A stretch of 64,000 nucleotides of DNA from Anaerococcus hydrogenalis DSM 7454 (GTDB taxonomy: Bacteria; Bacillota; Clostridia; Tissierellales; Peptoniphilaceae). Under the pieces are notes generated by a model. The model did no database searches, was not told the DNA's origin, and saw nothing but the letters and a program-made list of their open reading frames with translations. Made by a program: the position numbers and the translations under genes. Shown in pieces: positions 1 to 64,000 of this stretch. The stretch spans positions 1 through 64,000 of the forward strand of contig NZ_ABXA01000049.1 of the NCBI RefSeq assembly GCF_000173355.1, read 5' to 3'. The stretch's first letter is position 1, and each line of letters starts with the position of its first letter.

Positions 1-441
1 TACATTTCTCCAATACTTGATATGTATACCAATGAGATTATCTCTTACGACTTATCCTTAAGTCCTAATTTAAAACAAATATATAATATGTTAACAAAAG
101 CATTTAATAAATTTCCAAAACTAAACAACTTAATATTACATTCAGATCAAGGTTGGCAATACCAACATAAATATTATATAAATGAACTTAAGAAACATGG
201 TATAATTCAATCAATGTCAAGAAAAGGTAATTGTTATGATAACTCAATTATAGAAACTTTTTTTGGAAGATTAAAGAATGAAGTTTATTATGGTTACGAA
301 AAGAGCTATAGCTCTTTTGAAGAATTTTCGGAAGCAATAGAAAAATATATCTATTATTACAATAACGAAAGAATTCAGGAGAAAACAAAATGGATGCCAC
401 CTACAAGATATAGGTTAGCATCCACTACAACTAATAATTAA
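1..441 (+). CDS. IS3-family transposase OrfB, C-terminal part (partial, 5' end outside window)
   Basis: This is the DDE integrase-like catalytic domain of an IS3/IS150-type OrfB, which cuts and joins element ends. The reading frame is open from base 1, so the true start lies upstream. Seen here are the second catalytic Asp in LHSDQGWQYQ, and the Glu with its K/R seven residues later in NSIIETFFGRLKNE, followed by the typical C-terminal YYNNERIQEKTKWMPPTRYR segment. The first catalytic Asp would be upstream. The protein ends normally before the element's terminal repeat, so the part seen looks intact. A helper OrfA is expected further upstream. Confidence 0.9.
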   Translation, partial: YISPILDMYTNEIISYDLSLSPNLKQIYNMLTKAFNKFPKLNNLILHSDQGWQYQHKYYINELKKHGIIQSMSRKGNCYDNSIIETFFGRLKNEVYYGYEKSYSSFEEFSEAIEKYIYYYNNERIQEKTKWMPPTRYRLASTTTNN

Positions 442-470
442 ATATTGTGTCCAGTTTTACGGGTACTACA
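1..470 (+). mobile_element. Right end of an IS3-family insertion sequence (truncated by window edge)
   Basis: The window opens inside an IS3-type transposase gene. After its stop codon the sequence runs into TGTCCAGTTTTACGGGTACT and ends in ACA at about 470; read from the outside this starts TGTAGTACCCGTAAAACTGG, a plausible terminal inverted repeat with the 5'-TG...CA-3' ends usual for this family. The left end lies outside the window, so the repeat pairing and any target duplication cannot be tested here. Confidence 0.7.
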
Positions 471-490
471 TCATAAATCCTTGCAATTTT

Positions 491-1048
491 TTATTGGAAA
501 AATAAATGTTCAATTAAAATTTTAAATCCTAAAATTATTAAAATTATTCCTCCAACAAGTTCTGATATTTGCTTACTTCTCATTCCTAATTTGTTTCCGA
601 TTTTAAAGGCTACAGAAGAGAGGAGAAAAGTTGTAAATCCTATTATTAAGCTTGATGAGAAAATATTTACATCTAAAAATGCGAATGATACTCCAACTGC
701 CATGGCATCAATGCTGGTTGCTATACCAAGAGAGAGTAAAGATTTTAAGCTTAGGCCGTGGCTTATTTCACAGCTTGCATCCCTTGATTCTTTTATCATT
801 TGAAAACCAATTATAAATAATAAAACAAAGGCAACCCAATGATCAATGGCCTTGATTGAATTTGCAAAACTTGCTGCAAGAAAATATCCCAAAATAGGCA
901 TTAGTCCTTGAAATATTCCAAAGCAAAGACCAATACTAAGAGTATCTTTGATTGTTGTTTCTTTTATTTGAAGACCTTGGCAGATACTTGCTGCAAAAGC
1001 ATCCATACTAAGACCTATGGCTAGTATTAAAATTGAAAAAAGACTCAT
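491..1048 (-). CDS. mntP: Manganese efflux pump MntP family
   Basis: This is a 185-residue, six-helix membrane protein of the MntP (formerly DUF204/YebN) family, which exports Mn2+ to prevent toxicity. Two repeat-like halves each carry the family's membrane aspartate: LSMDAFAAS near residue 15, and ATSIDAMAVGVSFAFLD near residue 115. Length matches the family (about 185-190). The ATG follows AAGGAGTAAT. There is no yybP-ykoY Mn2+ riboswitch in the short upstream gap, so metal control is not evident. It lies convergent to the IS element, with only 49 bp between stop codons. Confidence 0.9.
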   Translation of the reverse strand: MSLFSILILAIGLSMDAFAASICQGLQIKETTIKDTLSIGLCFGIFQGLMPILGYFLAASFANSIKAIDHWVAFVLLFIIGFQMIKESRDASCEISHGLSLKSLLSLGIATSIDAMAVGVSFAFLDVNIFSSSLIIGFTTFLLSSVAFKIGNKLGMRSKQISELVGGIILIILGFKILIEHLFFQ

Positions 1049-1125
1049 TATTACTCCTTAAATTTCTTGAAAAAATGTCAACGAAAAATTATACTTGTTA
1101 TTTCTTTATAAGCAAATAGAAGGCC

Positions 1126-2459
1126 TTAGCCTTCTATTTCGATTATTTTTTGTATTATTGGTTGATCTTTAATGTCATCATACCTATTTGAATCAATGTT
1201 TATATCAGGATTTGTTTTTTCTATTTCATTTATATAACCTGACTCTGTTAATCCAATTTCTTTTGGAAATCTTAATACATATCCTGAATTTGGTAAATCA
1301 ATTTGCAAAGGATCAGTTCCAATTCCATCACCCTTGCTTTGACTTCCAACTAAAGTTGCAAGTTTTGTTTCTTTACAAAAAGATGCAAGCATTTCAGCAG
1401 AAGAATATACGGTTGAATCTATAAGCAAATAAATATGGCCCTTAAATTTTATAGAATCTTCACTAGGATTAACTAAAATTGGATAGTTAGTATAATAGTC
1501 AAATTTTGAAAGAATTTCCTTTGTTTCATTTGAAAAATTACTTTCATTTAAAAATTCGCTAACTCCTTCCTTGTATTTTTCTTGACTTATGACCTTCTTG
1601 TTCAAATCTCCATTTTTAATAAAGGAATAGTAGTTTGTTGAATAAGGCTTGTCAATTATACTTGGAAGAAGAAAATCTTGCCAATACCTAGAATCTCCAC
1701 CAGTATTTCCTCTAATATCAATAATCAAAGCCTTTTTATTTTTATTTTTTTAAGGTAGGATTTGATCTTTTTGTGGTCTTTTTTAGAATAGTCATAATTA
1801 AGCATGGAATTTATTTTTATATAGGCAAGGTCCTTATTAATTTCTTTGGTGCTTATATTTTCTTCATTTAAATTTTCTATATTAGAAAATCCTTCCTTAG
1901 ATTTTCCAACTAGGATATCTTTTTGATTTATTTTTGACATTATCTCGTATTGGTTGTATTCCAAATAATTATTTATTTTTTTATTATCTAGCCTATATCT
2001 TCTTCTTACATTTTCTTTCTCATAAATATGACTTATATCATGGCGCCAATCATTTTCTGGCATCTTATAATAGTTTATATACATATAGACAGCTTGGTTT
2101 TGGTCAATTAATTGGGTGTGGTCATTGTTAAGCTCGTATAGGATTTTATTCATCCTCAAACTAAAATCCACATCATTTTTTGAATTTCCAATGTATTTTC
2201 TATAGGAATCTTTCTTTTCTAGCCAGTCAATATTATTTACCTTCTTATTTATATCAAAATAAGGGTAATAAGTTTCCAAAATATTATAGGCAAAATCAAA
2301 ATCTTCCAAGTATTGGTCTTTTGATAAATCCTCTATTTTTTTATCTTCAAGACTAGGCAGGTCAATTTTATTTGCATTTTTGGGACTTGTAAAATTTAAA
2401 AAAGTAAGAATAAGTAAAATTGAAATTACAGCAAAAGTAAAAAATCTTCTTTTTTTCAT
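1126..2459 (-). pseudogene. S41-family peptidase (tail-specific protease-like), frameshifted
   Basis: An exported or membrane-anchored serine peptidase of family S41 in two frames. The first piece (2459-1725) has an N-terminal hydrophobic segment after MKKRR and the helical N-terminal region. The second (from 1738 down to 1126) holds the core: LIIDIRGNTGGDS, then LLIDSTVYSSAEMLASF with the nucleophile serine, and GSQSKGDG with the likely partner lysine. The break is in an A run near 1743-1749 on the coding strand: seven A where eight would join the frames (giving LKKNKNKKALIIDIRGN) into a 444-residue protein. A homopolymer assembly error is likelier than true loss. The substrate is unknown. 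Confidence 0.75.
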
Positions 2460-2504
2460 CTAATATCCTTTCCTTTTCTAATTATAACAAATAAAAAAAA
2501 TCTT

Positions 2505-3068
2505 TTATAGCTTTCTTATAGAAACAAGGTAGGGAGGATTATTGATTTGATTATAAAAATCATATTTGATAACTTGAAATAATTTTTGATCTAAACTTTT
2601 CAAAAATTCTCCAACATATTTAGCCTCACTTTTCCCCTCATCATGACCTGGATAAAAAGTCATTAAAATAAGACCATTTTTATTTAAAAGTTTTAAAGAA
2701 GATTTTAAAGAGCCTATGACTGACTTATAATTTGTAGTTATAGACTTATCTCCCTTTGGCAAAAAACCAAGATTATAAATAAAAAGGTCTATTTTTTCAC
2801 TTATATAATTTTCTATATTTTTATGGTCATCTAGGATAAATTTAAAATTATTATTATTTCCAATAAGATCTAGGGTATTTTTCCTCGCCAAATCTTGGAT
2901 ATCAAAAGCATACAAAATTTGTGGATTTTTCTTATCCAAGATAAATTTTGAATCGTATCCATTTCCAGCTGTCATATCGCAGGCATTAATCTTATTTCCT
3001 ATCCTATTTTCTATAATATAATGGGAAAGTTTTACTGGGTTATTTATAATTTCATCAATATATTTCAT
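2505..3068 (-). CDS. mnmM: Class I SAM-dependent methyltransferase, MnmM/YtqB family (tRNA wobble uridine modification)
   Basis: A 187-residue Rossmann methyltransferase of the PF06962 (YtqB) family. B. subtilis YtqB was identified as MnmM, which methylates the 5-aminomethyl-2-thiouridine wobble base of tRNA; transfer of that function here rests on family membership. The SAM-binding motif DMTAGNGYDSKF sits near residues 31-42, the acidic loop is YAFDIQ, and the family signature NLGFLPKGDKSITT is near residue 100. The start overlaps the 3' end of the upstream metallopeptidase gene by 14 bp, so the two are probably co-translated, although no functional link is known. Confidence 0.8.
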   Translation of the reverse strand: MKYIDEIINNPVKLSHYIIENRIGNKINACDMTAGNGYDSKFILDKKNPQILYAFDIQDLARKNTLDLIGNNNNFKFILDDHKNIENYISEKIDLFIYNLGFLPKGDKSITTNYKSVIGSLKSSLKLLNKNGLILMTFYPGHDEGKSEAKYVGEFLKSLDQKLFQVIKYDFYNQINNPPYLVSIRKL

Positions 3069-3606
3069 GGTTTCTCATATCCTTACCGTTAATATCTCTA
3101 AAAAATCTTGAATCAGCCTCTTCTTTTCTTATTTTTATCCCCATCCTATGCATCTCATTTAATTTGAAAATCATAAGATTCACATTTACATTATAAATTG
3201 ATGCAAGCTGGTTGTAAGTATAGCCTTCTTTTATATCCTTTAATAACTGATTTTCATCCAAAAGAAGGTGGGCTGCAAAAATATTTGCACACAATTCCAT
3301 CTCACTGTTTATGTCAAAAAGTTCATACTCAATTAGGTTTTCATTTTTTGCCATGTCCCTATGATAGATATCATGGCCCAATTCATGGGCAAAAACCATA
3401 TTTTGAATTCTTTTATCAACAAAGGGATTATAAAAAACAAAGGAATTTCTTTTTATGATTTTATACATGCCTAAAAGTTTGGTATTTTCCTTAAAGGCAA
3501 TTATATTTACCCCTCTTTGGATTAAAATTTCCCTAGGATCCCTGCTATCATATTTTTTAATTAAATTTTTTACATCCTCATAAATTTGATCATACAAAAA
3601 AGACAT
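3055..3606 (-). CDS. ImmA/IrrE-type zinc metallopeptidase
   Basis: A 183-residue protein with the ImmA/IrrE (DUF955) domain. HELGHDIYH (near residue 74) supplies the HExxH zinc site, and the glutamate-rich stretch ending EMELCANIFAAHLLL supplies the third ligand region. Proteases of this family cleave the XRE repressor encoded beside them: ImmA cuts ImmR in ICEBs1, and IrrE/PprI cuts DdrO in Deinococcus. Here the XRE gene lies immediately upstream (8-bp gap) in the same direction, so the same partnership is inferred. The C-terminal 40 residues are basic and poorly conserved. The trigger that activates it cannot be read from sequence. Confidence 0.85.
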   Translation of the reverse strand: MSFLYDQIYEDVKNLIKKYDSRDPREILIQRGVNIIAFKENTKLLGMYKIIKRNSFVFYNPFVDKRIQNMVFAHELGHDIYHRDMAKNENLIEYELFDINSEMELCANIFAAHLLLDENQLLKDIKEGYTYNQLASIYNVNVNLMIFKLNEMHRMGIKIRKEEADSRFFRDINGKDMRNHEIY

Positions 3607-3614
3607 AGTTTCAC

Positions 3615-4013
3615 CTAATCCTTGTGGGGATTATATTTTTTATTTTTATTTTTTGCTATATAGTAAGCCTCTTGGATAGAATCTAGGATTGCTTTTTTAT
3701 CTTTTTCATCAATTTCTCCACCAGCCATAAGGCCGATTACCCCATCAACCATTTCCTTGGCGTCTTTTGCTCCCTTATAACCATATTTTTCCCTAGCATC
3801 AAGAATAAAATTATCCTCATCAGTTACAAGGTAATCATGGCTAGTATCTAAAACTTCTGCAAGCTTATCATAAACCTTCCTATATCTTGGCTTTGATTCT
3901 CCCATTTCATATCTTGAGATTGTTTTTAAAGAAACGCCAACAAGCTTTGCAAGCTGATCTTGAGTCAAATTTTTACTTTCTCGAAGTTGTCTTAACTTAG
4001 TTCCAAAACTCAT
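3615..4013 (-). CDS. XRE-family transcriptional repressor (candidate ImmA/IrrE target)
   Basis: A 132-residue protein with an N-terminal helix-turn-helix (residues about 1-60, LTQDQLAKLVGVSLKTIS) and a C-terminal region that may dimerise and be cut by the neighbouring peptidase. An upstream in-frame GTG at 4037 exists, but the ATG at 4013 is preceded by AAGGAGAAAAT and fits the family start, so it is preferred. It is divergent from dinB, and the shared 142-bp gap contains overlapping promoters and a regular set of GAC/GTC half-sites. That layout suggests it represses both itself and dinB. It could equally be a relic of a prophage or ICE switch, but no phage genes are nearby. Confidence 0.8.
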   Translation of the reverse strand: MSFGTKLRQLRESKNLTQDQLAKLVGVSLKTISRYEMGESKPRYRKVYDKLAEVLDTSHDYLVTDEDNFILDAREKYGYKGAKDAKEMVDGVIGLMAGGEIDEKDKKAILDSIQEAYYIAKNKNKKYNPHKD

Positions 4014-4030
4014 ATTTTCTCCTTTTTTAA

Positions 4031-4145
4031 AAGACACTCAAAGACTTAGAGTCGTTAAAAGTCTTGACAAAAGACATTAAGCGTCTTAAAATCTAATTAA
4101 GTCATTCACTGTCATAATTATACAATAAGAGTCATTTAAGTTCAA
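4031..4145. promoter_or_regulatory. Overlapping promoters and phased operator array between XRE gene and dinB
   Basis: Plus-strand dinB promoter: TTGACA at 4064-4069, 17-bp spacer, TAAAAT at 4087-4092. The spacer is filled by the inverted repeat AAGAC-N7-GTCTT (4071-4087). Minus-strand promoter for the XRE gene: TTGAAC (4145-4140), 17 bp, TATAAT (4122-4117). AAGAC occurs at 4031, 4041 and 4071, and GTC at 4051, 4061, 4101, 4111 and 4131, i.e. on a 10-bp register along one face of the helix. The motifs are read directly; their use by the XRE protein is inferred. Confidence 0.7.
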
Positions 4146-4155
4146 GGAGGAAAAA

Positions 4156-5355
4156 ATGCTTAGAACAATCCTACATTCAGATATGAATTCTTGTTATGCA
4201 TCAATCGAGGCAAAATTAAATCCAAAATTAAAAAATAAGGCCATGGCAGTTTGTGGAGATCCAAGAAATAGGCATGGGATAATTCTCGCAAAAAGTCAGG
4301 AGGCAAAAATTATGGGGGTAAAAACAGGAGAGGCGATTTGGCAGGCGAAAATTAAATGTCCAAATTTAATTTTAGTTCCTCCTCATTACGAAAAATATTT
4401 AGAATTTTCAAGAAAGGCCAGAAAAATTTACTATTCCTATACAAATAGGGTGGAGCCTTTTGGCCTTGATGAATGTTGGCTTGATGTAAGCGAAAGTTTA
4501 AAACTTTTTGGAAGTGGGGAAGAAATTGCAAATCAAATAAGAGAAAGGATGAAAAAAGAATTGGGAATTACTGTAAGTGTTGGAGTTTCTTTTAATAAAG
4601 TATTTGCAAAACTCGGTTCGGATTTAAAGAAACCTGATGCAACAACTTTAATAAAAAAAGAAAATTTTAAAGAAATAGTCTGGCCTCTTGATATTTCTTC
4701 AATAATAGGCATTGGAAAAGCAACAAAAAGAAAATTAAATGGAATAGGAATTTATAGTTTGGGAGATCTTGCCAAAACAGATTCTGATGCAATAAGGGGA
4801 ATTTTGGGCATAAATGGTCTGTACTTATGGCAATACGCAAATGGTCTTGATGATAGGCCGGTAAAAGATTATTCTTATAGGGAAGTTATAAAAACAATAG
4901 GAAATTCATCGACTCTTGTGGAAGATTTGTACACTAATGAGGAAGTTTATAACATTTTTCAAATTTTATCTTTAAATGTTTCCAAAAGATTAAGGGAGGC
5001 TAATCTTTCTTCTATGGGGGTAAATATTTTTGTTAGGGATAATAATTTATTTTCCTATGAATTTCAAAGTCCAATAAATAATCCCACCCAATCTTCAATA
5101 ATTCTTTCAGAAAAAGCAATAGATCTTTTTAAGAAAAAATATAAGTGGAATTTTCCCATAAGGGCACTTGGGATTAGGGCTATAAATTTGGTTGATGATA
5201 AAATTCCTGCCCAAACTGATATTTTTTCAGATTATAAAAAAATTATAAAAAAAGAAAATCTGGATAAGGCAATTTATGATATAAGAAAAAAATATAATAA
5301 GGATGTTTTAACATTTGCCTCTTTAAAAAATAATAAAAAAATTTCCAACAGATAA
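4156..5355 (+). CDS. dinB: DNA polymerase IV (Y-family translesion polymerase)
   Basis: A 399-residue DinB/UmuC-type error-prone polymerase that copies past damaged bases. The palm residues are visible: Asp in HSDMNSCYASIE (residues 8-19), and the Asp-Glu pair in PFGLDECWLDVS (near residue 104). Next come the helix-hairpin-helix IIGIGKATKRKLNGIGI and a C-terminal little-finger domain. No clear beta-clamp peptide is obvious at the end. The start follows AAGGAGGAAAAA. It is divergent from the XRE/ImmA pair, and its promoter spacer carries a palindrome, so it is probably damage-inducible through that pair rather than LexA (no LexA-like box was seen). Confidence 0.93.
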   Translation: MLRTILHSDMNSCYASIEAKLNPKLKNKAMAVCGDPRNRHGIILAKSQEAKIMGVKTGEAIWQAKIKCPNLILVPPHYEKYLEFSRKARKIYYSYTNRVEPFGLDECWLDVSESLKLFGSGEEIANQIRERMKKELGITVSVGVSFNKVFAKLGSDLKKPDATTLIKKENFKEIVWPLDISSIIGIGKATKRKLNGIGIYSLGDLAKTDSDAIRGILGINGLYLWQYANGLDDRPVKDYSYREVIKTIGNSSTLVEDLYTNEEVYNIFQILSLNVSKRLREANLSSMGVNIFVRDNNLFSYEFQSPINNPTQSSIILSEKAIDLFKKKYKWNFPIRALGIRAINLVDDKIPAQTDIFSDYKKIIKKENLDKAIYDIRKKYNKDVLTFASLKNNKKISNR

Positions 5356-5396
5356 GACAGAAATAGTAACTCTTCCAAATGGAAGGATTAGATAAA

Positions 5397-5420
5397 ATAG
5401 GATGTAAGTCCTATTTTTTA
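5397..5420 (+). terminator. Rho-independent terminator after dinB
   Basis: Stem ATAGGA / TCCTAT around loop TGTAAG, followed by a run of T. It lies 42 bp after the dinB stop codon. Confidence 0.7.
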
Positions 5421-5518
5421 TTTGAAAAAATTTAATAAATTTCTTAAAAACAAAAAATACATCTTTAATTTTCAAAAAAACTATGGTATGATTATTTTAC
5501 ATTCAAGTTGGGAGAATA

Positions 5519-5659
5519 ATGATGAGATTTATTTTTAAAGTTAAAAAATTTGTAAATACAATTTTATCTATGAAAAAAATAGAAAGGCTAAGACCTTTTT
5601 GCGTTTTTTTATGCCCAAATATGTCTATGGATGTAGTATTGTTTTGTCAGGGAAGCTAA
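5519..5659 (+). CDS. Possible 46-residue leader peptide upstream of purH
   Basis: A short frame starting MMRFIFKVKK and ending DVVLFCQGS, preceded by TTGGGAGAATA, a usable ribosome site. A possible -10 (TATGAT, 5487-5492) lies upstream, but no good -35 is seen. It has three cysteines and many methionines, and no family is recognised. Its stop codon falls inside the 5' arm of the following terminator stem, the geometry expected of a translation-coupled attenuator. It may instead be chance coding in an AT-rich leader. Confidence 0.3.
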   Translation: MMRFIFKVKKFVNTILSMKKIERLRPFCVFLCPNMSMDVVLFCQGS

Positions 5660-5680
5660 TTAATAATTAGCTTCCCTTTT
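5650..5680 (+). terminator. Strong terminator or attenuator in the purH leader
   Basis: A perfect 12-bp stem GGGAAGCTAATT / AATTAGCTTCCC with a 3-base loop, followed by TTTTCTTG. It ends 50 bp before the purH start. A weaker hairpin AAAGG-CTAAGA-CCTTT precedes it at about 5584. Because it stands between the only visible upstream promoter candidate and purH, it could be an attenuator for the operon. No known purine riboswitch aptamer was seen. The rest of 5420-5730 holds only the small frame listed above. Confidence 0.65.
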
Positions 5681-5730
5681 CTTGTCTTTAATTTAGACTG
5701 AAATCTTAAAATTATAATATGGAGGGAAGA

Positions 5731-7236
5731 ATGAGAGCTTTAATATCTGTTACAGATAAAAAAGATGTTGAAAAACTTGCTAAGGGATTGGATCAACTAG
5801 GCGTTGAAATTGTATCTACTGGTGGTACATACAAAAAAATTGTAGAAAATGGAGTAGATGCAAAAGAAATTGAGGAAATAACAAATTTTCCAGAAATTTT
5901 AGATGGTAGGGTAAAGACCCTATCTCCTTATGTTCATGGTGGAATTCTTTACAAAAGAGATGACGAAAATCATAAAAAAACTGTTGCTGAAAATAATATT
6001 AAAGATATTGATATAGTTGTTGTAAATTTATATAAGTTTGAAGAATCTTTAAAGACTAATGACATTGACAATATTATAGAAAATATTGATATAGGGGGAC
6101 CAACTTTAATAAGGTCTGCTGCAAAAAATCACAAAGATTGCATTATTTTAACTGATCCTAGTGATTATGATGAATTTTTGGATAAATTAGAAAAAAATGA
6201 TCTTGATTTAGAATATAGAAGATATTTGGCTATGAAGGCATATTCTCTTACAGCTTATTATGATAGTGTAATTTCAAGATTTTTTAAAGATTTGACTAAA
6301 AAAGATTGCCAATACAAAACTTACGGTCTTAGAAAAATTGAAGATTTAAGGTATGGAGAAAATCCAAGTCAAAGTGCAAGTCTTTATGAAGATACCTATG
6401 CAAAGGGCCTTTTGAAAGATATAGAAATTTTACATGGAAAGGCAATGAGTTTTAACAATTACAATGACTTAAATGTTGCCTTAGAACTTGCCAAAGAACT
6501 TGGTGAAAATTCTTGTGTTGCTTTGAAACACCAATCACCTTGTGGTGCTGCTATTGGAGAAAATGCCTTTGATGCTTACAAGAAAGCATACGAAGCTGAT
6601 TCCCTATCAATTTTTGGTGGAATTGTTGCTTTAAATGGAGTAGTCGATGAAAAAACTGCAAGTATGATGAGTGAAATTTTCCTTGAAATTGTTGCAGCAA
6701 ACGACTTTACAAAAGAGGCTTTGGAAATTTTATCTAAAAAGAAAAATATCCGTCTAATAAAAGTTGACCTTTCAAAAGATTTTGTAAAAGAAGATGTAAA
6801 ATATTTGGAAGGAAAAGTTTTGGTTCAAGATAGGGACACAAAAGAAGATGACTTTGAAGTTGTAACTGATATAAAACCAGATAAAAAAGATATAGATGAT
6901 TTAAAATTTGCCATGACTGTTGTAAAATACACCAAGTCAAATGCAATTGTAATTGTTAAAGATGGAAAAACTTTGGGAGTTGGTTGTGGACAAACTTCAA
7001 GAATTTGGGCCCTAGAATCAATCAAAAACAACCACCCAGATGTTGACTTTACTGATTCTATTATGTCTTCAGATGCCTTTTTCCCATTTGATGATTGCGT
7101 AGAATTTGCCCACAAAATTGGAGTAAAATCAATCATCCAACCAGGTGGATCAATTAGGGATAAGGATTCAATTGACAAATGTAATGAGTACAAAATGTCC
7201 ATGGTATTTACAAATAATAGACACTTTAGACATTAA
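5731..7236 (+). CDS. purH: Bifunctional AICAR formyltransferase / IMP cyclohydrolase
   Basis: A 501-residue enzyme for the last two steps of IMP synthesis in the cytoplasm: formylation of AICAR, then ring closure. Residues 1-150 are the MGS-like IMP cyclohydrolase domain (ISVTDKKD..., STGGTYKKI, DGRVKTLSPYVHGG). The rest is the formyltransferase with the active-site segment ALKHQSPCGAA near residue 265. An in-frame ATG exists at 5719, but the one at 5731 follows GGAGGGAAGA and matches the family start. It is the first gene of purH-purL-guaB, 9 bp before purL. Confidence 0.96.
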   Translation: MRALISVTDKKDVEKLAKGLDQLGVEIVSTGGTYKKIVENGVDAKEIEEITNFPEILDGRVKTLSPYVHGGILYKRDDENHKKTVAENNIKDIDIVVVNLYKFEESLKTNDIDNIIENIDIGGPTLIRSAAKNHKDCIILTDPSDYDEFLDKLEKNDLDLEYRRYLAMKAYSLTAYYDSVISRFFKDLTKKDCQYKTYGLRKIEDLRYGENPSQSASLYEDTYAKGLLKDIEILHGKAMSFNNYNDLNVALELAKELGENSCVALKHQSPCGAAIGENAFDAYKKAYEADSLSIFGGIVALNGVVDEKTASMMSEIFLEIVAANDFTKEALEILSKKKNIRLIKVDLSKDFVKEDVKYLEGKVLVQDRDTKEDDFEVVTDIKPDKKDIDDLKFAMTVVKYTKSNAIVIVKDGKTLGVGCGQTSRIWALESIKNNHPDVDFTDSIMSSDAFFPFDDCVEFAHKIGVKSIIQPGGSIRDKDSIDKCNEYKMSMVFTNNRHFRH

Positions 7237-7245
7237 GGATATGAT

Positions 7246-12374
<5,129 letters not shown>

Positions 12375-12382
12375 TAAGTAAA

Positions 12383-12403
12383 AGATTGGTTTTTGTCCAA
12401 TCT
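12383..12403 (+). terminator. Left hairpin copy after guaB, lacking its own T-run
   Basis: Stem AGATTGG / CCAATCT. It is followed directly by CAGAGCGTAGAC, the end of an inserted element, not by a T-run. The matching hairpin with a T-run is at 12604-12627. Confidence 0.6.
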
Positions 12404-12603
12404 CAGAGCGTAGACAAACCCTCAAGCACGAATATCGGACTCCAAAAATTGTTGATTTCTAAATTTTAAAATTCTAAAATCGCAAACTCGAGCTAAGCTC
12501 TCGAACAGTGCGATTTTTGACGAATTTTTAAATTTGAAATCAAACCAATTTTTTACGTATGATATTCTTAGCATGAGGATTTGCATACTTTGTCAACAGT
12601 CTG
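12404..12603. repeat. Terminator-embedded palindromic element, copy 1 (200 bp)
   Basis: It starts CAGAGCGTAGACAAA and ends TTTGTCAACAGTCTG; the reverse complement of the end is CAGACTGTTGACAAA, giving 15-bp imperfect terminal inverted repeats. The inside folds as one long imperfect hairpin: ATTGTTGATTTCTAAATTT pairs with AAATTTGAAATCAAACCAAT, ATCGCA pairs with TGCGAT, and the apex contains CTCGAGCTAAGCTCTCGAA. It encodes no protein. It is closely similar to copy 2 and shares its ends with copy 3. Confidence 0.85.
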
Positions 12604-12627
12604 AGATTGGATTTTATTCCAATCTTT
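12604..12627 (+). terminator. Right hairpin copy with T-run (active guaB terminator)
   Basis: Stem AGATTGG / CCAATCT with a different loop from the left copy, followed by TTTTATTTTG. It is the hairpin that can terminate the guaB transcript. Confidence 0.7.
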
Positions 12628-12682
12628 TATTTTGTTTTATTTTAGGGTAATAATATATAAAGAAGAAATTTAGGGGGAAATT

Positions 12683-13075
12683 ATGTTAGATCTAACAAAA
12701 CTAATTGTTGAATACTACCAAGGTAAAAATTTATCAATAGAAGAAATAGCTGACCAAATGGATAGAGCCAAGGTTGAGGTAATTGAAAATTTTTTGGATA
12801 ATAAATTATACGTTAAAAAAAGAAACGGAAAAATCGAATTATTTGATGTAGAAAAAATATCTAGGTCTATAAAAAATGCAGCAAGAAATGGAAATATTGA
12901 ACTAAATACTTCAGATATATCTATATTAAAAAATGATTTAGAAAAAATAATCAAGAAAAATCATCACAGAATTTTACCTACAGCAACTATAAAAGAATAT
13001 GTAGAAAATATCTTAGAAGAAGATGGTTACAAAAAAGTATTAGAAAGCTATACATCATATATTAAAAGCAAATAA
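12683..13075 (+). CDS. Small HTH-like plus ATP-cone domain protein
   Basis: A 130-residue protein. Residues about 45-130 are an ATP-cone (YVKKRNGKIELFDVEKISRSI... PTATIKEYVENILEEDGYKKV), the nucleotide-sensing fold found in NrdR and at the N-terminus of ribonucleotide reductases. Residues 1-42 look like a short helix-turn-helix (LSIEEIADQMDRAKVEVIENFL) rather than the zinc ribbon of NrdR, and no cysteines are present. A dATP/ATP-sensing regulator or accessory protein is inferred. The gene follows TTAGGGGGAAATT, has its own space after guaB, and is flanked on both sides by palindromic elements. No reductase gene is nearby. Confidence 0.7.
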   Translation: MLDLTKLIVEYYQGKNLSIEEIADQMDRAKVEVIENFLDNKLYVKKRNGKIELFDVEKISRSIKNAARNGNIELNTSDISILKNDLEKIIKKNHHRILPTATIKEYVENILEEDGYKKVLESYTSYIKSK

Positions 13076-13077
13076 AA

Positions 13078-13095
13078 TGAGCCTAGAAAGGCTCA
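13078..13095 (+). terminator. Left hairpin copy after the ATP-cone gene, lacking a T-run
   Basis: TGAGCCTAGAAAGGCTCA, an 18-base hairpin identical to the one at 13293-13310, here followed by the element end CAGAACGTAGAC instead of T. Confidence 0.6.
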
Positions 13096-13292
13096 CAGAA
13101 CGTAGACAAACCCTCAAGCACGAATATCTGACTCCAAAAATTGTTGATTTCTAAATTTAAAAATTCTAAAATCGCAAACTCGCTAACGCTCATACAGTGC
13201 GATTTTTAACGAATTTTTAAATTTGAGATCAAATCAATTTTTTCCGTATGATATTCTTAGCATGAGGATTTGTGTACTTTATCAACAGTCTA
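13096..13292. repeat. Terminator-embedded palindromic element, copy 2 (197 bp)
   Basis: It starts CAGAACGTAGACAAACCC and ends TTATCAACAGTCTA. It is nearly identical to copy 1 along its length except at the apex (CTCGCTAACGCTC in place of CTCGAGCTAAGCTCTCG) and scattered substitutions, several of which look paired across the palindrome. It has no coding capacity. Confidence 0.85.
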
Positions 13293-13320
13293 TGAGCCTA
13301 GAAAGGCTCATTTTATTTTT
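13293..13320 (+). terminator. Right hairpin copy with T-run
   Basis: TGAGCCTAGAAAGGCTCA followed by TTTTATTTTT. It is an exact duplicate of the hairpin on the other side of the element. Confidence 0.75.
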
Positions 13321-13322
13321 CT

Positions 13323-13516
13323 ATTACTTATATTATTAAAATGACTAGAGTATCTCGTACAGCTTTAACTACTTCGGTCGTGATAGTTTCAAGTTTATTG
13401 ATTTCCAATTTCCTTTCGATTCGAGTAATAATTTTCAGCAATAGTTCTAATATAGTCCGTCCTTTCAGTAATTACTAGGTTGCTCTTATCGATTTCTCTA
13501 AAAATATTTTATATAG
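13323..13516. other. Non-coding junction, possible gene remnant
   Basis: Nothing complete is coded here. On the minus strand a short open stretch reads ITERTDYIRTIAENYYSNRKE before a stop, which looks like the tail of a decayed gene. It marks the boundary between the host-like purine region and the less AT-rich transporter module that follows. No family was recognised. Confidence 0.3.
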
Positions 13517-15424
13517 TTATTTTTGAGTTAGAATCAATTCGATTTTTGCTTTGAAACGATTATTCATAAAGTAAAAATATAGAATCTGAATAACTAATAA
13601 TACTAAAGCAATCATAATAGTTTGCTTCCATATGGAGGCTGCAAGTAAATAGGATAACATGTTAACCGCAAAAATCGTATTGACTATCGCAAATAGAAGG
13701 GGTGCAAAGAATAAGATTGTAAATTGCTTGCGTTGCACTTCTTGGATTTTATTAATAGATAATCCAATTTTAAAGAGGTTAGTATATGTGGGACTAGATC
13801 CTCTAATATTACTTAATAGACGGAAATAAATTAAGCTTCCCGCTGCAAGAATAAAGATTACACTTAGCATAATTCCAATGTACGTTAAAACTTGATACGT
13901 ATATCTTTCTAAATCAACTCTTTCAATTTTTTGTATCAAGAGGAAATCATTGCCTTCAGAACGACCAGACCCTAAAATTTCTCTATTAACTGTTGCTGCT
14001 TGCCTTGCTTGTTCATCTGTAGTAGTATCTGAAAAATGATACAAAAAGGCTGTTTGCTTATGTTCGTATATTTGTGCTAATTGGCTAAAAAGCTCATGAT
14101 TTACTACATAAATGTCTCTGTAACGGTAAGAATCAAAAATGTTCGGGCGATTATCGACAATAGTAATTGTTATTTTATCAGTTATAGAAATTTTTTCTTG
14201 AGAACCTCCATTTGATAGTGATACCACTTCATTGCCAGTCAGTTCTATTTTTTCATTCTCATTAGACGCACTATTGTAGTCTTCTTGAGAAATGATAATC
14301 TCTCTCCCGTTATCGCCTTTTTGTAAAATAGGTACACTATTTAACTGAAAAGATATTCCAGCTTCACTGAGGTTAGAATTAATAAACTCTATGTTATCTT
14401 CTTCTTTTTCATTCGGCTGAAACGAAAAATAAGAAATATCAAATGGAGTTGTTTCGGAAACTTCATCGGCAGCAGTAGAGTTTAAGGCAATAGTTCCAAT
14501 AGTAGTAATAAAAGCTACAGTTAATAGCAATGCTGAAATAAACATGGTTTTTGAATTACTGGATAATCGATATCTTAACTCAGAAACCCATAATGCTCTC
14601 GTATCTTTCAGATAGTATTCTTCGTTTCTTCTTACTTTGTCTGTAAAATACTTAGAGAATTGAGTGAAAAATAAGAACATGCCAATTGTTACCAATCCAC
14701 CAATTAAAATGTGTAATATATCTGAGTTTTGAAGAGTATTGAGCAAATCAAAATCCTGTGGTATTAATCTATTGATTAGATGAATATTTGCTAGGGCGTA
14801 CCCCAAGAGAATTAAGATTATAGCCGTGATAGATAAAAAACGAGAATATCTTATACTGCCATATTCATTCTGGTTTACATCTAGTAAGTTATATATTGGT
14901 CTTTTTAATATAACTTGTGATCTGAAGAATGCAATCAAAAAGAATAAAATACTAAAAGCAACAATTGTAACAATGATTGATTCGATAGGGAAATAAAAGG
15001 AGATTGAGCTTAGATTAATTATATTTGCCATCAACAAGACCAGTATATGTCCAAACGCTAATCCGAGAAGTATCCCTACTATTATAGCTGAAAATCCAAT
15101 TATCATATTTTCTATGATAATTAGTCGACGCAGTTGTTTTTTCGACATTCCCATCATAAGTAAAACACCAAACATATTTTCACGTCTAGCTAAAAATGAA
15201 TTTATTGATAATCCTAAGAAGAATATCGCAAACAACACAACTATTACTTGCGCAGACCCCATAATGGTTGCAACTGCTCCTGGACCTTGATTAAGTTCAG
15301 GGTGAAACTGATTTACTGAAAAGATAAAAAAGACAAATACAGTAAATATACAACTTAACCAATAGCCAATGTAGGTTTCTTTATCCCTTATTATATTATT
15401 TTTAGCAAAATCTCGGAGATTCAT
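13517..15424 (-). CDS. BceB-like ABC transporter permease (peptide antibiotic detoxification)
   Basis: A 635-residue FtsX/MacB-type permease of the BceB/VraG class: four N-terminal helices, further paired helices, a large extracellular domain of about 200 residues (roughly 315-515), then three C-terminal helices. Such permeases, with their ATPase, free cell-wall intermediates from bacitracin or lantibiotics and signal to a partner kinase. The ATG at 15424 follows GAGGTGTGTAAA. A start three codons upstream overlaps the ATPase stop and is less likely. The order regulator-kinase-ATPase-permease is the classical Bce arrangement. The resistance spectrum cannot be deduced from sequence. Confidence 0.88.
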   Translation of the reverse strand: MNLRDFAKNNIIRDKETYIGYWLSCIFTVFVFFIFSVNQFHPELNQGPGAVATIMGSAQVIVVLFAIFFLGLSINSFLARRENMFGVLLMMGMSKKQLRRLIIIENMIIGFSAIIVGILLGLAFGHILVLLMANIINLSSISFYFPIESIIVTIVAFSILFFLIAFFRSQVILKRPIYNLLDVNQNEYGSIRYSRFLSITAIILILLGYALANIHLINRLIPQDFDLLNTLQNSDILHILIGGLVTIGMFLFFTQFSKYFTDKVRRNEEYYLKDTRALWVSELRYRLSSNSKTMFISALLLTVAFITTIGTIALNSTAADEVSETTPFDISYFSFQPNEKEEDNIEFINSNLSEAGISFQLNSVPILQKGDNGREIIISQEDYNSASNENEKIELTGNEVVSLSNGGSQEKISITDKITITIVDNRPNIFDSYRYRDIYVVNHELFSQLAQIYEHKQTAFLYHFSDTTTDEQARQAATVNREILGSGRSEGNDFLLIQKIERVDLERYTYQVLTYIGIMLSVIFILAAGSLIYFRLLSNIRGSSPTYTNLFKIGLSINKIQEVQRKQFTILFFAPLLFAIVNTIFAVNMLSYLLAASIWKQTIMIALVLLVIQILYFYFMNNRFKAKIELILTQK

Positions 15425-15425
15425 T

Positions 15426-16169
15426 TTACACACCTCTAATTACACTAAGAACATTGAGAATATTTTCTCTATATTCTATAAGATCCTTCCCTTTACGGAT
15501 TTCATTATAAATTTTTCCGTCCTTTATAAATATGACTCTTTGACTATATGTTGCTGTTTCAACATCATGTGTTACCAAAAAAGTAGACATTCCATAGTTA
15601 CGGTTAAGGTTTTCAAAAATTTTCATAACTTCTTCAGAATTAACAGAATCCAAGTTTCCCGTCGGCTCGTCTGCCAGTAATAATTCCGGTTGATGGACAA
15701 TAGCTCGTGCAATCGCTGTTCTTTGAGCCTGTCCTCCTGAAATTTCTTGCGTACGTTTATTTAATATATGTGAAATACCTAAGGATTCAGCTACCTTCTC
15801 TGATTTTTCATGCATAGATTTAACTTCCTCATTCTTAAACATCAAAGGTAGCATAATATTTTCTCTTACCGTTAATGTTTCAACAAGGTTAAAGTCTTGA
15901 AAAACAAATCCTAATGTATTACGTCTAAATAATGCTGCTTCTTCATCATTAAGATTAGCTGTGTTTCTTCCTGCAACAAAAACACTTCCAGAGGTAGCAG
16001 GTAAAATACCAGAAATAATATTCAATAAAGTTGATTTTCCGCTTCCAGAAGGTCCCATAATTGCGACAAACTCACCCTTTTGAGTAGTTAAGGAAATATT
16101 ATCAAGACCCTTTGACTTAACTACATCTCCATACACATGACTCACGTTATTTAGTTCTAATAAATTCAT
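15426..16169 (-). CDS. BceA-like ABC transporter ATP-binding protein
   Basis: A 247-residue ATPase of the MacB/LolD/BceA group. Walker A is GPSGSGKST (near residue 40), the Q-loop FVFQDFNLV, the signature ISGGQAQRTAIARA, Walker B LLLADEPTGNLD, and the switch histidine TFLVTHD. The ATG at 16169 follows AAGGAGTGATAGA, a better site than the upstream start at 16190. It pairs with the permease encoded immediately downstream. A BceR-type palindrome and a -10 box lie upstream, so expression is probably induced by the adjacent two-component system. Confidence 0.93.
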   Translation of the reverse strand: MNLLELNNVSHVYGDVVKSKGLDNISLTTQKGEFVAIMGPSGSGKSTLLNIISGILPATSGSVFVAGRNTANLNDEEAALFRRNTLGFVFQDFNLVETLTVRENIMLPLMFKNEEVKSMHEKSEKVAESLGISHILNKRTQEISGGQAQRTAIARAIVHQPELLLADEPTGNLDSVNSEEVMKIFENLNRNYGMSTFLVTHDVETATYSQRVIFIKDGKIYNEIRKGKDLIEYRENILNVLSVIRGV

Positions 16170-16210
16170 TTCTATCACTCCTTTATTCATATATTAAAAG
16201 ATTATTTTTA

Positions 16211-16253
16211 ATTATAATATCGAGAAAAATAAAAAAAGATGACAGTTTTGTCA
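16211..16253 (-). promoter_or_regulatory. Candidate BceR-type operator and promoter of the transporter genes
   Basis: On the plus strand TGACAGTTTTGTCA (16240-16253) is a perfect TGACA-N4-TGTCA inverted repeat, like the TnACA-N4-TGTAA sites described for BceR-type regulators. On the minus strand a TATAAT (16216-16211) follows, with the palindrome overlapping where the -35 would be, as expected for an activator site. Confidence 0.65.
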
Positions 16254-16263
16254 CCTTTTCCTC

Positions 16264-17247
16264 TCAATCAAAATATATAGTGAATTTCGTTCCTTTTGAC
16301 TGTTCAGATTCAACTTTAATCTTATGCCCTAATTGCTCTAGAATTTGTTTAACTAAATAAAGTCCTATACCCGAGGAGTTATTATTAGTACGTCCATTTT
16401 TTCCAGTAAAATATAGATCAAATATACGAGGAATATCTTCCTTTATAATTCCTACACCTGTATCACTAATCTCTAAACAACACTTATTATCTATTTGCTT
16501 TATGTTAAAAATGATTTGATCTGTTGGATTAGAAAATTTTATAGCGTTATGGACTAATTGATCAATGATAAAATCTAACCATTTTTTATCACTCAGCACA
16601 GTTGGGATAGTATTTTCTATATGCACTTTAGGAAATACTTTGTTTTGAATAAACAATCGCTTATTTTGGTTGATTATTCTATTTATACTTTCAATTAAGT
16701 TTATTGGCTCAATTTTTAGGTCTCTGTCTACTGCCTCTAATCTTGCTAAGTTCAAAATGTTGTTGAGCTGCTTATCTATTTGATCCAACTCAACTAATAG
16801 TTGCATGTTCTCTTCGTTATGATTTCTGTTCTGCAGTGCTAGACGCATTGAACTGATTGGAGATTTCATTTGGTGTACCCATTGAACAATATAAGTTCTC
16901 CATTCACTATTTTTATTTTTATAATTTTCGATTTCACTCAAGAATTGATTATAATTTTGATTTTCATGCTTAATAAAAGAATCAGTGAACAAATCAGTAC
17001 CTTGTAGCTTTTTTTTCATACTTCTTAAATTTGAAGATGGTATACTTAAAGTTTTATATACTGTAGCTTTCTTGTAATAACGTACGGTAAGAAATATAAA
17101 AAGAATGAATAAAGATAAAAAGAACATATAAATCATCAGTTGTGAACTAAGAGATTCTCCACTTAACCAAATTATAAGTAATATAAATATAAAATTAATT
17201 ACATATAATAAAATAAAACTCAAATGGTCTTTTATGAATAACTTCAT
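16264..17247 (-). CDS. BceS-like intramembrane-sensing histidine kinase
   Basis: A 327-residue kinase with two closely spaced N-terminal helices (about residues 10-55) and almost no extracellular loop, the hallmark of intramembrane-sensing kinases that read the state of a Bce transporter. The H-box is WVHQMKSPISSMRLAL near residue 130, the N-box QLVHNAIKFS, the G1 box DTGVGI, and G2 SSGIGLYLVKQI. Its start overlaps the regulator's stop (ATGA). It is expected to phosphorylate the response regulator encoded just upstream. Confidence 0.9.
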   Translation of the reverse strand: MKLFIKDHLSFILLYVINFIFILLIIWLSGESLSSQLMIYMFFLSLFILFIFLTVRYYKKATVYKTLSIPSSNLRSMKKKLQGTDLFTDSFIKHENQNYNQFLSEIENYKNKNSEWRTYIVQWVHQMKSPISSMRLALQNRNHNEENMQLLVELDQIDKQLNNILNLARLEAVDRDLKIEPINLIESINRIINQNKRLFIQNKVFPKVHIENTIPTVLSDKKWLDFIIDQLVHNAIKFSNPTDQIIFNIKQIDNKCCLEISDTGVGIIKEDIPRIFDLYFTGKNGRTNNNSSGIGLYLVKQILEQLGHKIKVESEQSKGTKFTIYFD

Positions 17248-17945
17248 CTACCATCTTCCTCTGCCACTAATTGATATCCAAAAGTACGAATTGTACGTAT
17301 GCCAATAGGCAACTGATTATCGTCTATTTTTCTTCTGATTCTTCTTATATTTACATTCAAGGTATTTTCCTCTACAAAATTATTTTCATCCCAAACTTCA
17401 AAAAACAATTCATCTCTGGATACAGAGTTGGGGTATTTTTCAATCAATTTTTTGAGTATTTTCAGTTCTGTAATAGATAAATCAATTTGATTATCGCCAG
17501 CTAACAGCTGTTGCCTGTCCTTATCCAAGATAATATTGCCAACTTTTAATTGTTCATTTATAGTACTTGCCGATAATTCTCCAAATGCACGTCGAAGCAA
17601 ACTATTAATTTTTGCGATTAAAAATTCGCTATCAAAAGGTTTGGTAATGTAATCATCTGCTCCATATTCCAGAGCCATAATTTGATCCATATTACTATCT
17701 CTTGAAGAAATTATCATAATAGGATTCGATGTTATTTTCCTGATTTTACGACACCAATAAAATCCATTATAGTAGGGTAAATTAATATCTAAAATTATTA
17801 AACTAGGCTTTGTGTCCACTACAATGTCTTCGATATTTTCAAAATCATCTAAAATTGAAGAACGGAAATTATATTTTTCTAATACATTCATAATACTTTT
17901 AGCTAAAGCAAAATCATCTTCTATTATCAATATGCTATATACCAA
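17244..17945 (-). CDS. BceR-like OmpR-family response regulator
   Basis: A 233-residue regulator. The receiver domain has the acidic pair IIEDD, the phosphorylated Asp in LIILDINLP (near residue 53) and the Lys in DDYITKPFDSEF. The C-terminal winged helix (about 130-230) ends RTIRTFGYQL. The best start is a TTG at 17945, placed 5-6 bp after AAGGTG; no ATG suits. It probably activates the transporter genes through the TGACA-N4-TGTCA site at 16240. No convincing promoter was identified in 17946-18130. Confidence 0.92.
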   Translation of the reverse strand: MVYSILIIEDDFALAKSIMNVLEKYNFRSSILDDFENIEDIVVDTKPSLIILDINLPYYNGFYWCRKIRKITSNPIMIISSRDSNMDQIMALEYGADDYITKPFDSEFLIAKINSLLRRAFGELSASTINEQLKVGNIILDKDRQQLLAGDNQIDLSITELKILKKLIEKYPNSVSRDELFFEVWDENNFVEENTLNVNIRRIRRKIDDNQLPIGIRTIRTFGYQLVAEEDGR

Positions 17946-18149
17946 ATTTTCACCTTCTTACTTTAAAATTCTTATAACAGTTATCTTTTTAGCCTTCTCA
18001 AAATTTTGAATTTTTAATAAGTACTAATAAATTTACTTATTAACCATTATAACAGTTTCTATTACTTAATATATATTAATTATTCTACTTGTGCAAAACA
18101 CCTCTTAAATTTAATATAAAAAAAACTAAATTTATAACTCATTTGAACA

Positions 18150-18719
18150 AATAGAAATCTCATATCTTAAGGATAAATTCACCAACATGGCTATAGATCT
18201 AGATAGATACAAAGTAAAAAATATCAATGATCCAAACCATGGAAATGTAACAGAATAAAAAGAATCAGAGTTGTAAGATTTTATAGAGTATTCAAAAATA
18301 ATCCTTGATATACTAGTGTATAAACTATTTGTTTCTATAGTTGATAGAACACTAAAAGAATCAAGTGAAAATAATAATGATGATAAAGAACTATTCTATA
18401 TCTTTCTATAGAAAGAGGAAAGTCAAATAGATTGATAGAGGCAAAATGCAAAAGAACAGATGAAGGTTTTGTAGTATTAAAAAATAGTATGATAGAAATT
18501 ATAGATTCTGTTGCCATTCCAAAATCAATTAAAGAGTTGAGAAAGGAATACATAAATAAAAATGAGATTATTGATGGTAGAATAAGCAAGAACTATTTAT
18601 TCAATAGTTCATCCTATGCAGCTGCCTTTGTTTTAGGAACTAACGCAAATGGGAAAACGCATTGGAAAACAGAAAATGGTATAAGTTTAAAAGACTTAGA
18701 AGAAAATGAAATGAAGTAG
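18150..18719 (+). pseudogene. Decayed DUF4357 / GIY-YIG-associated protein
   Basis: A degraded gene in at least three frames. Recognisable pieces are EISYLKDKFTNMAIDLDRYK (from 18150), then FVSIVDRTLKESS, then a continuous C-terminal stretch from about 18411 ending LGTNANGKTHWKTENGISLKDLEENE, which is the DUF4357 domain often found at the C-terminus of GIY-YIG nuclease-family and restriction-linked proteins. Internal stops (for example after NHGNVTE) and a frame change near 18405 show it is dead. Unlike other breaks in this window, the damage is not a single homopolymer change. It is part of a remnant-rich zone beside the Bce-like module. Confidence 0.65.
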
Positions 18720-18916
18720 TAATAACAGGTTCTATACGATATTGGATTGCAATATTATCTTTTTATATACCTTTTAATGGTTATAACAAGAAGGTGTGCA
18801 TAACTCTAAAATAATGGTAACAAAATTCACGTATTAAATTGTATCCAAATATAAAGAGTTTGAGATCCATCATAGAGGAGCATATTAATACTCATCAATT
18901 CAATAATTATATTTAG
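18720..18916 (+). other. Non-coding stretch with a possible gene tail
   Basis: No intact gene is present. A short plus-strand frame reads LYPNIKSLRSIIEEHINTHQ and stops just before the terminator at 18917, suggesting the last residues of a lost gene whose terminator remains. The family was not recognised. Confidence 0.3.
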
Positions 18917-18958
18917 GCCTATTGATATTTTAAAGAAGAAATATCAATAGGCTTTTTT
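18917..18958 (+). terminator. Strong rho-independent terminator
   Basis: A 14-bp stem GCCTATTGATATTT / AAATATCAATAGGC with an 8-base loop, followed by TTTTTT. It belongs to the decayed genes upstream. Confidence 0.8.
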
Positions 18959-18960
18959 GT

Positions 18961-19230
18961 GCACTTAAGTGAGTTGAGCGAACTAAAGAGAGCGAAACAA
19001 AAAACCACCTGCTATGCAGGTGGATGGATTTTACACTGACCAAATAAGTATAAAGGAATACTATGACCCGTTTACGGGAGAGTCAGTAAATAAAAACAAA
19101 TAAAAAAACTGCTTAAGCAGTAGTTGGGAAAGTGGTGCATGTGATGGAATACTCGACAGCCCCAATTGGGGCGTGCCGGTATTCGTGCCTTATAGGCGCT
19201 GTATAAACTACCAGCTAAGCTGGTAGTTTT
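18961..19230 (+). other. Highly structured non-coding block (candidate IS200/IS605-derived remnant or structured RNA)
   Basis: It is more G+C-rich than its surroundings and packed with hairpins: CCACCTGC-TAT-GCAGGTGG (19005-19023); a three-way junction closed by ACTGAC/GTCAGT (19035-19087) that holds AGTAT/ATACT and CCCG/CGGG hairpins; ACTGCTTAAGCAGT (19109); GAATAC/GTATTC enclosing GCCCC-AATT-GGGGC (19147-19184); GTGCC/GGCGC; and ACTACCAGCT-A-AGCTGGTAGT (19207-19227). End hairpins plus a structured core recall IS200/IS605 elements stripped of tnpA/tnpB, whose right end makes an omega RNA, but this identity is inferred. It contains no gene. Confidence 0.45.
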
Positions 19231-19232
19231 GA

Positions 19233-19925
19233 TTAAATTATAAATTCAAAAAGTTTCATAGCTAGAGGCATTATTATTACTGCTGTAATCCCAGCAACAG
19301 CAATTGATAAACCACTCATAGCTCCTTGTACTTCTCCCATAAGTCTTGCTTGGCTTGTGCCAACTGCATGAGAAGAAGTTCCTATTGCAACTCCTTGGGC
19401 AACCGGATCTTTTATTTTAAATATTTTCATTACAAGTGGTGCAAAAACAGCCCCACTTACTCCTCTTATTACAACTGCTATTGCAGTAAGTCCTATAATT
19501 CCTTGGTATTCATCAGAAAGAGAAATAGCTATTGCTGTTGTAACAGATTGAGGCAATAAACTTGAAATCAAATTCCTATCTATTTGAAATATTTTTGATA
19601 AAAACATAGCAATAATAAATGAGAAAATTGTTCCAGAACCCACACCAACAAAAATTGGGATTATATTTTTTTTCAAAGTCTCAATATTAGCATAAAGATC
19701 TAAAACCATAGCAACTGTGGCAGGAGCAATAAAAAAGGCTATGAAGTCACCTCCTTTTTTGTAATACTCATAGTCAATTCCTGTTATAGATAAAAATCCT
19801 ATAATTAAAAGTATAGCTATAAGAAGAGGATTTGCTAAGGGTGTTTTTAATTTTTGATTTATCCATTTACCAATTTCGTAGGCTGCAAATGATAAGATTA
19901 TACCAAAATATTGATTATCTAGCAT
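19233..19925 (-). CDS. lrgB: LrgB/CidB-family membrane protein
   Basis: A 230-residue multi-pass membrane protein of the LrgB family. It has the conserved SSLLPQSVTTAIAISLS region (near residue 120) and the C-terminal GTSSHAVGTSQA motif. LrgAB pairs were first linked to autolysis control; in B. subtilis (PftAB) and S. mutans they import pyruvate. The ATG at 19925 follows AAAGGAGGAAAA; a longer start at 19952 lacks a site. It overlaps lrgA by 11 bp. Its position behind a GlcD-type oxidase favours a role in taking up or releasing pyruvate or a related acid. Confidence 0.9.
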   Translation of the reverse strand: MLDNQYFGIILSFAAYEIGKWINQKLKTPLANPLLIAILLIIGFLSITGIDYEYYKKGGDFIAFFIAPATVAMVLDLYANIETLKKNIIPIFVGVGSGTIFSFIIAMFLSKIFQIDRNLISSLLPQSVTTAIAISLSDEYQGIIGLTAIAVVIRGVSGAVFAPLVMKIFKIKDPVAQGVAIGTSSHAVGTSQARLMGEVQGAMSGLSIAVAGITAVIIMPLAMKLFEFII

Positions 19926-20268
19926 TTTTCCTCCTTTGTAAAAATTGTACAAGAAGACCAGTAAGGGCCATGGTAATAATAGTTCCCAAAATAACTATAA
20001 TTATTATTTGAAAAATATTTCCCTTTATTAAATCAAGATGGGCAAGAACTCCAACACCTGCAGGTACGAATAAAAAGGCTAAGTTTTTAAGTATTCCATC
20101 AGAAGTTTGCTTTATATCCTCACTTTTGAGTATGTTAAAATGTAGGGCTATAAAAAGATAAATCATTCCATAAACAGGTTCTGGTATGGGATAATTTATT
20201 AAACTTCTAGTAATAGCCCCTAAAAATAAGCATATACAAAGGATGACAAATTCCTTTAAATAGTTCAT
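19915..20268 (-). CDS. lrgA: LrgA/CidA-family membrane protein
   Basis: A 117-residue holin-like protein with four predicted helices and the family segment IPEPVYGMIYLFIALHFNIL (near residues 30-50), then FLFVPAGVGVL. It is the partner of LrgB. The ATG at 20268 lies after AGGTGAATAAA and just past the stop of the oxidase gene, with which it overlaps or abuts, so the three genes read as one operon. The start nine bases earlier is a GTG and is less likely. Confidence 0.9.
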   Translation of the reverse strand: MNYLKEFVILCICLFLGAITRSLINYPIPEPVYGMIYLFIALHFNILKSEDIKQTSDGILKNLAFLFVPAGVGVLAHLDLIKGNIFQIIIIVILGTIITMALTGLLVQFLQRRKNAR

Positions 20269-20269
20269 T

Positions 20270-21697
20270 TTATTCACCTAATAAGGCAATTACTTTGTCA
20301 GGATTCAAAATCATATTTGGATCAAATGCTTTTTTGATTCCTCTCATTATTTCTATATTTGTATCTCCTTCAAAACTCTTTAGGTATTTTTTCTTTCCGT
20401 TTCCTATTCCATGTTCACCAGAAATTTTTCCACCTAAATCATAAGCTTTTTTGTAGATTACATCCATAAACTTATCAACTTCATCTTTAAATTGATCAAT
20501 CTTATCTTCTTCATTTGATAAGGTATATATATGTAAGTTTCCATCTCCAGCATGGCCAAATGATTTAACATCGAACATATAAGATTCTCTTTCAGCATTA
20601 ACAAAATTAATATATTCTGCAATCTTTGTAACAGGAACAACAACATCACATTCATCTAAAAGTTTATTTTGAGTTTCAATTGCTTCAAGGAATGAACTTC
20701 TTGCAGCCCAAGCATCTCTGATTGCATTTGGAGTATCAGCTACCAAAACATCAATAGCTCCATTATCAACTAAAACTTCAGCAGCTTGTTCAAGGGTATT
20801 ATCGATTAGATCTTCATCATCTCCATCAAAAGTAATTAACAAATATGCTCCAACATCAATTCCCTCCATTTGTTTAGGGAAAGTTTCTTTTCCTATGTAT
20901 TTTTCACTAGCTATAACAATATCTCTTTCCATAAATTCTATAGCTTGAGGATTTAAATTATTTTGGAATAACTTTGGAACTGTAGAAATACAAGCATCCA
21001 AGTCTTCAAAAGGAACAATTAAAGAAACAGTATGTTTTGGATTAGGAACAATTTTTAAAGTAAGTTCAGTAATAATTCCAAGTGTTCCTTCACTTCCGAC
21101 CATCAAATCTTTTAGAGAATAACCAGTAGAAGATTTAGAAACAATAGAACCAAAAGTAGTAATTTCACCAGTAGGGAGAACAACTTCCATTTTTCTAACA
21201 TAATCACGAGTTGTACCATACTTAACTGCACGCATACCACCTGCATTTAATGAAACATTTCCACCAAGAGTAGCATTTTTTTCGCCTGGATCTGGTGGAT
21301 ATAAATATCCTTTATCAAGACATTCTTGAGCTAAGGTACTTAATAAAACACCAGGTTCAACTCTTACTACCATGTTGTCTTCATCAAATTCCAAAATTTT
21401 ATTCATAGCTTGCATATTAATCATTACACCATTTTTAATAGCAACACCAGCACCAGTTAAACCACTGCCAGCTCCTCTTGCAATTACTGGAATTTTATTT
21501 TCATTACAAATTTTCATAATTTCTGATACATCTTCCTTACAAGTTGCATCAATCAAAACATCCGGAATTCCTTGTCCATAAATAGGCATTTCATCATGAA
21601 AGAAATCTTCATTAATTTCTTCACCTACATAAACTTTTCCCTTAACGGCTGATTTAATTTTTTCAATAATTTCATTATTGATTTTGTTATATTCCAT
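20270..21697 (-). CDS. FAD-linked oxidase, GlcD / D-lactate dehydrogenase type
   Basis: A 475-residue flavoprotein. The N-terminal PCMH FAD-binding domain includes PVIARGAGSGLTGAGVA near residue 70 and PPDPGEKNATLGGNVS near residue 135. The FAD-oxidase C-terminal domain ends SFGHAGDGNLHIYT and GGKISGEHGIGNGKK, which carry the substrate and metal histidines. It oxidises a 2-hydroxy acid, most likely D-lactate or glycolate. In anaerobes such enzymes can pass electrons to EtfAB; an EtfAB pair is encoded divergently, but that one is linked to Bcd. The ATG at 21697 follows TTAGGAGGAAAT. It heads an operon with lrgAB. Confidence 0.88.
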   Translation of the reverse strand: MEYNKINNEIIEKIKSAVKGKVYVGEEINEDFFHDEMPIYGQGIPDVLIDATCKEDVSEIMKICNENKIPVIARGAGSGLTGAGVAIKNGVMINMQAMNKILEFDEDNMVVRVEPGVLLSTLAQECLDKGYLYPPDPGEKNATLGGNVSLNAGGMRAVKYGTTRDYVRKMEVVLPTGEITTFGSIVSKSSTGYSLKDLMVGSEGTLGIITELTLKIVPNPKHTVSLIVPFEDLDACISTVPKLFQNNLNPQAIEFMERDIVIASEKYIGKETFPKQMEGIDVGAYLLITFDGDDEDLIDNTLEQAAEVLVDNGAIDVLVADTPNAIRDAWAARSSFLEAIETQNKLLDECDVVVPVTKIAEYINFVNAERESYMFDVKSFGHAGDGNLHIYTLSNEEDKIDQFKDEVDKFMDVIYKKAYDLGGKISGEHGIGNGKKKYLKSFEGDTNIEIMRGIKKAFDPNMILNPDKVIALLGE

Positions 21698-21938
21698 ATT
21701 TCCTCCTAAAATTATGTAAATTAACAAAGTAACTTAGCTTACTATGTTAAATTTCTATCTAAGTATAGCACAAAAATTTATACAGGAAAAGCTTTCCTTA
21801 AAAACATTTATAATATAAAAAATAAATAATAGAAATCAATAAGAAGAAAATTAATATAGGATATTATTTAAAAATAAAAATAAGTTCTTAAATCAACAAA
21901 AATCAAGAACTAGTAGAAAAAATTTAATAGGCAAATAT

Positions 21939-22136
21939 TTGACACTACTTAAGTATGTGATATTATTAATATGGAAGTAAATATTTTCTTGAAAATATTT
22001 TCATAAGAATCTTTTTTAAAAATTAAAATGATCAAGATTTTTAAAATCATATTTTCAAGAAAATAGGACTAAAAGTTACAAGCTTGATAAAAAATTAGCT
22101 AAAAAACTTGACAAGTCTGGTCTCGATTGTTAATAT
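21939..22136 (+). promoter_or_regulatory. Two promoters and a perfect 17-bp inverted repeat upstream of bcd
   Basis: P1: TTGACA (21939-21944), 16 bp, TATTAT (21961-21966), with ACTTAAGT in the spacer. P2: TTGACA (22108-22113), 17 bp, TAATAT (22131-22136), which should drive bcd-etfBA. Between them TATTTTCTTGAAAATAT (21982-21998) and its exact inverse at 22049-22065 are separated by 50 bp. The repeats may be paired operators or an RNA hairpin. The rest of 21728-21938 shows only AT-rich sequence. Confidence 0.65.
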
Positions 22137-22222
22137 AATAACATAAGCGGTTAAACGTGTTTCTAAATATTATTTTTAAAAATTTAAAGATAATAAATAT
22201 GAAAAATTATTTAGGAGAAAAT

Positions 22223-23359
22223 ATGTATAAATTATCAGAAGATTATGAAGAAATGAGACAAATGTTCCATGACTTTGCAGAAGGTGAAGTAAAACCTCTA
22301 GCTCAAAAAGTTGACGAAGAACACATGTTCCCAGAAGAAACAGTTGCAAAAATGCAAGAATTAGGTTTCTTTGGTATTCCATTTGATGAAGAATTTGGTG
22401 GACAAGGTGCTGACACACTTACATATGTACTTGCAGTAGAAGAAATTTCAAAATATTGCGCATCAACAGGTGTAGTTTTATCAGCTCATACTTCTTTATG
22501 TGCTGATTGTATTAATAAATTTGCTAATGATGAACAAAAGAAAAAATATCTAACACCACTTGCAAGTGGAGAAAAATTAGGTGCTTTTGCCCTAACAGAA
22601 CCAAATGCAGGAACTGATGCTTCAGGACAACAAACAGTTGCAAAACTTGATGGCGATGAATATGTACTTAATGGTACAAAAATATTTATTACAAATGGTG
22701 GATACGCTGAAACATATATAGTATTTGCTATGACAGATAAATCTAAAGGAAATCATGGAATTTCTGCATTTATAGTTGAAAAAGGAACAAAAGGATTTGA
22801 TTTCGGTACTCTTGAAAATAAAATGGGAATCAATGGTTCATCAACTATGGAATTAATCTTCCAAGATTGTAGAATACCTAAAGAAAATTTACTTGGAGAA
22901 GAAGGTAAAGGATTCAAGATTGCTATGGCTACTCTTGATGGAGGAAGAATAGGAATCGCAGCTCAAGCTCTAGGTATTGCAGAAGGTGCTTTAGAAAAAG
23001 CAGTTCAATATTCTAAAGAAAGAGAACAATTTGGACGTCCTTTAGCAAAATTCCAAAATACACAATTTAAATTAGCTGAAATGGCTATAGAAATAGAAGC
23101 AGCAAGACACTTAGTTTATAAAGCAGCAAGCTTAAAAGATGCTGGTGAAAATTATTCAGTAGCTGCAGCTATGGCAAAATTAAAAGCATCAAGAACAGCA
23201 TCATACGTTGCTAACAGAGCAGTTCAAATTCTTGGTGGATATGGATATATCAAAGAATATGATGTAGAAAGAATGATGAGAGATGCAAAAATTACAGAAA
23301 TTTATGAAGGTACTTCAGAAGTAATGTTAATGGTTGTATCAGGAGCATTATTAAGATAG
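22223..23359 (+). CDS. bcd: Acyl-CoA dehydrogenase, probably butyryl-CoA dehydrogenase
   Basis: A 378-residue FAD enzyme that reduces crotonyl-CoA to butyryl-CoA in butyrate formation, working with EtfAB. The family patterns are present: ALTEPNAGTDASGQQTVAK near residue 125, FITNGGYAETYIVFAMTD for flavin contact, and the C-terminal AVQILGGYGYIKEYDVERMMRD. The catalytic base Glu is in ITEIYEGTSEVM near residue 365. The ATG at 22223 follows TTAGGAGAAAAT. Upstream in-frame ATGs would add 22 AT-rich residues and are rejected. It is followed 24 bp later by etfB and etfA, the arrangement of electron-bifurcating Bcd-EtfAB complexes. Confidence 0.92.
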   Translation: MYKLSEDYEEMRQMFHDFAEGEVKPLAQKVDEEHMFPEETVAKMQELGFFGIPFDEEFGGQGADTLTYVLAVEEISKYCASTGVVLSAHTSLCADCINKFANDEQKKKYLTPLASGEKLGAFALTEPNAGTDASGQQTVAKLDGDEYVLNGTKIFITNGGYAETYIVFAMTDKSKGNHGISAFIVEKGTKGFDFGTLENKMGINGSSTMELIFQDCRIPKENLLGEEGKGFKIAMATLDGGRIGIAAQALGIAEGALEKAVQYSKEREQFGRPLAKFQNTQFKLAEMAIEIEAARHLVYKAASLKDAGENYSVAAAMAKLKASRTASYVANRAVQILGGYGYIKEYDVERMMRDAKITEIYEGTSEVMLMVVSGALLR

Positions 23360-23383
23360 TAGAAAAAAATTTAGGGGGAATAT

Positions 23384-24136
23384 ATGAATATATTTGTATG
23401 TGCAAAGCAAGTTCCAGATACTAATGAAATTAAAATAGATCCTGAAACTAATACACTAATTAGAAAAGGAGTTCCAAGTATCTTAAATACTTATGATGCT
23501 TTTGCTCTAGAACAAGCATTAAGAATAAAAGACAAAGATCCAGAAAATGTAAAAATAACTGTTATTTCAATGGGACCACCACAAGCAGAATCTATGCTTA
23601 GAGATACTCTTGCAGTTGGAGCTGACAAGGCTTATTTAGTAACTGATAGAAAATTTGGTGGATCTGATACCCTTGCAACAAGTTATATTATCTCTGAAGC
23701 TATAAAAGAAGTAGCTAAAAGAGAAGGCGACTATGACATGATTTTCTGTGGTCTTCAAGCTATAGATGGAGATACAGCTCAAGTAGGTCCAGAAATCGCT
23801 GAGCACTTAGATGTACCACAAGTAACTTATGCTTACACAGCTGAATTAAATGATGAAGGAATCAAAGTTCTTAAAGAAGTTGAAGGTGGAGCATTAAATA
23901 TCCAAGCTAAACTTCCAGCTCTTATAACATTTACAAAATACGGCGATGAAGAATTAAGATATCCAAAAATCAAAAATAAAATGAAGGCTAAAAAAGCTAC
24001 AATTGAACAAATTACTTTAGAAGAACTAAAAGAAAATATTGATGAGAAAGCAATAGGACTTAAAGGTTCACCAACAAGAGTTAAAAAATCTTATACACCT
24101 GAACATAAAAAAATCTGGAGAAATCTACAACGATGA
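23384..24136 (+). CDS. etfB: Electron transfer flavoprotein subunit beta (3' end frameshifted)
   Basis: Binds AMP/FAD and carries electrons between NADH, ferredoxin and Bcd. The N-terminus MNIFVCAKQVPDTNEIKID and the loop FCGLQAIDGDTAQVGPEIA (near residue 125) are typical. The last residues are altered: an A run at about 24106-24112 has seven bases where six would keep the frame. The frame would then continue KKSGEIYNDEDASVSVD to a TAG at 24197, giving 270 residues that end just before etfA. As written the protein stops at 250 residues with a foreign tail. An assembly error is likely because bcd and etfA are intact. Confidence 0.88.
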   Translation: MNIFVCAKQVPDTNEIKIDPETNTLIRKGVPSILNTYDAFALEQALRIKDKDPENVKITVISMGPPQAESMLRDTLAVGADKAYLVTDRKFGGSDTLATSYIISEAIKEVAKREGDYDMIFCGLQAIDGDTAQVGPEIAEHLDVPQVTYAYTAELNDEGIKVLKEVEGGALNIQAKLPALITFTKYGDEELRYPKIKNKMKAKKATIEQITLEELKENIDEKAIGLKGSPTRVKKSYTPEHKKIWRNLQR

Positions 24137-24206
24137 AGATGCTAGCGTTTCTGTAGATAAGTTAATGAATGCTCTTTCTGATGAGAAACTTATTTAGGAG
24201 GATATG

Positions 24207-25211
24207 ATGAGTGAAAATAAAAATCTTTGGGTAATTGTAGAAACAAAAGAAGATGGATCAGCTGTAAATGTTGGACTAGAACTAATGAATCCAGGAAGAA
24301 GAATGGCTGATGCTATTGATGAAAAATTATATGCTATAATTATCGGATCAAATGTTGATAAAGCAAAAGAAGAAGTTAAAGAATATGGCGTAGATGGAAT
24401 AATCACAGTAGATAATGAAGTTTACAAAGATTATAATACAGAAGTTTACGCTGATGCTATAGATCAATTAGTTAAAAAACATAGTCCAAATATAATCTTA
24501 ATCGGTGCTACAAACCAAGGAAGAGATTTAGGACCAAGAGTTTCAGCTAGACTTCACACAGGACTTACAGCTGATTGTACAGAACTTGATATTGATGCTG
24601 AAACAAAAGAAGTTAGATGGACAAGACCTGCATTTGGCGGAAACTTAATGGCTATGATTTTATGTCCAGATCACAGACCACAAATGGGAACTGTTAGACC
24701 AGGAGTATTCTCAAAAGAAGCTATTGGTGCAAAAGATGATATTGATGTAATTGATGAAGATATCAAATTTGAAGGCGAAGCTAGAACAAAAATCTTAGAC
24801 TTTATCCCTAGAGATGAAGGAGATGATGTAGATTTAGTTGGTGCTGAATTTATAGTTTCTGGTGGACGTGGACTTGGAGATCCTAAAAACTTCTCACTTA
24901 TAAAAGACTTGGCTGATGCTCTTGATGGAACTGTTGGATCAAGCCGTGCTGCTGTAGATGCCGGATGGATTTCACACTCTCACCAAGTAGGACAATCAGG
25001 AAAAACTGTAGGACCAAAAGTTTATATAGCAATAGGAATTTCAGGAGCTATCCAACACTTGGCAGGAATCAATGCTGCAGATAAGGTTATAGCAATAAAT
25101 AAAGATCCAGATGCTCCAATTTTTGCAAGAGCTGATTATGGTATAGTTGGTGACTTATTTGAAGTAGTTCCAAAACTTACAGAAGCAATAAAAAATAAAA
25201 AAGCAAATTAA
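24207..25211 (+). CDS. etfA: Electron transfer flavoprotein subunit alpha
   Basis: A 334-residue FAD-binding subunit. The C-terminal FAD domain shows the standard signature: IVSGGRGLGDPKNFSLI near residue 215, VGSSRAAVDAGWISHSHQVGQSGKTVGPKVYIAIGISGAIQHLAG, and INKDPDAPIFARADYGIVGDLFE. Of two adjacent ATGs (24204 and 24207), the second is better spaced from AGGAGG (24196-24201). Together with etfB it should form the heterodimer for Bcd. An imperfect hairpin at 25262 follows. Confidence 0.95.
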   Translation: MSENKNLWVIVETKEDGSAVNVGLELMNPGRRMADAIDEKLYAIIIGSNVDKAKEEVKEYGVDGIITVDNEVYKDYNTEVYADAIDQLVKKHSPNIILIGATNQGRDLGPRVSARLHTGLTADCTELDIDAETKEVRWTRPAFGGNLMAMILCPDHRPQMGTVRPGVFSKEAIGAKDDIDVIDEDIKFEGEARTKILDFIPRDEGDDVDLVGAEFIVSGGRGLGDPKNFSLIKDLADALDGTVGSSRAAVDAGWISHSHQVGQSGKTVGPKVYIAIGISGAIQHLAGINAADKVIAINKDPDAPIFARADYGIVGDLFEVVPKLTEAIKNKKAN

Positions 25212-25261
25212 TTGAAAAATTTTATAAAGTTTGGGTATATTTTATATAGATCTCAAATTGG

Positions 25262-25295
25262 TTTAAGGATGAGGTAAGTCTCATCCTTAAATTTT
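25262..25295 (+). terminator. Hairpin after etfA (weak terminator)
   Basis: Stem TTTAAGGATGAG / CTCATCCTTAAA with loop GTAAGT, followed by only TTTTATAG. Partial read-through into the CoA-transferase gene is possible. Confidence 0.5.
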
Positions 25296-25347
25296 ATAGA
25301 GAAAATTTTCTATTATTATAAATTATATTTGTAAAACAGGAGGAGAT

Positions 25348-26685
25348 ATGGATTACAATAAGATTTACAAGCAAAAACTAATTAGTGCAAAAGAAGCTGC
25401 AAAGTTAGTTAAAAGTGGTGATTATGTGGATTATTCTTGGGGAGTTTTAGCACCACATGACTTTGATGAGGCTTTTGCAAAAGAAATTACTTCCCTTAAT
25501 GATATCGTTGTCAGAGGTGGGGTTGAGCTTGAAAAATATAAAATTTTTGATGCAGATGAAAAAAATGAACACTTTGTTTATAATTCATGGCATTCATTAG
25601 GTGTTATTAGAAAACTTGCTGGTGAAGGAAGGGCATTTTATTCCCCATTAAAATATTCAGAGCTTCCAAAATATTACAGAACATCTATAAGAAAACCCAA
25701 TGTTTTTGTAACTCAAGCAAGTCCAATGGATGAACATGGTTATTTCAATTTTGGTGTATCAGCATCACATCTTTATGCTGCAATAGAAAATTCAGATATA
25801 GTAATAATTGAAGTAAATAAAAAAGTACCAAGAGGACTTGGTGGATATGAAAATTGTGTTCATATAAAGGAAGTTGATTATATTATTGAAGGATCAAATC
25901 CTGAAATGATAGCTTTGGGAAAACCACAACCAAGTGATTTAGATAAGGAAGTTGCAAAATTTGTAGTAGAAGAACTTGTTGATGGAGCTTGTTTACAAAT
26001 TGGAATTGGTGGACTTCCTACAGCGATTGGAAATGAGATAGCTAAGTCTGATTTAAAAGATCTAGGAGTTCATACAGAAATGTATGTAGATTCATTTGTT
26101 GAATTATCAAAAGCAGGAATTATTACTGGTAAAAAGAAAAATATCGATAGAGGAAGACAAGTTTATGCCTTTGCAGCAGGAAGTAAGGAATTATATGATT
26201 TTATAGATAATAATGAAGAACTTTGTGCAGCTCCAGTAGATTATTGTAATGGTATTGAACAAATCTCAGCCTTAGATAATTTTATGTCTATAAACTCAGC
26301 CCTTGAAATTGACTTAAATGGTACAGTTTCTGCAGAAAGTTCGGGAATAAAACATATTTCAGGCTCAGGTGGAGCTTTAGACTTTATGCTTGGTGCCTAT
26401 AATTCTAAAGGCGGAAAATCTTTTGTAACTTTACACTCATCAAGAGTTGATAAGAAAGGAAAGAGACATTCAAATATTGTTCCTACATTAATTCCAGGAA
26501 CACAACCTACAGGATGTAGGGCAAATACACATTATATAGCAACAGAGTATGGTATGGTTAATTTAAAAGGACAATCTTTATGGGAAAGAACTGAAAAATT
26601 GATATCTATAGCCCATCCAGAATTTAGGGATGAATTAATCAAAGAAGCCGAAAAAATGAGGATTTGGAGAAAATCAAATAAATAG
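25348..26685 (+). CDS. Acetyl-CoA hydrolase/transferase family CoA-transferase (butyryl-CoA:acetate type)
   Basis: A 445-residue class I CoA-transferase of the Cat/But family, which swaps CoA between butyryl-CoA and acetate (4-hydroxybutyrate and propionyl-CoA are other substrates in the family). Seen are GIGGLPTAIG (near residue 212), the catalytic Glu in HTEMYVDSFVEL (near 238), and the C-terminal SGSGGALDFMLGA with GCRANTHYIATEYG. Its position between etfA and hbd argues for the final butyrate-releasing step. AGGAGGAGAT precedes the ATG. No clear promoter was identified in the 136-bp gap. Confidence 0.88.
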   Translation: MDYNKIYKQKLISAKEAAKLVKSGDYVDYSWGVLAPHDFDEAFAKEITSLNDIVVRGGVELEKYKIFDADEKNEHFVYNSWHSLGVIRKLAGEGRAFYSPLKYSELPKYYRTSIRKPNVFVTQASPMDEHGYFNFGVSASHLYAAIENSDIVIIEVNKKVPRGLGGYENCVHIKEVDYIIEGSNPEMIALGKPQPSDLDKEVAKFVVEELVDGACLQIGIGGLPTAIGNEIAKSDLKDLGVHTEMYVDSFVELSKAGIITGKKKNIDRGRQVYAFAAGSKELYDFIDNNEELCAAPVDYCNGIEQISALDNFMSINSALEIDLNGTVSAESSGIKHISGSGGALDFMLGAYNSKGGKSFVTLHSSRVDKKGKRHSNIVPTLIPGTQPTGCRANTHYIATEYGMVNLKGQSLWERTEKLISIAHPEFRDELIKEAEKMRIWRKSNK

Positions 26686-26705
26686 TTAAAAAAAGTCAAT
26701 ATTTC

Positions 26706-26734
26706 TTGAAAAGCTAGGAAAACAATGTTATAAT
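26706..26734 (+). promoter_or_regulatory. Sigma-70-type promoter for hbd
   Basis: TTGAAA (26706-26711), 17-bp spacer, TATAAT (26729-26734), 62 bp before the hbd start codon. Confidence 0.75.
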
Positions 26735-26796
26735 ATAAGTGTAAGTTATTAATTTAACAATCAAAAGAAACTTTTTTAAAAAACAAAGGAGTAAAT

Positions 26797-27639
26797 ATGA
26801 AAATTGGTGTAATTGGTTCAGGAATAATGGGCGGCGGAATTGTAGAAGTTGCAGCTAAATTCCATGAAGTAGTAGTAAGAGATATTAAAGATGAATTTTT
26901 AGATAAAGCTAAGGCTAGAATAGAAAAAGATTATTCTAAGCAAGTATCTAAGGGAAGAATGGAAGAAGATGCTAAGGAAAAAGCAATCAAAAATATTTCT
27001 TATACAACTGATTTAAAAGATTTGGCTGATTGTGATGTAGTTATAGAAGCTGCAACAGAAAATCCAAAACTTAAAAAAGAAATTTTTAAAGAATTAGATG
27101 AAGTTGTTAAAGAAGGAGCAATTCTTGCTTCAAATACATCTTCACTTTCAATCACAGATATAGCTGCAAGCACAAATAGACCAGAAAATGTTATTGGAAT
27201 GCACTTTTTCAATCCAGTACCAGTTATGAAACTTGTAGAAGTTATCAGAGGACTTCACACAAGTGATGAAACAAACAAAAAAATATTTGAACTTGCAGAA
27301 GAATTTGGCAAACAACCTATAGAAGTTAAAGAAGGACCAGGATTTGTTGTAAATAGACTTTTAATTCCAATGATTAATGAAGGAATTGGAGTACTTTATG
27401 ATGGACTTGCAAGTGTAGAAGATATTGATAAGGGAATGCAACTTGGAGCAAACCACCCAATGGGACCTCTTGCTTTGGCAGATCTTATTGGACTTGATAC
27501 ATGTCTTGCAATTATGGAAGTATTGTTTAACGAATTTGGTGATAGCAAATACCGTCCAAATCCATTATTAAGACAAATGGTAAGAGCTGGAGATTTGGGT
27601 AGAAAAACTGGTAAAGGATTCTACGATTATTCTAAATAA
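26797..27639 (+). CDS. hbd: 3-hydroxybutyryl-CoA dehydrogenase
   Basis: A 280-residue enzyme reducing acetoacetyl-CoA to 3-hydroxybutyryl-CoA with NAD(P)H. The N-terminal Rossmann fold has [12 protein letters not shown]. The catalytic His is in [18 protein letters not shown] (near residue 138), and the C-terminal domain has [15 protein letters not shown] and [19 protein letters not shown]. Length is standard. It has its own promoter and terminator, but belongs functionally with the bcd-etf-CoA-transferase genes just upstream. Thiolase and crotonase are not in this window. Confidence 0.95.
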
Positions 27640-27648
27640 AATTTTAAA

Positions 27649-27685
27649 AAATAAGTTCTCACAAGTTGAGGGCTTATTTTTTTAC
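27649..27685 (+). terminator. Terminator after hbd
   Basis: Stem AATAAG..CTC / GAG..CTTATT around loop ACAAGTT, followed by TTTTTT. Confidence 0.65.
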
Positions 27686-27741
27686 TAAAATTTTTATTTT
27701 GGGTATAATAAAATTGATATTATATATTGAAAGGAATTTAT

Positions 27742-28925
27742 ATGAATAAAGAAAAAAGAACCAGCAAATTATCATATTTAATTGAAACGATTATGTTTTT
27801 TACTTATGCATTTTTTGCTGTAAATTGGATAGCAGGATCAACCCTTACTCCAGAGATAATGGCACATTTTGGAATAAGGGAATTTTCGCAAGCCACACTA
27901 ATTTCTAATGCTGTAACTTTGGCTAAAATTATTGGAAATTTTGCAGCAGCTTATGTATTAAATAAATTATATCCAAAAAAATCTATTGGATTAGGTTCAA
28001 TTTTTATTGTTTTAGGATCTGTAATTGCAATTTTTGCTCCAAATTTTATGATTTTTGTAATAGGAAGATTTATTATGGGATTTGGTGGAGCCTTGTTTAT
28101 TGTGTACTTTTCCCCTGTAGTTATTGAATATTTCTCACCAGAGGATAGACCTTTGATTAATTCTTTAAACACAGTTTGCTATAATGTTGGGTCAATTCTT
28201 GCCCTATTATTAGTTTCTCCTGTATTAAAGCATTTTAATAATTGGAAACATTCGCTTTTGTTTTTTGCAGGAATTAGCCTTATCTTGTTTTTTTATGGTT
28301 AATTTTTGGAAAAGATTTTGAGATTACAGATAAAACAAAAGAAAAATACACCTTAAAGCATGGTTTGAAAGAAAAAATTGCCTGGGTTATGCCCCTATCT
28401 TATTTTGGCCACCTTACTTTGTATATGGTAATGCTAAATATTTTTCCTATTTCAAATCTTTCACCAATTGATCCCAAAACTATTTCTACTCTTTTTGCAG
28501 TAGGTGGAGTTGTTGGAACAGTTATAGCCGTAATTTTGAGTAAAAAATTAAAAAAGAGGGTTCCTGTTATAAAAATTTGCACCCTTATTTTTTCAGTTAC
28601 TGCAGTTTTCATGTTAAGAGCAAAAAGTGGTTTTCTTGCATCTGTACTTGCTTTTTCTATGGGAGTTTTGATGTATGTTCCCCTAACAAGTTTTGTAACT
28701 ATACCACAAGAGCTTCCAGGTATGAATCCTGCAAGACTTACTCAAATAATGTCAATTTATTGGGCTGTTGTATATTTACTTGAAACAATTGCCTTTTATT
28801 TTGTAGGAGTTTTAATTGATAAATTTTCCTACCAAACAGGTTTGTACTTTGCAGTAATTTTATCTTTCTCATTTTTTATAGGATCATTTTTCTTACCAGA
28901 GACTTCTGAATATAAAAATAACTAG
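27742..28925 (+). pseudogene. Major facilitator superfamily transporter, frameshifted
   Basis: Together the two pieces make a 394-residue MFS permease with twelve predicted helices. Helices 1-6 are in the first piece (GRFIMGFGGALFIVYFSPVV near residue 110), and helices 7-12 are in the second from about 28300. The break is in a T run at about 28288-28294 with seven T; eight T would continue LFFLWLIFGKDFEITD. It lies towards the CynX/NimT-like end of the superfamily. The substrate is not predictable. The ATG at 27742 follows GAAAGGAATTT. A homopolymer error is the simplest explanation. Confidence 0.75.
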
Positions 28926-28948
28926 CTTTATCTAAGCTAGTTTTTTTA
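28920..28948 (+). terminator. Terminator after the MFS gene
   Basis: Stem AACTAGCTT / AAGCTAGTT with loop TATCT, then TTTTT. It overlaps the stop codon of the MFS frame. Confidence 0.75.
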
Positions 28949-28990
28949 TTTGATGAAAATGGCTTGTGGTATAATTATAATGAGGTAATT

Positions 28991-29833
28991 ATGGAAAGAA
29001 AATGTTATGGAAAAATTAATCTTAGCTTAGATTCTCTTTATAAGAGAGAGGATGGTTATCATGAAATTGATACTATCATGACTAGGATTTCTTTATTTGA
29101 TAAATTAAAAATTAAAAAAAATAATACTAATGAGATAAAAATAAAAACAAATAGTAAAGTTTTATCTGATGAAAATATTGAAAGTAATTTAATTTATAAG
29201 GCATGGTCCTTATTAAAAGACAGGGTTAAATCTCCGGGGGTAGATGTTTATCTTGAAAAAAATATCCCCATTGCTGCAGGTCTTGCAGGGGGTTCAACTA
29301 ATTGCGCTGAAATGATTTTGGCCTTAAATGACTTGTGGGATTTGGATTTGAAAGATGAGGAAATTTTTGAAATAGGAAAAAAATTAGGAGCTGATGTTCC
29401 CTTTTTCTTTTTAAAAAAATCTGCCAGAGCCCAAGGAATTGGTGAAATTTTAAGTGAATTTAAGATAAATTTGGATATGAAAATTCTACTAATAAATGAT
29501 GGGACAGCTATTTCTTCAAATTTTGTTTATAAAAGATTAAAAGATTATGGGACGGTTGAAACTGAAAAAATAATTAGAGGACTTGAGGATTCTGATAAGA
29601 GTATAGTAAAAGATTTCAAAAATGTGATGGAAGATGTTGTATATGAAAATTTCCCTCACCTATTAGACATTAAAAATAGACTTGAAAATTTTGGAGCAAG
29701 TAAGGCCTTACTTAGTGGAAGTGGGGCAAGTATTTTTGCTGTATTTTTTGATGAGGATCAAATTAATAAGGCTTATAAGTCTATTAAGGATGATTATAAA
29801 TTTGTTGAGAAGGTGAGTTTAATAGATGACTAA
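28991..29833 (+). CDS. ispE: 4-diphosphocytidyl-2-C-methyl-D-erythritol kinase
   Basis: A 280-residue GHMP kinase that phosphorylates CDP-methylerythritol in the MEP route to isoprenoids. The ATP-binding PIAAGLAGGSTNCAEMILALN (near residue 88) is characteristic, with the N-terminal KINLSLDSLYKREDGYHEIDTI and the C-terminal LLSGSGASIFAVF. The ATG at 28991 follows GAGGTAATT. A start at 28964 would add nine residues without a site. It overlaps murI by 8 bp, tying isoprenoid and peptidoglycan precursor supply in one transcript. Confidence 0.93.
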   Translation: MERKCYGKINLSLDSLYKREDGYHEIDTIMTRISLFDKLKIKKNNTNEIKIKTNSKVLSDENIESNLIYKAWSLLKDRVKSPGVDVYLEKNIPIAAGLAGGSTNCAEMILALNDLWDLDLKDEEIFEIGKKLGADVPFFFLKKSARAQGIGEILSEFKINLDMKILLINDGTAISSNFVYKRLKDYGTVETEKIIRGLEDSDKSIVKDFKNVMEDVVYENFPHLLDIKNRLENFGASKALLSGSGASIFAVFFDEDQINKAYKSIKDDYKFVEKVSLIDD

Positions 29834-30575
29834 TATTGGAGTTTTTGATTCTGGTTTAGGTGGTCTTACTGTTTTAAGGGAACTTTCTAAAAAACATAAG
29901 GCTAATTATTTTTACCTGGGGGATAATAAAAATGTTCCCTATGGAAACAGGTCAAACGAAGAAATTATCAAACTTTCTAAAGATATTGTAAGATTTTTAA
30001 TTAAAAAAGATATAGATTTTTTTGTTATTGCTTGTAATACTATTTCTGTTGTGGCTATAAAAGAGCTTAGGAAAGAATTTGATAAAAAATTTATTTCTAT
30101 AACAGATGAAGGGATTAAAGAGGCCTTAAACAGAAATGGAGATGTCTTTGTAATGGCTACAAAGGCTACCTGCAAAAATCATGCTTATAAAAAAATAATC
30201 GAAGGAAGGTCCTCTAAAAAAGTATATGAAAAATCTTGTCCTAAGCTTGTAGATTATATAGAAGAAGGGATTTTAAGCGGGGAAAAAATTGATAGCCAAT
30301 TAAAAGATTATTTGACTTTAGCTAATGAGAAAAAAATTGAAAATATAATTTTAGGCTGCACCCACTATCCTATTATTAAAAAAACCATAGAGAAAAACTT
30401 GACCTATAAGGCAAATATTATTGACCCGGCAAAGGTTTTGGCAAGAGATATTGTATTTGATGAAGATTATAATCTAAATATAGAAATTTATATGACTGAT
30501 GTAAATAAAATTTCACAAGATATGACAAATAAAATAATGGGTAAGAATATAAAAATAAAGAGTCTTTATAAATAA
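29826..30575 (+). CDS. murI: Glutamate racemase
   Basis: A 249-residue cofactor-free racemase making D-glutamate for peptidoglycan. N-terminal GVFDSGLGGLTVLREL and GDNKNVPYGNRS are typical. The two catalytic cysteines are in FFVIACNTISV (near residue 70) and LGCTHYPII (near residue 178). It starts inside the 3' end of ispE, so translation is probably coupled. Confidence 0.95.
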   Translation: MTNIGVFDSGLGGLTVLRELSKKHKANYFYLGDNKNVPYGNRSNEEIIKLSKDIVRFLIKKDIDFFVIACNTISVVAIKELRKEFDKKFISITDEGIKEALNRNGDVFVMATKATCKNHAYKKIIEGRSSKKVYEKSCPKLVDYIEEGILSGEKIDSQLKDYLTLANEKKIENIILGCTHYPIIKKTIEKNLTYKANIIDPAKVLARDIVFDEDYNLNIEIYMTDVNKISQDMTNKIMGKNIKIKSLYK

Positions 30576-30626
30576 ATCTTACATAAATTTAACAAAAACT
30601 TTATATAACTAAAAGGAGAAAATTAT

Positions 30627-31532
30627 ATGATATATGCAGTTATAGATATTGGATCAAATACTATAAGACTTTCAGTCTATAAGGAAAAAGAGGGAAAAAT
30701 TTATAATCTTTTCAATGAAAAAGAAGGGGCAAGTTTAAGATCTTATATCAAAAATGGCAAACTTAATGACAAAGGTGTTGAAAGACTTTTAGATACATTA
30801 AGAAATTTTAAACATTTGATTAATAATTTTGATGATATAGATTTTGTTTATCCATTTGCTACTGCAACTATAAGAGATTCTTCAAATAGGAGTGAAATTT
30901 TACAAAGAGTTAAAGATGAAATAGGCTTTGATATAGAAATTTTATCTGGTGAGGAAGAGTCAAAATTTGCCTTTATTGGAGCTAATTCATCACTTGAAAT
31001 TAAAAAGGGAGTTTTAACAGATATTGGTGGTGGTTCTAGTGAAATTGTGATAATTGATCAGGGTAAGGTTATAAAATCAACTTCTCTTGATATAGGATCA
31101 TTATCAGCCTTTAATGATAATGTTGAATTTTTATTTCCAAATAAGGATGATAAAAAAATTATAGAAAAAGCCATAGAAAAAGAACTAAGAGAGAGAAGTT
31201 TTTATCAAGAAGACCATGACACCTTGTGTGGGGTTGGTGGGTCTGCAAGGGCAAGTTTAAAACTTTACAATGAATATTATAAGTTAGATAAAGAAAATTT
31301 TTCTATGGATAGAAAAAAATTAAAAAATATGTTAAAAGACTTGATAGACCATGAAGATAAAAAACTTTTAGATTTGATTCTTTCTGTAAAAGCTGATAGG
31401 GTTCATACTCTTATTCCTGGAATGATTATTTTAAATAAAATTGCCAAATATTTTAAGGTAGATAAAATTAATATTAGTCAAACTGGAGTAAGGGAGGGCT
31501 ATGTTTACAATAAAGTATTAGGAAAGGAATAA
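30627..31532 (+). CDS. ppx: Exopolyphosphatase / Ppx-GppA phosphatase family
   Basis: A 301-residue actin-fold phosphatase that removes phosphate from polyphosphate or acts on pppGpp. The phosphate-1 loop VIDIGSNTIRLSVY opens the protein, GEEESKFAFIGA follows near residue 110, and the phosphate-2 loop TDIGGGSSEIV is near residue 131. It is short for the family, lacking the C-terminal HD-like domain of E. coli Ppx, as in many Firmicutes. Directly upstream of ppk, it probably belongs to a polyphosphate operon. AAAAGGAGAAAAT precedes the ATG. Confidence 0.92.
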   Translation: MIYAVIDIGSNTIRLSVYKEKEGKIYNLFNEKEGASLRSYIKNGKLNDKGVERLLDTLRNFKHLINNFDDIDFVYPFATATIRDSSNRSEILQRVKDEIGFDIEILSGEEESKFAFIGANSSLEIKKGVLTDIGGGSSEIVIIDQGKVIKSTSLDIGSLSAFNDNVEFLFPNKDDKKIIEKAIEKELRERSFYQEDHDTLCGVGGSARASLKLYNEYYKLDKENFSMDRKKLKNMLKDLIDHEDKKLLDLILSVKADRVHTLIPGMIILNKIAKYFKVDKINISQTGVREGYVYNKVLGKE

Positions 31533-31535
31533 AAA

Positions 31536-33708
31536 ATGGATATATCTTTTACACAAAATAGGGAATTGTCTTGGTTGAAATTTAATGAAAGAGTTTTGGA
31601 CGAGGCTGATGAAAAAGATGTAGAATTATTTGAAAGACTAAAATTTTTTTCTATATTTGATACAAATTTAGAAGAATTTTTTTATGGTTAGAGTTGGATC
31701 TCTTGAAGATTTGTCAAGGCTAAAGAAAAAAGCTGTAGATAATAAATCAAATATGACACCTGAAGACCAACTTTTAGCTATAATGAAAGAATGTAAAAGA
31801 TTATACCAAAAAAAAGATTCCGTTTATACTAGAATTATAAATGATTTTAAAAGCGAGGGAATAAATATAGAAAAAGTTTCAAATCTTGATAGGAAAGATT
31901 ATGAAACAGTTAAGTTTTTTTTCGATAATAAGATTGAACCAATTTTAAATTTCCAAGTTGTTGATAGGGTAAGGCCATTTCCGAGACTTCCAAATCTTTC
32001 TATTAATGTGATTTTTAACCTTATAAGGCAAAGAGAAAACAAAAAAGATAAGAATTATTTTGGAATAATCTATGTTCCAGATAAAATCGATAGATATTTA
32101 AAAGTTTCTCAAACTACTATAGTTTTATTAGAAGATATTATAAGAGAATTTGGAGAAAATGTATTTGATAATTACAAGTGCATATCAAAACATATAATGT
32201 CAGTTACAAGGAATGCAGATATTTCATATGATGACGATGATTATGATGTAGATCTTGACTATAGGTCCTATATGAAAGATGTTTTGAAAAGAAGAAAAAG
32301 ACTCCAACCTGTAAGGCTTGAACTTGATGAAGAAATTGAAGATGAAGTTTTTGATTTATTATTAGAAAAATTACCACTAAAAAGAGAAAATGTATTTATA
32401 ACAAAATCACCAATGAGGGCTGGCTTTATTTATGATATGCTAGCTGATATGCCAGAAACTTTGATAGAAAAATATTCTTACAAAAATTTTTCTCCTCAAA
32501 AATCACCCTTAATCAATGATAATATTTCTATGCTAGAGCAAATAGAAAAGAGAGATTTATTATTATCTTATCCATATGAAAGTATGGATCCTGTAATTAG
32601 GCTATTAAATGAGGCAAGCGAAGATGAGTCAGTAATTAGTATAAAAATTACCCTTTATAGGATTGCAAAAGATTCAGAAATTGCAAAAGCCTTAATAAAA
32701 GCAGCAGAAAATGGGAAAGAAGTTTTTGTTTTGATGGAATTAAGGGCAAGATTTGATGAAAATAATAATATAGTTTGGTCATCAAGACTTGAAAATGCTG
32801 GATGTAAAATTGTATATGGATTTGATAATTATAAGTGCCATTCCAAAGTTTGCCTAATAACAAGAATAAAAGATGACAAAATTGCCTATACAAGTCAAAT
32901 TGCAACAGGAAATTATAACGAAAAAACTGCAAAACTTTATACAGACTTTTCCTTTATGACAAGTAATGTAGAAATTGGTACAGATGTAAAGGAAGTTTTT
33001 GATAATATAATGATAGGAAATTTGGATGGATCTTATAAACATCTTTTAGTTTCACCAAAACCTATGCAAAGAAAATTAGATAAATTAATTGATGAGCAAA
33101 TTAAAAGGCAAAAAGAAAATAAAAATGGTTATATTAGGCTTAAAATGAATTCAATTTCTGACAGAGACCTTATTGATAAATTATCCCAAGCCTCAAATGA
33201 AGGGGTAAAAATTGATTTATTAGTAAGGGGGATAACCTGTATATTGCCAGGTATTAAAAATAGGACTGAAAATATTAAGGTACACCAAATTGTTGGAAGA
33301 TTTTTAGAACACCATAGGGTTTACCAATTTGGAAAAGAAAATGACTGCAAATTATTTATATCATCAGCAGATTTTATGACAAGAAATATTAGAAATAGGA
33401 TGGAAGTAGCATGTCCAATATATCAAGAATCTATTAAAAAACAAATTTTAGAATTTTTAGATATTATGTTTGCCGACGATGTTAAAACAAGGATAATGAA
33501 TTCTAAGGGTGAATACGAAAAGGTTGAAAATAAGAAGAACCTCATTGCCCAAGATAAATTTATTCAAATGGCGATTGATAAGGCTAAGGAAAAAAATAAA
33601 GAAAATAAAAGTCAAATCATACCAAACAACATCAAAAATAATAAAGAAAATATTTATGAAAAAGAAAATAAGACCTTATTTGAAAAGATAAAAAACTTTT
33701 TCAAATAG
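31536..33708 (+). pseudogene. ppk1: Polyphosphate kinase 1, frameshifted near the 5' end
   Basis: Makes polyphosphate from ATP. The N-terminal domain opens [20 protein letters not shown] from 31536 and reads to NLEEFF. There a T run (31677-31683) has seven T where six would continue in frame as [12 protein letters not shown], giving 723 residues. The main frame from 31684 carries the rest of the protein, including the phospho-histidine in KCHSKVCLI and the second conserved His in FLEHHRVYQFG. A lysine-rich tail ends the protein. As written, translation from the natural start stops after about 51 codons. The break looks like a homopolymer error. Confidence 0.85.
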
Positions 33709-33712
33709 ATTT

Positions 33713-33745
33713 AAAATCGCTAAGATAATTTTAGCGATTTTTTTA
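33713..33745 (+). terminator. Terminator after ppk
   Basis: Stem AAAATCGCTAA / TTAGCGATTTT with loop GATAATT, then a T-run. Downstream, 33746-33934 holds a probable -10 (TATAAT near 33799) and no gene. Confidence 0.8.
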
Positions 33746-33934
33746 TTATTTATTTGAAAAAGTTCATATATACTATACATATTTCCTAAATCTTGTGTTA
33801 TAATGGAGTAAAGAAATTATAAAGTTTTTAAAATATTTACTATAAATTGAAATATATTTATATTATTTTTTAAACTATCCCACAGACGTAAATTGATTTA
33901 TATTGAAATATATGTAAGGAAGAAAATTAAAAAA

Positions 33935-34932
33935 ATGGCAAATAAGAGTATAAGAGATTTAAGACGCAAAAAATTAAGAGAGAAAAAAAGAAAAAGAAGA
34001 AAAAATTTAATTAAGATTGGATTTTGTGCCCTAATTATAGTTGGGGCTTTAAAAATAGATTTTAGAAAAAAAACAGATGATATAAAAATAAGAAAACCTA
34101 TAGAAAATAGGTACGCCCAAGCCAATAAAAAAGAGGAAAAAAAGGAAGAGAAAACAGGAGCAATCCAAGTTGCAACAGCGATAGGATTTGAGGATTTAAA
34201 AATAAAGGATGATCAAAAGTTAGACAATGATGGATACAGTGATGTAATGAAATCTTATGTAAAATCCCTTAAAAGCCAATATTGCTACCAAGAGCCATCA
34301 GATTATTCAAAAACTTCTGTGAGCATAGGAAATGACCAATACATAGAATACTATGGCACAGAAAATTCCTTTTCAAAAATAAAAATCAATGACGATTTTT
34401 ATTATGTAAACAAGTTTGGTCTAAGAAAGCTTAATAGTGACAATGAAAATATTGATGTTATAAAGGGAATTGTTTTTGTTAATAAAGAAAATCCCTTACC
34501 AAAAGATTTCAACCCTGGTCTTGATCCAACAAGCAAAAAAGCCTTTAACACTATGCTAATTGAAATGAACAGGGAAGGATTGAATGTTAAGATTGCATCA
34601 GATTTTAGAAAAGGTGAAAGTGAAGAAAAATTACTAGACCAAGATAACCCAGATGCTGATGATCCTTTTACAAGCGAACACCAAACAGGTACTAGCTTTG
34701 ACTTTTTTACTGACGATACCAAGTACTCAAACAAATTCAAAGATACTGAAGAATACAAATGGTTAAAAGATAATGCCTATAAGTATGGTTTTATAGAAAG
34801 ATACAAAAAAGAAAAAGAATCTATCACAGGAAAAAACAAAGACCATGGCATTTTAGGTATGTAGGTGTAGAAAATGCAAAACAAATGTATGAAAATGATC
34901 TTTCATTAGAGGAATATTTAAAAATCAAATAA
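33935..34932 (+). pseudogene. VanY-family D-alanyl-D-alanine carboxypeptidase, frameshifted at the 3' end
   Basis: A membrane-anchored zinc peptidase trimming peptidoglycan stems. A very basic N-terminus (RRKKLREKKRKRRKN) precedes one membrane helix. The catalytic domain shows IASDFR, then SEHQTGTSFDF (zinc His and Asp, near residue 248). The last zinc His lies in WHFRYVGVENAKQMYEND, which is read only after a frame change: an A run near 34832 has six bases where seven would join the frames and give 332 residues ending at 34932. As written, the protein loses that His. A VanRS-like two-component system is encoded far downstream, at 61.7-63.5 kb. Confidence 0.78.
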
Positions 34933-35050
34933 TAATTTTTGGCACAAGTAATAGCTTTATTTCTTGTGCTTATTTTTATTAAATTTCAAAATTGAAAGTA
35001 GACTTATTAAAGATATAATAAGATTTATAATTTTAAAAAGAGAGGTAATT

Positions 35051-36580
35051 ATGGGACAAACAGCATTTATGTTGATGCTTGTGACGATTCTTTCCAAAGT
35101 TTTTGGATTTTTGAGAGAGTCTGTTATGGCGTATTATTATGGGGCTGGAGATATTGTAGCAATTTATGCAGTAGCAAATACTCTTCCTGTAGTAATTGCA
35201 AATTTTGTTGCATCGGGAATTATTTATGGATTTATTCCTATTTATACTAAGGCAAAAAATGAAGAAGGCCTAGAGGCAGCTGAAGATTTTACTTCAAATA
35301 TTTTTAATATCTTGATGGTATTTTCAATGGGGGCTGTAATATTTGGTTTTATCTTTGCGGGAGCTTTTTGTAAATTATTTTCACCAGATTTAAAGGGAGA
35401 GCTTTTACAAACAGCTATAGTATTTACAAGAATTATAATGTTTGCAATTTTTGCATATCTTTATTCAGCAGTTTTCAGGGGATATTTAAATTTAAAGGGA
35501 AACTTTTTTGTACCAGCTGTGACAGGGCTTATAATGAATGTAATTATAATATTTTTTACTGTTATAAGTGGAACTTTAAAAAATCCTTACCTACTTGCTA
35601 TTGGTTGTTTGTTGGGAAATGTTTTGCAATATATAATGTTTCCAAAGGCAAATAGAGATCACGGTTACAAACATTCAAACAAAATAGATATTCATAATAA
35701 ATATATAAAAGCACTTATTATGATTTCTATTCCTGTTATAGTTTCATCAGCTGCTGGGGAAATTTCTTTGACAGTTGATAATTCTATGGCATCATACTTT
35801 TTTGGAAATGCTTCAATTTCATATTTGAGATATTCAAAAACACTCTTGTCATTAATAACTGGAGTTATAACAGTTTCTGTTACCACATCAATATTTCCAA
35901 CCATATCACACTTGGGACAAAGTGGAGATTTTGAAAATATGAAAAAACATTTAAATTCTGCCATAGTTTCTACTATGCTTTTGGTAATTCCGGCAACAAT
36001 AGGAATGATGGCACTTGCAGTTCCAATAATTAAACTTGTTTATCAAAGGGGAGCCTTTGATAATAAATCAGTAATAGTTACAGCATCAATGTTAATTGCC
36101 TATGCACCTTTTGTAATATTTCAATCATTTTCAGATGTAATTGATAAGGGCTTTTATGCAGTAGGAGATTCTAAATCTCCAGTAATAATTGTTGTAATTC
36201 AACAAATAATAAATGTAATATTCAACTTTATTTTGATAAACTTTTTTGGAATTGAAGGACTTGCACTATCAACAACCATATCAGCAGGAGCAGGAGCCAT
36301 ATTAATGTTGATGAAATTTAGGAAAAATTTTGGAAGAATAAATTTCAAATCTTCCTTAAAATCTTTAATTAAGATAACACTTTTATCAATAATAATGGGT
36401 CTTATTGCCCTAAGCTTATATGAAAAATTGAGCGTAAACATGTCATATCTTCCGTCCTTATTTATTTCAATAATACTTGCAGGATTGTTCTACATAGTAA
36501 CAATTTTACTTGCAAGAATTCCTGAAGTAATGAAAATGGTAAACCACCTTTACCATAAAATTATAAAGAAAAGAAAATAA
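35051..36580 (+). CDS. murJ: MurJ-family lipid II flippase
   Basis: A 509-residue membrane protein of the MVF/MurJ branch of the MOP superfamily, with fourteen predicted helices. MurJ moves the peptidoglycan precursor lipid II across the membrane. The opening TILSKVFGFLRESVMAYYYG and the later ELVYQRGAF-like segment (KLVYQRGAFDNKSV, near residue 330) are family hallmarks. The ATG at 35051 follows AGAGGTAATT; a longer start would add 29 residues without a site. It ends at a convergent terminator. Confidence 0.9.
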   Translation: MGQTAFMLMLVTILSKVFGFLRESVMAYYYGAGDIVAIYAVANTLPVVIANFVASGIIYGFIPIYTKAKNEEGLEAAEDFTSNIFNILMVFSMGAVIFGFIFAGAFCKLFSPDLKGELLQTAIVFTRIIMFAIFAYLYSAVFRGYLNLKGNFFVPAVTGLIMNVIIIFFTVISGTLKNPYLLAIGCLLGNVLQYIMFPKANRDHGYKHSNKIDIHNKYIKALIMISIPVIVSSAAGEISLTVDNSMASYFFGNASISYLRYSKTLLSLITGVITVSVTTSIFPTISHLGQSGDFENMKKHLNSAIVSTMLLVIPATIGMMALAVPIIKLVYQRGAFDNKSVIVTASMLIAYAPFVIFQSFSDVIDKGFYAVGDSKSPVIIVVIQQIINVIFNFILINFFGIEGLALSTTISAGAGAILMLMKFRKNFGRINFKSSLKSLIKITLLSIIMGLIALSLYEKLSVNMSYLPSLFISIILAGLFYIVTILLARIPEVMKMVNHLYHKIIKKRK

Positions 36581-36583
36581 AAA

Positions 36584-36613
36584 GAGGCTCTAGCAAAATA
36601 TTTTGCTAGAGCC
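36584..36613. terminator. Bidirectional terminator between murJ and the VWA gene
   Basis: A perfect palindrome, AGGCTCTAGCAAAATA plus its inverse, flanked by AAAAAG on one side and CTTCTTCT on the other. The two genes converge here. Confidence 0.75.
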
Positions 36614-36618
36614 TTCTT

Positions 36619-38346
36619 CTAATTTGCTATTAAATTTTTCATATAAATTGAAATAATTTTTGAGAAATTATCTAAATTTTTTATCCTACAAAAATCTGAT
36701 CCGTATATTAATTTTGCATTTTCTATATCTTCATCTTCTCCAGTAAAAACTCCCAAAACTTGAATACCATCATTTTTTAAGGCCCTAATTTCCTTTGCCG
36801 TATCATCAACAGCTTTTTTGTCTACATATTGGTCCTTTATTTTTGCATTTACCGTATTTATATTGTGTTTTTCATCGTTTGGACGGCCATCCGATAAAAT
36901 TATCAAAATTTTTCTAACATTTTCGTTTTTATCTTCACTAATTAACTTGTGAATTGTCTTAAAGGCAAGGCCATCTCTGTTTGCACCTGATGCAAAAAAA
37001 TCATAAATATTTTCATTTTTCCCCTTATCCTTAAAGTCCCTATACATATTAAAAACAGTATAATCTCTTAAAGTTGAAAAGGAAGAAACCCTAATTGGAA
37101 TATTTACCTTATCCATGGCATTTGCAATTATAAAAGCTTGGTTTGCTACAAGATTTTGCCTTTTAATTTGACTTGCAGATCCATCAATCAACAAATCTAA
37201 TTGAAATTTTGGTTTTGGATCTTTGTTATTTGAAAAAAATACTTTAGATTCATTTAAAACTGGAGCCTTCCAAACATTAACAGAATCAAGAAGGCCGTAA
37301 TTTTTCCTATAAAGTTCGTCTTCTTCATAATTTGCCAAAGAATTTGTAATTGTCCTTGTAAGTTCATTTACAGCCCTGTTATTTATAGAAAGGTTCTCTT
37401 CTATATATTCCCTTGTCTTTTCCCTTTGTTTTTTCTAACTTTTTGATTAAATCTAGCATTTGGAGAATCGGTGTATTCTCCCTTGGTAAAATATAATTTT
37501 TTTGACTTATGAATGCCCTTGGCAAGTTCTTTTTCTAATAATTCTTGTCTTTTTTTGCTTATAGAAAGTTTTCCATAAAAATCCTCAATAAATGAATCTT
37601 CTCTTTTATCTTTATTATCATCAGATTTTTCAAAGATAAAAATATCCTTGTTCATATCCTCTTTTTTTTCTTCAAAATAAATATAACCATTAAACTCTGC
37701 AGATTGGATTTGAAACTGGTCTTCTATATTTTTTTCAATATCTGATTCGTCTAAATCTTCATGGTCAAAATTTTTGGGCTTTTCTTCCTTAATCATTTGA
37801 TCGAAAAGTTCATTGTATTGGTCAAATCTTTCAAAAAGAAAATATTTTTTAAAAAGTTTATTTAGCCTATCTATAATCTGACTTGATTTATAAGTATCTA
37901 TAGAAAAAAGTTCACCATAAAAGTTTCTAACAAGTTCGGCCTCTGTGATAGGTTTATTAAAAATTTTTCCGTAATAGGCTTTTTCTATTTGCTCATAAAC
38001 ATTGTCAGTGTCTTTTTTGTATTGGTATTTGTCGAGAATTTTTTTGGCATAGGCCTTTCTTAAATCTTTTATTACAAGATTTGTTTTTTCTAATTTCCTA
38101 TAAGATAAATCTTCCAATAATAAAAGTGTAATATTCTTAAATTCTTCAAAAAAAAGGATTATCCTTTTTTAAATAAGAAAAAAATGAGGAAAATAAATCA
38201 AGTCTAAAATTTTTAAACTTGTACCCTTCGATTATATTTTTGTAATTTTTATCCATGGGATAGTAGGATTTTGGAAAAATTTTATAATCATCAGCAAAAT
38301 CCCAAATTACATTCATGGCCCTTAACTTTTCAAAAGTATCAGTCAT
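36619..38346 (-). pseudogene. VWA-domain protein (NorD/CobT-like partner of a MoxR ATPase), two frameshifts
   Basis: Joined, the three pieces encode 575 residues. The ATG at 38346 overlaps the stop of the upstream AAA+ gene. The N-terminal helical part is followed by a charged linker, then a C-terminal von Willebrand A domain with the metal site LLIDGSASQ (DxSxS type) and LIILSDGRPND. Break 1 is near 38150: seven T, where six restore PFFEEFKNI. Break 2 is near 37430: six A on the coding strand, where seven restore RKKQREKTREYIEENL. MoxR/VWA pairs act as metal-insertion or assembly chaperones; the client here is unknown. Confidence 0.72.
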
Positions 38347-39247
38347 CAAATACACTCTCTTTGATTTCTTTTGGAAGTTTTGAATCAACGCTATCTCTTA
38401 CAAGCTCTCTTTCAAATTCGTCAAAAGATTTATTAATTAGTCCCATTTCAATAGCATCATATGGGTTAAGGCCTATTTCCATAGTTTCAATTGCAGAAAT
38501 TAGTCCCCTAAGGTCGACTGATTTTGTAGAAATTTCTGAGTTTTCACTTTTTTCTTGGAGGGATTCAAAAATATCTATAAAAGTTTCCAAATATTTGTCC
38601 TTTAATTTTGGGAATTTATCTTTTAATAAATGTTTCAAATTTCCCCTTGTAATATTTGGCATATTTATAACCATAAATCTTGATGCAAGTGCCTCGTTTA
38701 CCTCTCTTGTTCCAACATAACCATAATTCATTGTTGCGATAAATCTTGTCTTATCATCAAGTTTTATTTTGTCATAACCTGGAATATCAATTACACGTCT
38801 GTGATCAAGAGTTGCGTGGAGGACAGAAATTGCCTCGTTTTTTGCCATATTTATTTCATCCAAAACACCAAAGCCACCTTTTTTTGCACATTCATAAACA
38901 GGTCCTTTTCTAAAAACTACTTTTCCGTCTTTAAAAGTATCAGCTCCAACCAAGGAATTGTAATCAGTATTTACGTGAAAAGAAATATCCCATGATGGAC
39001 GGTTAAAGATATAGGAAAGATTTTGAGCTAAAACATTTTTTCCTGTAGCTTTTGGACCAGAAAGTAAAATATTTTTTCCAGATAAAATTGCAGTTATAGC
39101 TTTTTTTAAAACATCTTCCCCATAATATTTAAATTCTGGTTTTACAATCCTATCCTTATCTTCATCATCTATATCTGAATTTCTAAATTCTATTATTTTA
39201 TCTATTAACTTGTCATTTAAATTTAATTCTTTTAAATAATCTATCAT
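38339..39247 (-). CDS. MoxR/CbbQ-type AAA+ ATPase
   Basis: A 302-residue AAA+ ATPase of the MoxR/NorQ/CbbQ kind. Walker A is LLSGPKATGKNVLAQ near residue 63, Walker B GFGVLDEINMAKNEAISVLH near residue 126, sensor 1 FIATMNYGYVGT, and an arginine finger candidate is in NEALASRF. Its stop overlaps the start of the VWA gene, the usual pairing, in which the ATPase remodels a client bound by the VWA protein. It is divergent from the MarR/ABC genes. No obvious client metalloenzyme is adjacent. Confidence 0.85.
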   Translation of the reverse strand: MIDYLKELNLNDKLIDKIIEFRNSDIDDEDKDRIVKPEFKYYGEDVLKKAITAILSGKNILLSGPKATGKNVLAQNLSYIFNRPSWDISFHVNTDYNSLVGADTFKDGKVVFRKGPVYECAKKGGFGVLDEINMAKNEAISVLHATLDHRRVIDIPGYDKIKLDDKTRFIATMNYGYVGTREVNEALASRFMVINMPNITRGNLKHLLKDKFPKLKDKYLETFIDIFESLQEKSENSEISTKSVDLRGLISAIETMEIGLNPYDAIEMGLINKSFDEFERELVRDSVDSKLPKEIKESVFDD

Positions 39248-39292
39248 AATTCACCTCTTTTGCTATTATACAACAAAAATTCCAATAGGCTA

Positions 39293-39320
39293 TTGACAAA
39301 GTCCATTTTAGGACTATAAT
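39293..39320 (+). promoter_or_regulatory. Promoter with internal palindrome before the MarR gene
   Basis: TTGACA (39293-39298), 16-bp spacer, TATAAT (39315-39320). The spacer and the edge of the -10 box hold AGTCC-N6-GGACT (39300-39315), well placed for repression by the MarR protein encoded 23 bp downstream. Confidence 0.7.
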
Positions 39321-39342
39321 ATTACAAATAGAAAGGATCAAA

Positions 39343-39792
39343 ATGCAAGAAGATAAATCACTTTATATTTTTAAATTATTTTCCGTAATTAGAAAAGTGC
39401 AGGGACTTAATAACCAAAGCTTTAAAGATATGAAAGCTAATGGTATAAAGACTGCAATTTTTTTATTTCTAATTTATGAAAAAAATATCACCCAATCCAT
39501 AATTGTAGAAAGAATGGCTGTTGCCAAACAAACTATAAATAATGTGATTATGGAATTGTGTGAAAATGGTTATATAAAAAGAATTTCAGATGAGGATGAT
39601 AAGAGGATAAAAATTTTAGAGCTAACAGATAAGGGAAAATCTTATGCAGATGATTTCTTAAAACCCTTAAATGATTATAATGAAAATTTATATGATAGAC
39701 TTGGGGAAAAAAAGATTAAGCAAATGATAGAAGATTTTTCTAATTTAGCAGAAATTTTGTGTCAAATAAATAAGGAGGGGGAGAATGAATAG
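39343..39792 (+). CDS. MarR-family transcriptional regulator
   Basis: A 149-residue winged-helix protein. The recognition region ITQSIIVERMAVAKQTINNVI is followed by the wing DEDDKRIKILELTDKGKSYAD (residues about 50-105), with dimerising helices at both ends. It overlaps the first ABC exporter gene by 8 bp, so it probably controls the exporter and itself, sensing a substrate of the pump. AGAAAGGATCAAA precedes the ATG. Confidence 0.9.
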   Translation: MQEDKSLYIFKLFSVIRKVQGLNNQSFKDMKANGIKTAIFLFLIYEKNITQSIIVERMAVAKQTINNVIMELCENGYIKRISDEDDKRIKILELTDKGKSYADDFLKPLNDYNENLYDRLGEKKIKQMIEDFSNLAEILCQINKEGENE

Positions 39793-41551
39793 TTTAAAAG
39801 AATTTTTTGAAAATTTTAAATATCTTATGCCTGCTGTTGGCCAATATAAGAAAAATGCAAAAATTTCTATGCTAGCTACAAGTATTGAAACTATTTTGGA
39901 ACTTGTAGTTCCTACAATTATGGCTTTAATAATTGATAGGGCAGTAAGCAGGAAAGATATTAAAATGACCTTTATTTTGGGTGGACTAATGATTGTAGTT
40001 TCACTTATATGTATGTATTCAGGAATGGTTGCAACCAAACACGCATCAGCAACCTCATCTGGTTTTGGTGCTAATTTAAGAAAACTAGCCTTTGGAAAAA
40101 TTCAAACATTTGGCTTTGAAGATTTGGAAGAATTTAGAACATCTTCTCTTATAACAAGGCTTACAAGTGATATCCAACAAATAATTTTTTCTGTATTTTT
40201 GGCAGTAAGATTTATTATAAAAACTGTGGTTATGGCCCTTGTAGCTGTAGTTTTATCAGTAAAAGTATCACCAAGGCTTTCACTTTTATTTTTAGTTACC
40301 CTACCACTTTTAGTCATTGCCATATTTTTTACTATGTCAAAGGTAATTCCAGGATTTAGACAATTTAGAAAAGAATTTGATAAATTGAATTTAATAGTTC
40401 AAGAATCTTTGGCAAATATTAGGGTTATAAAATCTTTTGTAAGAGATGATTTTGAAATTAAAAAAATGGCAGAACAAAATTTTACTATGTACAAATTAAT
40501 TGATAAGGCAAGTGGAGCTATGTCTTATATAGGACCTATTGCCAATGTAATTATGTTTGGATCAATGGTTTCTATAGTTTGGTTTGGTGGAAATGAAATT
40601 ATTAGTGGACAAATTAAAGTTGGAGAGCTAATGAGCTTTATTATGTATTCAATGATGCTTTTGGGTGCATTTTTGGGAATTTCTATGGTTTTGATGCAAA
40701 TGATGGCATCAAGCCCTGGAGTTGTTAGAGTTGCAGAAGTTCTTGAACACAAACCATACATGAACAATGATGAAAAAATTGAAAATTTAGAAGTTAAGGA
40801 AGGATCAATTGATTTTAATAATGTTTCTTTTAAATATGGAAAAGATTCTGACAATTATGCCTTAAAAGATATAAATCTTCATATAAAAGAAGGAGAATCT
40901 ATAGGAATTTTAGGATCAACTGGTTCAAGTAAGTCGACCTTGGTTCAACTTTTGCCTAGACTTTATGATATCGATAAGGGAGAGTTAAAAATCGGTGGAC
41001 TTGATATAAAAAAATACGACATAGAAAACTTAAGAGATGCTGTAAATATTGTTTTACAAAAAAACACCTTATTTTCTGGAACTATTGAAGAAAATATAAG
41101 GTGGGGAGATATTGATGCATCATTTGAGGAAGTAGAAAAAGTAGCTAAAATTGCTTGTGCAGATGAATTTATAAAAGAAAGAGCTGATGGATACCAATCA
41201 GTCTTAGGTCAAGGGGGAACGGGAGTTTCTGGTGGTCAAAAACAAAGAATTTGTATAGCTAGATCTCTTTTGAAAAAACCAAAAATTTTAATTTTAGATA
41301 ATTCTACCTCTGCTGTAGATACAAAAACAGAAAGTAAAATTGTTGAAGGAATAAATAAATATTCTAAAAATTTAACAAAAATTATTATATCTCAAAGAGT
41401 TTCATCTTTTAAAAACTGCGATAGAATCTTGGTTATGAAAGATGGATATATTGAAGATATAGGAAGTCATGACCAAGTTTATAGTAGAAATGATTTTTAC
41501 AAAAAAACTTACGATATGCAAGAGAAAGGAAGTGATCTAGATGAAAAATAA
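39785..41551 (+). CDS. Heterodimeric ABC exporter subunit, degenerate-site half
   Basis: A 588-residue type IV ABC half-exporter: six helices (about 20-310), then the nucleotide-binding domain. Walker A is GSTGSSKSTL and the signature GVSGGQKQRI. Walker B reads ILILDNSTSAVD, where the catalytic Glu is replaced by Asn. That fits the degenerate ATP site known in heterodimeric exporters such as LmrCD, BmrCD and TM287/288. Its partner is encoded next, overlapping by 11 bp. A multidrug or peptide substrate is likely but not defined. Confidence 0.9.
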   Translation: MNSLKEFFENFKYLMPAVGQYKKNAKISMLATSIETILELVVPTIMALIIDRAVSRKDIKMTFILGGLMIVVSLICMYSGMVATKHASATSSGFGANLRKLAFGKIQTFGFEDLEEFRTSSLITRLTSDIQQIIFSVFLAVRFIIKTVVMALVAVVLSVKVSPRLSLLFLVTLPLLVIAIFFTMSKVIPGFRQFRKEFDKLNLIVQESLANIRVIKSFVRDDFEIKKMAEQNFTMYKLIDKASGAMSYIGPIANVIMFGSMVSIVWFGGNEIISGQIKVGELMSFIMYSMMLLGAFLGISMVLMQMMASSPGVVRVAEVLEHKPYMNNDEKIENLEVKEGSIDFNNVSFKYGKDSDNYALKDINLHIKEGESIGILGSTGSSKSTLVQLLPRLYDIDKGELKIGGLDIKKYDIENLRDAVNIVLQKNTLFSGTIEENIRWGDIDASFEEVEKVAKIACADEFIKERADGYQSVLGQGGTGVSGGQKQRICIARSLLKKPKILILDNSTSAVDTKTESKIVEGINKYSKNLTKIIISQRVSSFKNCDRILVMKDGYIEDIGSHDQVYSRNDFYKKTYDMQEKGSDLDEK

Positions 41552-43400
41552 ATTAAATTCATCAAAAAATAATCCAACTTCCCACGGAGGTATAAAAAGA
41601 CTTTTAAAATATTTATTTAATTATAAGTGGCAAATGCGTTTGGTTATAATTTCTGTAATAGTTTCAACTGTATGTCAAATTTTGGGAATGTCACTTTTAC
41701 AGCCAACAATCGACACGGCAATTTTAAAAGCAGATATAAATGGGCTTAGGTTAAATATAATTAAGATGATAATCTTATTTTCTATTTCAGCCCTAACTTC
41801 TGTAATTTTTTCAAGACTTATGGTAAGGGTAAGTGAAAAAAGTATTAGGGATATAAGAAATGAATTATTCGCAAAAATTCAAAGCATGGACATAGGATTT
41901 TTTGATCAAAATACTCACGGAGAAATAATGAGTAGGTTTACAAATGATACTGACATGCTTGGTCAGTCCTTAGCTTCATCAATTCCAAATTTATTACAAT
42001 CTTTCTTACTATTTGTAGGAACATTTGTAATAATGTTTGTAATAAATTTCAAACTTACAATAATAACTATATTAACAATTTTTATAATGCTTGCTATTTT
42101 AAAAAGAATTGTAAAAAAATCAACAAAATTATTTTCAAGAAACCAAGTTGAACTTGGAAAAATGAATGGGTTTATTGAAGAAACTTTATCAGGTCAAAAA
42201 ATAGTAAAAGTCTTTAATTTTGAAGAAAACTCAAAAAATAAATTTAATAAAATGGCCGATACGGTCAGGGAATTAATTTGGCAAGCAAATACTGTAATGG
42301 GAAAAATTATGCCATTTTTGAAAAATGGAATAAATATTTCTTACGCCATAGTTTGTATGGCAGGAGCCTTTCTTACTATTGTTGGGCAAATGACTGTAGG
42401 AACCCTTGCAACATATTTAACCTATGTAAGGCAATTACAAAATCCTATAGCCACAGTTTCTCAACAAGCAAATGTTATGGCCCAAGCTGTTGCCGGAGCA
42501 AATAGAATTTTTGAAATTTTGGATATGGAAGGTGAAAAGGACGATGGATATATTGACCTTGTCCATACAACTATTGATAAAAATGGAAATTTCAAAGAAT
42601 CAGAAAGTCTAACAGGAATTTATGCTTGGAAAAAAGTTGAAAATGGTAAGGCTTTTTATAAGAGGCTTGAAGGAAAAATTGACTTTGAACACGTTAACTT
42701 TTCTTATGATGGAAAAAATCAAATTTTAAAAGATGTAAGTTTTTATGCAAGACCAGGAGAAAAAATTGCCTTTGTAGGATCTACTGGGGCTGGAAAAACT
42801 ACTATTACAAATGTAATTACAAGATTTTATGATATAGATTCAGGATCAATCAAGGTTGATGATATTGATATTAATAAAATTCAAAAACAAGCTTTAAGGA
42901 GGGCCTTTGGAATGGTTTTTCAAGATGTAAGTTTGTTTACAGATTCCATTTATGAAAATATAAGATATGGAAGGCTTGATGCAAATGATGATGAGATAAA
43001 AGCAGCTGCAAGGATGAGCAAGGCTGACTCATTTATTAAAAGACTCCCACACGGATACGATACAAAAATTTATGGAAATGGATCAAGCTTGTCTGATGGA
43101 CAAAATCAATTAGTTTCAATTTCAAGAGCTGCTGTTGATGAACCATCCATGCTAATTTTGGATGAGGCAACAAGTTCAATAGATTCAGCAACAGAGCTTA
43201 CAGTAACAGATGCCATGGACAATCTTATGACAGGATCAACATCAATTGTAATTGCCCATAGATTATCAACAATAAAAAATTCAGACGTAATAATGGTAAT
43301 GGATGATGGAAAAATAATCGAAAGAGGAGATCACCAATCCTTAATGACAAAAAAAGGAACATATTATCAATTATACACAGGAAAATTAGAATTAGATTAA
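41541..43400 (+). CDS. Heterodimeric ABC exporter subunit, catalytic half
   Basis: A 619-residue half-exporter. Walker A is GSTGAGKTTI and Walker B MLILDEATSSID with the catalytic Glu intact. The signature is SLSDGQNQL, deviating from LSGGQ at the second glycine position; this faces the degenerate Walker B of the other subunit, so both changes fall in the same composite ATP site. An insertion of about 45 residues before the ATPase domain (around 335-380) is typical of this subunit type. The transcript ends at the hairpins flanking palindromic element copy 3. Confidence 0.9.
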   Translation: MKNKLNSSKNNPTSHGGIKRLLKYLFNYKWQMRLVIISVIVSTVCQILGMSLLQPTIDTAILKADINGLRLNIIKMIILFSISALTSVIFSRLMVRVSEKSIRDIRNELFAKIQSMDIGFFDQNTHGEIMSRFTNDTDMLGQSLASSIPNLLQSFLLFVGTFVIMFVINFKLTIITILTIFIMLAILKRIVKKSTKLFSRNQVELGKMNGFIEETLSGQKIVKVFNFEENSKNKFNKMADTVRELIWQANTVMGKIMPFLKNGINISYAIVCMAGAFLTIVGQMTVGTLATYLTYVRQLQNPIATVSQQANVMAQAVAGANRIFEILDMEGEKDDGYIDLVHTTIDKNGNFKESESLTGIYAWKKVENGKAFYKRLEGKIDFEHVNFSYDGKNQILKDVSFYARPGEKIAFVGSTGAGKTTITNVITRFYDIDSGSIKVDDIDINKIQKQALRRAFGMVFQDVSLFTDSIYENIRYGRLDANDDEIKAAARMSKADSFIKRLPHGYDTKIYGNGSSLSDGQNQLVSISRAAVDEPSMLILDEATSSIDSATELTVTDAMDNLMTGSTSIVIAHRLSTIKNSDVIMVMDDGKIIERGDHQSLMTKKGTYYQLYTGKLELD

Positions 43401-43407
43401 ATAAAAA

Positions 43408-43434
43408 AGGTAGAAAGCTTACAACTTTCTACCT
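43408..43434 (+). terminator. Left hairpin copy after the ABC exporter, lacking a T-run
   Basis: A 27-base hairpin with stem AGGTAGAAAG / CTTTCTACCT, followed directly by the element end CAGAGTATAGACA rather than T. Its right-hand counterpart differs at one loop base. Confidence 0.6.
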
Positions 43435-43605
43435 CAGAGTATAGACATAGTACGAATGTAGATAATATTTTATTTTAAAATAAAAATCAAGCTACGTACC
43501 ATCTCGACTAAGTGAGTGAAACGAACGCACGGAGAAATCTCATGAGATTTCTCCGCTCGTTGCACTCGGTCGAAATGTTTAAATTTTTAGCTTGTCAACA
43601 GTCTG
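43435..43605. repeat. Terminator-embedded palindromic element, copy 3 (171 bp, divergent interior)
   Basis: It starts CAGAGTATAGACA and ends TTGTCAACAGTCTG like copies 1 and 2, but the interior differs. It contains TTTTATTTTAAAATAAAA and a long hairpin built around GGAGAAATCTCATGAGATTT, extended by paired GTGAGTG..ACGAACG and CGTTGCACTC arms. It has no coding capacity. Confidence 0.75.
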
Positions 43606-43640
43606 AGGTAGAAAGCTTATAACTTTCTACCTTTTTTTAT
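43606..43640. terminator. Right hairpin copy with T-run
   Basis: Stem AGGTAGAAAG / CTTTCTACCT followed by TTTTTTTATTT. It duplicates 26 of 27 bases of the left hairpin, and also serves the convergent acyltransferase gene. Confidence 0.75.
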
Positions 43641-45455
43641 TTAGTATATGAATTTAAAATCGCTCTTTCAATTAAGTTTCTATAAATTTTTGAGCCTTCA
43701 ATTTCTGGATGAACCATATCTTTTGCGAATAAATTAGTTTTTCCTTTTGCAAATTTATACCAATCAACCATATAAGCATTTTTATTTTGATCACAGAACT
43801 TTTTGATTCTTCCATTAATACTTTCTTCCCAAGATTGGCTATTTACAGTATTTACAAAAAATACCTTTCTTCCATCTGCTATATTTAAAATATCTATCAT
43901 ATTTTGATCGGTCAAAGATCCATTTGAACCCAATGAAATTAAAATAACATCACCAAGTCCTTTGCTATTTTTTATAGCCTGTAAGACGCCGGGTCCATCT
44001 GTCATTTGCCTACCAACTTCTCCATCAAGATATAAGTTTGGAGAAAATTCTCTCAAAAATGGGTCTATATTAATTAAAACAGAATCCCCAACAGCAGTTA
44101 TTGAAATATTTTTTAAAAATTCTTTTTCTTCATTTGTAAAATCAAAATCATCATAGGCTTTTTTCTTTGAAATTTTCTTATTTGGTAATTTCTCTTTTGT
44201 CTTTTCTGTATTTTTATCTTTATTAATATATTTTTTATTATTTTTTTCAATATTTTCTTTATTTTCACTAATCCTTTTTTCAAGATTTTTCATATCTTTT
44301 TCCTTTGGATTTGGCAAAAATATCGAAGCTACATTTAATAGTATAAGTAAAATTATAGTCGCTAAGAAATATTTTTTTAAATCAAACTTTCTATTAAAAA
44401 TAATGAAAGTTATTTCTGATAAGATTATAACTAAGACTATTTCCAACAGATATGCATAAAGTCTTGGCAAAGTAGTTGATGCAAAAAAATAAGAAATAAA
44501 GGTATTAACCACATATTGCCACATATAAATGTAATATGACCTAAGTCCTATATAATATATGAAGGTTTTAAAAATTCCCATTTCTTTTTTATTAATATGG
44601 ATAATATTATTTTTTTCATACAAAAATAAAAGACCAATTAGTAAGGCTTGAACAAGGGTATAAATTGGCATTATTATCCTATAAGTATATAAACTTTCAC
44701 CTTGAACAAAAAAGTAGACAATAATAGTCAAAAATCCCAATCCATATAAAACATACTTTTCTTTAATATTTTTTTCCTTGATAAAAGAAATAATCTTATA
44801 AATATTATCTACCAATAAATAGGCTAGGGCTCCTATAAAAAGAGCATTAATTCTTGTATCAACTCCATAATAAATCCTTGAAATATTATTCTCATCAAAT
44901 GATAAACTTATCATTAAAATTAAACTTAAAGTTGAAAACAAGGTAAAAATAAAAATTCTTACATTCTTGTTATTGATCTTATTAATAAGGTAGTTTATCA
45001 AATAAAAAATAATGATAAATTGCACTTGCATAGAAATATACCAAAAATGAGTAAAGAGTGAAAAATATCCATTTTTAGTAAAATAAGATCCACCTTTTAT
45101 AATTTGGTAAATATTTTGATATGACAAGGCAACAGGAATTGACGATTTTATAGAATCGTGAAATACAACCTTTGATAAAAAAAGACTAGCTAGTAAAGAT
45201 ATAACAAGCACAAAATACAGGCTTGGTAAAAGTTTTATAAGTCTTTTTTTTAATAAGTTCAATAAAAACTTCTAAGTCAAAATTTTCAATATTATCTAAT
45301 TTTTTCATCATTAAAAATCCACTTAAAACAAAAAAGCTGATAACTGCCATAAATCCACCTGGTAAAGTCCTGACAGATGAGTGGAATATACAAATAGCAA
45401 TAATAAAAACAGCTCTTAGAAAAGTGAATGAATCTATTTGTTTGTTTTTTCTCAT
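43637..45455 (-). pseudogene. OafA/YrhL-like acyltransferase with SGNH domain, frameshifted
   Basis: Joined, a 605-residue O-acetyltransferase of the acyltransferase-3 family: about ten helices (residues 1-340) with the N-terminal SFTFLRAVFIIAICIFHSS (catalytic His), a lysine-rich linker, and an extracytoplasmic SGNH hydrolase-like domain with TAVGDSVLI (Ser) and DMVHPEIEGSKI (Asp/His). Such proteins acetylate peptidoglycan or surface glycans. The break is near 45247: eight A on the coding strand, where seven would continue ELIKKRLIKLLPSL. A homopolymer error is likely. The 359-bp gap upstream (45456-45814) is AT-rich and holds only the liv promoter. Confidence 0.78.
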
Positions 45456-45722
45456 AAATCCCCCAACAAAGTAATTATAGATTAGTGAGATAAAAATATC
45501 AATATTTGAGAAAAATTGTAACCTTTGTTAACTAATAATAATTAAGGAAAAAAATTAAGAATAAAAGAATAAAAAAACAAAATAAATTTTCTATATTCAA
45601 AATAAAATAATAAATATCCACAACCTATTTAACTTTAATTATAAATATATTTTAAAATTAAGAAAAAAATATATCAATATTCTTGTAAAAATAAATGAAA
45701 TAAGGAATTAAAGCAAAAAGAT

Positions 45723-45751
45723 TTGACAAGAAATTAAAAAGGCGACATAAT
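45723..45751 (+). promoter_or_regulatory. Promoter of the liv operon
   Basis: TTGACA (45723-45728), 17-bp spacer, CATAAT (45746-45751), 64 bp before the livK start. The leader contains a small inverted repeat TATTTATT / AAATAAATA just before the ribosome site. Confidence 0.75.
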
Positions 45752-45814
45752 CATTATTATAAATTTTAATTTGTATTTATTCTTTTAAAAGAAATAAATA
45801 TTTAAGGAGGAAAA

Positions 45815-46975
45815 ATGAAAAAATCAAAAAAATTAATGGCCTTGGCATTTGCATCGATATTTGCCTTTGCAGGATGTCAAGCAAAAGATGGAGAAAGTAA
45901 AAGCACAGAAAATTCTGATACGGTAAAAATAGGAGCTATTATTCCATAAACTGGACCAGTTTCAAATTATGGAAATTCTTCTGAAAAAGGAGCCCTACTT
46001 GCTGTAGAAGAAATTAATAAAAACGGTGGCATAAACGGCAAAAAAATCGAATGGGTTTCATACGATGATAAGGGAGAAATAACCGACTCAACAACAGCTT
46101 ACAATAAATTAAAGGGTGAAAATGTAGCGGTTATTGTAGGACCAATAACTTCAAAACCAGCCCTTGCTGTTTCTGAAATTGCAAAAAAAGATAAGATACC
46201 AATGATTACTCCTACAGGAACCCAAGTTAATATAACTGAGGGCAAAGATAATATTTTTAGGACATGCTTTACAGACCCTTACCAAGGAAAGTTATTGGCA
46301 AAATTTGCATCTGAAAATCAAAAGGCAAAAAAAGTTGCAATCCTTAGAAATACTTCATCAGATTATTCTAATGGAATAGCAGATGAATTTAAAAAAGAGG
46401 CAGAAAAATTAAAACTTGATCTTGTTGCTGATGAATCCTATGGAGATAATGACAATGACTTTAAGGCGCAACTTACAAAAATAGCAAAAGCAAATCCGGA
46501 TGTATTATTAATTCCTGATTATTATGAAAAAATTGCCCTTATAGTTCCTCAAGCAAGGGACGCCGGAATAAAAGCGAAATTTATAGGATCTGATGGATGG
46601 GACGGAGTTATTAATGTAATGGATAAATCCCAATTAAATTTAGTAGACGGATCATGTTTTTCAAATCACTTTGCCCTAGATAGCGATGATCAAAGAGTAA
46701 AAGATTTTGTAAAGAAATTTAAGGATAAAAACAAAGAAGACCCATCAGCATTTTCAGCACTTTCATATGACACAGTATATTTATTAAAACAAGCTATGGA
46801 AGAGGCTAAGAGTGAAGATAAGGATAAGGTTGTTGAAAAAATTAAAAATATAGAATTTGATGGAATAACAGGAAAATTTAAATTTAATGAAGACAATAAC
46901 CCAATCAAATCTGCATCTATGATGGAAATAAAAGATGGGGCTTATAAATTTAATTCAACAGTGAAAGCTGATTAA
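45815..46975 (+). pseudogene. livK: Branched-chain amino acid ABC transporter substrate-binding lipoprotein, internal stop
   Basis: A lipoprotein signal (MKKSKKLMALAFASIFAFAGC, lipobox ending at Cys21) is followed by a periplasmic-binding-type Leu/Ile/Val receptor domain (VKIGAIIP, GALLAVEEINKNGGINGKKI, VAVIVGPITSKPAL). The frame is open from 45815 to 46975 except for a TAA at 45947-45949, where the family has Leu in the sequence PLTGP; a single base change from TTA explains it. The remaining 386-codon frame is otherwise intact. Either sequencing error or a recent nonsense mutation is possible. AAGGAGGAAAA precedes the ATG. Confidence 0.85.
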
Positions 46976-46980
46976 TCAAA

Positions 46981-47009
46981 AAGGGGATTGCAACTATGCA
47001 AGGCCCCTT
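46981..47009 (+). other. Intercistronic hairpin between livK and livH
   Basis: Stem AAGGGG.TTGCA / TGCAA.CCCCTT with loop ACTA and no T-run. Such hairpins often stabilise the upstream part of an operon transcript, here the highly needed binding protein. Confidence 0.55.
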
Positions 47010-47027
47010 AAATTTTAAGGAGAAGTT

Positions 47028-47915
47028 ATGAATTTTTTGATTCAATTTTTTAATGGCCTACAATTAGGATCTATATATGCCTTGATAGCCTTGGGCTATA
47101 CCATGGTTTACGGGGTAGCAAAATTAATAAATTTTGCCCACGGAGATATAATAATGGTTGGAGCCTATACAATATTTTTTGTAGTACAAACAAGTCTTTT
47201 CAAAAGTGGACTTCCTTTATATTTGTCAATTATTCCAGCAATTATTGCTTGTACACTTTTGGGAGTTGTCATAGAAAGGGTAGCCTATAAACCACTTAGA
47301 AATTCTTCATCAATTTCTATCCTTATAACTGCAATAGGAGTTTCCTTGTTTTTGGAAAATTTATTTGTAAAATTTTTTACAGCTAATGCAAAACCTGTAC
47401 CAAGTATATTTAAACAAGCTAGCTTAAATATTTTTGGAATAAGATTATCTTTTCAAACAATTTTTACCATAGTTTTGACAATTATTCTTACAATAATTTT
47501 GCAAATTTTTATTTCAAAAACAAAATACGGAAAAATGATGCTGGCAGTAAGCGAAGATTATAAGGCATCAAGCCTTGTTGGAATTAATGTAGATAATACT
47601 ATGACAATGACTTTTGCTATAGGATCTGCCCTTGCTGGAGTAGCATCCTTATTATATGTATCATCATATCCTCAAATAACTCCTTTTATGGGATCTATGC
47701 TCGGCATAAAAGCTTTTACAGCAGCTGTTGTTGGAGGGATTGGATCAATTCCAGGAGCTGTAATCGGTGGATTTATTTTGGGAATGATAGAAGTTATGAC
47801 AAGGGCATATCTTTCAAGCTCTTATGCAGATGCTATTGTATTTATGGTTTTAATTGTAGTTTTAATAGTTAAGCCAACAGGAATTTTTGGAAGTTTGGAA
47901 AAGGAGAAAGTTTAA
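47028..47915 (+). CDS. livH: Branched-chain amino acid ABC transporter permease LivH
   Basis: A 295-residue inner-membrane permease with about eight helices. It begins FFNGLQLGSIYALIALGYTMVYGVAKLINFAHGDIIMVGAY, the classical LivH opening, and later has AFTAAVVGGIGSIPGAVIGGFILG near residue 225, the ATPase-contacting region. It follows livK and precedes livM by 1 bp in the uptake operon for leucine, isoleucine and valine. TTAAGGAGAAGTT precedes the ATG. Confidence 0.95.
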   Translation: MNFLIQFFNGLQLGSIYALIALGYTMVYGVAKLINFAHGDIIMVGAYTIFFVVQTSLFKSGLPLYLSIIPAIIACTLLGVVIERVAYKPLRNSSSISILITAIGVSLFLENLFVKFFTANAKPVPSIFKQASLNIFGIRLSFQTIFTIVLTIILTIILQIFISKTKYGKMMLAVSEDYKASSLVGINVDNTMTMTFAIGSALAGVASLLYVSSYPQITPFMGSMLGIKAFTAAVVGGIGSIPGAVIGGFILGMIEVMTRAYLSSSYADAIVFMVLIVVLIVKPTGIFGSLEKEKV

Positions 47916-47916
47916 A

Positions 47917-48879
47917 ATGGATAAGAATAAAAAAACATCATATATAGCAAGTTTTGGACTTGTTTTAATTTCCTTTGCCATTATTCAAATTTTAATTTCT
48001 GTGGGAATAATTGATTCTTATTGGCAATCTATTATATTTTTATTATGTATCAATATAATTCTTTCCGTTTCATTAAATATTACTGTAGGAAATTTGGGAC
48101 AAATTACCTTGGGTCATGCGGGCTTTATGTCCATTGGGGCCTATAGTGCGGCAATATTTTTAAAAACAGGACTTGTTCAAGGGATATTAGGATTTTTTAT
48201 AGCTTTAATAATTGGTGGTTTATTTGCATTTTTATTTTCACTTGCAATAGGAGTTCCAGTTTTAAGATTAAATGGAGATTATTTAGCAATTGTTACACTT
48301 GCCTTTGGAGAAATTATTAGAGTTGTTGTTGAAAATCTATCTATAACTGGTGGAGCTCAAGGTATGTCAGGAATTCCAACAATTGATTCTTTTGGATTAA
48401 TATTTTTTGTTACAGTTTTATCTGTTGTATTTATGTATTCAATTATGACATCAAGATTTGGAAGGGCAGTTCTTGCTATAAAAGATAACGAACTAGCAGC
48501 TGAGTCTTGTGGAATTAATACAACTAAATCAAAAATATTTGCCTTTACCTTGTCAGCACTTTTTGCGGGCGTTGCTGGTGCAATTTATGCCCAAACAACA
48601 GGAGTAATAGCAGCCAATGTATTTAATTATAATAAAAGTTTTGATATTTTGGTAATGGTTGTTTTAGGAGGAATGGGATTTTTTACAGGATCGATAATTT
48701 CAACTATAGTCTTGACAGTAGTACCAGAAATTTTAAGGGCTTTTGCAGAATACAGGATGATAATTTATTCTGTAATTTTAGTAATAGTCATGATATTTAG
48801 ACCGCAAGGACTAATGGGACGAGAAGAATTTTCAATTTCTAGGCAAATTGCTAGATTTAAAAGAAAATTAAAAAGATAA
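47917..48879 (+). CDS. livM: Branched-chain amino acid ABC transporter permease LivM
   Basis: A 320-residue permease, partner of LivH. The helical core includes LNITVGNLGQITLGHAGFMSIGAYSAA (near residue 55) and VMVVLGGMGFFTGSIISTIVLT near residue 248. The ATG at 47917 is one base after the livH stop and follows AAAGGAGAAAG. A longer frame beginning inside livH is not supported. A basic tail ends the protein. Confidence 0.95.
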   Translation: MDKNKKTSYIASFGLVLISFAIIQILISVGIIDSYWQSIIFLLCINIILSVSLNITVGNLGQITLGHAGFMSIGAYSAAIFLKTGLVQGILGFFIALIIGGLFAFLFSLAIGVPVLRLNGDYLAIVTLAFGEIIRVVVENLSITGGAQGMSGIPTIDSFGLIFFVTVLSVVFMYSIMTSRFGRAVLAIKDNELAAESCGINTTKSKIFAFTLSALFAGVAGAIYAQTTGVIAANVFNYNKSFDILVMVVLGGMGFFTGSIISTIVLTVVPEILRAFAEYRMIIYSVILVIVMIFRPQGLMGREEFSISRQIARFKRKLKR

Positions 48880-48889
48880 GGAGCAATAA

Positions 48890-49681
48890 ATGGATAAAAG
48901 TAGGTCAATTCTAAAATGTGATAATATTTCCATCTACTTTGGAGGATTAAAGGCGGTTAATGGATTTAATCTTGATGTAAAAGAAAAAGATTTGATAGGT
49001 CTAATTGGTCCAAATGGTGCTGGGAAAACTACTGTTTTTAATATGTTAAGTGGGGTTTATCAGCCAAGCCAAGGGTCAATTTATTTAGATGGAGAAAATA
49101 TAACTGGTCTTCCAGTCCATAAATTAAGCCAAAAGGGAATTGCTAGAACTTTTCAAAATATAAGACTTTTTGATTATCTATCAGTTGTTGATAATGTAAA
49201 ACTTGTTATGAACAAGGATATGAGATATAAAATCTTTGATGGCATGCTTAGGCTTAAAAATTATTGGAAGGAAGAAAGAGAGGCTACAAAAAAAGCCTTA
49301 GAAATTTTAAATATTTTAGGACTTGCAGCATATGCAAATGATAGTGCTGGAAATTTATCTTATGGGGCCCAAAGAAAACTAGAAATAGCTAGGGCTCTTG
49401 CAACAAATCCCAAATTGTTATTATTAGATGAGCCAGCAGCTGGAATGAATGCAATAGAAACAGAATCATTAATGGATACAATTAGGCTGATTAGAGATGA
49501 ATTTGATATTTCTATAGTTCTTATCGAGCATGATATGAAATTAGTTTTGGGAATTTGCGAAAAACTTTATGTATTAAATCACGGCATAGTAATAGCAAAA
49601 GGAGATCCAAAAGAAGTTGTTAAAAAAGATGATGTAGTTAGTGCTTATCTTGGAAGTGGATATGGAGAAGAAGATGCTTAA
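48890..49681 (+). CDS. livG: Branched-chain amino acid ABC transporter ATPase LivG
   Basis: A 263-residue ATPase. Walker A is GPNGAGKTT near residue 42, followed by GIARTFQNIRLF (Q-loop), the signature NLSYGAQRKLEIARAL, Walker B LLLLDEPAAGMN and the switch His in VLIEHDMKLV. The family-specific DEPAAGMN tail of Walker B identifies LivG. It overlaps livF by 8 bp. Confidence 0.95.
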   Translation: MDKSRSILKCDNISIYFGGLKAVNGFNLDVKEKDLIGLIGPNGAGKTTVFNMLSGVYQPSQGSIYLDGENITGLPVHKLSQKGIARTFQNIRLFDYLSVVDNVKLVMNKDMRYKIFDGMLRLKNYWKEEREATKKALEILNILGLAAYANDSAGNLSYGAQRKLEIARALATNPKLLLLDEPAAGMNAIETESLMDTIRLIRDEFDISIVLIEHDMKLVLGICEKLYVLNHGIVIAKGDPKEVVKKDDVVSAYLGSGYGEEDA

Positions 49682-50381
49682 TGTAGAAAATTTAAATGTT
49701 TATTATGGAAATATCCACGCAATAAAGGATGTTTCCTTAAAGGTAAATAAGGGAGAAGTAGTTTCTTTAATAGGGGCAAATGGAGCAGGAAAAACAACCA
49801 CCCTCCAAGCAATATCTTCCTTATTAGAAAAAAGAAGTGGAAAAGTTAGTTTTGAAAATGAAGATATAACAAATAAAAAAGCCTTCAAAGTTACAAGGCT
49901 TGGCATTGCCCAAGTTCCTGAAGGAAGAAGAGTTTTCTCAAACCTATCAGTTTTGGATAATATAAACTTAGGATCAGTAGCCACAAATTTAAAGGAAAAA
50001 GAAAAAGAAGAAAAAATAAAAAGAATCTATAAATTATTTCCTGTTTTAAAAGATAGAAAAGATCAAAAAGCAGGAACCCTTTCTGGTGGAGAGCAACAAA
50101 TGCTTGCCATGGCAAGGGCAATAATGACAAATCCCAAATTATTATTATTAGATGAACCATCAATGGGACTTTCTCCCTTGTATGTTGAAAAAATATTTGA
50201 AACTATAAAAATATTAAAAGAAGAAGGGTCAACAATTTTGCTTGTAGAACAAAATGCAAATCTTGCCCTAGATATATCAGATAGGGCTTACGTTTTAGAA
50301 ACAGGAAAAATTGTAAAAGAAGATAGGGCAGAAAATCTTAAAAATGATCCTGTAGTAAAAAGTGCATATTTGGGAATTTAA
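49674..50381 (+). CDS. livF: Branched-chain amino acid ABC transporter ATPase LivF
   Basis: A 235-residue ATPase. Walker A is GANGAGKTTTLQAIS, then RLGIAQVPEGRRVFSNLSV, the signature LSGGEQQMLAMARA, Walker B LLLLDEPSMGLSP and LLVEQNANLAL. The ATG at 49674 lies six bases after GGAG and inside the livG stop region; earlier in-frame ATGs at 49641 and 49662 lack a site. It completes the LivKHMGF importer. Confidence 0.95.
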   Translation: MLNVENLNVYYGNIHAIKDVSLKVNKGEVVSLIGANGAGKTTTLQAISSLLEKRSGKVSFENEDITNKKAFKVTRLGIAQVPEGRRVFSNLSVLDNINLGSVATNLKEKEKEEKIKRIYKLFPVLKDRKDQKAGTLSGGEQQMLAMARAIMTNPKLLLLDEPSMGLSPLYVEKIFETIKILKEEGSTILLVEQNANLALDISDRAYVLETGKIVKEDRAENLKNDPVVKSAYLGI

Positions 50382-50425
50382 AAATACTAGAAATTAGTTT
50401 TAAGCTAATTTCTAGTATTTTTTTT
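50381..50425. terminator. Bidirectional terminator between livF and the hydrolase gene
   Basis: A long perfect stem AAATACTAGAAATTAG / CTAATTTCTAGTATTT with a T-run on one side and an A-run on the other. It serves livF on the plus strand and the converging gene, whose stop codon falls within it. Confidence 0.8.
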
Positions 50426-51056
50426 GAAAATTTACATAAGATAAATTTATTATATAAGAAAGCTCTTTTGGTGCATCAATATTAACTTCATGGCGAGAAT
50501 TTGGAATTAAGAATAAATTTGAATTTGGAATTAACTTATTTAATGATTTTGATGCTTTTAAATTTGCCCTATCTTTTTTTCCACAAATTATAAAAACATC
50601 TGTAGAAATTTTCTTTATTTTCTTTCTATAATCCAGGTTTTTAATTGATGAGGCTATAGAAATCATATTATTTTTTGATATTTTTGTTTTTTTGAAAAAT
50701 TTTTCTGGCATAATTTTAAAAATAAAATTTTGGAAATTTATAATTATTTTTGGCATCTTATATTGAGGGGCAATTAGAATTAAGCCAGCTATTTTTTCTG
50801 GATTTCTAAAATATAATTCCATAGCTAAAATAGCACCAAGGCTTATACCACAAATAATTACTGTTTTTTTTATATCTTTAATTTTATTTTCTAACATATC
50901 TGCTATGTCAAAAAAAGTTAAATCTTTACTATAATTTGGAATTAAATCAATATTTTCAATATCTTTAAAATTAATATTTTCTATAGTCTTATCAAAAGAT
51001 TCTTTATTTTGTCCAAGTCCATGCAAAAATAATATTTTCACCTTGTCATTTTGCAT
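50412..51056 (-). CDS. Alpha/beta-fold hydrolase
   Basis: A 214-residue serine hydrolase of the small alpha/beta family. The strand KILFLHGLGQNKESF opens it. The nucleophile elbow is ICGISLGAILAMEL (GxSxG, near residue 73), the acid is probably Asp in FIICGKKDRANL, and the His is in NSRHEVNIDAP near residue 195. The substrate is unknown. Its start overlaps the DUF1700 gene by 11 bp, so it forms the last gene of a PadR-DUF1700-hydrolase operon. Confidence 0.82.
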   Translation of the reverse strand: MQNDKVKILFLHGLGQNKESFDKTIENINFKDIENIDLIPNYSKDLTFFDIADMLENKIKDIKKTVIICGISLGAILAMELYFRNPEKIAGLILIAPQYKMPKIIINFQNFIFKIMPEKFFKKTKISKNNMISIASSIKNLDYRKKIKKISTDVFIICGKKDRANLKASKSLNKLIPNSNLFLIPNSRHEVNIDAPKELSYIINLSYVNFQKKY

Positions 51057-51627
51057 ATTTTAATTTCCATTTTCTATTTTGCAAAAATTTAATCGTTGCA
51101 ATTGTAGCTTTCCAAAATAAAATGCCGATTATAAAAAATAATAAGGCTAAAATAAGACCTGCAATTAAGGCTAAAAATCCTTTTAATTCAAATCCAAAAA
51201 ATATAAATTTCATTTCATCAATTGGTTTAATGTGAATTATCCCTTTAAAAAGTCCCATTACTCCTGCTAAGACGCTTATACCACTGGAGAAGAAAAAGGA
51301 AATAGAAAGTATTGCAAGAGTTGGTATTAAAGAAATCCAAGCTAATGAAGCATATGAGTAAAATCCTATAGCCATAAGTAAATTTTTAAAGGAAAAATCT
51401 TTACTTTTCACAATACTATCACCCATATAAGAAAAGGCTAAATCTTTTGGACTTTCCATTTGAGATATTATGTACTCAGAACTTTGTCCATTATTAAGTC
51501 TTTCATAAAATGAATTTTTAAGTTCACTCAATATGTCAGTTTTTTCTGAAATTGACATATATTTTAAATTTTTATCTACTTGTGACAAATATTTTTCTAA
51601 ATTATCGTCGATTTTATTATTTTTCAT
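51046..51627 (-). CDS. DUF1700/HAAS-domain membrane protein
   Basis: A 193-residue protein. The cytoplasmic N-terminal helical domain (residues 1-85) has the pattern of DUF1700/HAAS domains (SISEKTDILSELKNSFYERL, SEYIISQMESPKDLA), followed by four membrane helices. Genes of this kind normally sit directly downstream of a PadR regulator, as here (2-bp gap), and may sense membrane or envelope state or modulate the regulator. A basic tail (QNRKWKLKYAK) ends it. Confidence 0.82.
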   Translation of the reverse strand: MKNNKIDDNLEKYLSQVDKNLKYMSISEKTDILSELKNSFYERLNNGQSSEYIISQMESPKDLAFSYMGDSIVKSKDFSFKNLLMAIGFYSYASLAWISLIPTLAILSISFFFSSGISVLAGVMGLFKGIIHIKPIDEMKFIFFGFELKGFLALIAGLILALLFFIIGILFWKATIATIKFLQNRKWKLKYAK

Positions 51628-51629
51628 TT

Positions 51630-51959
51630 TTATTCCTCTCTAAGATTTGAAATATTTTCCACTAGGACTAACCAATCTTTTTCTAAAGTTTTTAAATAAG
51701 AACTTCCAAGCTCTGTAAGCATATAATATTTTCTTGGTGGAGTTCCTTCTTCCATATTTTTCCAATAAGCTTCTAAATAATTATTTTTTAAAAGCCTTCT
51801 AAGAAGAGGGTAAACTGTACTTTCTTTCGTTTGTAACATTGGATATTTTTCAAGAGTCTGAATTAAATCATATCCATACCTGTCTTTTTTCTTAATTAAA
51901 ATTAGAATTGCAAATTCTAAAGTTCCACGTTTTATTTGTGAAATCCATTCTGCATTCAT
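51630..51959 (-). CDS. PadR-family transcriptional regulator
   Basis: A 109-residue winged-helix protein of the short PadR subfamily 2 (MNAEWISQIKRGTLEFAILILIKKKDRYGYDLIQTLE, then the wing YWKNMEEGTPPRKYYMLTELG). It lacks the long C-terminal dimerisation part of PadR proper and ends with a short helix. A palindrome at 52004-52023 just upstream is a likely autoregulatory site. It probably controls the following DUF1700 and hydrolase genes. Confidence 0.88.
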   Translation of the reverse strand: MNAEWISQIKRGTLEFAILILIKKKDRYGYDLIQTLEKYPMLQTKESTVYPLLRRLLKNNYLEAYWKNMEEGTPPRKYYMLTELGSSYLKTLEKDWLVLVENISNLREE

Positions 51960-52003
51960 AAAAAGTCCTTTCTAATCAACCTGTGTTAACCTATATAAAT
52001 TGT

Positions 52004-52023
52004 ACAACATTGTATTGTGTTGT
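52004..52023 (-). promoter_or_regulatory. Candidate PadR operator
   Basis: The inverted repeat ACAACA-N8-TGTTGT, extendable outwards as TTG.../...CAA, lies 45 bp before the padR start. PadR-type sites are AT-rich palindromes of about this size. Assignment is by position only. Confidence 0.5.
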
Positions 52024-52141
52024 CAATAGGGAGTGAAATTTATAAAATTTTGATTTTTAATTTTTATAAATTGGATATCACGCTTTTCTTGTTTTTATTT
52101 TTAAAATTTTGTAAACTAATACTTAAAAGAAAGGATAAAAG

Positions 52142-52774
52142 ATGAGATTAAGATTTAAAGAAAATGCAATTCCAGAAATGAAAGAAAATCCTCAAGTATT
52201 TTTTGATGGAAAAGAAAATAAGGGTATGTGGAAAGAGATTTTTGGAAATGATAATGATATATATTTAGAAATTGGATCTGGCAGGGGAGATTTTTTGGTA
52301 GAAATTGCCAAAGATAATCCTAATATAAACTTTATAGGCCTTGAAGTAAATACTAATGCCTTTGTTGTTGCTAGTAGAAAGATAAAAGAAAATGAACTAA
52401 AAAATGTAAGGGGCCTTATTGCAGATGCAGAAAAATTAGAGGAAATTTTTGAAAATGACGAAATTTCAAGAATTTATTTGAATTTTTCAACTCCTTGGCC
52501 AAAAAGACGCCATCATAAAAGAAGATTAAGTCATGAAAGGTTTTTAAATAGGTATAAAAATATAGTAAAAGATAAGTCTATCCTTGAGCTAAAAACTGAT
52601 AACCAAGAATTATTCGAGGCTTCCTTAACTTATTTTGAAGATTTTTCTATGGATATAATAGAAAAAGAAAAAAATATATCAGAAGAAAAAAGTTCATATA
52701 TTAGTGAGTACGAAAGAAAATTTAGGAATAAAAATATGCCAATTTACTATATAAAAGCGAGATTTAACAAATGA
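52142..52774 (+). CDS. trmB: tRNA (guanine-N7-)-methyltransferase
   Basis: A 210-residue SAM enzyme forming m7G46 in tRNA. It has the SAM motif [16 protein letters not shown] near residue 42, [18 protein letters not shown], and the hallmark [23 protein letters not shown] near residue 118. The C-terminal [19 protein letters not shown] is standard. It overlaps rlmH by 4 bp, so two RNA methyltransferases are made together. GAAAGGATAAAAG precedes the ATG. Confidence 0.95.
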
Positions 52775-53253
52775 ATATTTCAATAGTAAGTGTAGGAAAA
52801 ATCAAAGAAAAATATTTCAAAGATGCAATAGCAGAATATGAAAAAAGATTAAAACCTTATGTGAAATTAAAAATATTTGAAGTAAATGATGAAAAGGCAC
52901 CAGAAAATTTATCGAAAAAAGAACTAGATATAGTGAAAGATAGGGAAGCTGATAGGATTTTAAAAAAGATTAAAGAAAATTCCTATATTATAAGTCTTGA
53001 AATTGAAGGAAAAAGCCTATCCTCGGAAAAATTTTCAAAATTAATAAAAGATCAAATGACCTATGGTATGGGAAAAGACTTGGTTTTTGTAATTGGAGGC
53101 TCAAATGGTCTATCAAAAAAAATAAGTGATAGGGCAGATTTCAAACTATCATTTTCAAAAATGACCTTTCCCCACAAATTGATGAGATTAATTCTTATTG
53201 AACAAATTTATAGGGCCTACAAAATAATTAATAATGAACCTTATCACAAATAA
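52771..53253 (+). CDS. rlmH: 23S rRNA (pseudouridine1915-N3)-methyltransferase
   Basis: A 160-residue SPOUT-class methyltransferase acting on 70S ribosomes. The knot region [22 protein letters not shown] (near residue 107) and the C-terminal [33 protein letters not shown] are diagnostic. The start lies inside the trmB stop (ATGA overlap). A terminator follows directly. Confidence 0.97.
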
Positions 53254-53280
53254 AATGGACCCAAAAGGGTCCATTTTTAT
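53252..53280 (+). terminator. Terminator after rlmH
   Basis: Stem AATGGACCC / GGGTCCATT with loop AAAA, then TTTTTAT. Confidence 0.85.
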
Positions 53281-53307
53281 ATAAAAGTATAAATTATCTA
53301 GCAAATA

Positions 53308-53689
53308 TTATTTTTCTTCAATTATTTCAATAGAAAAACCTTGAGGATCTTTTATAAAATAAAATTTATCAGATCCATCAGAAAGCCCGCCAATTTCTTG
53401 GCTAACTATTCCCATTTTTTTTGTGAAGATTATAGGCTTTTTCAAATTCTTTTGTTTTAAAGGCCATATGTCCATAATAAGATCCATGTTCATATTTTCT
53501 ACCATCATGGTTAAAAGTTAATTCTAATTCATAAGCTCCATCTTCTGTAGCCATATAAATTAAAGAAAACTCATCTTCATCATAATCTTTTCTTCGGGTT
53601 ATGTGCATATTTAATGCATCTTCATAAAATTTTATACTTTCTTTATCATTATCTGTATATATACATGTGTGAATAGATCTAAATTTCAT
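53308..53689 (-). pseudogene. VOC-family (glyoxalase I-like) protein, frameshifted
   Basis: Joined, a 126-residue single-domain vicinal-oxygen-chelate protein resembling lactoylglutathione lyase. The opening FRSIHTCIYTDNDKESIKFYEDALNM carries the first metal His, YELELTFNH and HGSYYGHMAF give the next ligands, and IKDPQGFSIEIIEEK the last Glu. The break is near 53418: eight A on the coding strand, where seven would continue HKKMGIVSQEIGGL. Glutathione is not expected in such anaerobes, so the true thiol substrate is open. Confidence 0.78.
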
Positions 53690-53817
53690 AATACCTCCTA
53701 ATCTCTCTATTAATTTATACCCAAAAATTTAAAAATAAATTTTACCAATATTTTACAAGATAAATTTCAGACAGGGTATATAAATAATAGATAAGAAATT
53801 TCGCAATCTTGTGACCA

Positions 53818-53861
53818 GGGCTTTGCAAATCTATTTAATTTTTTGCAAGGCCCTTTTTTTT
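53818..53861 (+). terminator. Orphan strong terminator (possible small RNA 3' end)
   Basis: Stem GGGCTTTGCAA / TTGCAAGGCCC (one G-T pair), then eight T. No protein gene precedes it on the plus strand; a transcript of about 70-80 bases starting near 53785 could end here. Otherwise 53690-53965 shows nothing. Confidence 0.55.
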
Positions 53862-53965
53862 GAAAAATTTTTATTTAATTTGCTAAAATAAATTTATCAG
53901 GTATAATTCTTTTTGCAATCATTTGGAAAAAGAATTTAAATTATTGTTAAAATTATTAAAAAAAT

Positions 53966-53994
53966 TTGACAAGAAGTAGAATTTATCTTATACT
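53966..53994 (+). promoter_or_regulatory. Promoter of the tRNA cluster
   Basis: TTGACA (53966-53971), 17-bp spacer, TATACT (53989-53994), 15 bp before the first tRNA. Confidence 0.8.
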
Positions 53995-54009
53995 ATAAAA
54001 GTAGTGTTT

Positions 54010-54085
54010 GCCCAGATAGCTCAGTCGGTAGAGCAGGGGACTGAAAATCCCCGTGTCGGTGGTTCGATTCCGCCTCTGGGCACCA
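54010..54085 (+). tRNA. tRNA-Phe (GAA)
   Basis: 76 bases including encoded CCA. Acceptor GCCCAGA pairs with TCTGGGC; anticodon loop CTGAAAA gives GAA; T-loop GGTTCGATTCC. First of three clustered tRNAs. Confidence 0.97.
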
Positions 54086-54092
54086 GAAAAAT

Positions 54093-54167
54093 GCGGAAGT
54101 GGCTCAGTGGTAGAGTATCGCCTTGCCAAGGCGAGGGTCGCGGGTTCGAATCCCGTCTTCCGCTCCA
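54093..54167 (+). tRNA. tRNA-Gly (GCC)
   Basis: 75 bases including CCA. Acceptor GCGGAAG / CTTCCGC; anticodon loop TTGCCAA gives GCC; T-loop GGGTTCGAATCCC. Confidence 0.97.
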
Positions 54168-54171
54168 ATAT

Positions 54172-54245
54172 GGCGCCATAGCCAAGTGGTAAGGCAGAGG
54201 TCTGCAACACCTTTATCCCCAGTTCAAATCTGGGTGGCGCCTCCA
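54172..54245 (+). tRNA. tRNA-Cys (GCA)
   Basis: 74 bases including CCA. Acceptor GGCGCCA / TGGCGCC; anticodon loop TCTGCAACA gives GCA; T-loop AGTTCAAATCT. Confidence 0.97.
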
Positions 54246-54250
54246 AATTT

Positions 54251-54272
54251 GTCCTCATTGAGGACTTTTTTT
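54251..54272 (+). terminator. Terminator of the tRNA cluster
   Basis: Stem GTCCTC / GAGGAC with loop ATT, followed by TTTTTTT. Confidence 0.8.
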
Positions 54273-54294
54273 GTACCTAAATTTAAGGAGAATT

Positions 54295-54972
54295 ATGTTA
54301 ATTATAAGCCACAAGTCTAAAAAAGAATTTACAGATTTTTTAGACTATAAAAATATAAAATATTTAAAAACAATTGATAACCCCAATCTTGATAAAAGAA
54401 TTTCAGATCACCCAGATCTTTCTCTTTTTAAATTAGATGATAAAAATATAGTAGTTGATGAAAGCGTCCATGATTATTACAAAAAATATCTTAAAAATAT
54501 AAATCTAATAAAGGGAGAGAAAGTAGGATCTAAATATCCATTAGATGCTATTTATAATATAGTAAGATTTAAAAATTTTTATATCCATAATAATTTTACA
54601 GAAAAAAATATAAGCTTATATTTTGATCAAAAAAACATTAAGCATTTATTTATTAAACAAGGATATACTAGGTGTTCTATGCTAGTTTTTAATGAAAATC
54701 TTCTAACAAGTGATATGGGAATTTTTAAAAAACTAAAAAATATTCTTCCTATTACTTTATTAAAAGAAGAAAATATTCCCCTTGATGGATTTGACCAAGG
54801 ATTTTTGGGGGGATGTTTTGGAAAGATTGACGAGAAAACCTTATTATTTAATGGAAATATAGAAAGATTAAATTCATATGATATAATTAAAAATATAGTA
54901 GTTAAAGAAAATTTAAATTTATTATATCCAGATACTAATTTGATAGATACTGGATCTTTAATATGGATATGA
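54295..54972 (+). CDS. DUF6873 (GME-fold) protein of unknown function
   Basis: A 225-residue protein resembling the DUF6873 family predicted to have the amidinotransferase-like GME fold. Seen are DESVHDYYKKYL near residue 62, GYTRCSMLVFNENLLTSDMGI near residue 125 and GFDQGFLGGCFGKIDEKTLLFNG near residue 165, the segments conserved in this family. Whether it has enzymatic activity is unknown. The ATG at 54295 follows AAGGAGAATT. It precedes hisS by 13 bp, so the two are probably co-transcribed. Confidence 0.7.
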   Translation: MLIISHKSKKEFTDFLDYKNIKYLKTIDNPNLDKRISDHPDLSLFKLDDKNIVVDESVHDYYKKYLKNINLIKGEKVGSKYPLDAIYNIVRFKNFYIHNNFTEKNISLYFDQKNIKHLFIKQGYTRCSMLVFNENLLTSDMGIFKKLKNILPITLLKEENIPLDGFDQGFLGGCFGKIDEKTLLFNGNIERLNSYDIIKNIVVKENLNLLYPDTNLIDTGSLIWI

Positions 54973-54985
54973 TAAGGAGATTATA

Positions 54986-56284
54986 ATGAATATAGTAAAA
55001 CCACAAACCATTGCAGGTGTTATGGAACTTTTACCAGATGACCAATTAGTTTTTGATCACATAAAACAAATAATAGAAGAAACTTTTTTATCTTATCAAT
55101 TTTTACCAATTGATACCCCAGCTATAGAAAAAAATGATATTTTATTTGCCAAAGGGGGCGGGGAAACAGAAAAGCAAATTTTTGGAATTTATTCTTCAAA
55201 AAAGGATATGTCATTAAGATTTGATTTGACTGTGCCACTTGCAAGATATGTATCAGAACATTTTTCTGATTTGAATTTTCCTTTCAAAAGATATCAAATA
55301 GGAAAAGTTTATAGGGGAGAGAGAAATCAAAAGGGAAGATATAAGGAATTTTACCAATGCGATATTGATATTATTGGAAATGATTCTTTATCAATCCACA
55401 ATGATGCCCTTTTGCCAAAGGTAATTTACGATATTTTCCAAAAACTTGATTTTAAGGGAATAAAATTTCACATTAATAATAGAAAATTATTGAATGGATT
55501 TTTTGAATCAATAGAAATTTCTGATAAGGAAGAAGTTTTAAGGACAATTGATAAAAAAGCAAAAATTGGTGATGAAAAAACTAAAGAACTTTTGACAGAG
55601 CTTTGTGGAGAAGATAAGGCTTTAAAATTAATGGAGCTTATTAACAATAAAAGAGATAATAAAGAACTTTTAAAATATTTAGAAAGTTTAGATTTAAATG
55701 ATAATTATAAATTGGGACTTAGAGAGTTAAAAGAAGTTTATGATTATATGGTTAAATTTGGAATTGATGATGAGTCTATTATGATTGATTTATCAATAAC
55801 TCGTGGGCTTGATTATTATACATCTACAGTTTATGAAACATTTTTGGATGGATATGAATCTATCGGTAGTGTTTGTTCTGGTGGAAGGTATGAAAATTTG
55901 GCTGGAAATTTTTCAAAACAAAATTTGCCAGGAGTTGGCCTATCAATTGGACTTACTAGATTGTTTTATCAATTACAAGAGCTTGGACTTTTAGAAAAAT
56001 ACAGAGAAGATTTCACAGATTGTTTAATTATTCCAATGGATGAAAAATTAAATTTTTATGCCATAGATATAGGAAATGATTTGAAAAATAAGGGCTATAA
56101 GGTTGACATTTATCTTGAAGATGGGAAATTTAAGAAAAAAATTAATTATGCTGATAAAATTGGTGTAAAAAAAGTTATAATTATTGGTCAAGAAGAATAT
56201 GAAAACAAAATGGTTTCTGTAAAAAATATGGAAGATGGTAATCAAGTTAGCGTAAAAATAGAAGATATAGGTGATTACCTTTAA
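54986..56284 (+). CDS. hisS: Histidyl-tRNA synthetase
   Basis: A 432-residue class II synthetase. Motif 1 region is near residue 30-50, RFDLTVPLARYVSEH near residue 78, and motif 2 IGKVYRGERNQKGRYKEFYQCDID near residue 110. The HisA segment ITRGLDYYTSTVYE is near residue 270, motif 3 GVGLSIGLTRLFYQL near residue 320, and the C-terminal anticodon-binding domain follows. No T-box leader is present; transcription seems to come from the upstream gene. It lies 8 bp before a degV-type gene. Confidence 0.95.
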   Translation: MNIVKPQTIAGVMELLPDDQLVFDHIKQIIEETFLSYQFLPIDTPAIEKNDILFAKGGGETEKQIFGIYSSKKDMSLRFDLTVPLARYVSEHFSDLNFPFKRYQIGKVYRGERNQKGRYKEFYQCDIDIIGNDSLSIHNDALLPKVIYDIFQKLDFKGIKFHINNRKLLNGFFESIEISDKEEVLRTIDKKAKIGDEKTKELLTELCGEDKALKLMELINNKRDNKELLKYLESLDLNDNYKLGLRELKEVYDYMVKFGIDDESIMIDLSITRGLDYYTSTVYETFLDGYESIGSVCSGGRYENLAGNFSKQNLPGVGLSIGLTRLFYQLQELGLLEKYREDFTDCLIIPMDEKLNFYAIDIGNDLKNKGYKVDIYLEDGKFKKKINYADKIGVKKVIIIGQEEYENKMVSVKNMEDGNQVSVKIEDIGDYL

Positions 56285-56292
56285 GGAGATTT

Positions 56293-57160
56293 ATGACATT
56301 TAAAATAATTACAGATGGCTCAAGCGATATGAATGTCGATTTTATAAAGTCATCAAATATCACCATAGTTCCCATGCAATCAAACATGGAAGATGAAGTT
56401 TATGAAATTATAGGTACAGATTTAGAAAATTTAAATAAATATTATGAATTTATGCTAGATGATAAAAATGTATCAACAAGCCAAGTTAACCTAGCTTCTT
56501 TTGAAAAATATTTTGAAGAAGCTTTAGAAGATGGTCAAGATATTTTTTATATAGGTTTAAGTGATTCTTTATCAGGAACTTTTAAAAATGCTCAAAGAGC
56601 AAAGGAAATTTTAGAAAAAAAATACCCTGATAGAAAAATATATATATATGATCCAAAACAAGCATCAACTGGTGCAGGACTTTTGTGCCAAATTATTGTA
56701 AAAATGCAAGAAGAAGGAAAAGATATAGACCAAATAGATTCTTTTATTAAGGAAAATTCAAAATATATGGTTTCTCAATTTGGTGTTGAAAGCCTTAAAT
56801 ATTTATATAAGGGCGGAAGAATTTCCAAAACTAGTGCAGATATAGGAAATTTTTTAAAAGTAAAACCAGTTATACACATTACAGATGAGGGTTCACTTGA
56901 AGTTTTAAAACTTGAAAGAGGAACAAAGAGAGCTATAAAAGTTTTATTTAAAAATTTTCAAAAAAAATTGGAATCCAGACCTATCTGACCAAGTTCTAAT
57001 TGGCTATGCATATTATGATGAAAATGCAAAAAAATTAAAGGAAATGGTTGAAGAAAAATTTCCAAATGCAAAAGTAAGCCTTGCTCCAATTGGATCTTTG
57101 ATTGGTTCTCATGTTGGTCCAGGAATGTATTCTTTGTCATATTTTGGAGTTAAAAGATAG
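56293..57160 (+). pseudogene. DegV-family fatty-acid-binding protein, frameshifted (paralogue 1)
   Basis: Joined, 288 residues. DegV/FakB proteins hold a fatty acid for phosphorylation by FakA. The N-terminus IITDGSSDMNVDFI, VSTSQVNLASFEKYFEEAL near residue 62, GLSDSLSGTFKNAQ and LKYLYKGGRISKTSADIGNFLKVKPVI are typical. The end, IGSLIGSHVGPGMYSLSYFG, is in another frame: an A run at about 56960-56967 has eight bases where seven would continue KNWNPDLSDQVLIGY. A second DegV gene is at 60132. A homopolymer error is likely. Confidence 0.82.
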
Positions 57161-57167
57161 GAGAAAT

Positions 57168-58079
57168 ATGCTTAAAAATAAAAAAAATGCAGTGATTTTT
57201 TCTTTAATAGCAATGTTTTTATGGGGGAGTGCAATCCCCCTAATTAAATCCACTTATTTAGTCTTAGATATTAAATCTTATGATACTTTTGCTAAGGTTT
57301 ATGTTGCAGGAGTAAGATTTTTTATGGCTGGAATTTTGGCTTTTATTTATGCAAAAATTTTTGGAAAAAATAAAATTTCTATTAAAAATGTAAATATAAA
57401 ATTGGTAATAACTTTAGCGATTTTACAAACTTGTCTACAGTATTTTTTCTATTATATAGGTTTATCAAATATAAGTGGGGTAAAATCTTCAATTATACAA
57501 GCATCAAATTCATTTATGATTGTAATAATTTCCTTATTTTTAGTTCCAGAAGATAAAATTTCTTCAAATACAATTATTGCTTTAATTATTGGAACATCAG
57601 GAATTATTTTGGTAAATTCAAATCAAAAATTAGGACATGGTTTTAAATTAACTGGGGAAGGATTTATTTTCACTTCAACCTTTATAAATGCCCTTGCTTC
57701 AGTCTTATTAAGAAAATATTCAAAAGGATCTGATCCTTATTTATTAAATGGGATGGCACTTTTACTTGGGTCCTTGCCACTTATAATTTTTGGTAGGTTT
57801 TTGTGGGTAAATCCTGTGATTTTAAATTTAAAAGCTATCATTATGTTATTTTATGGTGCTTTTATTACAGCTACATCATTTACAATTTGGACTATAGTTT
57901 TACAAAACCACAGTGCCAACCAATTTGGAGTATTTAAATTATTTATTCCTATTTTTGGATCGCTCTTATCAGTCATAATTTTAGGAGAAATTTTTACCCT
58001 AAGATTATTTATGGGCCTTGTTTTAGTTTTACTAGGTTCTTTTGTATTGATGAAGGGAAAAAACAAAAAAAGACTATGA
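57168..58079 (+). CDS. EamA/DMT-family transporter
   Basis: A 303-residue membrane protein with ten predicted helices in two EamA repeats (residues about 10-145 and 160-295). It opens AVIFSLIAMFLWGSAIPLIKSTYL and has GTSGIILVNSNQKL at the end of repeat 1. Members export metabolites or drugs; the substrate here is not predictable. The ATG at 57168 follows TAGGAGAAAT. An upstream in-frame start lies inside the degV gene. It ends inside a convergent terminator. Confidence 0.88.
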   Translation: MLKNKKNAVIFSLIAMFLWGSAIPLIKSTYLVLDIKSYDTFAKVYVAGVRFFMAGILAFIYAKIFGKNKISIKNVNIKLVITLAILQTCLQYFFYYIGLSNISGVKSSIIQASNSFMIVIISLFLVPEDKISSNTIIALIIGTSGIILVNSNQKLGHGFKLTGEGFIFTSTFINALASVLLRKYSKGSDPYLLNGMALLLGSLPLIIFGRFLWVNPVILNLKAIIMLFYGAFITATSFTIWTIVLQNHSANQFGVFKLFIPIFGSLLSVIILGEIFTLRLFMGLVLVLLGSFVLMKGKNKKRL

Positions 58080-58098
58080 TTAATTAATCATAGTCTTT
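58067..58098. terminator. Bidirectional terminator between converging genes
   Basis: Perfect stem AAAAGACTATGATTAA / TTAATCATAGTCTTTT. The stop codons of both converging genes lie inside it. Confidence 0.8.
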
Positions 58099-58778
58099 TA
58101 AAATTGGTCTTTTTAAATTGTTTGTTAATTTGTAAATTTCATTTATATAAATAAATCTATCATTATCCTTATATCTTGCAATTTTCATTAAATCTAGGGC
58201 CCAATTTACTAAATATTTTGATAAATAAAAGGCGTAAATATCATTGGCAAGGATAGACCTTCTTCCATTTATGACAATATCATTTCTAATTTCTTTAAAA
58301 TAGCTTATTAAATTTTTCCTTGTATATTTTGAAAAAATCACTTCAATAAGAGCTATTAAAGATAATATATATTTATCTTCTATAAGATTTATGGTAAAAT
58401 CAATCCTATTATTTTCATTTAAAATTATATCTTCTTTTTTACTGTGATTTTTATAAAATTCAAAATAAGATTTTTCTGAAAAATCTTGAAAAAAATTAGG
58501 GTATAGGCCGTACTCAAAATTAGATTGATCTAAATTTTTCCTAAAAAATTCAAGAGATGTGGAATTATCAAAAATTGTAATAAAAATAGGTGATAAAATA
58601 ACTATAAGTCTCAGACTTTCAAAATTTTTATCATTTTCAATGCTAATTATAACCTTATCATCTTTACTTGTATTTTCTAATTTATAAAAATCTCTGTTTT
58701 TTAATTTAAAATCTAGGTCAAATACATCCTTATATTGGTAAGAATAAATTTTTTGTTTTTAATAATTTTTAAAATCAT
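58084..58778 (-). pseudogene. Protein of unknown function coupled to YbaK gene, frameshifted
   Basis: Not recognised. Joined, 231 residues: an N-terminal lysine-rich start (MILKIIKNKK), a central beta-rich part (KVIISIENDKNFESLRLIVIL), and a helical C-terminal third (RRSILANDIYAFYLSKYLVNWALDLMKIARY). Its ATG at 58778 overlaps the YbaK stop (ATGA), so it is translationally coupled. The break is near 58753: six A on the coding strand, where seven would give KNKKIYSYQYKDVFDLDF. No signal peptide or membrane helix was seen. It may be a house-keeping accessory of unknown role. Confidence 0.6.
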
Positions 58779-59251
58779 TGTCTTATATTTTCAAACTTAG
58801 CATTAACAACTCTTGCCAAGTCCTTTGGATTTAACTTTAAACTTACTCCACATTTTCCACCAGATACAATCATTTTATCAAGTTCTTTTGCACTATCATC
58901 AATAAATACTGGATAATCTTTTTTCATTGCAAGAGGACTTGTTTCACCTCTTTGATATCCAACTTTTGATTTTAAGTTTTTAGTTGGAAGAATAGAAATA
59001 CTTTTGACACCTGCAACTTTTGCAGCCTTTTTCATATCTATTGAATCATAGCTTCTAAGTAAATAAATAATAATATCATTATCCTTTGAAATAGTAGCTA
59101 TGGTTTTATACATTATATTTAAGTCTACATGGGATTTTTTTCCAGCATCAACTGCTGATTTAAATTCTCCACCCAAGTCATATTCAATTTCTTCATAATC
59201 GACATTATTGTTTTCCAAAATTCTCATAGCATTAGTCTTAATCTTTCCCAT
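58775..59251 (-). CDS. ybaK: YbaK/EbsC-family Cys-tRNA(Pro) deacylase
   Basis: A 158-residue trans-editing domain protein that hydrolyses Cys-tRNA(Pro) made in error by ProRS. The family pattern is clear: TNAMRILENNNVDYEEIEYD at the start, MYKTIATISKDNDIIIYLLR with the key lysine near residue 49, KAAKVAGVKSISIL, KVGYQRGETSPLAMKKDYPVFID near residue 95 and IVSGGKCGVSLKLNPKDLARVVNA. It is followed by an overlapping gene of unknown function. Confidence 0.93.
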   Translation of the reverse strand: MGKIKTNAMRILENNNVDYEEIEYDLGGEFKSAVDAGKKSHVDLNIMYKTIATISKDNDIIIYLLRSYDSIDMKKAAKVAGVKSISILPTKNLKSKVGYQRGETSPLAMKKDYPVFIDDSAKELDKMIVSGGKCGVSLKLNPKDLARVVNAKFENIRQ

Positions 59252-59353
59252 ATTAACTCCCTTCTTTTTTTATATTACCAGAAAAAAATAAAAATTCATT
59301 AAGATAAAGATATTTTGGGTATACTTAATTTAGAAGAAATTAGGAGAAAGTTG

Positions 59354-60127
59354 ATGATTGAAAAAATTATAATAACTTATATATATCATTCTTGCTATAG
59401 CGTTGAAATAGGGGATTATTTTATTATATTTGATTATTATAAGGGAGTTTTAAATATTCCTGAAAATAAAAAAGTTATATTTGTCTCAAGTCATGGACAT
59501 TCTGATCATTATACATCAGAAATTTTAAAAATTCCTAATATGAAAAATTACACCTATATCTTATCAACAGATATAGCTCATTTAGAAAATGATGATAATA
59601 TTATTTATATAAAAAATAATAAGCTTGGAATCGACCAGTTAAAATCTTTATACAATTCTAAAAATGTATATTTGATAGATCCCGACCAAGAAAAAGAAAT
59701 AAAAATCAAAAATGATAAGATAAGAATCAAGAGTTTTGGATCAACTGATGAAGGGATTTCAATACTTTTAGATATTTGTGGAATAACAATTTTTCATGCA
59801 GGGGATTTAAATTATTGGGCTTGGGATGATTATGATGACAAAACACTTAAAAAAGAGTATTATGCATTTATTGAACAAGTAGATAAAATTAAAAAATATA
59901 GTATAGATATAGCCTTTTTCCCTGTAGATTATAGGCTTAAGGATAATTATTACAAGGGTCCAAAAATTTTTGCTGATAATGTAAGACCTCAATTAATGTT
60001 TCCACTCCACAGTGGAGACCATGAAAAAATCAGCCAAAAATTTAATAAGGAAATTGTATTAAAAGAAACTATATTTAGGCCAATAATAGCTTCTGGCCAA
60101 AAAATAATTGTAGATATAAAGGATTAG
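59354..60127 (+). CDS. MBL-fold metallo-hydrolase
   Basis: A 257-residue metallo-beta-lactamase-fold protein of the UlaG/YtkL-like group. The metal motif VSSHGHSDHYTSE is near residue 40 (HxHxDH), with later ligands in IFHAGDLNYWAWDD near residue 150 and LMFPLHSGDH near residue 215. The substrate is unknown; a small phosphoester or lactone hydrolase is likely. The ATG at 59354 follows TTAGGAGAAAGTTG, better than the upstream start at 59315. It lies 4 bp before a degV-type gene. Confidence 0.82.
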   Translation: MIEKIIITYIYHSCYSVEIGDYFIIFDYYKGVLNIPENKKVIFVSSHGHSDHYTSEILKIPNMKNYTYILSTDIAHLENDDNIIYIKNNKLGIDQLKSLYNSKNVYLIDPDQEKEIKIKNDKIRIKSFGSTDEGISILLDICGITIFHAGDLNYWAWDDYDDKTLKKEYYAFIEQVDKIKKYSIDIAFFPVDYRLKDNYYKGPKIFADNVRPQLMFPLHSGDHEKISQKFNKEIVLKETIFRPIIASGQKIIVDIKD

Positions 60128-60131
60128 GTAA

Positions 60132-60986
60132 ATGGAAAAAATAGCTGTATTAGTAGATACTGGATCTGATATAGATTTAGAAAAATCCAAAGAATTTGGC
60201 ATATATTTGATGCCCTTTTATGTAAATTTGGACGGAGATTTTTATAAAGAACAAGAAGAACTAAAAGCAGAAGACTTTTATAAATGGATAGAAAAAAATG
60301 AAAAATTACCAAAAACTTCTATCCCATCCCCAGGCGAATTGAAAGAAAAGTTTGATCAAATAAAAAATGATGGTTTTGAAAAATTAATAATAATAACCAT
60401 ATCAAAAAACTTTACAGGCTTTTATAATTTGTGCTCACAAATAGAATATGATGGATTGGAAATTGCAGTAATAGATTCCCAATCAGTAGCATTAACATCA
60501 GGACTTCTTGCAATATATACTAAAGATTTAATAAAAAAAGGTTACGAATTTAAAGAAATAGTTGAAATGGTAGAGGATAAGAAAAAAGAATCAAAAATAT
60601 TTTTTACCATAGATACCTTTAAATATATAATAGCAGGTGGTAGGGTTCCAAAAGCCTTTGGAAAAGTTGGAGAATTATTAAATATTAAACCAATAGTAGT
60701 ATGCGATCCTCTTGATGGAAAATATCATATAGTAAAGACTTGTAGGGGAGAGAAAAAAGTTTTAAAAGAAATGGAAAAACTTGCAAATGAATATCTAGGA
60801 AAACTAGATAAGTATTACATGATTATATCAAATGGTGGCTACAAAAAAGGATCAGAAATATTAGAAGAAAAACTAAAAGAATTTAAAGATAAGTCAAGCT
60901 TATTTTTAACATCCCAAATAGCCCCAAGCCTTGGAGCAAATACAGGTCCGGGTTTATTTGGCTTTGGATTTTTACCAATTGATTAA
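60132..60986 (+). CDS. DegV-family fatty-acid-binding protein (paralogue 2)
   Basis: A 284-residue, intact DegV protein. It has AVLVDTGSDIDLEKSKEFGIYLMPFYVNLD at the start, LPKTSIPSPGELKEKFDQIK near residue 58, TISKNFTGFYNLCSQIEYDG with the ligand-contact serine/threonine region, and FIDTFKYIIAGGRVPKAFGKVGELLNIKPIV near residue 165. The end APSLGANTGPGLFGFGF is typical. As a FakB-type carrier it would present exogenous fatty acids to a FakA kinase, which is not in this window. Confidence 0.9.
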   Translation: MEKIAVLVDTGSDIDLEKSKEFGIYLMPFYVNLDGDFYKEQEELKAEDFYKWIEKNEKLPKTSIPSPGELKEKFDQIKNDGFEKLIIITISKNFTGFYNLCSQIEYDGLEIAVIDSQSVALTSGLLAIYTKDLIKKGYEFKEIVEMVEDKKKESKIFFTIDTFKYIIAGGRVPKAFGKVGELLNIKPIVVCDPLDGKYHIVKTCRGEKKVLKEMEKLANEYLGKLDKYYMIISNGGYKKGSEILEEKLKEFKDKSSLFLTSQIAPSLGANTGPGLFGFGFLPID

Positions 60987-61032
60987 ATATATTGTTCCAT
61001 ATTAATTTTTTAATTATATATTTATAAGCAAA

Positions 61033-61075
61033 TAAAAAAGGATTTAAGCAATATTTTTGCTTGAATCCTTTTTTG
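61033..61075. terminator. Bidirectional terminator
   Basis: Stem AAAAAGGATT.AAGCAA / TTGCTT.AATCCTTTTT with T-run on the plus strand and A-run on the other side. It separates degV (plus) from the lipoprotein gene (minus). Confidence 0.8.
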
Positions 61076-61109
61076 TTTATAAAACAACCATTATAAAATA
61101 TTTTATTTT

Positions 61110-61601
61110 TTATCTTGGGTCATTTAATTTTAAATTTTCTTCAAAACCAGATGGGTCATTTGCTTTTGCCTTATCTAGTCTATCTTTGAAAAATTTTCTT
61201 GTGGCATCATCACAACATTCTTTACTTAAATATCTCATATTTAAAGCTTTTTCTAATTCTTCAATTGCTTTTTGTGCTCTTTTTGGATTATTTTTGTAAT
61301 TTTTTAACCATTCTTCTTGCCATGCGCATTCCCAATAATTTGATGCCAAGGTATCTCCATAGCCTTCTTGATAAACAGCGTTTACATCATCGTCTAATTT
61401 TTCAGGAGCCTTGTATCCTTCTGGCCAATTTAATTTATTAACTGTTTCTTTGAATTCTTTTTGAATATCATCATATTTTACAAAATCTTTTGCACCATTT
61501 TCTGAATTTGACGTTGCACTAGACTTTTTACAAGATGAAAATCCAACCATTAATACCATTACAAACAAAAAACTAAGAACTTTTTTTAAACTTAATTTCA
61601 T
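61110..61601 (-). CDS. Small lipoprotein of unknown function
   Basis: A 163-residue exported lipoprotein. The signal is MKLSLKKVLSFLFVMVLMVG followed by lipobox FSSC (Cys near residue 24), with a Ser/Asn-rich linker. The mature part is helical and acidic, with a Trp/Tyr-rich centre (NYWECAWQEEWLKNYKNN) and a later Cys pair (LSKECCDDATRKFF). The three mature cysteines suggest a disulphide. No family is recognised and no adhesive or enzymatic motif is visible. It stands alone, with AAAGGAGATTTTT before the ATG. Confidence 0.75.
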   Translation of the reverse strand: MKLSLKKVLSFLFVMVLMVGFSSCKKSSATSNSENGAKDFVKYDDIQKEFKETVNKLNWPEGYKAPEKLDDDVNAVYQEGYGDTLASNYWECAWQEEWLKNYKNNPKRAQKAIEELEKALNMRYLSKECCDDATRKFFKDRLDKAKANDPSGFEENLKLNDPR

Positions 61602-61740
61602 AAAAATCTCCTTTTAAAATAATTTAGCTAAGTTTTCTTAACTGTAAGATTATTATAACTTGGTTTATAAGCTAGTTTATTTGTTTTTTATGATAATTTC
61701 TTAAAGATTCCCATGCAAATTCCTATTTTTTTCCTGCTTT

Positions 61741-62812
61741 TTATTTTTTAGGAAGAATCACACAAAACTTGACACAATTGTCCTTGCTTTTAGCACTAAT
61801 TTCCCCCTTATGTAAGAGTACTATCTCTTTTGCAATAGCAAGACCAAGACCTGAGCCAGCTTTTGAATTTCTTGAAAAATCTAGGCGATAGAATTGTTCA
61901 AAAATTTTTGATAATTTATCTTCCTCAATATTTTCAGATTTATTTTCGAAAATTATCTCTACATTTTCTTCTTTTACATTCAAATCTATATGAATTTCAC
62001 TATTTTCAAAAGAATATAGACAAGCATTACGGAGCAAATTATCGAAAACACGAGAAATTTTATTTACATCACAGCTTATCATTACATTTTTTTCTGCCTT
62101 AACTTTACAAGTTAGATTTTTTTTCTTCAAACATTGGTTTAAATTCAAAAACAAGCTGCTCTAACATCATAGTGAGATTTGTCCTAGAATAATTTATTTT
62201 TATTTTTGATAAATTATATTTTGTTATCTCAAAAAATTCATTAATCAAATCCGATAGCTGTTTGGATTTTCTAAGAGCAATACCTAAAAATTTTTTTCTT
62301 TGCTCATCATCTAAATAAATATTCCCATTTAACAACTCCAAATATCCAATAATTGATGCTAGTGGTGTTTTCAAATCATGAGCTAAATTCATTATCAAAT
62401 CATTTTTTTGCCTTCTATTTTCATTAGCTAGTCGTTCATTTTCTATTGACTGCATTTTTAATTTATTAATTTTAGTGGAAATTTCTGACAATTCATCAGA
62501 TAGGTGAATGTAAGTATTATCTTTGTCAAAAAGTTTGTTTGTTGCTTCTTGTAATTCATCAACGTAACTGACCAATTTCTTAAATAATTTATATGTTTCT
62601 AACATTATCAATAGTGCCCATATAATTATTGTTGGAAATAACAAATATAAGGATCTGTAGAACATATAGGCATTTTCAAAATTATTATAAATGTAATTAT
62701 TAATTATAGGAATAAGGATACAAGCAAGAATCGCAACAAAAATTGTTATGATAAAACATTTTTTTAGATAATTTTTAAAAACTGAATTTAGAAGGCGATT
62801 ATTCGATTTCAT
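61741..62812 (-). pseudogene. VanS-like sensor histidine kinase, frameshifted
   Basis: Joined, a 356-residue membrane kinase. It has two N-terminal helices with a short external loop (residues about 15-85), a HAMP-like linker, and the H-box LIMNLAHDLKTPLASIIGYLE near residue 155. After the break come the N-box VFDNLLRNACLYS, the F-box and G2 AGSGLGLAIAKEIV. The break is near 62119: eight A on the coding strand, where seven would read EEKNLTCKVKAEKNV. The ATG at 62812 overlaps the regulator's 3' end. The layout and helix spacing resemble VanS-type kinases, but no vanHAX genes are present, so the signal is unknown. Confidence 0.82.
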
Positions 62813-63491
62813 ACCCAACGCCCCAAACAGTTTTTATAAATTTTGGATTTCTGCCAGAATCATTCATTTTATCCCTAATCCTTCCAATATGAGCCATTAC
62901 AGTATTGTTATTATCAAGATATTTTTCCTTCCAAATATTTTCAAAAAGCTCTTCAGATGAAACAACCTTGCCTTGATTTTTACACAAATACCAAATTATC
63001 TCAAATTCTATGGGTGTAAGTTGGATTTGCTTATCATACAAAAAACATTTATGACTTTTTTTATCTATCAATAAACCTCTTATATCATACGTTTCATTAT
63101 CTTGTATCTTTTCAGTCTTATTGTATTTTTGTGAGCGTCTAAGCTGAGTTTTTACTCTTGCAATAACTTCCAAAGGGTTAAAAGGCTTAGTTATATAATC
63201 ATCTGCTCCCATTGTAAGTCCAAGTATTTTATCATTTGAATCTATTCTTGAAGTCAACATAATGATTGGGAAATAATGCTTCTCTCGGATTTTTTTACAA
63301 ACAGAAAATCCGTCCATATCTTCAAGCATTATATCCAAAATCATCAAATCGAAATTTTCAGATTCTACCAAGTCCAGTGCATCCTTTGCATTAAAAGCTT
63401 TAGAAACAGAAAATCCATCATTGGTTAAGTATAATTCTAATAAATCTGCTATCTCTTTTTCATCATCAACAATAATTATTTTGTCATTCAT
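62799..63491 (-). CDS. VanR-like OmpR-family response regulator
   Basis: A 230-residue regulator. The receiver has IIIVDDEKEIADLLELYL, the phospho-Asp in LMILDIMLEDMDGF near residue 50 and the Lys in DDYITKPFNPLEV near residue 100. The winged helix ends NTVMAHIGRIRDKM and FIKTVWGVGYEIE, closely VanR-like. The ATG at 63491 follows AAGGTGAAAAAA; the GTG at 63500 is part of that ribosome site. The targets are unknown. The gene overlaps the kinase start by 14 bp. Confidence 0.92.
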   Translation of the reverse strand: MNDKIIIVDDEKEIADLLELYLTNDGFSVSKAFNAKDALDLVESENFDLMILDIMLEDMDGFSVCKKIREKHYFPIIMLTSRIDSNDKILGLTMGADDYITKPFNPLEVIARVKTQLRRSQKYNKTEKIQDNETYDIRGLLIDKKSHKCFLYDKQIQLTPIEFEIIWYLCKNQGKVVSSEELFENIWKEKYLDNNNTVMAHIGRIRDKMNDSGRNPKFIKTVWGVGYEIE

Positions 63492-63548
63492 TTTTTTCAC
63501 CTTAAAATTTTGATTTAATTTCTTAAAAATATTATATCATTAATTGGC

Positions 63549-63642
63549 AAAAAAAAAAGGGCTGTTGCAGAATGAATAAATTATCTCTTCATTATAGAAA
63601 ATGAGATGATATTTATTCATATCCTTGCAACGACCCTTTTTA
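63549..63642. terminator. Long palindromic terminator (about 90 bp) between superoxide reductase and regulator genes
   Basis: The arms GGGCTGTTGCA.AATGAATAA and TTATTCAT..TGCAACGACCC pair, with a second stretch ATCTC / GAGAT nearer the loop. An A-run on the left gives a T-run for the minus-strand gene, and CCCTTTTTAA gives a weaker one on the plus strand. The ends GGGCTGTTGCA / TGCAACGACCC also resemble insertion-sequence termini, so a MITE origin is possible. Confidence 0.6.
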
Positions 63643-63664
63643 ATAAAAATCTTTAATAAAAATT

Positions 63665-64000
63665 CTATTTAATTTCTAAAGAATTTTCCCAAAGTCCGTG
63701 AATATTACAATAGCTTAGTGCAAATAAAGTACCTTTTTTATCAGATTTAAATTCACCAATAGCCTTTGGTGTAGAGTAAATTTCGCTTTCACCATGAGCT
63801 GAGAAATTATAATTAGCAACTTCTACTGGTAATTTTCCACCTTCTGGAACAAAGAAAACTTTAATCCATGCAATATGGTGTTCTAAAGTATTTGGATGGG
63901 CAATTTCTTTTCCAACAAAAGCAGAAACTTCATATTTGCCTTCACCAAGTTCTTTATATTCTAATTCTGGTACGTGTTTTTCATTTTTCCAATCGCCTGA
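63665..64000 (-). CDS. Superoxide reductase (desulfoferrodoxin-type), C-terminal part, 5' end outside window
   Basis: 112 residues of the C-terminal region are present; the frame is open to the window edge. The iron-site pattern is clear: FVGKEIAHPNTLEHHIAWIKVFF supplies His ligands, and ALSYCNIHGLWENSLEI the Cys and final His of the Fe(His)4Cys centre. Superoxide reductase reduces superoxide to peroxide without releasing oxygen, a typical defence of strict anaerobes. Whether an N-terminal desulforedoxin domain exists cannot be seen. The long palindromic terminator follows. Confidence 0.93.
   Translation of the reverse strand, partial: SGDWKNEKHVPELEYKELGEGKYEVSAFVGKEIAHPNTLEHHIAWIKVFFVPEGGKLPVEVANYNFSAHGESEIYSTPKAIGEFKSDKKGTLFALSYCNIHGLWENSLEIK

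Follow-up and report, generated by a model that had tools for sequence, protein, structure and literature searches.

In the radiation and desiccation response of Deinococcus, the XRE-family repressor DdrO is cut by the COG2856 metalloprotease IrrE (PprI), and ddrO itself belongs to the predicted regulon (PMC7907104). The RDRM operators of this system are 17-bp palindromes near the -35 and -10 elements (PMC8533742). As for the signal to IrrE, zinc/redox is reported in one paper (PMC7907104) and single-stranded DNA in another (PMC10904395). In ICEBs1 of Bacillus subtilis the pair is ImmR/ImmA, both proteins being small; the promoters are opposed, the regulatory regions contain six sites, and ImmA cleaves ImmR at F95-M96, within a linker that joins two predicted C-terminal helices (PMC8960796). 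COG2856/XRE pairs occur in many bacteria; according to a 2021 paper, few had been studied outside Deinococcus, and these controlled prophages or transposons (PMC7907104). Our search of the open-access literature returned nothing on point on XRE/ImmA control of dinB or on an SOS response in Anaerococcus, and the terms XRE and IrrE were absent from the text of a paper on Y-family polymerases (PMC6511836).

Such a pair faces dinB in Anaerococcus hydrogenalis DSM 7454, within the window (the whole 64-kb stretch that was analysed). The genes concerned are as follows.

2505 to 3068, minus strand: mnmM, tRNA-modification methyltransferase (NF053511, 6.2e-57)
3055 to 3606, minus strand: ImmA/IrrE-family metalloprotease (Peptidase_M78), 183 aa (Pfam, 4.1e-12; HELGH plus a downstream Glu)
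3615 to 4013, minus strand: XRE (Cro/C1-type HTH) repressor, 132 aa (Pfam HTH_3, 8.4e-15, scored on the 140-aa GTG form)
4156 to 5355, plus strand: dinB, Y-family DNA polymerase IV, 399 aa (Pfam IMS, 5.4e-43)

The Pfam matches confirmed the identities given in an earlier, sequence-only reading of this DNA: an HTH_3 repressor, a Peptidase_M78 protease and a Y-family polymerase. Among NCBIfam models, dinB matches PRK03103 at 6.8e-98 but below the cut-off of that model, and PRK02406 above its cut-off. XRE starts at an ATG at 4013, with an AAGGAG ribosome site seen by eye upstream, and its gene is followed directly by the M78/COG2856 protease gene, as in ImmR/ImmA-type pairs. The earlier description of a three-gene chromosomal module was right about a chromosomal XRE and ImmA/IrrE pair facing dinB but too narrow, as the operon runs on into mnmM: the start of mnmM overlaps the end of the protease gene, and the two are likely co-transcribed. 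Across the genus, mnmM is the neighbour of the protease gene at 25 of the 30 loci (it is absent from L023-L025, unlisted in L021 and masked in L022). Carriage by an integrative element is not indicated, given this frequent neighbour and the separate standing of the mobile XRE homologues; the genes listed around the pair in the window, as far as 12 kb, also look chromosomal, except for one transposase at the edge. A strong XRE match was found in all 31 Anaerococcus genomes.

Two opposed promoters lie in the gap between XRE and dinB, and the 17-bp palindrome AAGWC-N7-GWCTT occurs there five times: two of the copies are exact, two have one mismatch and one is degenerate.

4031 to 4047, no strand assigned: candidate operator O4, AAGACACTCAAAGACTT, in the XRE leader; exact match
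4049 to 4065, no strand assigned: candidate operator O5, GAGTCGTTAAAAGTCTT, overlapping the dinB -35 element; one mismatch
4064 to 4092, plus strand: dinB promoter, TTGACA-N17-TAAAAT, 11 of 12 consensus matches
4071 to 4087, no strand assigned: candidate operator O1, AAGACATTAAGCGTCTT, filling the spacer between the dinB -35 and -10 elements
4099 to 4115, no strand assigned: candidate operator O2, AAGTCATTCACTGTCAT, at the likely XRE transcription start
4117 to 4145, minus strand: XRE promoter, TTGAAC-N17-TATAAT, 10 of 12 consensus matches
4119 to 4135, no strand assigned: candidate operator O3, TATAC-N7-GTCAT, in the XRE -10/-35 region; degenerate (three mismatches), found by eye

Both promoters are as the sequence-only reading had described them, the XRE promoter running from 4145 to 4117 on the minus strand and the dinB spacer containing AAGAC-N7-GTCTT at 4071-4087. 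The number of promoter-like matches in the region is unremarkable (three, against a shuffle mean of 1.3, sd 1.0). The palindromes exceed chance: two exact copies in the 139-bp region were equalled in 1 of 20,000 dinucleotide shuffles, and four sites with at most one mismatch in none of 20,000, although the motif was defined on these same regions and its independent support is the comparison across the genus. No exact copy was found elsewhere in the 64-kb window. O2 and O3 between them lie over the promoter of XRE. The earlier reading had described the region as a series of half-sites on a 10-bp step, with AAGAC at 4031, 4041 and 4071 and GTC at 4051, 4061, 4101, 4111 and 4131. These positions are correct, but a further GTC at 4083 falls off the step, and the starts of AAGAC and GTC mark different points of a half-site. 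The actual unit is the 17-bp palindrome, and the 10-bp step is the distance between its two GWC triplets.

The sites persist across the genus. O1 was present with at most two mismatches in all 25 loci that have dinB beside XRE (21 exact), and O2, by the same measure, in all 30 loci, including the five in which dinB does not lie beside XRE; in these five O1 has decayed in one and is gone from four. A permissive O3 pattern matched in 30 of 30 loci, the first match lying elsewhere in L005 and L028, while O4 is variable and O5 is at its place only in L001-L005. The distance from O2 to O3 is 20 bp in 27 of the 28 loci measured and 19 bp in the other. Between O1 and O2, in the 26 loci with both, it is 27 bp in one, 28 in 12, 29 in 10 and 30 in three (distances for L002, L009 and L028 were read from the site scan of the loci). 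Because of this drift, the array as a whole does not conserve a strict 10-bp phase: the comparison with close relatives that the earlier reading had proposed bears out the sites and not their mutual phase. O1 has changed to AGGAC...GTCCT, in both arms alike, at L019, at L028 and at the relocated dinB of G017 (L113), a paired change that fits the expectation for a symmetric dimer site. This G017 dinB, away from XRE, carries three operator-like sites with it, by eye.

We also sought the operator upstream of other repair genes, and it was found at a DNA-repair operon unlinked to the module. This rSAM operon consists of a radical SAM protein (TIGR03916, whose family we take to be COG4277) followed by a TIGR03915 protein, with a deoxyinosine glycosylase added in G026, and its promoters carry one or two separate palindromes each. 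With a weight matrix trained on module sites only, all 20 rSAM promoters exceeded the 95th percentile of the controls, and 17 of them the 99th; the controls were 446 upstream regions (183 had been dropped for overlapping targets or having the same best 17-mer), which are not independent, many being orthologues, and still include recA and uvrB sites. A profile search with the module sites alone recovered the rSAM promoter in all 8 genomes that it covered (E 0.012-0.31); with 150 scored out of 1226-2076 first-look candidates in each genome, this search may have missed targets. As in the DdrO/IrrE system, predicted 17-bp palindromic operators are thus found at the promoters of several DNA-repair genes (dinB and rSAM). 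The module dinB is dispensable. It is absent from G003, G008, G012 and G030 and interrupted in G014, G023 and G029, and all seven have rSAM; in the 11 genomes without rSAM dinB is uninterrupted. None of the 31 genomes lacks both (Fisher p 0.033, uncorrected for ancestry).

A ComK-like gene appears to be a second-tier target. Its promoter was picked up in 23 of 30 cases by the module-site matrix, more weakly than rSAM, and a matrix built on O3 alone, two of whose training sites (L005 and L028) were misplaced, placed just 10 of 30 above the 95th control percentile, hence the lower tier. Of 12 members of this family, 9 are matched by the Pfam ComK model (best E 0.0013), the first member falling below the curated cut-off. 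As general members of the regulon, recA and uvrB were rejected: recA has a site in 4 of 30 upstream regions, all four in genomes without rSAM, and uvrB a clear one in 1 of 30, a second, in L276, being barely over the matrix threshold (4.8 against 4.6). A full SOS regulon is therefore not covered. A recurrent site (G000:C49 and G001:C3) was also set aside, as it sits, by eye, within a PTS-like gene. The genome of the window has 18 exact sites (0 for the backward-read control), two of them in the module; of 13 examined among the other 16, 11 lie inside ORFs, and the regulon accordingly cannot be defined by exact matches alone. With one mismatch allowed, the pattern had 108 matches across the 31 genomes and its backward-read control 43, a count which indicates that many of the matches are background.

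The sequence-only reading had raised a switch independent of LexA as a question. A search for the LexA family (PF01726) found no match in any of the 31 Anaerococcus genomes and a match in 30 of 30 genomes outside the genus; the exact box GAAC-N4-GTTC was missing from all 30 module regions and from all 30 regions upstream of recA. Outside the genus LexA coexists with the XRE/ImmA pair (G032, G033, G035 and G036), from which it follows that the pair did not originate as a substitute for LexA. Since the sites are conserved, a second repair operon is marked and LexA was not found, the XRE/protease pair probably runs a stand-in DNA-damage response in Anaerococcus.

The predicted structure of XRE has helices at 65-96 and 103-127. 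Residues 95-96 are the last of the first of these, next to the linker. All 18 Anaerococcus rows of the alignment have LM there, and the seven others LF or MF. Going by sequence, the protease would most likely cut XRE at L95-M96, between the C-terminal helices; only the residue numbering links this position to F95-M96 of ImmR. In the PDB, the chain of ImmR is the DNA-binding domain alone and aligns nearly in register (query 1-63 with chain 3-64), and Foldseek with the XRE model gave mostly DNA-binding-domain matches, DdrO and ImmR matching mainly in that domain. In the protease, H74, E75, H78 and E104 are invariant in 21 aligned sequences, all of which have HELGH (HEIGH in L042) with the downstream Glu. 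A profile search against the PDB gave CapP (7t5t, 1.9e-6) as the best match and IrrE (3dte) at 0.002.

We consider it quite probable that this is a chromosomal switch of the ImmR/ImmA or DdrO/IrrE kind, governing translesion synthesis and base repair through a protease triggered by damage or zinc/redox, in a genus where no LexA was found. From these comparisons we infer binding of the palindromes by XRE, as a dimer, its cleavage on a signal and the resulting induction. XRE would act as an ImmR/DdrO-type repressor on separate 17-bp sites: occupancy of O1, between the -35 and -10 elements, would block dinB, that of O2 and O3 would repress the XRE-immA-mnmM operon itself, and in trans XRE would repress the rSAM operon and probably the ComK-like gene. 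DNA damage, or a linked zinc/redox signal, would lead the co-transcribed metalloprotease to cut XRE between its C-terminal helices, and translesion synthesis and base repair would be induced. The genus has seemingly lost LexA, and the pair would run the remainder of an SOS-type response. The earlier reading is thus borne out in part, in the pair facing dinB and in sites on both promoters and at a repair operon, but not in the coating of one helix face. A wider claim, that the whole genus swapped LexA for an ICE/phage-type metalloprotease-repressor switch which also represses the ComK-like gene, is possible but doubtful; if true, it would tie DNA damage directly to DNA uptake, and to recA in one group of genomes.

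The pair could instead be a housekeeping or domesticated mobile-element regulator, with the repressor on the palindromes but a protease that answers to a non-damage signal (a metabolite, cell density or oxidative zinc release); dinB and the repair operon would then be part of a general stress response and not of an SOS substitute, which we judge rather unlikely. XRE homologues of less than 60% identity occur in 74 phage and 33 plasmid records, others lie beside ImmA in recombinase-bearing elements (L042, L046 and L049), a tRNA modifier, MnmM, is encoded within the operon, and the zinc/redox and single-stranded-DNA signals reported for Deinococcus IrrE (PMC7907104; PMC10904395) would also suit such a regulator. 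Against this, the best-supported targets are DNA-repair genes, and of 46 loci read outside the genus 29 have a Y-family polymerase beside the pair. Among the 46, 18 face dinB, 10 have the order XRE-ImmA-UmuC-type polymerase, one has dinB upstream on the same strand and 17 have neither, some of the last lying near contig ends; 40 non-genus loci were picked from strong matches, leaving out 165-residue mobile-type and second matches, and L042, of the same order but a different family, is counted among the 46.

It is improbable that the palindromes are bound by another regulator, such as an S24-type repressor, with XRE a mere neighbour. O2 is retained with XRE in the five loci without an adjoining dinB, XRE is in every genome of the genus, and operator and recognition helix both change outside it: the helix reads KTISRYE in 18 of 18 Anaerococcus rows and otherwise in seven non-genus rows, and in several of the 18 facing loci the dinB spacer keeps a palindrome of other sequence. 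By a crude symmetry test, 5 of these 18 dinB promoters were at a shuffle fraction below 0.05, uncorrected for 18 tests, and symmetry was weak in 13. That XRE instead polymerises along one helix face across the intergenic region can hardly be right, for although eight AAGAC or GTC starts follow the step in the window and O2 and O3 keep their 20 bp, the step mixes two reference points, the palindromes are separate with variable O1-O2 spacing, O4 and O5 are not conserved and the rSAM promoters have one or two separate palindromes.

The preferred reading, a protease-controlled repressor of DNA repair, offers a small and tractable chromosomal pair with a defined candidate operator, a predicted cut site and likely host DNA-repair targets, in bacteria where no LexA was found. 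It opens to test how an anaerobe without LexA controls mutagenic repair, and whether mobile-element switches become host damage responses.

CapH/CapP, regulators of defence operons, are likewise an XRE and metalloprotease pair (model matches of 3.8e-10 for capP and 2.1e-10 for capH, neither being the top PADLOC model for its protein). They are induced by DNA damage, and their targets are defence operons, as against DNA repair here. FddR of Francisella, in contrast, is an S24-family peptidase. The SOS regulon described for Bacteroidetes resembles the predicted Anaerococcus targets in combining dinB with a base-repair operon of a radical SAM protein and uracil-DNA glycosylase (COG1573-COG4277) (PMC8565304), but it is under a non-canonical LexA. 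With DdrO/IrrE the Anaerococcus pair shares its XRE and M78 components, 17-bp palindromes near the -35 and -10 elements and predicted DNA-repair targets; it differs in operator sequence, in a protease of a single Peptidase_M78 match without the GAF-like domain of IrrE, and in that recA and uvrB, both Deinococcus targets, are rarely marked. With ImmR/ImmA it shares a small XRE and a small ImmA, but the Anaerococcus pair is chromosomal, genus-wide and mostly beside mnmM, and the gene opposite it encodes a host polymerase, where ImmR/ImmA has ICE genes.

The XRE repressor gene and the ImmA/IrrE-family protease gene are transcribed divergently from dinB, which encodes the Y-family DNA polymerase IV. 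The region between XRE and dinB carries a 17-bp palindrome, AAGWC-N7-GWCTT, in 30 Anaerococcus loci, and five copies of it (predicted operators O1-O5) are found in the window.

Genes and predicted operators of the module (window coordinates)
2505-3068, minus strand: mnmM (tRNA modification), starting within the end of the protease gene
Leftwards after XRE, minus strand: ImmA/IrrE-family protease gene
From ATG 4013 leftwards, minus strand: XRE repressor, 132 aa
4031-4047: O4, exact AAGWC-N7-GWCTT
4049-4065: O5, one mismatch
4071-4087: O1, exact AAGWC-N7-GWCTT
4099-4115: O2, one mismatch
4119-4135: O3, degenerate
From 4156 rightwards, plus strand: dinB

Of the two possible XRE starts, the GTG that would give a 140-aa form is the less likely one, as by eye AAGGAG stands before ATG 4013. 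The dinB and XRE promoters match 11 and 10, respectively, of the 12 sigma-70 consensus positions, and mnmM lies 3' of the protease gene in 25 of 30 Anaerococcus loci. The genome is that of an Anaerococcus; its named relatives include A. senegalensis (95% for the XRE protein), A. jeddahensis, A. vaginalis and others. The window's left end carries part of an IS3-type transposase (22-441), identified by eye.

In a chance test on the window, two exact palindromes were reached in 1 of 20,000 shuffles and four near sites in none of 20,000. The sequence-only reading had XRE coating one helix face on half-sites phased at 10 bp. Most of that step arises inside the palindromes, in each of which the GWC triplets stand 10 bp apart, but the spacing between sites is not locked, O1 and O2 being separated by 27 bp in one locus, 28 in 12, 29 in 10 and 30 in three.

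Natural loss and relocation of dinB point to a division of labour among these sites. dinB faces XRE in 25 of 30 Anaerococcus loci, three of them with an interrupted dinB, and in all 25 O1 lies inside the -35/-10 spacer of the dinB promoter (exact in 21). In the five loci without dinB beside XRE (L005, L006, L007, L010 and L015) O2 is always retained; O1 is absent from four and the fifth has a decayed O1 and an altered -35. In genome G017 (L010) dinB is located elsewhere (L113), with three operator-like sites of its own, and in L019, L028 and L113 the two O1 arms read AGGAC...GTCCT. These patterns argue that O1 serves dinB, that O2 and O3 serve XRE and that the binder would be symmetric and act in trans. 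In the three interrupted cases (L014, L017 and L008; genomes G029, G014 and G023) stops break the module dinB, while XRE, the protease and the operators remain; all three genomes possess the radical-SAM operon described below.

Across the family, an XRE profile matches 105 of 130 genomes at E 1e-12, a count to which further XRE proteins and the 31 Anaerococcus genomes contribute. We read 46 non-Anaerococcus loci from two sets (40 and 6; one locus, L042, is from another family): dinB is opposite XRE in 18, a UmuC-type polymerase follows XRE-ImmA in 10, dinB lies upstream on the same strand in one, and 17 have neither polymerase. Where dinB is opposite XRE, its promoter spacer contains different palindromes in several loci, for example ACGCAATTAAATTGCGT (L341), GTGCAATTAATAGCAC (L360) and AGGAAGATTATTTTCCT (L371), and 5 of the 18 promoters fall below 0.05 in a crude palindrome test uncorrected for multiple testing. 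The XRE recognition helix reads KTISRYE in 18/18 aligned Anaerococcus proteins and is different in seven others. Operator and helix thus appear to change together, which would tie XRE to these palindromes. Elsewhere, one XRE-ImmA pair (L043, G033) stands opposite two tandem dinB genes, and in L045 (about 5415-5460) and L368, from another genus, a long dinB-leader hairpin seen by eye encloses an operator-like palindrome and extends to the ribosome site. Pairs in recombinase-bearing elements (L046 and L049, in G017 and G028, and 165-residue XRE matches) occur in addition to the chromosomal pair, with profile scores nearly equal across several genera.

The LexA DNA-binding family was matched in none of 31 Anaerococcus genomes, of which 27 are at least 90% complete and the genome studied here 84%; it was matched in 30/30 genomes outside the genus, six from the same family. 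No exact LexA box was found at the module or at recA (0/30 each). The sole exact GAAC-N4-GTTC in the 64 kb, at 22319, is probably due to chance. Since four genomes (G032, G033, G035 and G036) hold both the XRE-ImmA pair and LexA, the pair is probably older than the loss of LexA.

A profile built from the module sites alone and run on eight A. vaginalis-group genomes found a site at the promoter of an unlinked radical-SAM gene in all eight (E 0.012 to 0.31). The TIGR03916 model (putative DNA modification/repair protein) matches this gene, and in L129 (G026) a putative DNA-repair protein (TIGR03915) and a deoxyinosine glycosylase come after it. The gene exceeds the cut-off in 20 of 31 Anaerococcus genomes. 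Measured against 446 control upstream regions, the DNA 5' of it ranks beyond the 95th percentile in 20/20 and beyond the 99th in 17. By eye, the site sits at the transcription start just past the -10 in ten genomes (L124-L133) and overlaps the -35 region in the other ten (L134-L143), so placement has changed and the site has been kept. All seven genomes with an absent or interrupted module dinB, interruptions that may partly be assembly errors, carry this operon (Fisher p 0.033, uncorrected for ancestry), and the 11 without it all have an uninterrupted dinB; none of the 31 has therefore lost both repair targets.

A 158-aa ComK-like protein, found in 30/31 Anaerococcus genomes (nine of 12 members have a Pfam ComK match, the strongest at E 0.0013), may be a weaker target: against the controls, its upstream region passes the 95th percentile in 23 of 30 genomes and the 99th in only four; scored for O3-type sites, it passes the 95th in 10/30. 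In L246 the gene adjoins a sigma-70-like gene. The operator is absent from most recA genes, being found in 4 of 30 (G002, G011, G015 and G019, all without the radical-SAM gene; G017 excluded), and is clear at uvrB in one of 30 (G004 excluded). A second DinB, about 29-34% identical, occurs outside the module in 31/31 genomes (e.g. G000:C25:7731-8771), and by coordinates adjoins recA in most, not in G017. In a single genome, an exact operator whose end resembles a -10 lies shortly 5' of a Clp-ATPase-like gene (L112 position 2008, G025:C1:201607; by eye).

The protease retains HExxH and the downstream glutamate in 21/21 aligned sequences, and a profile made from it finds the structures of CapP and IrrE. 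The predicted XRE structure (mean pLDDT 87, about 70-76 at residues 91-110) has C-terminal helices at 65-96 and 103-127; L95-M96 ends the first and is followed by AGG. Residues 95-96 are LM in all 18 aligned Anaerococcus proteins; the seven other sequences have LF or MF there. ImmA cuts ImmR at F95-M96, in a linker between two predicted C-terminal helices, according to PMC8960796. The correspondence is by residue number, because only the DNA-binding domain of ImmR could be aligned; cleavage of XRE at L95-M96 is a concrete prediction.

The module is best read as a chromosomal switch of protease and repressor, which would act like ImmR/ImmA and DdrO/IrrE. We infer DNA damage as its signal from the targets, the missing LexA and known relatives (PMC10904395, PMC7907104). 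Deinococcus DdrO/IrrE differs in having a GAF-like domain, missing here, and recA in its regulon, which is not a general target here, and ImmR/ImmA in being carried on an integrative element, which this module does not seem to be. With the gene pair and the protease active-site motif both present, we file the module as a variant within the COG2856/XRE kind.
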